32,381 nt of DNA from a virus. Under the pieces are notes generated by a model that worked only from the letters and a program-made list of their open reading frames with translations, did no database searches and was not told the origin of the DNA. The DNA lies in IMG/VR virus record IMGVR_UViG_3300019999_000034, positions 1 to 32,381 of that record; one strand, written 5' to 3'. Shown piece after piece: positions 1 through 32,381 of this stretch. The stretch's first letter is position 1. Each line of letters opens with the position of its first letter. Made by a program: the position numbers and the translations under genes.

Positions 1-1
1 A

Positions 2-133
2 GAAGCGCAGGAGAGCCCGCTTGGGCTGGATCCCGTGTCGGCTTGCGATGGCCATCTGGTAGATCTGAAGCGGTGGCAGACACCATTGCCATCGATACGC
101 GTGACGACACGGCGGTGGGCGCGCGCGTCATGA
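2..133 (+). CDS. C-terminal end of an unknown protein (partial)
   Basis: An open frame enters from the left edge and ends at a TGA that overlaps the ATG of the methyltransferase gene in an ATGA arrangement (130-133). The visible 43 residues are hydrophilic and end in an Arg-rich tail (RVTTRRWARAS). The start-stop overlap, the commonest junction in this window, is the main reason to call it real and to prefer this frame. The product cannot be identified from the fragment. Confidence 0.5.
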   Translation, partial: EAQESPLGLDPVSACDGHLVDLKRWQTPLPSIRVTTRRWARAS

Positions 134-1866
134 GCAAGACATTCCTTGAGGGGCGTGTCGTGCTGCATGATGGGGATTGCCGTGAGGTGCTGAGGGAATT
201 GCCGGATAATTCCGTCGATAGTGTTGTTACCGATCCGCCGTATTTTCTTGAATCTATTTCGAAGAGATTTGGCGCTGAAGATGCCTCCCAGTGTAAGCCC
301 GGAAGGGATGGCTCATTTAAGCGTCTTAGCGGTGGATTTATGGGGAAGGCGTGGGATGCTTCAGAAAGTGTTGATCTTGATGTCGGATTGGGTAATTGGC
401 TGGCCGGGTTCGCAGACGGAGAGGGATGCTTCGTATCTAGAAAAATAAATTCAGAAGGCGGCGGATATTGCTGTGAATTTATTATCCATATCCGGGCGGA
501 TGATTCCTCCATTCTTAAATACGTTCATACAGCGACTGGCATCGGAACAATTCGATTCCAAGATCGCCGCGATGGCGGCAACCAAATGGTCAAGTGGGTC
601 GTATCTAAGAAGCTAGACTGCATGAAGCTAGTTCAAATATTTCGCGCTTTCCCGCTTAGGGCAAAGAAGAAGAATGACTTCGAAATATGGGCCAAGGCCG
701 TTGATGAATGGGTGAGGCACGAGCCAGGAGATTCTTGGGACTCAGTTATATTCCATGCAGAGATGCTCTCTCACGTAAAGAAATTTGGGGCATCGCCGAA
801 TTCGGTCCAGTTTTTCCATTACCGATGGGCTAAGGAAGTTTTTAGGGTTCTTAAACCAGGTGGCCACATCGTATCTTTTGCAGGAACCCGTAGTTACCAT
901 AGGCTTGCGTCGGCGATCGAGGATGCTGGATTTGAGATACGGGATCTGCTTGCCTGGATCTTCGGTTCCGGATTTCCAAAAAGTCGATCAATGGCCCAGA
1001 TTGGACGGCCAGAATTAGGAACGTCCCTTAAGCCAGCACACGAGCCAATTTGCCTCGCACGCAAGCCGCTATCTGAGCCAACGATTGCCGCGAATGTTTT
1101 GAGATGGGGAACTGGGGCGCTAAATATTGGGGCGTGTCGCATTAAATCGCAGCCAAGGACTACGCACGCACGTGGCAATATAAGTGGTAAGCGTGGAGAA
1201 ATTTACGGCAACGGATATGGATTGCCGCCTCACTCTCGTGAGGCGGCCTCTTCACGCTGGCCAGCCAACCTTTGCCACGATGGTAGCGAGGAAGTGCTGG
1301 CTGGGTTTCCGGAGACAACGAGCGGCGATGTTAAGCCATACAAAAGGAAACATGGAGACGCGTCTTTCAAAGGAGAATTCCTTGGCGGGACGATCCCGTA
1401 TAGCACGTTTGAAAGAAATAGCGACTCCGGCTCATCCGCGCGTTATTTTTATACCGCAAAAGCTGACGGCGACGACAGGCTTGGTTCCAAACATCCAACC
1501 GTAAAGCCCATCGATCTCATACAGTGGCTTTGCCGCCTAGTCACCCCGCCGCGCGGAACTACCCTCGACATGTTTGCCGGTACCGGCACAACAGGTGAAG
1601 CCGCATATCGTGAAGGCTTCAACGCCATCCTTATAGAGCGCGAGGCTGAATACCATGCTGATATCGAGCGCCGAATGTCTCTCATTCTCGATGGGAAGAC
1701 AACACGCAAGCATGCGTCGGTGAAGGCGCGCGGGCGTGAGGCCGACGCTGGGCCTCTGTTTGGTTGTGAGCCGCAGCCATATAAATCTACGCGGACAATT
1801 GGGCCTGTCGGAATGAATAAGAGCGAAGAGGCTAGGCGCCGTGCTATCGACGAGGCTGCGGAATGA
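130..1866 (+). CDS. DNA methyltransferase (DPPY type) carrying an embedded LAGLIDADG endonuclease domain
   Basis: This 578-residue protein is an amino-methyltransferase expected to transfer a methyl group from S-adenosylmethionine to an adenine N6 or cytosine N4 in DNA. The catalytic motif DPPY is at residues 35-38 and the SAM-binding motif DMFAGTG at about 480-486. Between GFMGKAWDA and SPNSVQFFHYRW, which I would expect to be contiguous in this family, lie about 144 extra codons with the motif LAGFADGEG at 91-99. An upstream TTG at 43 would add 29 residues, but the ATG at 130 overlaps the previous stop and suits the family N-terminus (VLHDGDCREVL). The stop overlaps the next start. Phage copies often protect DNA from host restriction; target specificity is not readable. 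Whether the interrupted enzyme still folds is unknown. Confidence 0.9.
   Translation: MSKTFLEGRVVLHDGDCREVLRELPDNSVDSVVTDPPYFLESISKRFGAEDASQCKPGRDGSFKRLSGGFMGKAWDASESVDLDVGLGNWLAGFADGEGCFVSRKINSEGGGYCCEFIIHIRADDSSILKYVHTATGIGTIRFQDRRDGGNQMVKWVVSKKLDCMKLVQIFRAFPLRAKKKNDFEIWAKAVDEWVRHEPGDSWDSVIFHAEMLSHVKKFGASPNSVQFFHYRWAKEVFRVLKPGGHIVSFAGTRSYHRLASAIEDAGFEIRDLLAWIFGSGFPKSRSMAQIGRPELGTSLKPAHEPICLARKPLSEPTIAANVLRWGTGALNIGACRIKSQPRTTHARGNISGKRGEIYGNGYGLPPHSREAASSRWPANLCHDGSEEVLAGFPETTSGDVKPYKRKHGDASFKGEFLGGTIPYSTFERNSDSGSSARYFYTAKADGDDRLGSKHPTVKPIDLIQWLCRLVTPPRGTTLDMFAGTGTTGEAAYREGFNAILIEREAEYHADIERRMSLILDGKTTRKHASVKARGREADAGPLFGCEPQPYKSTRTIGPVGMNKSEEARRRAIDEAAE
361..792 (+). mobile_element. In-frame LAGLIDADG homing-endonuclease insertion inside the methyltransferase
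   Basis: The insertion covers roughly codons 78-221 of the methyltransferase. It shows WLAGFADGEGCF, with Glu98 at the metal-binding acidic position of the motif, then a single-motif LAGLIDADG-like body (GIGTIRFQDRR, FPLRAKKKNDFEIW). Ala-Ser codons lie on both sides (GCT TCA before, GCA TCG after), so removing 432 bp would restore GKAWDASPNSVQ in frame. I see no intein features (no Cys/Ser block A, no terminal His-Asn) and no room for a group I intron core. It looks AT-richer than the flanks. Exact edges are an estimate. Confidence 0.75.
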
Positions 1867-2297
1867 GAGCAGCCATTCCTTTCCTGCGCCTTGCTGCAGG
1901 CATTAAGCCGCGTGTTCGGAAAGCGCCGCGCCCCAAGGAATTAGTACTGCATACAGCCGTAGCCAAAGTCCTGCGTGAGCACGCCCGCCCTGACTGGCAA
2001 TGGACGCATATAGGACACGGCGAGGTGCGAGACATTCGGACAGCCGTAAAGCTTAAGAGAATGGGCCAGCAAAAGGGTTGGCCGGACTTCGTTCTCGTTC
2101 CACCAACTGGGCAAATGCATTGTCTTGAACTGAAACGAGAAGGCGAGAAGCTCACGGACGAGCAGGAATCCTTTCAAACATGGTGTATCTCCAATGCTGT
2201 CCCGCATGCCGTGGCATTCACACAAAGTCAGGCTCTGGACATACTCGACGAATGGCAATGCCTGCGCGTCAAATTGCTTGAAAGGACACCCGCATGA
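1863..2297 (+). CDS. VRR-NUC domain nuclease
   Basis: This 144-residue protein is a stand-alone VRR-NUC (PD-(D/E)XK superfamily) endonuclease. Visible hallmarks are GWPDFVLVPP at about 72-81, supplying the catalytic Asp, then CLELKREG at 87-94 with the Glu-x-Lys pair, and the conserved KLTDEQESF helix after it. The length is normal for phage stand-alone VRR-NUC proteins. Its start overlaps the methyltransferase stop and its stop overlaps the next start, so it is translated within the early operon. The family is associated with processing of branched or flapped DNA; the role here, in replication, recombination or host DNA breakdown, is inference. Confidence 0.88.
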   Translation: MRAAIPFLRLAAGIKPRVRKAPRPKELVLHTAVAKVLREHARPDWQWTHIGHGEVRDIRTAVKLKRMGQQKGWPDFVLVPPTGQMHCLELKREGEKLTDEQESFQTWCISNAVPHAVAFTQSQALDILDEWQCLRVKLLERTPA

Positions 2298-2842
2298 GTC
2301 TAGTTGAGACACGCACACTACCGGAATTATCCGCCCATTACAAGGCTGTGCGCAAGCGGTTATGGCCACCACAGTCGCCTACGTTACCCATGCTTACACA
2401 AGTGCCGGAGCCTGAAACACCATGGATGGTGCCTTCGTTGCCAGAGCCTGAATTTGAGAGTGTAGCAGCCAGACGACGAGAAATTGATGAGCGGCTATTC
2501 GGTGCACGCGTGATGCCAAAGTCTGTCATCGCCGTAACCGCCGACTATTTTGGCTTGCCAGTTGCTTTAGTGCGCGGCCGATCTCGCAACAGAAATATAG
2601 CCGATGCACGACATGTGGCTATCTATCTTATGCATACTCTTTGCCGGCAGGTTCGCGCATGTGGTAACACCCTTAGCCTTGTAAAGTTTTCATTCAAGCA
2701 GGTTGCCGATCATTTCGGCCTAGATCATTCCACTGTTATACATACCCTAGAATTGGTGCGATGCAGAATGGTGGAAAACGAAAAATATGCAACTGCCATA
2801 AGCGATATTATGGCGCTGCTGCAGCGTGGCGAGAAGAAATGA
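2294..2842 (+). CDS. DnaA domain-IV-like DNA-binding protein
   Basis: The 182-residue protein has a proline-rich N-terminal half and a C-terminal helix-turn-helix region like the DNA-binding domain of DnaA: ARHVAIYLMHTL (105-116), then FKQVADHFGLDHSTVIHTLE, matching the DnaA signature around FG-x-DHSTV. No AAA+ ATPase module is present, so it cannot be a full initiator. It may bind DnaA-box-like sites to recruit or block host DnaA at the phage origin, or act as a regulator; both are inference. It overlaps its neighbours by ATGA on both sides and lies just upstream of the DUF1376 replication gene. Confidence 0.85.
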   Translation: MSLVETRTLPELSAHYKAVRKRLWPPQSPTLPMLTQVPEPETPWMVPSLPEPEFESVAARRREIDERLFGARVMPKSVIAVTADYFGLPVALVRGRSRNRNIADARHVAIYLMHTLCRQVRACGNTLSLVKFSFKQVADHFGLDHSTVIHTLELVRCRMVENEKYATAISDIMALLQRGEKK

Positions 2843-2949
2843 GCTTAATTGAATTTGTTGACAAGCATGCGGATGGGCTTTGCGGGTTGCTAGTATGGAC
2901 AATGATCTATGTGCTGGGCCTTATTTTTTGGTTCGGAAGCAACAAATGA
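2839..2949 (+). CDS. Small single-pass membrane protein (36 aa)
   Basis: A short acidic start (MSLIEFVDKHADG) leads into one hydrophobic segment (LLVWTMIYVLGLIFWF). The start overlaps the DnaA-like gene stop (ATGA) and its own stop overlaps the next ATG. No known family is recognised. The double start-stop overlap supports coding despite the length. Confidence 0.6.
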   Translation: MSLIEFVDKHADGLCGLLVWTMIYVLGLIFWFGSNK

Positions 2950-3137
2950 TCCAGCACATCGCCAATTCGCACGCCGAGGCAATTGCCAATTCGCTTATCG
3001 GCGCTGGACTATCGCAGCTTGTTCTGTGGCTTTTCGCCATTCCGATAACCGAAGCTGTGTCCTTGAATGTTACGATGATCGGTGTAAGCTACGCGAGGGC
3101 TTTTGCCCTGCGCCGCATGTTTGCGAGGTTTGGATGA
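2946..3137 (+). CDS. DUF7220-like small membrane protein
   Basis: The 63-residue protein has an amphipathic N-terminus, a hydrophobic stretch with QLVLWLFAIPI and a second around NVTMIGVS, and ends in ARAFALRRMFARFG. The pattern Q..x(W/F)P.. followed by a C-terminal (R)(S/A)(Y/F)ALRR(L/M)F is what I know from the DUF7220 family of small phage proteins, whose function is unknown. Both ends overlap neighbours by ATGA. Assignment to the family is from memory of its pattern. Confidence 0.65.
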   Translation: MIQHIANSHAEAIANSLIGAGLSQLVLWLFAIPITEAVSLNVTMIGVSYARAFALRRMFARFG

Positions 3138-3922
3138 GCCGCCCGTGGATGCCGCTTTATGTGGCCGACTTCGTCGCCGACACGATGCATTTATCTCGCC
3201 AAAATCGCGGATCTTACATGTCTCTTATTTGCCACTATTGGCGCCACGGAGGCCTTCCAAACGATCTAGCATTGCTACAGCAAATCGCTGGCACAACGCC
3301 CGAAGAGTGGAACATCGACGGTGCTGTTTTGGCGTCCTTTTTTACGATAACCAACAAAGGGTGGATACACAAGCGCATTGAAAAAGAACTGCAAGATGCT
3401 GAAAACAAATATGAAAGGCGCCGCGCGTCTGGCAAACTTGGTGGGCAAAAGAAGGCTAGCAATGCTAGTAGCAATGCTAGAGCAAAATCCTACCAACCAC
3501 AACCACAACCACATATAGATACAGATCCTAAAGGATCTGTATTGGCTGCTTCGCAGCCCAATGCCAAGCGCAAGTCTGTTAAAACCGCAATAGCGGAAGA
3601 CCAGGAACCAACAGCAAAGGATGAGGTGTTTGCTGGTGACGCCGGAATGACGTTCCGACAAATTGACGAAGAGTGGGATCAGTTCCGCGATCACCACCGC
3701 AAGCTAGGAAACCGGATGGCAGACTGGCCTGCAGCGTGGCGCACGTGGGTTAGGAATTGGAAAAAATTCCGGGCGCGCGCCGGGCCTACCGGACGCAGCA
3801 ACGGCACCGCAGGCGCAATTAGGGCATTTTTGGAAGAGGGCGAAAATGACGACAGAACAAGACGCCAAGAAAGCACTGGCCAAGTTACTCCTATGCTATC
3901 AGCAGACAGGCGACGAGACTGA
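3134..3922 (+). CDS. DUF1376 (YdaU-like) replication-associated protein
   Basis: The 262-residue protein starts with the DUF1376 hallmark: MPLYVADFVADTMHLS at 6-21, then NRGSYMSLICHYWRHGGLPND. The domain covers about residues 4-95 and is followed by a basic, low-complexity linker rich in Ser, Asn, Gln and Pro, and a C-terminal region with EEWDQFRDHHRKLGN and WPAAWRTWVRNWKKF, a pattern frequent in phage replication proteins. The start at 3134 is fixed by the ATGA overlap and the domain boundary, though the frame is open further upstream. The linker DNA carries an origin-like cluster at 3455-3542. The last 77 bases overlap the next gene. DUF1376 proteins typically sit beside helicase-loader or DnaC-type genes. 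Confidence 0.85.
   Translation: MSRPWMPLYVADFVADTMHLSRQNRGSYMSLICHYWRHGGLPNDLALLQQIAGTTPEEWNIDGAVLASFFTITNKGWIHKRIEKELQDAENKYERRRASGKLGGQKKASNASSNARAKSYQPQPQPHIDTDPKGSVLAASQPNAKRKSVKTAIAEDQEPTAKDEVFAGDAGMTFRQIDEEWDQFRDHHRKLGNRMADWPAAWRTWVRNWKKFRARAGPTGRSNGTAGAIRAFLEEGENDDRTRRQESTGQVTPMLSADRRRD
3455..3542 (+). other. Origin-like cluster: tandem palindromic repeats, strand-biased tract and perfect inverted repeat
   Basis: Within the DUF1376 linker, TAGCAATGCTAG occurs twice head to tail (3457-3468, 3469-3480); each unit is itself palindromic around CTAGCA-A-TGCTAG. A purine-poor tract of repeated ACCACA-type units follows (about 3491-3512), then a perfect 10-bp inverted repeat with a TAAA loop (arms 3519-3528 and 3533-3542). 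No T tract follows, so it is not a terminator. The arrangement resembles lambda, where the origin lies inside the initiator gene; calling it an origin is inference. Confidence 0.4.
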
Positions 3923-4274
3923 ACGAAAGGCTAAGCTATCTGCCTATTGGCAAGTTTTAGGAACGCGAAAGCCAGAGTTCGTCGTCGAAGCCTGCGAATA
4001 TGCCGCGAAGGGCAAGCTTGGCGATGGGCGCTTTTTGCCAACTGCTGCTGAATTGTTCCAATCAGCAGAGGCGTTTGCAGCGCGAGATATGCAGCGAAGA
4101 CGCGTTTACGTGTCAAAGCTATCAGTCGAGGTTCCACAGAACGACGCAATTGCAAAACAGCGCATTATTGCTGGATTCAGTAAGCTGTTGCAGGATCTGC
4201 ATGTTGGCAATCCAATCGATCCGGACAACGCGACAAAGGATGTGTTTTCCCGCGATAGAGGAAGGGAAGCCTAA
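3846..4274 (+). CDS. Probable replication accessory protein, helicase-loader-like
   Basis: The 142-residue helical protein has LSAYWQVLGTRKPEFVVEACEYAAKG (as separate pieces LSAYWQVLG and PEFVVEACEYAA) followed by GRFLPTAAELFQ, an arrangement seen in P-loop-less helicase loaders of phages, where a repeated Y..L and FxPT.AEL pattern recurs. The start is supported by GAAGAGGG a few bases upstream, giving a 77-base overlap with the DUF1376 gene. There is no Walker motif, so it is not a DnaC-type ATPase. The assignment is by pattern and position, hence tentative. Confidence 0.6.
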   Translation: MTTEQDAKKALAKLLLCYQQTGDETERKAKLSAYWQVLGTRKPEFVVEACEYAAKGKLGDGRFLPTAAELFQSAEAFAARDMQRRRVYVSKLSVEVPQNDAIAKQRIIAGFSKLLQDLHVGNPIDPDNATKDVFSRDRGREA

Positions 4275-4460
4275 ATGACGAGTACTGCCACCCAAGTTAT
4301 ATTCAAGCCGGCGGAAGACATGACGGTGCAAGAACTGTGCATTTTAATGTGGCCGATGGCGAACGGGATGAAACCATGGCAACCATGGACACTAAGCCCT
4401 GAATGGTGGGCTAGTATGCCGGAACATCTTAAGCGCCATTTTGAAGTTATATTGCCATGA
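4275..4460 (+). CDS. Small unknown protein, Trp- and Met-rich (61 aa)
   Basis: Not recognised. It starts directly after the previous stop and its own stop overlaps the next ATG. The middle carries WPMANGMKPWQPWTLSPEWW, with five Trp residues in about 20 positions, suggesting a small folded or protein-binding module. No membrane segment or signal peptide. Confidence 0.65.
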   Translation: MTSTATQVIFKPAEDMTVQELCILMWPMANGMKPWQPWTLSPEWWASMPEHLKRHFEVILP

Positions 4461-4618
4461 AGTTCAAGCTTGAACTAGCGCGAAGAGCCCAAACTGGCGA
4501 ATGGGTTCATATCGCCTACGCGTGGATAGATACCGACGATGGCCTAATCGAGGAAATTATCAACACGCTGAACGAATCAACGAGGGCGGATTTCTATTGG
4601 GATAGGGTGCTGTGTTGA
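4457..4618 (+). CDS. Small unknown protein (53 aa)
   Basis: The frame reads MKFKLELARRAQTGEWVHIA and continues with YAWIDTDDGLIEEIINTLNES. It starts inside the previous stop (ATGA), ends with TGA at 4616-4618 and overlaps the following GTG start. The composition alternates strand-like and helical stretches and looks like a compact alpha/beta domain. No family recognised. Confidence 0.6.
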   Translation: MKFKLELARRAQTGEWVHIAYAWIDTDDGLIEEIINTLNESTRADFYWDRVLC

Positions 4619-4800
4619 CTGAATTTGAGAAAAAGGTGGTTGCGGAAGCCAAGCTTCTATGTATGGCGTGTTGTCTTGCGTCTAATTGCGCTGGCCGGAA
4701 GATGTGCTGCGACATGTGGCCAGGCCCAGGCGGAATGCTTCCGATCTATTTTGCGGAAGCAACTGAGCGCGTTAAGGCGGCAATGAGGGATGCGGCGTGA
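4612..4800 (+). CDS. Cysteine-rich small protein (62 aa)
   Basis: The start is GTG at 4612 (an adjacent TTG at 4615 is possible), overlapping the previous stop. It contains a dense cysteine cluster, CMACCLASNC then KMCC, six Cys in about 17 residues, followed by a helical tail. The spacing could bind zinc or a metal cluster, but no known motif fits exactly. No signal peptide, so it is probably cytoplasmic. Function unknown. Confidence 0.6.
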   Translation: MLTEFEKKVVAEAKLLCMACCLASNCAGRKMCCDMWPGPGGMLPIYFAEATERVKAAMRDAA

Positions 4801-5331
4801 ATGGGCATTCCTGGAAGGAAACGAAAACCTGGCCATCGTGAACCCAATGGCCGCATACGCCGCATGGATGATCACGCCCGCGACGCGATGAATGTCGAGA
4901 AGCTTACGGTATTAGCCCAGCCGCATAGGCGTGGCGAGCGCGAGGATCAAAAACAGGAATCACCGCTAGGCCGGTTCGTCATGCGCCATAAACTGCGTAC
5001 AGAGCTTTATGATGCCGGTATCGAATACGCCGGTATGGTACGGTGCTTTTATGCCGCGAAGCTGCCAGCGGGCGCCATGACGGGCATACCGCAGCTTCCT
5101 GGCGATGATAGGGGTTCTGGCAACGGCGTGAGCCCGGAGAAGGCCATATGGCTTGAGAAAGAACTACGGCAGCTAGAGGGGCCGCTAAAGCGGCTTAGCC
5201 GCCGTGGATTCAGCGCGCTGCGCATGCTGGCGGTGCATGAAAGGGAAATTATGGTTAGTTCTGAGGGAATGGCGGCGCAAGTTCTGTATTTGCTTGCGGT
5301 GATGCTTAAGCGGGTAGGTGGGCGCAGATGA
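4801..5331 (+). CDS. Conserved phage protein of unknown function, basic N-terminus
   Basis: The 176-residue protein begins with a very basic stretch (GRKRKPGHREPNGRIRR), then VLAQPHRRGERE and a C-terminal helical region. The combination GRKRK..REPNGR...QPHRR is one I associate with small conserved proteins in rhizobial phages and prophages, with no established role. The basic N-terminus suggests nucleic-acid binding. It starts immediately after the previous TGA and its stop overlaps the next ATG. Confidence 0.7.
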   Translation: MGIPGRKRKPGHREPNGRIRRMDDHARDAMNVEKLTVLAQPHRRGEREDQKQESPLGRFVMRHKLRTELYDAGIEYAGMVRCFYAAKLPAGAMTGIPQLPGDDRGSGNGVSPEKAIWLEKELRQLEGPLKRLSRRGFSALRMLAVHEREIMVSSEGMAAQVLYLLAVMLKRVGGRR

Positions 5332-5624
5332 GATGGGATGAAGAAAACCTATTTGTGGGTAACATTTATATTGGCTGCATAATGCGCGTGGTGCCAGAGA
5401 AATGGCGTGAATGGGATCATTACAAAAAAGAGCCAGGGCCAGAAGCCGAAGAATACATAAGGCGTAACTGGGTGAATTATAAAGCTTATTACGAGAAGCA
5501 CGAGGCGGCGCCGTGGAGGTGCTGGCTTATGCTTAGCGAGGATGGCGAGGAAATAGGCAAAAGAGCCACAAAGGAAGAGGCTATGAATTCGCTCGAGGCC
5601 GCCGCGAAAGAAGCTATGGGTTGA
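5328..5624 (+). CDS. Unknown acidic protein (98 aa)
   Basis: Not recognised. It is rich in Glu, Trp and Tyr (EEYIRRNWVNYKAYYEKHE) with a C-terminal Ala/Glu helix that could dimerise. The start is fixed by the ATGA overlap with the preceding gene. No membrane segment. Confidence 0.7.
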   Translation: MRWDEENLFVGNIYIGCIMRVVPEKWREWDHYKKEPGPEAEEYIRRNWVNYKAYYEKHEAAPWRCWLMLSEDGEEIGKRATKEEAMNSLEAAAKEAMG

Positions 5625-5627
5625 AAA

Positions 5628-5774
5628 ATGAATCCATGCTGGTTCCTGGCGGCAACTGCGCTGGTGTGTGGCATCGCCGCCGGCATCGTGCTTGGGCTTA
5701 TGTTTGCTGGCATATGTTTTGGGGTTGTGGCTAAGCTTCTGTCGATGGGGGCAACCTACCGGGATGATTTATGA
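5628..5774 (+). CDS. Small membrane protein with glycine-spaced helices (48 aa)
   Basis: It starts four bases after the previous stop. Nearly all of the protein is hydrophobic: LAATALVCGIAAGIVLGLMFAGICFGVV, here one or two membrane helices with Gly/Ala every three to four residues, the spacing used for tight helix packing. The C-terminus (GATYRDDL) is polar. No family recognised. Confidence 0.55.
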   Translation: MNPCWFLAATALVCGIAAGIVLGLMFAGICFGVVAKLLSMGATYRDDL

Positions 5775-5784
5775 ACTGCCCAGA

Positions 5785-5826
5785 GGGCACATGCCCTTGA
5801 CAATGGGCAAAAAGCATGCATTGTCA
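5785..5826 (+). promoter_or_regulatory. Palindrome plus inverted repeat at the end of the early operon
   Basis: The palindrome GGGCACATGCCC (5785-5796) is followed directly by TTGACA (5797-5802). That hexamer begins an 8-bp perfect inverted repeat, TGACAATG / CATTGTCA, with a 13-base spacer (5798-5826). TTGACA fits a -35 box, but the best -10 (CATTGT, 16-base spacing) is weak, so promoter activity is doubtful. The palindrome is one base from GGGCAAATGCCC at 8878 and 9004, which suggests a shared operator. Confidence 0.4.
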
Positions 5827-5908
5827 TATATTCATGCTGGTCCCGCGCGGGTTCTAGGCCTTGCACGTAGCGCAGCTGGTTCATGTGTTTCCTTACTAAG
5901 CCAACTAA

Positions 5909-5934
5909 GCCCGCGACGTACTGCGGGCATTTTT
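5909..5934 (+). terminator. Rho-independent terminator
   Basis: A 6-bp GC-only stem, GCCCGC / GCGGGC, with an 8-base loop is followed by ATTTTT. It lies about 135 bases after the last clear gene of the left block and would end that transcript. Confidence 0.75.
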
Positions 5935-5965
5935 CTGGCTGAGTTTGAGCTGTGGTGTGAGCAGC

Positions 5966-6157
5966 ATGGCGCGTTACGGCCACCGGTCCGGACTTGGGCT
6001 AGGGACGCGCAGGACCGGAGTAGCTAACCGGCAGCTCAAAACATTCCGAGGCCGGACAATGCTCATCCTGTACGATACGACGCAGATCGGCGTGGCCGCA
6101 GAATATGAATTCTGGATCCAGGTATTCGGCATTGATCCGCGCTATTGGGGGGCGTGA
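5966..6157 (+). CDS. Small unknown protein, start uncertain
   Basis: The C-terminal part, from the ATG at 6058, reads like a protein (MLILYDTTQIGVAAEYEF, then WIQVFGIDPRYWGA). Its stop overlaps the GTG start of the next gene. The upstream part from 5966 is Arg/Gly-rich and less convincing, so the true start may be 6058, giving 32 residues. Neither start has a strong ribosome binding site. Function unknown. Confidence 0.4.
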   Translation: MARYGHRSGLGLGTRRTGVANRQLKTFRGRTMLILYDTTQIGVAAEYEFWIQVFGIDPRYWGA

Positions 6158-6303
6158 GAGTCACGAGAATGGTTTCCTTCATTATCGGGGCGGCCCTCTT
6201 CATGGCCGCGATGATGAATTTAGAAAAACTAGGCCGCAAGCCATGGTTAGGAATTTTAATTATGTCAGCGGCTCTCGCTCTTCTGGCCTACGGCCTAGTG
6301 TAG
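6154..6303 (+). CDS. Small two-helix membrane protein (49 aa)
   Basis: A GTG start overlaps the previous stop as GTGA. Two hydrophobic segments (MVSFIIGAALFMAAM and WLGILIMSAALALLAYGL) are separated by a basic turn (EKLGRKP), the topology of a small hairpin inner-membrane protein. A holin-like role is possible, but position gives no support. Confidence 0.6.
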   Translation: MRVTRMVSFIIGAALFMAAMMNLEKLGRKPWLGILIMSAALALLAYGLV

Positions 6304-6305
6304 GC

Positions 6306-6389
6306 ATGCAGCGCTTCCAAGACATCATGTACTTGATCACGGCCATCTGCTTTTTGATAGCCGCGCTAGCGCCGTTTGTGTGGAAGTAG
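6306..6389 (+). CDS. Tiny membrane peptide (27 aa)
   Basis: MQRFQDIMYLITAICFLIAA continues to ALAPFVWK. It begins two bases after the preceding stop and is almost entirely one transmembrane helix. No clear ribosome binding site, so expression would depend on coupling. Function unknown. Confidence 0.4.
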   Translation: MQRFQDIMYLITAICFLIAALAPFVWK

Positions 6390-6391
6390 CC

Positions 6392-6482
6392 GAGCGTCGC
6401 GGAGCCTACGCTATACCGCGCATTTTTGCCTCCATTTCTGGCGCTCGTGCATGGGCACCGTAATGCCCATGGGCTAGCGTCA
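6392..6482 (-). repeat. Structured intergenic element, copy 1
   Basis: Read on the minus strand it starts at the TGA stop of the gene at 6480-6593. It has an 8-bp hairpin (CATGGGCA / TGCCCATG, 6-base loop), then the constant GCGCCAGAAATGGAG, whose CCA-GAAA-TGG forms a GNRA-type loop, and ends with CGCTCG. The middle CGAGCG can pair fully with that end or, over four bases, with the leading CGCT. 52 bases (6394-6445) are identical to copy 2 (7056-7107). Confidence 0.8.
6398..6427 (+). terminator. Possible plus-strand terminator within copy 1
   Basis: On the plus strand, CGCGG / CCGCG with a 13-base loop is followed by CATTTTT, nine bases after the last plus-strand stop at 6389. The stem is only 5 bp and sits inside the repeated element, so termination may be incidental. 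Confidence 0.4.
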
Positions 6483-6593
6483 AAGTAAGATAGCTAGAGC
6501 GACAATCATGATGATTGTCGCTATGACTGTAGCTTCGGCATTTGGGTGTTCGTCAAAGAACCTGAAAAATTCAGGATCGATAAGGTCTTTCAT
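6480..6593 (-). CDS. Small C-terminally anchored membrane protein (37 aa)
   Basis: The first 20 residues are acidic and aromatic (MKDLIDPEFFRFFDEHPNAE); the rest is one hydrophobic helix (ATVIATIIMIVALAILL). It is the last gene of the minus operon and its TGA is the first base triplet of repeat copy 1. No family recognised. Confidence 0.55.
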   Translation of the reverse strand: MKDLIDPEFFRFFDEHPNAEATVIATIIMIVALAILL

Positions 6594-6603
6594 CTTCAAT
6601 CCA

Positions 6604-6705
6604 TCAATTGCAGGCCTTGCGAACGGCCTTGGCTATCGTGAACTTGACGAGATAGTAGGGATATTGAACCCAACGCGCATAGAACAAATGCCGGTTGAAT
6701 TTCAT
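6604..6705 (-). CDS. Small basic aromatic protein (33 aa)
   Basis: MKFNRHLFYARWVQYPYYLV is followed by KFTIAKAVRKACN. A GAGGAG ribosome binding site lies seven bases upstream and overlaps the preceding stop. The protein is basic and rich in Tyr/Trp, likely membrane-surface or nucleic-acid associated. Function unknown. Confidence 0.55.
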   Translation of the reverse strand: MKFNRHLFYARWVQYPYYLVKFTIAKAVRKACN

Positions 6706-6715
6706 CTTTCACTCC

Positions 6716-6805
6716 TCAATCTGGAAATTGCCATATCTCGAACAAGACGATTGCGACAAGAGAGAGCGCCGCGATCGTTAGCAAAATCTTTAGGACGACA
6801 GGCAT
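6716..6805 (-). CDS. Tiny membrane peptide (29 aa)
   Basis: MPVVLKILLTIAALSLVAIV, then LFEIWQFPD: one transmembrane helix. It starts within the stop codon of the upstream gene (TGATG) and ends just before a GAGGAG used by the next gene. Function unknown. Confidence 0.5.
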   Translation of the reverse strand: MPVVLKILLTIAALSLVAIVLFEIWQFPD

Positions 6806-7029
6806 CAATCCACCTGTCTAACAGCAAAGCTGTCATTCTGTATTTCGATAAGAGTCTTCCCGTGCCTAATAGTGGCCGCAAACCCATCCTTTGAGCTTAC
6901 AGCCTGAAAGCCCCGTCCGCCATTGGCTTGGGCGTGTACGGCTTCCGCAGCGGCTTCTAGACGGGCAATAGCGCGTGCGGCTAGTCCGGCGGCGTGAGAG
7001 ACGGCTGGTACGTTGGTTTTGTTTTTCAT
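6805..7029 (-). CDS. Small Ala-rich helical protein (74 aa)
   Basis: The start at 7029 is chosen over a longer frame because AAAGGAAA precedes it at good distance and the upstream bases belong to the repeat element. The N-terminal half is an Ala/Arg helix (AAGLAARAIARLEAAAEAVH); the C-terminal half is strand-like (DGFAATIRHGKTLIEIQND). No known family. Confidence 0.6.
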   Translation of the reverse strand: MKNKTNVPAVSHAAGLAARAIARLEAAAEAVHAQANGGRGFQAVSSKDGFAATIRHGKTLIEIQNDSFAVRQVD

Positions 7030-7052
7030 TTGCGTTTCCTTTGTTTGAGGGT

Positions 7053-7171
7053 GAAGCGTCGCGGAGCCTACGCTATACCGCGCATTTTTGCCTCCATTTC
7101 TGGCGCTTCGCACTGCTGCTGCCCCGGCGCATAACGCCACACTAAAGGATCAGCAGCAGGCCGAAACGTCA
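7053..7171 (-). repeat. Structured intergenic element, copy 2
   Basis: Minus-strand order: TGACGTTTCGGC, a 9-bp stem CTGCTGCTG / CAGCAGCAG (arms 7151-7159 and 7113-7121 on the forward strand), then TGCGAAGCGCCAGAAATGG, AAAAATGCGCGG, and CGCTTC just upstream of the gene at 6805-7029. The outer arms CGTTTCG / CGAAGCG pair with one G-U. A short frame beginning ATGACGTTTCGG (34 codons) is open across it, but the copies do not keep this frame. Confidence 0.8.
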
Positions 7172-7189
7172 TGATCGTTTCGCTCTAGT

Positions 7190-7290
7190 GAAACGTCGCG
7201 GGCACTACTATACGCGCATTCATCCTAGGACTGCTCCATTTCTGGCGCTTCGCACTGCCGGCGGGCGAACACCGGCAGGCCGAAACGTCA
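7190..7290 (-). repeat. Structured intergenic element, copy 3
   Basis: The same order as the other copies, with stem CTGCCGG / CCGGCAG (7255-7261 and 7272-7278) and an extra block AGTCCTAGGA shared with copy 4. It begins at the stop of the gene at 7288-7566. It is separated from copy 2 by only 18 bases, as if an intervening gene had been lost. Confidence 0.8.
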
Positions 7291-7566
7291 ATCAGGCCAG
7301 GCATATTCTCCAGACGATCCAGTGAAAGAGTTCGCGATCGGAAGGGCCTTTTTATGCCCAAATTTGCGGACGGCATAGGTATATGCAGAGGCGACAACCT
7401 TGGCAATACCGCGCGGAACAGGAGCATATGGCTTCCCCGCTTGGTTACGAAATCCATTCTTGTTTAGCCACTTGGAAAGGTCCAAGAATGTTTCTGTTTT
7501 GCCGTGGGCGTCAAGCATAATAGCCCGATCCCAAATGGCCTGGAATTTCTGTTCACGCGTTTTCAT
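7288..7566 (-). CDS. Small protein with possible helix-turn-helix (92 aa)
   Basis: It contains FLDLSKWLNKNGFRNQAGKP, then PRGIAKVVASAYTYAVRKFG, a pattern reminiscent of the DNA-binding part of recombinase-like or regulatory proteins (LN..G.....G..). It may be an operon regulator; no catalytic residues are seen. AGGAG lies at suitable distance upstream of the ATG at 7566. It is flanked by repeat copies 3 and 4. Confidence 0.6.
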   Translation of the reverse strand: MKTREQKFQAIWDRAIMLDAHGKTETFLDLSKWLNKNGFRNQAGKPYAPVPRGIAKVVASAYTYAVRKFGHKKALPIANSFTGSSGEYAWPD

Positions 7567-7594
7567 ATCTGTTGTGTTCTCCTAGTTTATGGGT

Positions 7595-7711
7595 GAAGCG
7601 TTGCGGGCGATAATCCGCGCATTTGTGCCTAGGACTAACCGCTCCATTTCTGGCGCTTCGCTATGTGGCGGGCAGAGATTGCACCGCAGGACGCCACATG
7701 CCGAAACGTCA
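7595..7711 (-). repeat. Structured intergenic element, copy 4
   Basis: It begins at the stop of the gene at 7709-7942 and ends with CGCTTC upstream of the gene at 7288-7566. The variable stem here is TGTGGCG / CGCCACA (7664-7670 and 7692-7698), unrelated in sequence to the other copies but in the same position. Conserved parts are TGACGTTTCGGC, GCGAAGCGCCAGAAATGGAG and AGTCCTAGG. Confidence 0.8.
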
Positions 7712-7942
7712 AAGTACTTCGATATCTTGGCCCCATTGTAAATATTGACGTTTCGCAAGCGTATCCTTTATCGCCCTGATATGATCCGCATCGAAATCCG
7801 CATAAGTCCCATCGGTGAATCTCACCAGATATTTGTCGCCATGCATGCCTTCGATTTTCGCCTTGCGCCAATGTGCATTGTCGCCGATGTCTTTTGCAAC
7901 AAGCAGCACTTCCACTTCCTGACCTTCATGAAACTGGATCAT
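7709..7942 (-). CDS. Small beta-barrel-like protein, paralogue 1 (77 aa)
   Basis: It begins MIQFHEGQEVEV and continues with WRKAKI, YLVRFTDGTYADFDADHIR. The alternation G..VEV / W.KAKI / Y.V.F.DG..A.FD..HIR resembles Tudor/Agenet or SH3-type barrels that bind peptides or nucleic acids. It is clearly paralogous to the gene at 8226-8426. AAGGAAAT precedes the start. Function unknown. Confidence 0.65.
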   Translation of the reverse strand: MIQFHEGQEVEVLLVAKDIGDNAHWRKAKIEGMHGDKYLVRFTDGTYADFDADHIRAIKDTLAKRQYLQWGQDIEVL

Positions 7943-7961
7943 TTGATTTCCTTACTCGATT

Positions 7962-8186
7962 TCACCGCTCTGGTCCGCCCAAGATATCGAACTTGCCTAT
8001 ACGCGTTGGGGCATTCTCGGCGTCAGCTCTCATGGTCATTGATATTGATAACTTCCCCTCGTTACGAGCCCGGCTTACAAGATCGTCATAGAGCACATTG
8101 GCCTCGTAATTATCGCGACAAGATAGCGTAATTTGTATACTCTTGCCGTCCAGCGCGATTTCAACCTTATTTCTTTCTATGGCCAT
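7962..8186 (-). CDS. Unknown small protein (74 aa)
   Basis: MAIERNKVEIALDGKSIQIT begins a strand-rich N-terminus, followed by a helix (NYEANVLYDDLVSRARNEG) and a polar tail. The ATG at 8186 is preferred because GGAGGTG lies nine bases upstream; that site is itself the coding sequence of a truncated MTQFHEGQEVEV copy (8167-8229). No family recognised. Confidence 0.65.
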   Translation of the reverse strand: MAIERNKVEIALDGKSIQITLSCRDNYEANVLYDDLVSRARNEGKLSISMTMRADAENAPTRIGKFDILGGPER

Positions 8187-8229
8187 TGGCCAGCACCTCC
8201 ACTTCCTGCCCTTCATGAAATTGGGTCAT
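8167..8229 (-). pseudogene. Truncated third copy of the MTQFHEGQEVEV family (20 aa)
   Basis: The frame MTQFHEGQEVEVLANGHRKK starts by ATGA overlap with the stop of the gene at 8226-8426 and stops at TAA 8167. Its first 12 residues match the two paralogues at 8226-8426 and 7709-7942, the rest does not. It overlaps the next gene's start and supplies its Shine-Dalgarno sequence, so it may now work as a coupling leader rather than a protein. Confidence 0.6.
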
Positions 8230-8426
8230 TGTTCACACTCCCTAATATGGGCTGTATCGAACACGGCTCCTGTGCCATCAGGAAACTCAACTTCGAACTG
8301 ATGTTCGCGATGCTTAATAACGTCAAGCCAGATAATCTGAACGATCTTCGCCTTGCGCCAGCCCAGTGGATTGCCGTCAAAGCCCTTCGTCACTTCCACT
8401 TCCTGGCCTTCGTGAAACTGTGTCAT
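8226..8426 (-). CDS. Small beta-barrel-like protein, paralogue 2 (66 aa)
   Basis: MTQFHEGQEVEV, then GWRKAKIVQI, HQFEVEFPDGTGAVFDTAHIRE align with the protein at 7709-7942. TAGGAG lies upstream at good distance. The same frame is open to an ATG at 8495 with its own GGGAGA site, which would add 23 residues (MTRLRPGAFRFDTISF...); the homologue supports the short form. Function unknown; the fold is guessed to be a Tudor/SH3-like barrel. Confidence 0.65.
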   Translation of the reverse strand: MTQFHEGQEVEVTKGFDGNPLGWRKAKIVQIIWLDVIKHREHQFEVEFPDGTGAVFDTAHIRECEQ

Positions 8427-8511
8427 TGTCTTTGCTCCTAAATCTGGGAAGCTGATCGTATCGAAACGGAAGGCTCCCGGGCGCAGTCTTGTCATTGTCC
8501 ATTCTCCCAGC

Positions 8512-8628
8512 TCAGAAAAACAGCAACCCGATATCAGTCCAGTAGCCATCGCGAGTCCAGTCGTACTGATGGCCCCGCAAGAATGCGGCAACGTGTTCTG
8601 GGTTACCTGCGTCGTATGCCATTTTCAT
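8512..8628 (-). CDS. Small Asp/Trp/Tyr-rich protein (38 aa)
   Basis: MKMAYDAGNPEHVAAFLRGH continues with QYDWTRDGYWTDIGLLFF. It starts by ATGA overlap with the upstream gene stop. No known family. Between its stop and the next gene (8427-8511) another 39-codon frame from 8502 exists, but its GGGAG is too close to its ATG to be convincing. Confidence 0.55.
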   Translation of the reverse strand: MKMAYDAGNPEHVAAFLRGHQYDWTRDGYWTDIGLLFF

Positions 8629-8771
8629 TCCTCCGCTTTGCTGGCGGCGATAAATGCGTCCGCTGCGACAGACTTAGCTTTCTCGGCGTCCTTCAGGGCT
8701 TTTCTGGCGTCCAATACAGCGCGGCAAGCCTCATCCAATCGTTCCAAGGCTTCTTCTTTTTCTTTTGTCAC
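8625..8771 (-). CDS. Small charged coiled-coil protein (48 aa)
   Basis: A single long Glu/Lys/Ala helix (EKEEALERLDEACRAVLDAR, KALKDAEKAKSVAADAF), probably a coiled-coil dimer. The GTG at 8771 is chosen because GGAGGG lies six bases upstream and it overlaps the leader ORF stop as GTGA. The in-frame ATG at 8777 abuts the GGAGGG, and a GTG at 8819 is another possibility. Function unknown. Confidence 0.6.
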   Translation of the reverse strand: MTKEKEEALERLDEACRAVLDARKALKDAEKAKSVAADAFIAASKAEE

Positions 8772-8854
8772 TTCCATCCCTCCATGTCGGAAGGGCTGAG
8801 TGTTTGGGGCGGTGACCACCCTCGGTGACCCAGCTTCCCTTCTTCAGCGGCCAT
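8768..8854 (-). CDS. First gene of the minus operon, 28-aa peptide
   Basis: MAAEEGKLGHRGWSPPQTLS then PSDMEGWK. The ATG lies about 11 bases downstream of the expected transcription start of the promoter at 8872-8900, so it is nearly leaderless, and its TGA overlaps the next GTG. The DNA carries GGTGACC twice (8811-8817, 8824-8830). It could be a coupled leader peptide. Confidence 0.45.
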   Translation of the reverse strand: MAAEEGKLGHRGWSPPQTLSPSDMEGWK

Positions 8855-8871
8855 ATAGCACCACAAGCACT

Positions 8872-8900
8872 AATGTAGGGCAAATGCCCCGCGCAGTCAA
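8872..8900 (-). promoter_or_regulatory. Sigma70-type promoter of the minus operon
   Basis: On the minus strand, TTGACT (8900-8895), a 17-base spacer and TACATT (8877-8872). The spacer is mostly the palindrome GGGCATTTGCCC, so a protein bound there would block RNA polymerase. This points to repression of the small-gene operon. Confidence 0.65.
8878..8889. promoter_or_regulatory. Operator-like palindrome, site 2
   Basis: GGGCAAATGCCC with arms GGGCA / TGCCC lies between the -35 and -10 boxes of the minus promoter. Together with downstream bases (GCGCA..AAGCGGTA) it forms an imperfect direct repeat of about 30 bp with site 3. Confidence 0.5.
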
Positions 8901-9003
8901 GCGGTATTTCAAAATAGTTTCGTGATTATTCTCTCCGGCATCAGGATCTATTCTAATGAAAGCCTTGCTTGTTGCTTTTGTTCGTTTTTTGACTTCATTC
9001 TAG

Positions 9004-9015
9004 GGGCAAATGCCC
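9004..9015. promoter_or_regulatory. Operator-like palindrome, site 3
   Basis: GGGCAAATGCCC is identical to site 2 and overlaps the first possible start codon (9010) of the plus-strand gene. GCGC and AAGCGGTA follow, as at site 2. The bases between the two sites (8890-9003) hold no gene that I can support. Confidence 0.5.
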
Positions 9016-9384
9016 AATGCGCAAGCGGTACTTAGCACTATGAGTCGCCCAGCTCTCCGCGATAGCGAGCTACTCGAAGGCTTTCATCGCCGCGTCAAGT
9101 ACGTGCGAGAGAACCGCACCGAACCTTATGTGACCGTTCCGCCGGCCTTGATAATCACCGATTCGAATGGCGCTACCTGGACGCTAGGCACCGACTGGAT
9201 TCAGAAGGGCTATACCTTCTTCTGGGGCATCTACCGTAATGATGTACATACCGGTGAGAACGCCTGCAGGCTTGAGTACAGGCAAGGCCACTTGCGGGCT
9301 TTGACACCCATGGGCAGCAAGCTCTGGGTAGAGCGCTCGCGGCGGGAGCAGATATTTAGCGCCGCTCCAGGGTACTGGGTCTGA
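9010..9384 (+). CDS. Unknown protein, first gene of the virion block (124 aa)
   Basis: A polar beginning (RPALRDSELLEGFHRRVKYV) is followed by strand-rich sequence (VPPALIITDSNGATWTLGTD, YTFFWGIYRND), suggesting a small beta domain, perhaps a virion component. The ATG at 9010 has AGGGG only three bases upstream and lies in the operator palindrome; the ATG at 9040 (MSRPALRD) is a serious alternative without a good ribosome site. No family recognised. Confidence 0.6.
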   Translation: MPNAQAVLSTMSRPALRDSELLEGFHRRVKYVRENRTEPYVTVPPALIITDSNGATWTLGTDWIQKGYTFFWGIYRNDVHTGENACRLEYRQGHLRALTPMGSKLWVERSRREQIFSAAPGYWV

Positions 9385-9451
9385 AACGAAGACTGAAGTG
9401 AAGCAATGAACGCCGTGGTGGCGTTGGACTCTCAACATAAGGATTACGTCA

Positions 9452-9964
9452 ATGCGTGAATATATCCTAGGCTCTGTCGCGGCGACCACCACGACCGGCA
9501 TTACCATCACTGGCGCCTCGACGCTGAATTACCTCTGGCCAGCCGCCGCGCCCGCCGCCAACATCAGTTTCATCCGCCACGCGGTTGGGCAGGCCGCCAA
9601 TGCGACGAGTGCCCAGCAGCGCGTTCAGGTTGGGTTTAAGACACCAACAGGCGGTACTGGCTTTATCACTACGAGCCCGGCGGCCTTGAAGAAGATTGAT
9701 CCGGCGTCGTCGCTAGCTGGTGCAGCTGTCCCGGCTATTGGCAAGTGTGGCACTGGCATCTCGACCGATACCGAGGCCACTGGCACCATTACCACGTTGA
9801 TCGACGATAACTTCAACGTGCTCAATGGATATCTCTTCGTCTCGACTCCTCCAGAGGCGATCGTCGCGCCAGCCGGTTCGGCGCAGCTTTATCAGTTCTG
9901 GTTCCCGACCGCGCCAGGTACGGTGACCGGGTGGAATTGGTACGAGGTTTTTGCTGAGATCTAA
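9452..9964 (+). CDS. Probable virion structural protein, Thr/Ala/Gly-rich (170 aa)
   Basis: The composition is typical of exposed beta-structure virion proteins: TTTTGITITGASTLNYLWP at the start, then LIDDNFNVLNGYLFVSTPPE and a C-terminus rich in aromatic residues (WNWYEVFAEI). AAGGA lies upstream of the ATG. It opens a run of virion-surface genes. It could be a decoration or tail-appendage protein; I do not recognise the family. Confidence 0.6.
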   Translation: MREYILGSVAATTTTGITITGASTLNYLWPAAAPAANISFIRHAVGQAANATSAQQRVQVGFKTPTGGTGFITTSPAALKKIDPASSLAGAAVPAIGKCGTGISTDTEATGTITTLIDDNFNVLNGYLFVSTPPEAIVAPAGSAQLYQFWFPTAPGTVTGWNWYEVFAEI

Positions 9965-10000
9965 TCGGCGATCGGCGCTGTCGAATGAAAGGCGGCGCCG

Positions 10001-10597
10001 ATGACTACCTTTATCGCGTTCTCCGACACCATGCCGAACACAAACAGCGGCTATGGCGGCACGGCGAACGGCACCGATGTTCGTGAGGTCATCCCTGTCA
10101 CCAGTCTGAATAGCGTCTACACAGGGCCGGTGCGGGCAAGCGTCATCATCAAATCGCAGACTGGCACAAGCGGCAATCTCGATGGCCTCTACATCGGGAG
10201 CAGCGGCGGCGGCACCAATGGCGTCAATTTTGGTGGCGACCAAGCGCAGATCAAATGGTCAGGTTCGGCTAGTCTTGCACTAAGCGGCGCCCAGACCTAT
10301 GCGGCATCAGACCTATCGCCGCAATTTTTCTACGACCCAAGCAAGCCGCTCGTTATCGCGATGCATTTCAGTGGCGCGAACTGCACGGCCGCGTCTAGGT
10401 CAGCATCGATCGGCGCGAACACGAATAATTACCAGCTCAATACCCTGAGCCAGGTCAGTCTGACAACACCCGCCGGCTCGTATACGGGCGATACATTCTA
10501 CTCGTGGGTGATGGAAATCGACCTACTTGAGACGCCCATCCCTACTGACCCGCCATTTGGCCTGCGGCGGCACATTGCCTGGATGAGGGCGCGCTGA
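10001..10597 (+). CDS. Probable tail appendage protein ending in a PPFGL...W motif
   Basis: The 198-residue Ser/Gly/Thr-rich protein has a beta-sandwich-like composition (VIIKSQTGTSGNLDGLYIG, FSGANCTAASRSASIG). Its C-terminus DPPFGLRRHIAWMRAR resembles the NNPPFGIPPKW...AW junction repeated in the large tailspike at 14255-18589 and the end of the protein at 12261-12800. The stop region abuts the next start. The shared tail may be a docking element; that is inference. Confidence 0.6.
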   Translation: MTTFIAFSDTMPNTNSGYGGTANGTDVREVIPVTSLNSVYTGPVRASVIIKSQTGTSGNLDGLYIGSSGGGTNGVNFGGDQAQIKWSGSASLALSGAQTYAASDLSPQFFYDPSKPLVIAMHFSGANCTAASRSASIGANTNNYQLNTLSQVSLTTPAGSYTGDTFYSWVMEIDLLETPIPTDPPFGLRRHIAWMRAR

Positions 10598-12261
10598 TGG
10601 CCTTGACATATTATGTAGATGGCGTCGGCGGCCTCGACTCGAACAACGGGCTGACGCCTGGAACGGCCTGGCAGACCATCGCGAAAGTGAATGGCTTTAC
10701 ATGGACTGTCCAGGGCACAAATGTGCTTTTCGCTGGCGGCCAATCGTTTAGCGGCACGGTTACCCCATCGAATGGCCTAGCGTCCGCGACGCCGCTTATC
10801 ATTGGTTCATATGGAACCGGCAACGCCACGATCGCCGGTGGCTCTGGGGCTGCCTTCTTCGCCCAAAATATGGGTGGTATCACCGTCCAGGATCTTATAT
10901 TCACCGGCACCAGCACGCTCACCAACACCGGCCATGGAATACAGTTCGATAATAACCAAGCCGGTAATACAACTATATCTGGGATTTCAATCCTACGATG
11001 TACAGTCAGCGGGTTTGGCTTAAACGGCATCTACATCTCAGGTAGCACTGGAACGTCTGGCTTTGGCAATGTCCTGATTGACGGCTGCATCGTTCATGAT
11101 TGCACTGGGAATTATACCGGCGCGCTTGGGTCTGCCGGAATCTATGTAGGATCGTCGCCTGGTTATGGACTTCTATCAAACGGTCGCGCGTCGCACTCTA
11201 ATATCACCATCCAAAATTGTATCGCATACAACAACCTTGGGAAGGCTGGCGCCGGTAATTGGGTCGGTTCCGGAATTTTCATGTCCGAGGTTAACATAGG
11301 CCTGTTCCAATTTTGCCAGGCATATAATAATGGCACAAACGGCAATTTTGTATCCGGCGGCGCGATCGGAATTTGGACGGCGGACTCAACCAACGTCGTA
11401 ATACAGTTCAGCGAATCACACCATAACCGGACAGGCTCGACGGCCGACGGAGGTGGTTTTGGACTCGACGGCGGCTGCCAGAATTGCACGATCCAGTATT
11501 GCTATTCTCACGACAACCATGGTGCCGGGCATCAGCTATATGCCTTCGACGACGCTACTATCCTACAAGACACGACCAAAACCATCCGCTTCTGCATCAG
11601 CCAAAATGACTGCCAACTATTCACGACCTTGAGTGGTGGAATTTCATTCGGTAGTGACAGCACAAGGGCACAGTCTGGCGACGTCTATAACAACACCGTT
11701 TATTCCGATGGCAATATTTCAAGGTCGTGCATCAGCCTTGGCGGTTCCCATGTGTCAATCCAAACTGGGCGCGTGGCCAACAACGTGCTTTATTCGGTGA
11801 ACGGCTCGCCATTCATCTCCGCCTTTGAGGTGGATGGTAACCCATCAAGCATGACTGTGGTAGGCAACGACTACTTCAACACGGGTGCGTTCTCTATCAG
11901 ATGGAATTCTACGACCTATGCGACTTTTGCCGCATGGCAGACAGCCACGGGGCAAGAGAAGGTTGCGGCTGTCGACGTCCATTTGGCATCTGATCCGCTG
12001 CTCATAGGGCCTGGCGGTGGTGGTTCGTATATAGGCTACAATCCCGTACTCTTGCCTTATTACACATCGAAGTCTGGCTCGCCAGTTTTTGGGGCTGGGC
12101 AAAACCTGAATACGCTTTACAGTATCAACGTCGGGGCTATCGACTTCTTCGGCAACAGGGCACTTCAGAACGGGTCTAGCATTGGGGCGGATTCTGCCTT
12201 CATCCCGCCGCCTGGGCCACCTCCCATTGCGCGGGGCTCGAAGCACATCGGCTGGTTCTGA
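10597..12261 (+). CDS. Right-handed beta-helix tailspike-like protein, short form (554 aa)
   Basis: It starts YYVDGVGGLDSNNGLTPGTA, a common opening of pectate-lyase-like phage proteins, and continues with repeated rungs rich in Asn, Ser and hydrophobic residues (ITVQDLIFTGTSTL, ITIQNCIAYNN, CTIQYCYSHDN). Such proteins are trimeric receptor-binding or polysaccharide-degrading spikes. No catalytic residues can be assigned by eye. Residues 4-530 are closely similar to residues 28-560 of the 14255-18589 protein. The C-terminus (RGSKHIGWF) is short and lacks the repeat domain. Its ATG abuts the previous stop. Confidence 0.85.
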   Translation: MALTYYVDGVGGLDSNNGLTPGTAWQTIAKVNGFTWTVQGTNVLFAGGQSFSGTVTPSNGLASATPLIIGSYGTGNATIAGGSGAAFFAQNMGGITVQDLIFTGTSTLTNTGHGIQFDNNQAGNTTISGISILRCTVSGFGLNGIYISGSTGTSGFGNVLIDGCIVHDCTGNYTGALGSAGIYVGSSPGYGLLSNGRASHSNITIQNCIAYNNLGKAGAGNWVGSGIFMSEVNIGLFQFCQAYNNGTNGNFVSGGAIGIWTADSTNVVIQFSESHHNRTGSTADGGGFGLDGGCQNCTIQYCYSHDNHGAGHQLYAFDDATILQDTTKTIRFCISQNDCQLFTTLSGGISFGSDSTRAQSGDVYNNTVYSDGNISRSCISLGGSHVSIQTGRVANNVLYSVNGSPFISAFEVDGNPSSMTVVGNDYFNTGAFSIRWNSTTYATFAAWQTATGQEKVAAVDVHLASDPLLIGPGGGGSYIGYNPVLLPYYTSKSGSPVFGAGQNLNTLYSINVGAIDFFGNRALQNGSSIGADSAFIPPPGPPPIARGSKHIGWF

Positions 12262-12800
12262 TGTCCTTCAATGTTGGCTACACAACCGTCCCGACTAGCA
12301 CTAATTTCGCGCTCGGCACCGGCTCCTGCTTCTTTGGCGGCGGCCCATACACGATGCCATCGACAGGCGTTCTTCAATCAGTTTCCTACTGGGCGAATGG
12401 TGCAACTGGGGGTAATAATTTCCTAGGCGTCTACTCAGATAATGGGTCTAATAAACCCCTTGCCCTCTTGGCGACGAGCGCAGCTAATACATTCGCGTCT
12501 GGGTGGAACACCTTCGCAATGACGACCAACCCGACAATAACATCGGGTACAAAGGTTTGGTTTGCAATCTTGCCGGTGACAGTAAGCCCATCGTTCGAAA
12601 ACGATACGGGGCAGCCGAGCAACATAAACTGGTACGATACAGGAGGGAGCAACACAACCCTCCCATCCACGTTCACAGGCACAAATACATTCACCAATTC
12701 CACCGGCGGCCTTTACGGGACATTCAACCCGCCTGTTGTCCCGGCCACCAATAACCCGCCATTTGGCCTACACAGCGTCATAGGCTGGTCGTATGGGTGA
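12261..12800 (+). CDS. Probable receptor-binding/appendage protein with PPFGL tail (179 aa)
   Basis: A beta-rich protein (YTMPSTGVLQSVSYWANGAT, LGVYSDNGSNKPLALLA, AGW-type loops) whose composition suggests a jelly-roll or carbohydrate-binding domain. It starts within the stop of the tailspike (TGATG) and ends NNPPFGLHSVIGWSYG, the motif shared with the 10001-10597 protein and the repeats of the large tailspike. Confidence 0.6.
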   Translation: MSFNVGYTTVPTSTNFALGTGSCFFGGGPYTMPSTGVLQSVSYWANGATGGNNFLGVYSDNGSNKPLALLATSAANTFASGWNTFAMTTNPTITSGTKVWFAILPVTVSPSFENDTGQPSNINWYDTGGSNTTLPSTFTGTNTFTNSTGGLYGTFNPPVVPATNNPPFGLHSVIGWSYG

Positions 12801-12803
12801 CGC

Positions 12804-13358
12804 ATGAGTCGGACTTATTTCAGGGATCTCGTCAACGAGCCGCTAGCGATAAACAACGCTTCGGTGACGTTGGCCGCCGGCACTGACACGATTCTTTTTC
12901 CAGCTGGTCAGATTGCGATTCAAAACTCCGACGTTAGGCCAGGGAAGGTTTGGAAGCTTACGGCGAGCGGCATAGTAACGACAGGCGTAACGGGAGCTTG
13001 GATCGTTACTCAGCGGTGGGGGCAACTTCTATCGAGCCCGAGCCTTGGCGTCGGCGGCCCAGCCACCTACAACACGCCAGGTAGTGAAACGAATACCGTC
13101 TTCATTATTGAAGCGTACTGGAAATGCGCCACCCTAGGTCTTGGAGGGGGCGCAAACTCTTCGGTCGTCGGCAACGGACTATTTATTGCGCCTGCGACAG
13201 GTACCGCTGGACAGACATGGATTCAGCCAATGGGCGGCGGGTCGGCGGTGACTTTTGATATCGCAACAGTAAACATCGCAGGCGCGCAGATTTCGATCAA
13301 TTCTGCAGTAGCAGGGTCTATCTTGATCACTATCGTGACCCTCGAAGCGCTGAATTAG
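12804..13358 (+). CDS. Appendage protein, paralogue A (184 aa)
   Basis: It starts MSRTYFRDLVNEPLAINNAS and carries QIAIQNSDVRPGKVWKLTA; the protein at 13700-14236 has the same landmarks (MSRQYFDDIPNEPL, QIAIPAADVRPGKVWRLTA). Both are beta-rich and end in similar short peptides (LEALN, LQSLN), so they come from a gene duplication. They probably form oligomeric virion fibres or collars. No named family recognised. Confidence 0.65.
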   Translation: MSRTYFRDLVNEPLAINNASVTLAAGTDTILFPAGQIAIQNSDVRPGKVWKLTASGIVTTGVTGAWIVTQRWGQLLSSPSLGVGGPATYNTPGSETNTVFIIEAYWKCATLGLGGGANSSVVGNGLFIAPATGTAGQTWIQPMGGGSAVTFDIATVNIAGAQISINSAVAGSILITIVTLEALN

Positions 13359-13370
13359 GAGCTAGATAAA

Positions 13371-13682
13371 ATGAGCAGTTCTATTATTATTACTATTCAT
13401 TTGGAAATTCCAGTTATATCACCTAGAGAAGTATTTAGGACTTTGACAATAGACATTAGGGATATCGCGCCAACAAAACCAGATTCTGTTGCCGTGCCGT
13501 CATTAGATGTTGTCAATCCTAGTGGAACTTATAGTTTTCACGGGTGGACGCTCACGATTGTTTATGCGGCTGATAATGATACAAACGGACTATCTGGAGT
13601 TGGATCTGGTAGCCCAGGCTTTCTAGATGTGAATTTAATTTATGAAAAGTCACTTACGATCGTGGACGGGACTGTTGCTTAA
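13371..13682 (+). CDS. AT-rich unknown protein inserted between paralogues (103 aa)
   Basis: The start is rich in Ile and strand-forming residues (SSSIIITIHLEIPVISPREV). GGAG lies upstream. By eye its DNA is markedly more AT-rich than both flanking genes, with many T/A third positions, suggesting separate acquisition. It has an Ig-like beta composition but no recognised family. Confidence 0.6.
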   Translation: MSSSIIITIHLEIPVISPREVFRTLTIDIRDIAPTKPDSVAVPSLDVVNPSGTYSFHGWTLTIVYAADNDTNGLSGVGSGSPGFLDVNLIYEKSLTIVDGTVA

Positions 13683-13699
13683 TCTAAAGGAGTGATTAT

Positions 13700-14236
13700 A
13701 TGTCCCGCCAATATTTCGACGATATTCCAAATGAGCCTCTCAATTCCGCGAATGCGGTAGTAAATTTCGCGACTTCGATTCAGGTGCTCTTCTTTAACAC
13801 GTCGCAGATCGCTATCCCGGCGGCTGATGTGCGGCCCGGTAAAGTCTGGCGCCTGACGGCGGCTGGAGACATTACGACACCGGCAGCTGGCACGCTGATT
13901 ATCACCCCTTGCTGGGGAGTAGGTACTACCGTGTCGCTAGGCGCCAGCTTGACGCAAAATTACGTTCCGTCAGTGACCGGCCCATGGTTCCTAAGCGCGC
14001 TCATGATGTGCCGTGCTGTCGGGCTCGCGGGTACCAATTCGACATTTGTAGCGAGGGGATCGTTTATTGGGCCAGGCGCCGTCGCCACGGCCAGCTCGGG
14101 AACGCAGATCACGTTTGGTGGCGCGGCATCCGCCGCATGCGACCCAACAGCTGGCGGGTTCCAAATCTGCATGACCTTCTCGGTGACGGCGGCTGCCATG
14201 ACGCCGCAGATCGTTTGCTTGCAAAGCCTGAACTAG
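13700..14236 (+). CDS. Appendage protein, paralogue B (178 aa)
   Basis: A paralogue of the 12804-13358 protein over its full length, most clearly at DVRPGKVWRLTA and the N-terminus. A strong AAAGGAG precedes the start. It is followed by the large tailspike, giving a duplicated order (spike, small proteins, A; then B, spike). Confidence 0.65.
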   Translation: MSRQYFDDIPNEPLNSANAVVNFATSIQVLFFNTSQIAIPAADVRPGKVWRLTAAGDITTPAAGTLIITPCWGVGTTVSLGASLTQNYVPSVTGPWFLSALMMCRAVGLAGTNSTFVARGSFIGPGAVATASSGTQITFGGAASAACDPTAGGFQICMTFSVTAAAMTPQIVCLQSLN

Positions 14237-14254
14237 CAAAAAGGGCGAGCCGCT

Positions 14255-17200
14255 ATGCCCTTTGTCCCCGGCGGCTCTACGCCTGTACAACCGTTTAAAT
14301 TCTTTACTGAGCCATCGGCATCGCCGCCCGCACGAACCTACTATGTTGACTCATCGATCGGGAGCGATTCCAACAACGGCCTAACCCCGGCGACGGCATG
14401 GCAGACTGTCACCAAGGTCAATGCGCAGACTTGGGCAGTTCCGGGCACAAAGGTTCTATTCCAAGGCGGCCAATCGTTCACTGGGCCGCTGACTCCGAGC
14501 AACGGCCTAACGACTGCCAACCCTCTTGTGTTCGGCTCGTTCGGAACGGGCAATGCGACGATCGCAGGTGGCTCAGGGGCGGGATTTCTTGCCCAGAACA
14601 TGGGCGGCATCACCGTCCAAGACTTAATTTTCACGGGGACGAGCACAACCACCAACACGGCCAACGGCGTTCAGTTCGACAATAGCCAAGCTGGCAATAC
14701 GACACTCTTTGGGATCTCGGTTCTCCGCTGCACAGTCAGTGGCTTTGGCATAAACGGAATTTTAGTTTCTGGAAGCACAGGAACTTCTGGGTTCAGTGGT
14801 GTCCTTATTGACGGGTGTACCGTCCACGACTGTACTGGTAATTATAGCGGTGGGAATGGTTCGTCTGGCATCTACGTTGCCTCTGCTCCAGGCTATGGAC
14901 TACTATTAAACGGGCGAGCGTCGCACTATAATGTAACCGTCCAGAACTGTCTGGCCTATAATCACGCCGGCAAGGCGGGCGCGACGAACTGGGTCGGTTC
15001 TGGAATAACCGTAACCCAGTCAAATAACGTCCTAATCCAGTTTTGTGCTGCGCACGATAATGGTGCGAATGGAAACTTTGCGAGTGGCGGTCCTGTCGGT
15101 ATTTGGGTGGCCGACGCCACAAATTGCACGATTCAATTCTGCGAATCATACAGCAATAAGACTGGGTCTACGGCTGACGGTGATGGCTTCGATCTTGATG
15201 GCGGCCTACAGAATGCCGTCATCCAGTACTGCTATTCTCACGATAATGTTGGTGCTGGGTATCAGCTCTATACCTATGACGACTCGACGATCCTACAAGA
15301 CACAAATAAGGTTATTAGATTCTGCATAAGTCAGAACGATAGCGCCACTATTGGCGGCTCTATCTCGCTCGGCAATGATAGCACCCGCGCTCAAGCATCG
15401 GAAATTTACAACAACACGGTATATGCCAGTGCAGGTCGCGGCCTGCTCGCCCTAGGCGGCGCGCACATATCTACCAATACCGGTCGTATCGCCAATAATA
15501 TATTCTATTCGACTAGCAACGTTCCGTTAATTGTAAATTTCGAGAATGACGGCAATCCGTCAAGTCTCGTTGTTGTCGGAAACGATTATTATAACACCGG
15601 CACATTCTCGATACGCTGGAATTCGACAACCTATACGACCTTCGCATCTTGGCAGACGGCGACTGGCCAAGAGAAAATCGCCACTGTTGATGTGCACCTT
15701 GCAGTTGATCCTCGCTTTGCGGCGCCGGGTACCGGCCCCACTGGGGTAGGCGGCTACAATCCTGGCTCCCTCCAGCAATCCTACATGCCTGGCTCGGGCT
15801 CGCCCGTCCTTGGCGCCGGACAGAATCTAAACTCGCTTTATTCGATCGTCACGGGTACTGTCGATTTCTTCGGCGCGCCTGTCCCGACGAGCGGTGGCCT
15901 TTATGCGGTTGGCGCATCTGACCTCGGCACTCTAAGCGGCCGCCATCCGAAGCCTATCGACTCAATTCTCAGCGCGTGGGTACCGCCGCCCTTCACAGTA
16001 TTGGAGGCGGCACAGACTTCGCAGGGTGTCGAGGCGGACAATCCGCCATTCTCGGTTGCGTCCTCGCTCGATAACCTTCAAGTCATCCTTGGCACGTGGC
16101 CGCAACAGCCGGTTACTCAGCAGCTATTCAAAGCCCAGACCTCGCAAGGAGTCGAGGTAGACCGGCCGACAACTAATAACGATGAGCTGGACAATAACCA
16201 GACGATCCTAGCCGCCTGGGTGCCTGACATGGCGCCCTATGCCTTCATCTCTAACCCCCGGCGCTTCATGGCGCCGTTTGCCGCGCCGCCTGTCGTTACC
16301 TTCGTCGCTAGCACCGACACGCCGATGATGCCGGTCTGGACGTGGTGGAACGCGCAGCCCGATCCGCTGCCGCACGTCCCGCAGTACCTGCCGATTCCGC
16401 CGCCGTCATTGGCGCAAAATTCGGCATATGGCGAGATTGTCCGCCAGCAAGATCCGTGGCAATACGCTTTCATTGGCGCCCAGCCATTTGGCGTCAAGGT
16501 GAGCGCAGCGACGCTACAGCAGCCTGCCCAGGTTAATTATCCTGGCCCGTCTGTTGACGAAATAACGACCCAGCCAGACGAGTGGGTTTATACCTTCATT
16601 GGCGGTAACCAGCCGTTCGAGCCGCCAAGCTTCCTAGTCCAGGCCATATCGGCTCCGCCCGTCCAGCCGCCTTTGTCGATGTGCGGCGTCGCCGATTTCT
16701 ACAGCGTCCTTAGTGCCTGGGCGCTAGCCGACCCATTGCCGACACTTCCAAAGCCGCTGAACCCGGCGCTTTTGGTGGTGCCGAACCCGCCGACGAGTGC
16801 GGGGCTGCTCGTCGATTTATACAATATCCTAATTTCGTGGCTGCCGTCCGACCATGGACCAATTCTCGGGCCGAAGCTTGCTCCGCCAACACCGCCGGCC
16901 ATCTTTCTGCCAAGCGGTCCGCAAGCTAGCCTCGACACAGTTCTCATCGGTTGGCTGCCAACACCGCCTGTCTTCGTCGCAGGTGCCATCACAGCGCTTG
17001 GCGTAGAGGTTGACCAGCCGCCGACATCAATTGCTGCGCTATGCGACTTGCATAGCATCCTCAATGCTTGGATCCCGCCTGACCCAGCGCCGCTGACGAA
17101 TGCCAAGCGGCCGCAAGGGACGCCTGTTAGTGCGCCGCCGCCCTATTCAGCGGTGGACTTCTACTCGGTTCTGGTGGCGTGGATTCCGCCACCGCCACAG

Positions 17201-18589
17201 CCTATCGTCAACCAGCAGCTCAACCCCGCCTTTGAAGCGGTTGCTGCAAATAACCCGCCATTCGCAGGGACAGCGCGCGCCACACAATCAGCCATCGTGG
17301 CATCTTGGGCGCCAGGTGACCCTGCGATCCAGACACAGAGATTCGCGCCGCAAGTTGCACCGATCGTTTCGTTTGTTCCTGCGCCGGCCCAGCACCTTGC
17401 CGAGCTAGTTGCCTGGCAGCCAGTATTTCAATTACCGACTTTACCGCCCAATCTGAATCCCGCCTTCGAGGCGGTTGCGGTCAACAATCCGCCATTTGGG
17501 ATTCCGCCGAAATGGCTCGACGTTGTCGAAGCCGCGTGGATTCCGCCGCCGCCGCAAGCGCCTGTCGGGACGAAGCTAAACCCGTTCTATTCGAACGTTC
17601 CTATTACGACGCCGCCGCCGTATTCGCATGCGACGCTCGATGTCGTTCTAGAGGCGTGGATTCCGCCACCGCCACAGCCACCTCTACCCGATCTTCTTCC
17701 GCCCTCAAGTCTAGCCGTTGCGGTCAATAACCCGCCGGTAGCAGCGCACAAGATCGACGCGGAGCTGGTCTCGTGGCTGCCGCCAGATCCACGCCCATAC
17801 TTCCCGCGATATCAAGTCCAAGGATTCTTCACACCGCAGATAGTCACGCCACACGCACAGGCGCAAGTCGATACGGTTCTGGTCTCATGGAGACCGCCAG
17901 ATCCCGCGCCAATCGTTGCGCGGAATAACTACCCGTCCTTATTATCGGTAGCCGTTAACAACCCGCCACCGTCTAGCCTATGTACGCTGGACGCGATAAT
18001 AGCGGCGTGGATTCCGCCGCCACCTGCGCCGGTTGTAAATGGCAATGTAAATGCGACTGCTGAGTCTGTTGCGCCAAGCCAGCCATTTACCAGGCTGCAC
18101 CAAGCTATCTTGCCGGCATGGACGCCGGCTGACTTACTACCGCAGCGTCAGTCGTTCATTCCGCAGGTAGCGGCGCCCGTCCTTTCGAATCGATCCGCGC
18201 TGCTCTCGACGCTGCTTGCATCGTGGCAGTCGCAAGATACTGCGCTGGTCTCGCGCGTCCAGGTAGCGCCATTACTCTCAGCGCCACATATGCCATGGAC
18301 GCAACGGCTAGATAGCATCCTGGCAGCCTGGGAGCCGGCCCTACAGCCGCAACTGCGCCGCCCCGCCGTCACCATAGGGGTGAAGGTCAGCAACCCGCCA
18401 TTTGGCATACCGCCGGCATGGCAAACTGGTGTACTGGAAGCTTGGATACCACCGCCTCCGGCGCCAGTACTCGGTAACAACAGCAATCCGCTGGTACAAT
18501 ACATACCGGCGTTTATCATCTTACTACAGGGCTCCGTTACGAAGATCGTACTTCTAAATGGCAGTGTGAATTTAAGACAGGGGCCATGA
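14255..18589 (+). CDS. Giant beta-helix tailspike with C-terminal AWIPPPP repeat domain (1444 aa)
   Basis: Residues 1-27 form a short head-binding-like leader (MPFVPGGSTPVQPF). Residues 28-560 are a right-handed beta-helix nearly parallel to the 10597-12261 protein. Residues 568 to about 1420 consist of about 22 repeats of 34-43 residues: LD..L.AWIPPPP.P.....LNP....VAVNNPPF. The last residues (IILLQGSVTKIVLLNG) are hydrophobic strands. The AWIPPPP core and NNPPF core alternate with variable loops. The repeats are degenerate, with different codons, so the expansion is old. It is probably a receptor-binding fibre in which the repeats form an extended stalk; this is inference. AAAAAGGGCGAG lies upstream of the start. 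Confidence 0.85.
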   Translation: MPFVPGGSTPVQPFKFFTEPSASPPARTYYVDSSIGSDSNNGLTPATAWQTVTKVNAQTWAVPGTKVLFQGGQSFTGPLTPSNGLTTANPLVFGSFGTGNATIAGGSGAGFLAQNMGGITVQDLIFTGTSTTTNTANGVQFDNSQAGNTTLFGISVLRCTVSGFGINGILVSGSTGTSGFSGVLIDGCTVHDCTGNYSGGNGSSGIYVASAPGYGLLLNGRASHYNVTVQNCLAYNHAGKAGATNWVGSGITVTQSNNVLIQFCAAHDNGANGNFASGGPVGIWVADATNCTIQFCESYSNKTGSTADGDGFDLDGGLQNAVIQYCYSHDNVGAGYQLYTYDDSTILQDTNKVIRFCISQNDSATIGGSISLGNDSTRAQASEIYNNTVYASAGRGLLALGGAHISTNTGRIANNIFYSTSNVPLIVNFENDGNPSSLVVVGNDYYNTGTFSIRWNSTTYTTFASWQTATGQEKIATVDVHLAVDPRFAAPGTGPTGVGGYNPGSLQQSYMPGSGSPVLGAGQNLNSLYSIVTGTVDFFGAPVPTSGGLYAVGASDLGTLSGRHPKPIDSILSAWVPPPFTVLEAAQTSQGVEADNPPFSVASSLDNLQVILGTWPQQPVTQQLFKAQTSQGVEVDRPTTNNDELDNNQTILAAWVPDMAPYAFISNPRRFMAPFAAPPVVTFVASTDTPMMPVWTWWNAQPDPLPHVPQYLPIPPPSLAQNSAYGEIVRQQDPWQYAFIGAQPFGVKVSAATLQQPAQVNYPGPSVDEITTQPDEWVYTFIGGNQPFEPPSFLVQAISAPPVQPPLSMCGVADFYSVLSAWALADPLPTLPKPLNPALLVVPNPPTSAGLLVDLYNILISWLPSDHGPILGPKLAPPTPPAIFLPSGPQASLDTVLIGWLPTPPVFVAGAITALGVEVDQPPTSIAALCDLHSILNAWIPPDPAPLTNAKRPQGTPVSAPPPYSAVDFYSVLVAWIPPPPQPIVNQQLNPAFEAVAANNPPFAGTARATQSAIVASWAPGDPAIQTQRFAPQVAPIVSFVPAPAQHLAELVAWQPVFQLPTLPPNLNPAFEAVAVNNPPFGIPPKWLDVVEAAWIPPPPQAPVGTKLNPFYSNVPITTPPPYSHATLDVVLEAWIPPPPQPPLPDLLPPSSLAVAVNNPPVAAHKIDAELVSWLPPDPRPYFPRYQVQGFFTPQIVTPHAQAQVDTVLVSWRPPDPAPIVARNNYPSLLSVAVNNPPPSSLCTLDAIIAAWIPPPPAPVVNGNVNATAESVAPSQPFTRLHQAILPAWTPADLLPQRQSFIPQVAAPVLSNRSALLSTLLASWQSQDTALVSRVQVAPLLSAPHMPWTQRLDSILAAWEPALQPQLRRPAVTIGVKVSNPPFGIPPAWQTGVLEAWIPPPPAPVLGNNSNPLVQYIPAFIILLQGSVTKIVLLNGSVNLRQGP
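15956..18510 (+). repeat. Coding tandem repeats, about 22 units of roughly 117 bp
   Basis: The units encode the AWIPPPP/NNPPF modules of the large spike. The best preserved units contain VDFYSVLVAWIPPPPQP (about 17155-17205), LDVVEAAWIPPPPQAP, LDVVLEAWIPPPPQPP and LDAIIAAWIPPPPAP. Units near both ends are more diverged (for example DPWQYAFIGAQPF). Boundaries are by eye. Confidence 0.8.
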
Positions 18590-18592
18590 TTC

Positions 18593-18958
18593 ATGTCACA
18601 GGTCTCCGCGCCGTTTAGTTCTTGCGATTTCTTAGTGTACGCAAATCGAACTGTAACTATCAGAATTTCGATCAGAGATAATAACTGTAACTGGCTGTTG
18701 CCGCCGTTCTCGACGGGCTATTTCGCGATCTCGCCATATGCGGGGCAGCCGTTTATTTTCGATCGGAACACGGGCGGCTCTAATGTTCGCTTTACGTCGC
18801 TTATCGCTGGCCAGTGGTACCTAGACGCAGATATCCTACCTACCGATACAATGACTTTGACGCCTGGTGCTTATTATTACGAAGCGCGTCTGGACTTCTC
18901 TGGCGGCCAATATGAGCTGAAGAGTGGCCTGTTTCTACTAAGATCAACATACATATAA
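18593..18958 (+). CDS. Small virion-associated beta protein (121 aa)
   Basis: It has TVTIRISIRDNNCNWLLPPF, then LTPGAYYYEARLDFSGGQYE and GLFLLRSTYI. The pattern of a beta-sandwich with 'PG.Y.YE.......G....L..G.' is common in phage baseplate or fibre-associated small proteins (BppU N-terminus-like). It follows the tailspike directly. The assignment is tentative. Confidence 0.6.
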   Translation: MSQVSAPFSSCDFLVYANRTVTIRISIRDNNCNWLLPPFSTGYFAISPYAGQPFIFDRNTGGSNVRFTSLIAGQWYLDADILPTDTMTLTPGAYYYEARLDFSGGQYELKSGLFLLRSTYI

Positions 18959-19010
18959 CCGTATAACGGTGTTGGAAAGCGGGTTGTTGTTGCTGATATA
19001 GGGGGGTGTG

Positions 19011-19478
19011 ATGAGATGGGGATCGACACTAATCATCGCTATAATTGCGTTCGGATTCTTGCCGTTAACCAACGCCAACGCGGTATGTCATGTTATTGAT
19101 ATATCGCGGACAGCGATTATTAAGCAAATAGGTGGCAAACAGACCAAGCAGCTTCTAAAGGTTTACCACACAGAAGGCTTCCGCTGCTATATTGGCAATC
19201 ATGGGTCATCATTCGGGCCATTTCAGTTGCATTATGGTGGACGCCATAATACCCGAGGCAATCGGGAAGCTGGAATGGGGGAAGTGTTTACCAGGCAGAC
19301 TGGCTTGAATGCTAGAAACCCAAGTTCAGTCCCGGCCCAAATCCGATTTATGAAGCGCTGGGGGCTTGCTCATGGCGGGTTCTCAAGCGAGATTTGGCAT
19401 GGTCTGCGCGGTCGGCATCACGTGCGCTATGCACATTCTCGGCATCACCGGCGTCATTCACATCATAGGTATGCATGA
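19011..19478 (+). CDS. Exported lysozyme/transglycosylase-like endolysin
   Basis: The N-terminus is a signal peptide (MRWGSTLIIAIIAFGFLPLT, cleavage near ANA-VC). TEGFRCYIGNHGSSFGPFQL at 54-73 matches the catalytic region of lysozyme-like transglycosylases: Glu55 as the acid, then the S-GPFQ(L)-H-Y-G substrate loop. The C-terminal 30 residues are very rich in Arg and His and could contact the outer membrane. GTG at 19008 directly precedes the ATG at 19011; GGGGGG lies upstream. It would degrade peptidoglycan at release, exported by the host Sec system. Its stop overlaps the next gene. Confidence 0.7.
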   Translation: MRWGSTLIIAIIAFGFLPLTNANAVCHVIDISRTAIIKQIGGKQTKQLLKVYHTEGFRCYIGNHGSSFGPFQLHYGGRHNTRGNREAGMGEVFTRQTGLNARNPSSVPAQIRFMKRWGLAHGGFSSEIWHGLRGRHHVRYAHSRHHRRHSHHRYA

Positions 19479-19669
19479 TGGAAAGTGTGATCCTACTAGT
19501 TACGGTTTGTTTTTCTGGCGCATGCCATGATGTTCGACTACCGTTCGATGTGAGTGTGCAGACTTGCCAAAGCGTCGCGGAAGAATCTATCGCTGGATGG
19601 GTGCATGATCATCCGGGGTACACTGTGACGAAATGGCACTGTGTAGAACCAGGCGATGACGACTTGTAA
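19475..19669 (+). CDS. Small exported protein, HPG(Y/W)T..(K/R)W.C family
   Basis: A short hydrophobic N-terminus (ESVILLVTVCFSGACHDVRL) leads to conserved-looking Cys (ACHD, QTCQ, WHC) and IAGWVHDHPGYTVTKWHC. I recall similar tiny proteins in rhizobial genomes and phages with WV..HP.W.I.(R/K)W.C; their function is unknown. It starts by overlap with the lysozyme gene, so it may be periplasmic and act in lysis. Confidence 0.6.
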   Translation: MMESVILLVTVCFSGACHDVRLPFDVSVQTCQSVAEESIAGWVHDHPGYTVTKWHCVEPGDDDL

Positions 19670-19681
19670 CGAGCTAGCATC

Positions 19682-19798
19682 ATGGACGCAATCTTAAACG
19701 TCGTTGCAGACATGGTTGACTGGGTGCACTCGCATTTTCATATTATATTCTCGGTTATGTTCGGCCTGATTATTACTGCTTTGTTCGGACCAAAATAG
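19682..19798 (+). CDS. Holin-like single-span membrane protein (38 aa)
   Basis: MDAILNVVADMVDWVHSHFH, then IIFSVMFGLIITALFGPK: an amphipathic start and one hydrophobic helix. It lies three genes after the signal-peptide-bearing lysozyme, where a pinholin-like protein would fit. No family recognised and no strong ribosome site. Confidence 0.45.
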   Translation: MDAILNVVADMVDWVHSHFHIIFSVMFGLIITALFGPK

Positions 19799-19809
19799 CG
19801 AGAAGCAAG

Positions 19810-20112
19810 ATGGCCTTCTATCCGGGTCAGCAGGTCGTGTGCGTGAACGCGCGCATAATACCGGGCGCCAATAATTGGTATATTCATATGCTGGAGGAGA
19901 AGAATGTTTATACGATCCGTGAAGTTGTGGAGCATGAGAAATATACGCCAACCGGTTATGGCGTGCGCCTAGAAAACATATGGCTGCCGAAATGCGATGT
20001 AACCCAAAGTGAAGAAACATGGCATCCTGAACGCTTCCGGCCATGCGTAAAGACTAATATCAGCGTATTCACGGAGATGCTTACGAAAATACCGGATAGG
20101 GCTGACGCATGA
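19810..20112 (+). CDS. Conserved small phage protein, 'GQQVVCV...YTIR...RFRP' type (100 aa)
   Basis: The opening YPGQQVVCVNAR, the middle KNVYTIREV and the end WHPERFRPCVKTNISVFTEM follow a pattern I associate with small proteins common in alphaproteobacterial prophages (RFRP....TDIS.F..ML). The role is unknown; it looks like a small soluble barrel. Its stop overlaps the next ATG. Confidence 0.65.
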   Translation: MAFYPGQQVVCVNARIIPGANNWYIHMLEEKNVYTIREVVEHEKYTPTGYGVRLENIWLPKCDVTQSEETWHPERFRPCVKTNISVFTEMLTKIPDRADA

Positions 20113-20294
20113 AGATACGCGCCCCTCGCCCAAGTGACGCTATATGGATCGGATTAGGCTTAATTATGTTTGGTGCGCTGCATATGATATTTGCGCCTGA
20201 TCCAGTTGTGCCGTGTCCAGAAGATTCTAGTTGCGATCAGGCTAGTCTGCCGTCGTCAGTCTTTTTTGATGCGGCTTCGGAGATAGTTCACTAA
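20109..20294 (+). CDS. Small membrane-anchored protein (61 aa)
   Basis: One hydrophobic helix (AIWIGLGLIMFGALHMIF) is followed by a polar tail with two Cys (VVPCPEDSSCDQ), probably periplasmic. The ATGA overlap fixes the start. Function unknown. Confidence 0.55.
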   Translation: MKIRAPRPSDAIWIGLGLIMFGALHMIFAPDPVVPCPEDSSCDQASLPSSVFFDAASEIVH

Positions 20295-20312
20295 CACGAG
20301 AAGACGGTTCAT

Positions 20313-21272
20313 ATGAGACACGCAAAGCTGCACATTGTGACGGCCGTGTCCAACCCGATACGCTGGAAATCGCGCATTGCTTTGACGCGCGCTGCTATTG
20401 GATCATGGCTTAGCGAACCGCAGGTAGACATCACGATAGTAGAATGTGCGTATGGTGCAGGTGATTATGAACTAGACGACATGGGTGAGCATGAGCGCAT
20501 CACCCATGTGCCGGTGCGCGCTACGACGATGGCGTGGTCGAAAGAGAACCTTCTAAATATAGGGATGTCACGTCTTCCACACTGCGCTGATTATGTTGCA
20601 TTTTTCGACGCCGATATAATTTTTCGTAAAAGCGGCTGGGCGCACGAGGCACTCAAGGATCTGCAATTATATCCGGTCATCCAGCCATGGAAGACATGCT
20701 ACGATCTCGGCCCGAATGACGAACATTTAGCGTCGTTCCAATCCTTTGCGTCGCTCTATCACAAGGGCAGCAAGGTTATTCCTAGGTTTGATCCTACCAC
20801 GCTAACGCTAACCAATAGCCCATACGCCTATCCACACCCTGGCTATTGTTGGGCATGGCAGCTTGGCGTGCTAGGCCGCATTGGTGGGCTGTTTGAATAC
20901 GGAGCGTGCGGTGCTGCCGATCACCATATGGCTCTTGCGCTGATCGGCAAATCTAATGCGTCCTTACCACATGGGATTAACGCAGACTATGTGAAATTCC
21001 TAAAGGCGTGGGAGTCTCGCGCCTTGGCGCAGGTTAATAAGAAACTAGGGTTTTGCCACCAGACGATCGAACATCCCTATCATGGTCGGAAGTGCGATAG
21101 GAGATACAACTGGCGATGGCGAGTGCTACTTGATAACGATTTCAATCCAATTACCGACCTAAAGACTAATCAGTATGGCGTAATTGAATGGGCCGGGAAT
21201 AAGCCGGATCTAGAACGCCTGTGGGATAATTATATGCGTGATCGTCAGGAAGACTGCAACGTCACATCTTAG
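20313..21272 (+). CDS. GT-A type glycosyltransferase (319 aa)
   Basis: The N-terminal nucleotide-sugar binding half ends in YVAFFDADIIFR with the metal-binding D-A-D at 99-101. The acceptor half shows PHPGYCWAWQLGVLGRIGGL followed by GAADHHMALAL, equivalent to the G..(W/F)A....G.IGG..E..GG.D.D pattern of galactosyltransferase-like families. It may glycosylate phage DNA, a virion protein or the host surface (seroconversion); its position among lysis and envelope genes favours the last two. It is soluble, with no membrane segment. GAGAAGACGG lies upstream. Confidence 0.8.
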   Translation: MRHAKLHIVTAVSNPIRWKSRIALTRAAIGSWLSEPQVDITIVECAYGAGDYELDDMGEHERITHVPVRATTMAWSKENLLNIGMSRLPHCADYVAFFDADIIFRKSGWAHEALKDLQLYPVIQPWKTCYDLGPNDEHLASFQSFASLYHKGSKVIPRFDPTTLTLTNSPYAYPHPGYCWAWQLGVLGRIGGLFEYGACGAADHHMALALIGKSNASLPHGINADYVKFLKAWESRALAQVNKKLGFCHQTIEHPYHGRKCDRRYNWRWRVLLDNDFNPITDLKTNQYGVIEWAGNKPDLERLWDNYMRDRQEDCNVTS

Positions 21273-21282
21273 GGAGTACGGA

Positions 21283-21586
21283 ATGCGTAATCTTATTGTC
21301 ATCTATCTTTTCGCATTAGCGATCAGCGCTATGCCATTTGGCATAACTGCTAGTGCCAACGAGCACGGCGGTCATGAAGGCGGTCATATGGGTGGCGGAG
21401 AGCATCACGGAGGCGGTCATGAAGGTGGCTGGCATCCTGGTGGTGGTCACATGGGTGGTGGCTGGCATTGGGGGCGAGGGCGAATGGCATGGCGGCGGTG
21501 GTTATCGCCATCACCATGGCGGCGGCTGGCGCGGCGGAGTGTGGTGGCCAACATGCTGGGAATATGGCGAGTGGGTGTGTGACTAA
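21283..21586 (+). pseudogene. Exported Gly/His-rich protein interrupted by a +1 frame change
   Basis: AGGGAG precedes an ATG and a clear signal peptide (MRNLIVIYLFALAISAMPFG...SAN). Gly/His repeats follow (HGGHEGGHMGGGEHHGGGH). Near 21470, at a run of five G (CATTGGGGGCGAG), the composition moves to the +1 frame, which continues the same style (EWHGGGGYRHHHGGGW, then CWEYGEWVCD) to TAA at 21586; the original frame degrades to Arg/Trp-rich sequence and stops at 21582. One G fewer would give a continuous protein of about 100 residues. This could be a sequencing error, a real mutation or programmed slippage. Confidence 0.65.
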
Positions 21587-21589
21587 CCC

Positions 21590-21652
21590 ATGTCAATCAT
21601 AGTACTCATCACATTCATTCTTATAATCCTGCTAATTGCGTGGAGAATCTAA
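21590..21652 (+). CDS. Possible 20-aa membrane peptide
   Basis: MSIIVLITFILIILLIAWRI is entirely a hydrophobic helix with a basic end. Its TAA is immediately followed by the next ATG. No ribosome site is evident, so it may be incidental. Confidence 0.3.
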   Translation: MSIIVLITFILIILLIAWRI

Positions 21653-21898
21653 ATGATTATGGCAGCGTTTACCATCATCGCCGCACTGGTGATTTGTGGC
21701 GTCCTATGGTGGGCATTGCAGCAATTGCTGGCCTTGGCATCGCCATACATCGGCGAACCGTTCATGACGCTTATCAGGATTGTACTGGTTGTGATCCTGG
21801 TGTGTATCCTGCTTTATGTGGCCTACGAGATTGTAGTGCTGTTGAGCGGTGCAGTTGGCGGCGCGTCTAGTGGCAACCTAAGATTGCCGAAGTTCTAA
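21653..21898 (+). CDS. Two-span membrane protein, holin-like (81 aa)
   Basis: Two hydrophobic segments (AAFTIIAALVICGVLWWAL and IRIVLVVILVCILLYVAYEI) are separated by a short loop, with a polar C-terminus. Small two-helix proteins of this shape in lysis regions are often holins or holin regulators. It starts right after the preceding stop, and its stop overlaps the next start (TAATG). Confidence 0.6.
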   Translation: MIMAAFTIIAALVICGVLWWALQQLLALASPYIGEPFMTLIRIVLVVILVCILLYVAYEIVVLLSGAVGGASSGNLRLPKF

Positions 21899-22086
21899 TG
21901 CCGAAAGACAAGAGGCCTATTAAGGTTCATCCGCAAGTTCGTATCATGAAAGCTGATCTCCAGGATATGATACGTGATGAACTATATGCATATCAAAAGG
22001 AACACGAGATATGGGTTGTGATCCCAATCCATGACGTGAAGAAGCTTGCCAAGCGTATCGCGATGCGATCGATGGTAGGACACTAG
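21898..22086 (+). CDS. Small basic soluble protein (62 aa)
   Basis: MPKDKRPIKVHPQVRIMKAD, then a helix (LQDMIRDELYAYQKEHE) and a C-terminal helix. Not recognised. Coupled to the upstream gene by TAATG. Confidence 0.55.
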   Translation: MPKDKRPIKVHPQVRIMKADLQDMIRDELYAYQKEHEIWVVIPIHDVKKLAKRIAMRSMVGH

Positions 22087-22097
22087 GAGAAGTAAAC

Positions 22098-22367
22098 ATG
22101 AAGCGAATTCTGTTTGTTACGCTACTCTATTTTGCTACGTCGGCAGCCTTTGCGGATGATCTCAAGCCAATGAAAAGTCACGACGACCATGGCGGCACCA
22201 ACGCTCCATGCGATGACAAGGCGAATATGCCTGATCAGAAGGCGCGCCCTAAGGGACTGCCGCCGAAGCAGGCGGATCTCGACTCGCTGCCGAAAACCTC
22301 GGTGGTATCGGCTGACAGCCATGAAGCTCCTCCGGAGCAAGGCACCAGTGTGGAGCAACCAGAATGA
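22098..22367 (+). CDS. Small exported hydrophilic protein (89 aa)
   Basis: The signal peptide MKRILFVTLLYFATSAAFA ends at a good AFA-DD site. The mature part is disordered-looking, Lys/Pro/Asp-rich, with one Cys. GGAGAAGT lies upstream. No lipobox. Function unknown, presumably periplasmic. Confidence 0.65.
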   Translation: MKRILFVTLLYFATSAAFADDLKPMKSHDDHGGTNAPCDDKANMPDQKARPKGLPPKQADLDSLPKTSVVSADSHEAPPEQGTSVEQPE

Positions 22368-22633
22368 TTAAATATACTCTTGGTGCAGCGCTAACCGCGC
22401 TTGCGGTTTTCTCGATGACCGGCCCGGCTGCGGCTGGCTGGTTAGGGCGTAATGCGCCACTTCAAGGACCAGGCTACTACTGGCAGTGCAACAGTGGCGT
22501 TGCTAGTTATCTGCAGTGGAACGATCAACCTGCTACCTGCGTCTCCGACGTCTATGGAAGCTACACCGATTATAGCGTATGGCGCTGCTCCAGCCCGTGG
22601 TGGCTGTCGGCATATTCCTGGCGTTGTCAGTGA
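22364..22633 (+). CDS. Small exported Trp/Tyr/Cys-rich protein (89 aa)
   Basis: A signal peptide (MIKYTLGAALTALAVFSMTG, AAA-GW) is followed by a mature part with four Cys and many aromatic residues (YYWQCNSG, DYSVWRCSSPWWLSAYSWRC), consistent with a disulfide-stabilised periplasmic or surface domain. The start overlaps the previous stop by ATGA. Function unknown. Confidence 0.65.
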   Translation: MIKYTLGAALTALAVFSMTGPAAAGWLGRNAPLQGPGYYWQCNSGVASYLQWNDQPATCVSDVYGSYTDYSVWRCSSPWWLSAYSWRCQ

Positions 22634-22860
22634 TCTTTGGTGTTTTTCTAGCCGCAGACATGTGGCTTTGCGATCCACACGGCCTGTGTTCTGTCCAGCA
22701 TGATTATGTCGGAATAGGGGACAGGCCATGGCCTGCCGCACAGCCGGTAAAGCGCCATTACCCTGGTTGGTGGGGGCATGAGAAAACCGGTCTCTCCAAA
22801 GCGACGGAGCACAAACCGTGCAAGCTCGGCGACAAGAACTGGAGCGGCGATTGTAAGTAG
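22579..22860 (+). CDS. Small membrane protein, start uncertain
   Basis: From the ATG at 22579 there is a long hydrophobic helix (VVAVGIFLALSVIFGVFLA) followed by a Cys-containing polar tail. A GTG at 22630, overlapping the previous stop as GTGA, would remove most of the helix but fits the junction style of the window. The tail WWGHEKTGLSKATEHKPC looks coding. Function unknown. Confidence 0.5.
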   Translation: MALLQPVVAVGIFLALSVIFGVFLAADMWLCDPHGLCSVQHDYVGIGDRPWPAAQPVKRHYPGWWGHEKTGLSKATEHKPCKLGDKNWSGDCK

Positions 22861-22870
22861 GGGGGATGCG

Positions 22871-23740
22871 ATGACGCCAGAAGACATGCCCCACCAACAG
22901 TGGTCTGCACCTAATCCAGATCCGACCCTGCGTACCGTGGAGCAGCTCTTACGGGAGATCTCCAACGCCCGCGAGCTTATTGAAAGTAAGCTAGACGGCA
23001 GCTTAGCTACGATTGGCGCTCGTATTGACGGACTTGATACTCGGATCGTCGCGGTCCAATCTGTCGGTGATAGGCATACGGACATCGCCATTAAAGACCT
23101 CAAGGACGCAATCGAGACGCGCCTTAATGCTATGGACAAAGTGGTCGACAAGCTGCCGACAATGTACGATCGCCTTTCTGTCATCACAGATGAAAAGGTA
23201 ATCCAGCTAAAATATCTTCACGAAGAGAAGTTCCAATCTATCGGCGTTCAATTCGCCGAGCGGGATACGCGCACCGAGCAAACCGCAGCGGGCGTGAAGA
23301 TCGCTGTTGATGCCGCGTTGCAAGCCGCCAAGGAAGCCGTCGCCGAGCAGAACCGTTCGTTTGCTCTGGCTACGGGCAAGTCAGAAACGGCGATGACAAA
23401 GCAGATGGATGCGCTTGGACTAGCGATCCAAACTGCCAACAAAGGGCTTGACGACAAGATCGGAGATTTGAAAGACAGGCTGACCCGCATCGAGGGGATG
23501 GACTTAGGGTCAACTAGATTAAAAGCCGAAACATTTAGTTCACAAACCGTGCAGCATGGTGGGAATCAAAATATACTTGGCATTGTCGCTGCTGTAATCT
23601 CAGCCACTATGCTCGTTACTACGATTGGCGTGTTGATATTTACGGCGTCCCATACCTCTTCTGCGGTTTATGCTGCTCCGCAAGGACAGCGGGGCACTTC
23701 TATGATATGGGCAACGCCTATCGCAGACATTATGCCATGA
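22871..23740 (+). CDS. Coiled-coil phage protein with C-terminal membrane anchor (289 aa)
   Basis: The ATG at 22871 follows GGGGGATG; the frame is open upstream. It is a long helical protein: ERDTRTEQTAAGVKIAVDAA then LQAAKEAVAEQNR, ending KGLDDKIGDLKDRLTRIEG. This segment belongs to a phage protein family I have seen often, with (E)RD.R.EQ and KLTRIEG landmarks and unknown function. A hydrophobic helix near 245-270 (ILGIVAAVISATMLVTTIGV) would anchor it in the membrane. Its place among envelope genes suggests a role at the inner membrane during lysis. Confidence 0.75.
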   Translation: MTPEDMPHQQWSAPNPDPTLRTVEQLLREISNARELIESKLDGSLATIGARIDGLDTRIVAVQSVGDRHTDIAIKDLKDAIETRLNAMDKVVDKLPTMYDRLSVITDEKVIQLKYLHEEKFQSIGVQFAERDTRTEQTAAGVKIAVDAALQAAKEAVAEQNRSFALATGKSETAMTKQMDALGLAIQTANKGLDDKIGDLKDRLTRIEGMDLGSTRLKAETFSSQTVQHGGNQNILGIVAAVISATMLVTTIGVLIFTASHTSSAVYAAPQGQRGTSMIWATPIADIMP

Positions 23741-23961
23741 GCCAAGAGGCGGTGATAATTTCCAGTCTTCCAGACACACGCAAGAGAATGGAGATTGAGG
23801 CACGATATAACCGCACAGTTGCAGCTTGGCAGGAACAGTGCGATCTTGGTATTCGCATGATGCGGGCTGAGTTTAGAATGAAATGCCACCTAGCCAAATC
23901 GCTATGCGATGCCGAATTGCGAGAGCTTGAGAGAAACGCAAATGCACATGAGGAACATTAG
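23737..23961 (+). CDS. Small helical protein with Cys (74 aa)
   Basis: The start overlaps the previous stop by ATGA. Mostly charged helix (RKRMEIEARYNRTVAAWQEQ), with three Cys, then a coil (CDAELRELERNANAHEE). No signal peptide or membrane segment. Not recognised. Confidence 0.6.
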   Translation: MSQEAVIISSLPDTRKRMEIEARYNRTVAAWQEQCDLGIRMMRAEFRMKCHLAKSLCDAELRELERNANAHEEH

Positions 23962-24192
23962 ATGAATTCAGCTATGAAAGCCGTTATGTTCGCCTCCGCG
24001 CTAACGCTATCGTTTGGCGTAACTTTGTCGCGAGCCATAGCCCAGATCGTCATCGCTCCGCCCCATGTCGAATTTGGCGATCATCATTGGCGCCACGATT
24101 ACCATCCCTATCGGTATGAGGACGGCGATCACGATCGCTATTGGCATCACCGCCATTGGCGCCATCACCATCATGATGATGACGAGGATTAG
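23962..24192 (+). CDS. Exported His/Asp-rich protein (76 aa)
   Basis: The signal peptide (MNSAMKAVMFASALTLSFGV, cleavage near AIA-QI) is followed by a mature part densely packed with His, Arg, Tyr and Asp (YWHHRHWRHHHHDDDED). It is probably metal-binding in the periplasm, with no family assignment. Directly adjacent to the previous stop. Confidence 0.6.
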   Translation: MNSAMKAVMFASALTLSFGVTLSRAIAQIVIAPPHVEFGDHHWRHDYHPYRYEDGDHDRYWHHRHWRHHHHDDDED

Positions 24193-24197
24193 GGCTA

Positions 24198-24374
24198 ATG
24201 CGTGATGAACACGCCGACGTATGCAAATGCCAACGGTGCAGCGGGAAGGTAATTTATCTGCCCAAAAAAGGCTTCCGCACTATTCCAGGGCCAGCAACGC
24301 CACCTAATGCCCGCTGGGATACGAGCATCGACCACCCAGTGGATATGTTCTCCCGGATTAACCCAACCTGCTAA
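24198..24374 (+). CDS. Small protein with Cys cluster (58 aa)
   Basis: The N-terminus VCKCQRCSGKVIYLP has C-x-C-x2-C spacing, a possible zinc or metal site, with one more Cys near the end. The rest is Pro-rich (PGPATPPNARWD). The stop precedes the next ATG by a few bases. Function unknown. Confidence 0.5.
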   Translation: MRDEHADVCKCQRCSGKVIYLPKKGFRTIPGPATPPNARWDTSIDHPVDMFSRINPTC

Positions 24375-24378
24375 GCCA

Positions 24379-24612
24379 ATGATTTATAAATCCTTGCGAT
24401 CCCAATGGTTTGGAAAGGCGATTAAGCCTCGCAAATCCTCGTCCCGTGGTAGGCCATTTAAGCGCTATGAAGCGGAGCAAGAGTGGCCTGCCTCACGGAT
24501 TGTAGGACATGGGCGTCTGTATCCATTCCAGCTTTGGGATATAAGGCCGTGGCAGTGGCCAAAAGGAGGGTGGGCACCACTTCCTCATGATGATGTCAAG
24601 CTAGCCAAATGA
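24379..24612 (+). CDS. Unknown basic Trp-rich protein (77 aa)
   Basis: MIYKSLRSQWFGKAIKPRKS, then HGRLYPFQLWDIRPWQWPKG. It is basic with several Trp. The ATG at 24379 is chosen because the longer frame would overlap the previous gene. Its stop overlaps the terminase small subunit start. Confidence 0.5.
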   Translation: MIYKSLRSQWFGKAIKPRKSSSRGRPFKRYEAEQEWPASRIVGHGRLYPFQLWDIRPWQWPKGGWAPLPHDDVKLAK

Positions 24613-25064
24613 CCCACACACCAAAGCGTGGCCCAGGCCGTCCACCTATCGAATACACCGAAGAGCTAGCCGAAAGGATATGCGAACGCCTCATCGAAGG
24701 CGAGAGCATGTATCAGATCGAAGCCGACCCTGATATGCCAAGCCGGCATACAATGATGCGCTGGAACGCGAAGAACGAGGATTTTGCAACCAGGTGCGCC
24801 CGCGCGCGCATTCCCCAGGCCGATGGCGCTCATGACAAGATGACTGATATCGAAAACGGCGTGCTGGAAGGTCGGATTGATCCTGCCGCCGCGAGAGTGG
24901 TTGTATCCTCGATGCAATGGCGGGCAGCGAAGCTGGCACCGAAGAAATACGGCGACAAGCAGGAGCACACCCATTTAGGCCCGGAAGGTGGCCCGGTGTG
25001 TCTCTCATCGATGACGCCTGAAGAATTCGAGGAACGGGCCAAGAAGATCGCGAGCGACATCTAA
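24609..25064 (+). CDS. Terminase small subunit
   Basis: The 151-residue protein has an AT-hook-like basic start (KRGPGRPPIEY), then an HTH (AERICERLIEGESMYQIEAD, MPSRHTMMRWN) and the helix QWRAAKLAPKKYGDKQEHTH. This is the layout of phage terminase small subunits (terminase-small-like, HTH) that recognise the packaging site and recruit the large subunit. The large subunit gene lies about 290 bases downstream. The start overlaps the previous stop by ATGA. Confidence 0.85.
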   Translation: MTHTPKRGPGRPPIEYTEELAERICERLIEGESMYQIEADPDMPSRHTMMRWNAKNEDFATRCARARIPQADGAHDKMTDIENGVLEGRIDPAAARVVVSSMQWRAAKLAPKKYGDKQEHTHLGPEGGPVCLSSMTPEEFEERAKKIASDI

Positions 25065-25074
25065 GCAGGCAATT

Positions 25075-25137
25075 ATGGACATATCAGACATATATGTAGC
25101 TATAGCGATAGTCGCCTTTGCTTTTTTGATGGCTTGA
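25075..25137 (+). CDS. Possible 20-aa membrane peptide between terminase genes
   Basis: MDISDIYVAIAIVAFAFLMA is a single hydrophobic helix with an acidic start. It fills the gap between two genes of the packaging operon and ends three bases before the next ATG. The ribosome site is weak (AGCAGG). Confidence 0.35.
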   Translation: MDISDIYVAIAIVAFAFLMA

Positions 25138-25139
25138 AT

Positions 25140-25364
25140 ATGGCTTACGAAGATCCAAGGCCAGGATTGCCACTTTCGCCGCTCATGCAGCGGGCACTCG
25201 GCAACGCGCCTGCGCCTATTGCCAAGCCTGATGTCACGGAAATTCGCAAGGCAATTAGTGTGACAATTCATGATGTCACGAAAAAGCGTGGCCGTCCAAA
25301 GACTGGCATAGCAAAGACGGCCGCCGAACGGAAGCGTGTCCAACGCGCAAAGAAAAATGGATGA
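25140..25364 (+). CDS. Small basic protein beside the terminase (74 aa)
   Basis: MAYEDPRPGLPLSPLMQRAL at the start; the C-terminus is strongly basic (KKRGRPKTGIAKTAAERKRV) with a GRP AT-hook-like motif. It probably binds DNA and may assist packaging or regulation. It overlaps the large terminase gene by eight bases. Confidence 0.6.
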   Translation: MAYEDPRPGLPLSPLMQRALGNAPAPIAKPDVTEIRKAISVTIHDVTKKRGRPKTGIAKTAAERKRVQRAKKNG

Positions 25365-26775
25365 CGAAGACAGACAAATTGCCGCCGCAATGGCGCGAGG
25401 GGATCTATATCTCTACGCTCGGTACATGTTTCTACAGCGTAGAAAGTACAACTGGCGACGCGCCGCTCATCACAAAATTGTTTGTGCCGCCCTCGAGCGG
25501 GTGTTTCGGGGAGAGTGTCGTCGACTCATTATCAACATACCGCCGCGCTATAGCAAGACAGAATTGGTGGCAGTTAATTTCATAACGTGGGCTCTTGGCC
25601 GCGTGCCTGATGCTGAATTCATATACACCTCGTATTCCGGCCATTTGGCAACACAGGCTGCCTGGCAGGCTCGTGAGATAGTCTCAAGCGAGGGGTACCA
25701 AGAGATCTTCCCTAACGCGGTTATCCGGGCCGATAGCGCAGCTAAGCATGAGTGGCGCACGACGGAAGGTGGGTGCGTATATGCGGTTGGCTCTGGCGGT
25801 ACGATCACTGGCTACGGCGCTGGTAAGATGCGGGAAGGCTTTGGCGGGGCGATCATTATTGATGATCCGCATAAAGCTGAGGAAATACGGTCTGATCTAG
25901 TCAGGAAGAGCGTTCTAGATTGGTTCCCGACAACCTTGGAAAGCCGCAAGAATTCGCCCGATACGCCGATCATCCTAATGATGCAGAGGCTGCACGAGGA
26001 GGATCTCGCCGGCTGGCTAATGGATGGCGGAAATGGCGAGGAATGGGAGTCCATCGTTCTGCCCGCCATACGCGAGGACGGTACGGCGCTATGGCCAGAG
26101 ATGCATTCGATCGAACGGCTTCACGAGATGGAGCAAGCTTCGCCTTATACGTTCGCCGGTCAATATATGCAGAGGCCGACGCCTGTGGCTGGCGGTCTCT
26201 TCAAGCCAGACGAAATTACCTATCAGGACAATACGCAGGGCGTCACGAAATGGGTTCGCGCATGGGATCTAGCTGCGACACATGAGGATGGCGACTGGTC
26301 TGTGGGAACTCTTATGGGTCACGATGCGGCACGCCATACATATATTGCCGATGTTGTGCGCTTACAGGGCCGACCTGATGACGTCGAGAAATCAATTGTA
26401 GCTACCGCCATGCGGGATGGCAAGAAGATCAAGATATCCCTTCCACAGGACCCCGGACAGGCCGGTAAATCCCAAGTCGCTTATTTGACGCGTGCCCTAG
26501 CCGGGTTTCCTGTGGTTGCAACGCTTGAATCTGGCGACAAGGTTACGAGAGCTGAGCCGCTTGCATCGCAAGTGAACATGGGAACTGTAAGCATGGTTCA
26601 CGGCGAGTGGAACAATGGGTTAATTGCCGAGATGCGATATTTTCCATTCGGCAAGCACGACGATCAGGTCGATAGCTGCTCGCGTGCGTTTAATTATCTT
26701 TGCGAAGCCAAGTCGCCTTGGAATATCTCTGATCGGCTGCTTGAGAGGATGAGTATGCCTCATGGCAGCCACTAA
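25357..26775 (+). CDS. Terminase large subunit
   Basis: The 472-residue packaging motor has an N-terminal ATPase with a Walker-A-like IPPRYSKTEL (61-70) and Walker B GGAIIIDD (163-170). The C-terminal RNase-H-like nuclease has acidic residues in RAWDLA (Asp304), LPQDPGQAGK (Asp365) and KHDDQVD (435-439). It translocates DNA into proheads and cuts it. The ATG at 25357 is preferred over the GTG at 25336, which would deepen the overlap. The length is normal and no domain is missing. It is followed by the portal gene with a 14-base overlap. Confidence 0.95.
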   Translation: MDDEDRQIAAAMARGDLYLYARYMFLQRRKYNWRRAAHHKIVCAALERVFRGECRRLIINIPPRYSKTELVAVNFITWALGRVPDAEFIYTSYSGHLATQAAWQAREIVSSEGYQEIFPNAVIRADSAAKHEWRTTEGGCVYAVGSGGTITGYGAGKMREGFGGAIIIDDPHKAEEIRSDLVRKSVLDWFPTTLESRKNSPDTPIILMMQRLHEEDLAGWLMDGGNGEEWESIVLPAIREDGTALWPEMHSIERLHEMEQASPYTFAGQYMQRPTPVAGGLFKPDEITYQDNTQGVTKWVRAWDLAATHEDGDWSVGTLMGHDAARHTYIADVVRLQGRPDDVEKSIVATAMRDGKKIKISLPQDPGQAGKSQVAYLTRALAGFPVVATLESGDKVTRAEPLASQVNMGTVSMVHGEWNNGLIAEMRYFPFGKHDDQVDSCSRAFNYLCEAKSPWNISDRLLERMSMPHGSH

Positions 26776-28282
26776 GCCCGTTAGAAGAAAAAAGCGTCCA
26801 TCGCTAATTACTGATGCGGCAGTAAGGAAATTTGGCGCTCGTCCTAAAGCATTCCTAGACACATTCAGGCCAGCGGATCCGCCGCCTGGCGTTGTGCCGT
26901 CCGGCGCTCCTTCAATGGCGATGGATGATAATATTTCATCATTCACAGGTTGGGCGGGTTCGTCAATAGGCTCTATTATTGCCGAGGGAGAAGTATTTCT
27001 CGGCTATCCATATCTTGCCGAACTCTCGCAGAGGGCTGAATATCGCACCATCAGTGAGACGATCGCCACCGAAATGACGCGGAAATGGCTCAAGTTACGA
27101 TCCAAGGGCGACGACGACAAGGCTGCCAAGATCGCGAAGATCGAAGAGGCGTTTGAAAAATTCAACGTCAGGGACATATTCAGGCGCATAGCGACGCAAG
27201 ATGGCTTTTTCGGTCGCGCGCATCTCTATTTTGATCTTGGGACAACTGACGACCCAGAAGAGCTTAAGACGCCAATTGGCAATGGTTGGGATGGCATCAG
27301 CAAGTCAAAAGTCAAGAAGGGATCTCTGCAGAGATTGACGACTGTCGAGGCCGTATGGTGCTATCCAACATCATACGATACAGCCGATCCGCTAAAGCCT
27401 AATTGGTACAAGCCAAGCACTTGGTTTGTGATGGGCAAAGAGGTGCATGTCTCGCGCCTCCCAGTGTTCATTCAGCGGGAAGTCTCAGATATCCTAAAGC
27501 CGGCCTATTCGTTCGGCGGACTATCTATGACACAGCTCGCTAAGCCGTATGTGAACAATTGGCTACGTGCGCGGCAGGATGTATCTGATGTGCTTCACAG
27601 GTTCTCGGTGAGCGGGATATTAACCAACCTCACGGAAAGCCTGAACGCGGACGGAGATCAACTATTCAAGCGTCTCGCCATATTCGATAGATGCCGCGAC
27701 AACAACGGGGTCATGGCGCTGGATAAGGACACGGAAGAGTTCTTCAATGTGGCCGTGCCGCTCGGGGGGCTTGATGCGCTGCAAGCTCAAGCGCAAGAGC
27801 ATATGTGCAGCGTCACCCGCATTCCGGTTGTAAAGCTACTTGGCATTCAGCCATCTGGGCTTAATGCTTCATCTGAAGGCGAGTTGACGACATTTAGCGA
27901 TATGATCAGCGCGGCGCAGGAGGCGTATTTCAGAACGCCGCTCAACACTGTGCTTGGGTTCGTCATGCTCAGCGAACTGGGCGACGTCGACGAGGACATC
28001 ACATTCGAGTTCCAGCCCCTTGAGGAAATGAATGAAAAAGAATTGGCCGAGATTGAAAAGATCGAAGCTGAAACGGACACGCTGCTTCTTGATGGAGGCG
28101 TACTATCACCCATTGAAGTTAGGCAGCGGATTGCTGCGGAAGTCGATTCTCCGTATCAAAACATAGATGTGGATGATATTCCAGAGCATCCGGACATGGC
28201 GCTAGCCGAAGCAACAAAGACGCCGAATGTTTTCTCTAAGGGGATAGCAGACAGTCGATTTAAGGCCGAGGCTGCGGAATAA
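26762..28282 (+). CDS. Portal protein, DUF1073 family
   Basis: The 506-residue protein matches the DUF1073 portal type: GYPYLAELSQRAEYRTISET near 80, DGFFGRAHLYFDLG, then MCSVTRIPVVKLLGIQPSGL and FEFQPLEEMNEKELAEIEK. It forms the dodecameric DNA entry ring at one head vertex. The gene order terminase, portal, gpF-like is typical. The C-terminus (VFSKGIADSRFKAEAAE) is polar. Confidence 0.88.
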   Translation: MAATKPVRRKKRPSLITDAAVRKFGARPKAFLDTFRPADPPPGVVPSGAPSMAMDDNISSFTGWAGSSIGSIIAEGEVFLGYPYLAELSQRAEYRTISETIATEMTRKWLKLRSKGDDDKAAKIAKIEEAFEKFNVRDIFRRIATQDGFFGRAHLYFDLGTTDDPEELKTPIGNGWDGISKSKVKKGSLQRLTTVEAVWCYPTSYDTADPLKPNWYKPSTWFVMGKEVHVSRLPVFIQREVSDILKPAYSFGGLSMTQLAKPYVNNWLRARQDVSDVLHRFSVSGILTNLTESLNADGDQLFKRLAIFDRCRDNNGVMALDKDTEEFFNVAVPLGGLDALQAQAQEHMCSVTRIPVVKLLGIQPSGLNASSEGELTTFSDMISAAQEAYFRTPLNTVLGFVMLSELGDVDEDITFEFQPLEEMNEKELAEIEKIEAETDTLLLDGGVLSPIEVRQRIAAEVDSPYQNIDVDDIPEHPDMALAEATKTPNVFSKGIADSRFKAEAAE

Positions 28283-28283
28283 G

Positions 28284-29078
28284 GTGTATCGTAAGAACGA
28301 GAAGGTTCTTCGTCCTGTTCATCCGAACGTCGGCATCGAGATGGAATACCGGCGCCGGCTGTTACTGGCAATAGGGCAGATGCACACGGCGGTTCTTGGC
28401 CGTGTGAGTTCGGACTATCAACGCGAGCCGCCCCCAATAGCCCAGGACGATAGGGTTGAAAGCTTCCTGCATATGCTGCGCCAGCAGTTTGGCCGGTGGA
28501 TGGCCAGGTTTGACGCCATGGCGCAGGAACTGGCAGCGTACTTTGCGCAAACAACAGCTCAGAGATCTGACGCTGTGCTTCGATCGATCCTTAAGAAGGG
28601 TGGCATGTCGGTTGAATGGCATCCAACGCCAGCACAGCAAGAGATTCTGCATTCAACCATAGCTCAGAATGTAGCCTTAATCCGATCCATTCCGGCTCGC
28701 TATCTCGATCAGGTAGAGCAAGCCGTGCTGCGCTCGGTTCAGACAGGACGCGATCTGAAGCAACTGCAAGGAGATATCCAGCGGCAATTCGGCGTAGCCA
28801 AATATAGGGCCGCCCTTATCGCCAGGGATCAATCTAACAAAGCTACAGCTGCACTAACCCGCGTCCGACAAGTCGAGGTTGGCGTTACCGAAGCCGTATG
28901 GCTGCATAGCGGTGGAGGCAAGCATCCACGCCCGAGTCATGTGAAAGCTGGGCGCGATCGTGTGCGCTACGACGTCCGCAAGGGCTGGTTCGATCCGCAC
29001 GAGCATGAATGGGTTCTGCCAGGGCAGCTTATCAATTGCCGATGCGTATCACGATCGGTAATCAAAGGGTTCTCATAA
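28284..29078 (+). CDS. Mu gpF-like minor head protein
   Basis: The 264-residue protein has the N-terminal phrase LRPVHPNVGIEMEYRRRL and the C-terminal Mu-F/SPP1-gp7 type module: RAALIARDQSNKATAALTRV, HPRPSHV and the closing LPGQLINCRCVSR. The start is GTG at 28284, because the conserved LRPVHPN segment precedes the first internal ATG. It is a minor head component linked to DNA ejection and prohead assembly in relatives. It lies directly after the portal. Confidence 0.88.
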   Translation: MYRKNEKVLRPVHPNVGIEMEYRRRLLLAIGQMHTAVLGRVSSDYQREPPPIAQDDRVESFLHMLRQQFGRWMARFDAMAQELAAYFAQTTAQRSDAVLRSILKKGGMSVEWHPTPAQQEILHSTIAQNVALIRSIPARYLDQVEQAVLRSVQTGRDLKQLQGDIQRQFGVAKYRAALIARDQSNKATAALTRVRQVEVGVTEAVWLHSGGGKHPRPSHVKAGRDRVRYDVRKGWFDPHEHEWVLPGQLINCRCVSRSVIKGFS

Positions 29079-29082
29079 GCCG

Positions 29083-30831
29083 ATGCCTCAAGCTGCAACG
29101 AAACTTGCGACTGATCCACCGGTCAGCGAGAAGCAGAGGCGCGCCATGTGGGCCGCCAGAGAAGGGCATAGCACACTCGGAATTCCGTCATCTGTTGGGA
29201 AGAAATTCGTCGGTTCTGGACATGACGAGGGCGATAAATACACGCAAGACGAGGCCGAATATCATGCCGGAAAGCACGGCGAGACACATTGCTCTATCTG
29301 CACTCACTTCGATGATCCTGCCGGGTGCGAGATAGTCGAAGGCACGATCGCGCCAGAGGGTGGGTGCAGATTCTTTGACGCCAGGGCGCACGAGGCGACA
29401 GCCATTGATGCCATTGCGTTCGATTTGCGCTCTGCTCGCACCTATGATGCCAACGGCCATCTTCACGTTGAAACCACGAACATCAGCAAGGCCAATGTCT
29501 GCCCATACATGGGCCGCGAAATACCAGGCTGGCAGCAGCTGGGGCTAGATGCGAATAAAACATACCGCCTTCTGCGCCACCCCGATGAGCTGAAGAAGGC
29601 TGCTGGCACATTCAACAATAAGCAATTGCTTATTGAGCATGTTCCGGTGTCGGCCGATGATCATAAGCCAAATAAGACTGTCGGTTCGACTGGCACCGAT
29701 GCCGTATTTGACGGCACGTATCTGAGAAACAGTCTTGTAGTTTGGTCGCGCGATGCCATCGATGCCATCGAGAACGGACAGCAGAAAGAACTCAGCTGCG
29801 CCTATCGCTACACTCCAGACATGACGCCTGGAACTTATAAGGGCGAAGCATACGACGGCGTGATGCGGGACATTTCCGCAAACCACGTTGCTCTCGTGAA
29901 GGAAGGCCGCGCCGGGCCTGACGTTATGGTCGGCGATAGTATGTATGAGGCCGTAGATATGGCTTTCGATAGCGCAAACAGCAAAGGAAATACGCATATG
30001 ACCATGAGGCTTTCCCGTAAAGCTCTGCTGGCTCAGGGGGCACTCGTGGCCTACCTGCGCCCGCGCATTGCAATGGATGAGAAGATCGACATCGCGTCGA
30101 TCCTCGAAGGTGTTACCACCGACAACTATGCCGATCGTAAGGACGGAATTGTTGCGGCTATCACCAAGGAGTTTGGTGAGAAGCTTGCAAAGGATGCCAG
30201 CTTGAGCGGGATGGCCGCAATTCTCGGCGCTCTCGACGGCATGGAAGAGAAAGAAGCCGAGGACGAAGAGTCCGAGGAAGACAAAGAAGGCAAGGAAGCA
30301 AAGATCATCAAGGACAAAAAGAAGAAGGCTGCCGACAAGAAAAAGGCCATGGATGCCGAGAAAGAAGAGAAAAAGGAAGCCGAAGACGATTGGGATGATG
30401 AGGACGAAGAAAAGAAAAAGAAAAAGGCCGCTGACAAAAAGAAGGCCATGGATGCTGAAAAGGACGATGACGAGCCAAAGGTCACCAAGGACGAAATGGC
30501 CGCAGAAATCGCCAAGGCTGTCAAGGTGGCTGCTGATCAGGCTACCAAGACCCAGAAAGACATCCGCGAGGCTGAGAATGCAGTCCGCCCGTGGGTTGGT
30601 GAACTCAACATCGCTTTTGACAGCGCCGAGCAGGTCTATCGCCGCGCGCTGAAGAATATCGGTGTCGCAGGCGTGGATGACGTTCATCCGTCCGCCTTGA
30701 AGATGATTCTTGAAATGCAGCCGCGTCCTGGAGCGGTTACTCGCAGAACACCGTCGGTGGCCCAGGACGCCGCTGGAGCGAAGGGCTTTGCCGAGATGTT
30801 CCCCGGTGCCGATCGCATCGTTGTTTCTTAA
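29083..30831 (+). CDS. DUF2213 prohead protease-scaffold fusion with N-terminal four-Cys module
   Basis: The 582 residues are arranged as follows. 14-45, a short helical module (VSEKQRRAMWAAREGHSTLG). 70-95, four cysteines (Cys70, 73, 82, 95) in HCSICTHF..GCEIVEGTI..GGC, like the high-potential iron-sulfur-type module in other phage head proteins. About 112-285, DUF2213, with His186 (LLIEHVPV) and Ser238 (KELSCAYRY) as likely protease residues. About 390-490, a Lys/Glu-rich coiled coil with KKAADKKKAMDAEK twice. Then a helical C-terminus. It probably cleaves head proteins during maturation and is its own scaffold. Confidence 0.85.
   Translation: MPQAATKLATDPPVSEKQRRAMWAAREGHSTLGIPSSVGKKFVGSGHDEGDKYTQDEAEYHAGKHGETHCSICTHFDDPAGCEIVEGTIAPEGGCRFFDARAHEATAIDAIAFDLRSARTYDANGHLHVETTNISKANVCPYMGREIPGWQQLGLDANKTYRLLRHPDELKKAAGTFNNKQLLIEHVPVSADDHKPNKTVGSTGTDAVFDGTYLRNSLVVWSRDAIDAIENGQQKELSCAYRYTPDMTPGTYKGEAYDGVMRDISANHVALVKEGRAGPDVMVGDSMYEAVDMAFDSANSKGNTHMTMRLSRKALLAQGALVAYLRPRIAMDEKIDIASILEGVTTDNYADRKDGIVAAITKEFGEKLAKDASLSGMAAILGALDGMEEKEAEDEESEEDKEGKEAKIIKDKKKKAADKKKAMDAEKEEKKEAEDDWDDEDEEKKKKKAADKKKAMDAEKDDDEPKVTKDEMAAEIAKAVKVAADQATKTQKDIREAENAVRPWVGELNIAFDSAEQVYRRALKNIGVAGVDDVHPSALKMILEMQPRPGAVTRRTPSVAQDAAGAKGFAEMFPGADRIVVS
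29998..30831 (+). CDS. Nested in-frame scaffold protein (277 aa)
   Basis: Within the protease gene, AAAGGAAA (29983-29990) lies seven bases before ATG 29998 (MTMRLSRKALLAQGALVAYL), exactly where the protease domain ends and the charged coiled coil begins. An internal start would yield free scaffold, as in lambda C/Nu3. This is inferred from the ribosome site and domain border. Confidence 0.5.
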   Translation: MTMRLSRKALLAQGALVAYLRPRIAMDEKIDIASILEGVTTDNYADRKDGIVAAITKEFGEKLAKDASLSGMAAILGALDGMEEKEAEDEESEEDKEGKEAKIIKDKKKKAADKKKAMDAEKEEKKEAEDDWDDEDEEKKKKKAADKKKAMDAEKDDDEPKVTKDEMAAEIAKAVKVAADQATKTQKDIREAENAVRPWVGELNIAFDSAEQVYRRALKNIGVAGVDDVHPSALKMILEMQPRPGAVTRRTPSVAQDAAGAKGFAEMFPGADRIVVS

Positions 30832-30843
30832 GGAGATCGACAA

Positions 30844-31803
30844 ATGGGAAATTTTCAAACGGTAGTTAACACCGTTCCTGGGGTTGGGGTTGCGGGCGAC
30901 TTCGCCTCGGCTAACCTTCACTGGTCGGTAGACGCAGGCCCTGGTGGCCTTGTGGCAGGACCGAGCGGCGTCACGGTTGGGGCCTTTGCGTGGCTTAGCC
31001 AGCCGCTTGACGCAGACAGCGCTCCGGCCATCGCTAACAACTTTGGCTCGGGTCCAGTGGGCGGGTTCGTCCATCGCGAGCAGCAGGGGCTTATCACGGC
31101 GTTCCTATCCGATGCCAGCATGCTCGTTCCGGCTGGGTTCCCCGTCACTCTCATGAATGGCGGCGACTTCTGGGTTGTGAATAGCGGCGCAGGACAGGCC
31201 TTCGTCGGGCAGACGGCATATGCAAACTTCGCAAATGGTCTCGTTACATTTGCGGGGGCGGGCGCACCTACGACTGGCGCAACCCTGACGACGGCCACCA
31301 TCGCAGCCGGCACTGCGGCTACATTCACCGGTACTATTTCCGGTAATATTCTCACGGCTGGAACGGTGACGAATGTCATCTATCTGGGCGCGAGAGTTAC
31401 GGGAACCGGTGTCGCCACGAACACGCTGATCGTGTCTCAGCTAACCGGCGTTGCCGGTGCAGCTGGAACATATGTCGTCAGCATTGGCGAGCAGAATGTT
31501 GCCTCTACGGCATTGACTGCAACGCCATTTATTCTTGCTGGCACTGGCAGCGGTGTCGTCGTTGGGCAGACGATCGTATCGTCCAGCGGCGCGAATGTTG
31601 GTGGTGTTATCGGAGCGTCCGTGACGCAATTGAACCTGCCGAGCGCGGGTAGTTATCCTATCGCGCCAGTTGGCGGCGTGTCTCCTACGACTGCTGCCAG
31701 CGGCACGATTGTGCTCGGTGCGAATGTTGCGACTAAATGGGTGGCTATGTCCTCTGGCCTGGCTGGGGAACTTATCAAAATCAGCGATCACTTGCTGGGC
31801 TAA
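30844..31803 (+). CDS. Structural cement (Gp24-like) capsid protein with extra Thr/Gly domain
   Basis: The 319-residue protein begins VNTVPGVGVAGDFASANLHW, then GPGGLVAGPSGVTVGAFAWL, the landmarks of Gp24-like structural cement proteins located next to DUF2184 capsid genes. These trim or stabilise the capsid surface. After about residue 140 comes a long Thr/Ala/Gly-rich beta region (FTGTISGNILTAGTVTN), probably an inserted surface domain. AAGGAG precedes the ATG. Confidence 0.82.
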   Translation: MGNFQTVVNTVPGVGVAGDFASANLHWSVDAGPGGLVAGPSGVTVGAFAWLSQPLDADSAPAIANNFGSGPVGGFVHREQQGLITAFLSDASMLVPAGFPVTLMNGGDFWVVNSGAGQAFVGQTAYANFANGLVTFAGAGAPTTGATLTTATIAAGTAATFTGTISGNILTAGTVTNVIYLGARVTGTGVATNTLIVSQLTGVAGAAGTYVVSIGEQNVASTALTATPFILAGTGSGVVVGQTIVSSSGANVGGVIGASVTQLNLPSAGSYPIAPVGGVSPTTAASGTIVLGANVATKWVAMSSGLAGELIKISDHLLG

Positions 31804-31815
31804 GGAGCGACTTAG

Positions 31816-32381
31816 ATGAATTTGCGTGAGATGAATCCCCAAGAAGCAAGGCAGACTTTCGAGTCTCACAAGGCTCGGCTAGTCCAGCAAGGCGTTAGCT
31901 GGGAAGAAGGCGTCGAGCCAAAGACGTATCTTCCAGCAGGATGGGCGTCAGATGTCTCTCTGGCTATGGATGCCCAGCCAGCGATCCAGACGGACCCGAA
32001 TTCTGGTGTTCCGTGGATCTTCACCAATATGGTGGATCCGCTCGTGTACCAGATCCTGTTCGCCCCGAACAAGGCCGCCGTTATTTTCGGCGAGCAGCGC
32101 AAGGGGACCTGGATCGACGATACGGCGATGTTCCCGACTGTCGAGCATGATGGCGAGGTATCGAGCTACGGTGATTATGCCAACAACGGCATGGTCAACG
32201 TCAATGCGATCTGGCCACAGAGGCAGTCGTACATCTTCCAGATCATCAAAAAATATGGTGAGCGAGAAGTTGCGCGTGCAGGGGCAGCTAAGCTAAGCTG
32301 GATCAGCGAGATCGACAGGTCTGCTGCTACCCAGCTTAACAAGTTCCAGAATCTGACATACTTCTTTGGTGTCCAGAAAAG
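31816..32381 (+). CDS. Major capsid protein, DUF2184 type (partial, runs off right edge)
   Basis: The frame starts MNLREMNPQEARQTFESHKA with AAGGAG nine bases upstream and stays open to the end of the window (188 codons seen). VEHDGEVSSYGDYANNGMVN, RQSYIFQIIKKYGEREVARA match the DUF2184/encapsulating-protein type of major capsid protein. It follows the cement gene, the usual order. The full length cannot be seen. Confidence 0.85.
   Translation, partial: MNLREMNPQEARQTFESHKARLVQQGVSWEEGVEPKTYLPAGWASDVSLAMDAQPAIQTDPNSGVPWIFTNMVDPLVYQILFAPNKAAVIFGEQRKGTWIDDTAMFPTVEHDGEVSSYGDYANNGMVNVNAIWPQRQSYIFQIIKKYGEREVARAGAAKLSWISEIDRSAATQLNKFQNLTYFFGVQK

Follow-up and report, generated by a model that had tools for sequence, protein, structure and literature searches.

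In this study, we describe the tail of a predicted phage protein in which 22 tryptophan-anchored, proline-rich units follow one another, and which, judged from its sequence, appears to be an array of a new and unnamed repeat module that would be associated with the virion. The analysis establishes the repeat with its conserved spacing, its occurrence in other phages, its fusion to adaptor and Fn3 domains, the virion genes around it and a conserved partner gene. We lean towards reading this tail as a stalk or linker of extended, modular build; its function is what we infer here, including the polyproline conformation, the packing of the tryptophans, the place in the virion and the role as a stalk. 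The window, by which we mean the whole stretch of DNA analysed, is a virus record of 32,381 bp, probably a fragment, from a phage known from sequence alone. The array protein and its immediate surroundings are as follows.

14255 to 18589, + strand: array-bearing ORF of 1444 aa, with an N-terminal beta-helix-like domain, the 22-unit Trp-Pro array and a short hydrophobic C-terminal tail
14255 to 15934, + strand: N-terminal domain of this ORF, residues 1-560 (~540), beta-helix-like
15953 to 18505, + strand: array of 22 Trp-anchored units, residues 567-1417
18506 to 18586, + strand: C-terminal tail of the ORF, about PAFIILLQGSVTKIVLLNGSVNLRQGP, outside the array
18593 to 18958, + strand: 121-aa ORF directly downstream of the array ORF, with no family match and a layout like that of a 120-aa gene near the L030 array (by eye)

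The units are anchored by tryptophans at residues 575, 615, 655, 697, 735, 777, 822, 862, 900, 939 and 976 in the first half of the array, and at 1018, 1054, 1095, 1135, 1174, 1212, 1252, 1289, 1324, 1359 and 1397 in the second, with gaps of 35-45 residues (mean 39). The count of about 22 units and the spacing given by the first-pass annotation therefore hold, and its limits for the repeat (15956-18510, that is, residues 568-1418 of the ORF) were approximately right. Each unit has the core h-D-x-h-L-x-[AS]-W-h-P-P-[PD]-P-x-P, and the spacer that follows often reads L-[NS]-P...[VA]-[ND]-N-P-P-F. The same annotation had summarised the repeat as AWIPPPP/NNPPF; the repeats are there, but the literal motif is not general, as exact AWIPPPP has five DNA occurrences in the window and NNPPF two, and strong degeneration is seen in units 4-6 (residues ~690-805). 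The tail as a whole is made of 18% Pro, 3.1% Trp and 3.6% Gly, with 3 Cys per 884 residues. Using an HMM built from the units of other phages only, with the window sequence left out, it scored 172 bits, whereas none of 500 composition-matched shuffles exceeded -45, and 17 aligned stretches of the tail scored above 0 bits. The repeat is thus real, as had been claimed.

The same repeat was found outside the window on 14 IMG/VR contigs, which represent 12 distinct sources (L027, L030, L031, L034, L037, L038, L039, L040 and L096; L080 and L083, two contigs with the same array protein, and likewise L095 and L098; and L090 and L091, two array proteins on a single 60.6-kb contig). The homologue search over IMG/VR contigs used patterns for two neighbouring units, and one set of 16 loci found in this way was half chance matches; as these patterns demand two good neighbouring units, degenerate arrays are missed by them. 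A strict AWIPP...NPPF pattern was also tried, and its sole match was due to chance. By profile search, arrays were present in 12 of the 14 records tested, L021 and L022 being those without. The median spacing in homologous arrays is 37-44 residues, so that the proposal to look for the pattern in metagenomic phages has been answered by the same repeat at a conserved spacing. The window array, with [AS]W-x-PP-[DP]-P-x-P at a spacing of about 35-45 residues, is a member of this Trp-Pro repeat family.

In agreement with the earlier statement that the repeat has no name, the units gave no match in Pfam, PHROG, NCBIfam or PDB sequences, and we found no description of the Trp-Pro motif in the literature. 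By tblastn, none was found among 50,697 GenBank phages or among 72,556 plasmids (limited scans in both cases, without a positive control genome), and the Mycobacterium matches seen in tblastn searches (E 0.4-4) are irrelevant. A sample of 385 alphaproteobacterial genomes, again without a positive control genome, had none; a pattern scan of GTDB, which like those above misses degenerate arrays, gave 39 stretches, none of which survived the ORF filter as a member of the family, and a 167-aa query had no relative among GTDB genomes.

A second gene accompanies the array, and in the window it lies beside a further small gene.

9452 to 9964, + strand: partner gene of 170 aa (family about 165 aa), upstream of the array gene
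9010 to 9384, + strand: 124-aa gene with look-alikes near the partner gene in L085, L086 and L087 (by eye), no family match

Homologues of the partner stand upstream of the array in 13 of the 13 contigs with enough flank, window included, at a distance of 20 bp to 8.2 kb. No PHROG name is attached to the family, and tblastn detected no relative among GenBank phages; one of the 385 Alphaproteobacteria carries a relative, in a phage-like region that lacks an array, and none of the 299 genomes in the class of an Acidobacteriaceae MAG does. AlphaFold predicted the partner as a beta-sandwich with modest confidence (pLDDT 56.4, pTM 0.59). Matches of this model to the PDB were weak (best E 0.055), the best viral ones were uncharacterised phage proteins, and a low-confidence likeness to viral jelly-roll and C1q-like folds could be seen.

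The array itself has diverged far at the DNA level. The 18-aa unit cores share a mean identity of 27% in protein and 41% in DNA, and a direct-repeat search found partial families of 26-49 bases only. A simple-sequence origin was rejected since Tandem Repeats Finder detected tiny runs only and missed the array. The expansion is old, as first proposed, or fast-evolving at the DNA level. Among unit pairs that share 50% or more of their residues (20 pairs), pS was 0.69 and pN 0.34, which fits purifying selection without proving it, the pairs having been picked by protein identity. Counted by one strict rule, homologues have 5 to 22 units and the window array 17; of 173 units, 109 find their best match within their own protein, against 13.2 expected by chance; arrays therefore expand and turn over within lineages. 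Such variation in number and such turnover lend no support to the idea, put forward in the first-pass annotation, that the repeat number is under selection. One could see in the degenerate units, their variable number and the low confidence of their models a low-complexity proline-rich extension with no specific job, retained as harmless; we hold this to be very improbable, given that different phage types share the spacing and the Trp/Pro pattern and that the partner gene goes with the array.

The array is joined to a domain that also exists on its own. The N-terminal domain of the window protein is 69% identical across 520 aa to the neighbouring ORF 10597-12261, 67-68% identical to an ORF of L021 and 43% identical to L022, and the L021 and L022 homologues have no array. 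The presence of this domain without an array in L021 indicates that the array is a separable module. None of the Pfam models scanned reached its cut-off on the N-terminal domain, and a weak NCBIfam match covers residues 269-424; from its own sequence and its homologues in L021 and L022, the domain is predicted to be beta-helix-like, which makes it plausible that the window protein is a tailspike.

Among its relatives, the array is found next to virion genes of several kinds. In G010 the array gene follows the portal gene and precedes the major head protein gene; in G001 it lies upstream of a tail-nozzle-like gene (by eye), whose best PHROG match is named for lysis and which weakly matches a virion structural protein. 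The gene of the L091 protein (G011, 798 aa) has a baseplate wedge gene close by and a tape-measure gene at a greater distance. A tail sheath gene is near the L098 array, a tape-measure gene near the L031 array, a major head gene near the array in G005, and spike-type beta-helix genes near the L037 array. Given these several positions, phages of podo-, sipho- and myovirus-like type all make use of the module. We also observed that array genes occupy head, neck and tail positions across phages, which leaves a single shared location without support.

Some of these neighbourhoods would suit a capsid appendage (head fibre or decoration), with the partner of about 165 aa as its head-bound base, a reading that overlaps with a stalk and differs in the site. 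Both the partner and the array gene of G010 fall between the portal and major head genes, the L085 pair precedes a protease-like ORF (by eye) and a phrog_13692-related ORF, and the beta-sandwich of the partner, with its low-confidence jelly-roll and C1q-like likeness, points in the same direction. We regard such an appendage as possible but doubtful, because other arrays are beside the tail-nozzle-like gene (G001, by eye), the baseplate (G011) or the sheath (L098), one array protein ends in a fibre-tail adaptor domain, and the PDB fold matches of the partner all have E > 0.05.

The adaptor domain just mentioned is Gp77 (PF23148, from podophage GP4). It forms the C-terminus of L090 (1218 aa), after a Gly-rich N-terminal part and 16 units (strict rule), with 28.0 bits for the whole protein and 35.7 for the domain alone (Pfam cut-off 27). 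Weak Gp77 matches were seen at the C-terminus of the L040 protein and in the gene following the L031 array. Gp77 is an adaptor and not a repeat, and in the window contig (G000) PF23148 had 0 matches above 27 bits; the short C-terminal tail of the window protein has no recognisable virion anchor. In L091, 5 units are followed by two Fn3 stretches (77.5 bits), and in L039 long non-repeat stretches separate the units. The Gp77 and Fn3 fusions suggest that, in at least some phages, the array is a linker between other domains. It is this combination of virion-type gene context and attachment-type fused domains that leads us to the stalk or linker reading.

If the array is a stalk, each unit of about 39 residues would comprise a short hydrophobic helix with Trp as its last residue (xxLDxhLxAW), a proline stretch (hPPPPxP or hPPDPxP), likely in polyproline II conformation, and a spacer ending in NPPF. 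Repetition of such units would build a long thin tether, which could keep a domain that binds a receptor or glycan, in the window protein the beta-helix-like one, at a distance from the particle or link two virion domains.

Long stalks of mixed helix and proline are found elsewhere: streptococcal antigen I/II is a surface stalk combining helical and proline-rich segments. Helix and proline form separate long blocks in antigen I/II, whereas the window array alternates both within its 39-residue units, and no sequence match between the two was found. Among phages, the collagen-like side-tail proteins of E. coli O157:H7 prophages are dumbbell molecules with a hinged stalk (PMC3368898), and the likeness lies in a proline-rich repeat stalk between globular domains. 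Collagen, however, needs Gly at every third residue, while the window tail has a 39-residue Trp-anchored unit; with 3.6% Gly and no Pfam collagen match, a collagen-like fibre was rejected for this tail. An adaptor protein of the SU10 type (PF24175, 59 bits) in G009/G010 carries at its N-terminus a single stretch that weakly resembles a unit (12.6 bits); this is a neck protein with one unit at most and weak similarity, unlike the window array.

AlphaFold was given five window units together with 13 homologous segments, a shallow alignment of 14 rows. The model has no globular fold (pLDDT 40.7, pTM 0.25) and, at low confidence, places one short helix in each unit, at the LDVVLEA-type segments. 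The defined repeating fold that had been anticipated was not found in this five-unit model; it is compatible with an extended flexible chain, the alignment being too shallow to prove disorder. Of the two features that had been named as telling against the repeat, disorder may apply, going by this model, whereas a lack of conserved spacing among homologues clearly does not. The structure also bears on the possibility that the array is a multivalent ligand-binding surface, whose units would each bind a sugar, a peptidoglycan piece or a protein and provide avidity and not reach. A Trp conserved in every unit, within surroundings that vary by lineage, is what such a surface might look like, and the L037 array is close to spike-type beta-helix genes; yet no unit matches a known binding repeat and AlphaFold gives no confident fold that could form a binding site, and we consider this function rather unlikely.

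Finally, parts of the unit recur at the ends of neighbouring ORFs in the window.

10544 to 10594, + strand: C-terminal half-unit TDPPFGLRRHIAWMRAR of ORF 10001-10597
12193 to 12258, + strand: C-terminal tail SAFIPPPGPPPIARGSKHIGWF of the beta-helix paralogue ORF 10597-12261, loosely unit-like; the L021 homologue ends differently
12750 to 12797, + strand: C-terminal half-unit NNPPFGLHSVIGWSYG of ORF 12261-12800

The motif [ND]PPFG-x(4-12)-W near the stop was present in 2 of 3545 scanned ORFs, namely 10001-10597 and 12261-12800, both neighbours of the array, and in 0 of 1000 shuffles of the C-termini of the window ORFs. L021 has homologues 75% and 46% identical to ORF 12261-12800, with another tail or none; the body of this ORF is 75% identical to the L021 protein that has a different tail. 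These half-units may serve for docking, or they may be what is left of arrays that have moved. As docking tags, they would make the array a scaffold on which the two ORF products dock in the virion or while it assembles; the restriction of the motif to these two ORFs and the different tail in L021 are in favour of it. The half-unit tails were not found in other array phages, and they could be array remnants moved by recombination, which makes us think docking improbable. Less probable still is the more elaborate version, in which array units and half-units would be complementary docking elements of a modular attachment system, with the spike as a scaffold recruiting virion proteins via their PPFG...W tails.

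In conclusion, should the array be a stalk, it would represent a proline-rich alternative to the collagen-like and coiled-coil stalks of phage fibres, with all examples so far coming from uncultivated phages. It would also be an extended linker of natural origin, its length set by the number of units. The Trp-Pro motif could then help in annotating many virion genes that lack a name. The conserved partner gene represents a second handle to find and test the system.

The array-first proteins of seven array-bearing loci on other viral contigs (L027, L034, L038, L039, L040, L096 and L098) share an N-terminal motif resembling MGLYYxPxPPHIGGxQPLExKKLxPP, which lies within their first ~35 residues. 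A weak repeat-like unit lies at the N-terminus of another protein:
L089:16350-17189 / L088:16636-17472, SU10 adaptor protein (59 bits).

Close to the array gene, four phages encode a TPR-type ORF of 426-468 aa:
L098:10131-11450, TPR-type ORF
L085:6165-7559, TPR-type ORF
L092:9912-11192, TPR-type ORF
L090:10502-11908, TPR-type ORF
The L098 ORF, the only one of the four that was scored, lies above the TPR_16 cut-off.

Around the array gene of the window, the similar ORFs 12804-13358 and 13700-14236 (184 and 178 aa), which lie either side of ORF 13371-13682, look like tandem paralogues, and a family search with them returned no match. By eye, the 156-aa ORF 19008-19478 contains a lysozyme/transglycosylase-like stretch (SFGPFQLHYGG...), its sole family match being a weak one to DUF2701, and the 319-aa ORF 20313-21272 has the look of a glycosyltransferase (DADIIF motif), with no match in a PHROG search. 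At the window start, the methyltransferase ORF (1-1866) matched PHROG methyltransferases (up to 1.8e-64) and, within the same reading frame, an HNH endonuclease at residues 132-205.

Finally, a neighbour of the array gene that ends in a half-unit of the repeat (window ORF 12261-12800) has two relatives in the array-less locus L021 (15292-15933 and 17652-18224). Because these carry a different C-terminal tail or none, the sequences suggest that such tails are exchangeable among these proteins.
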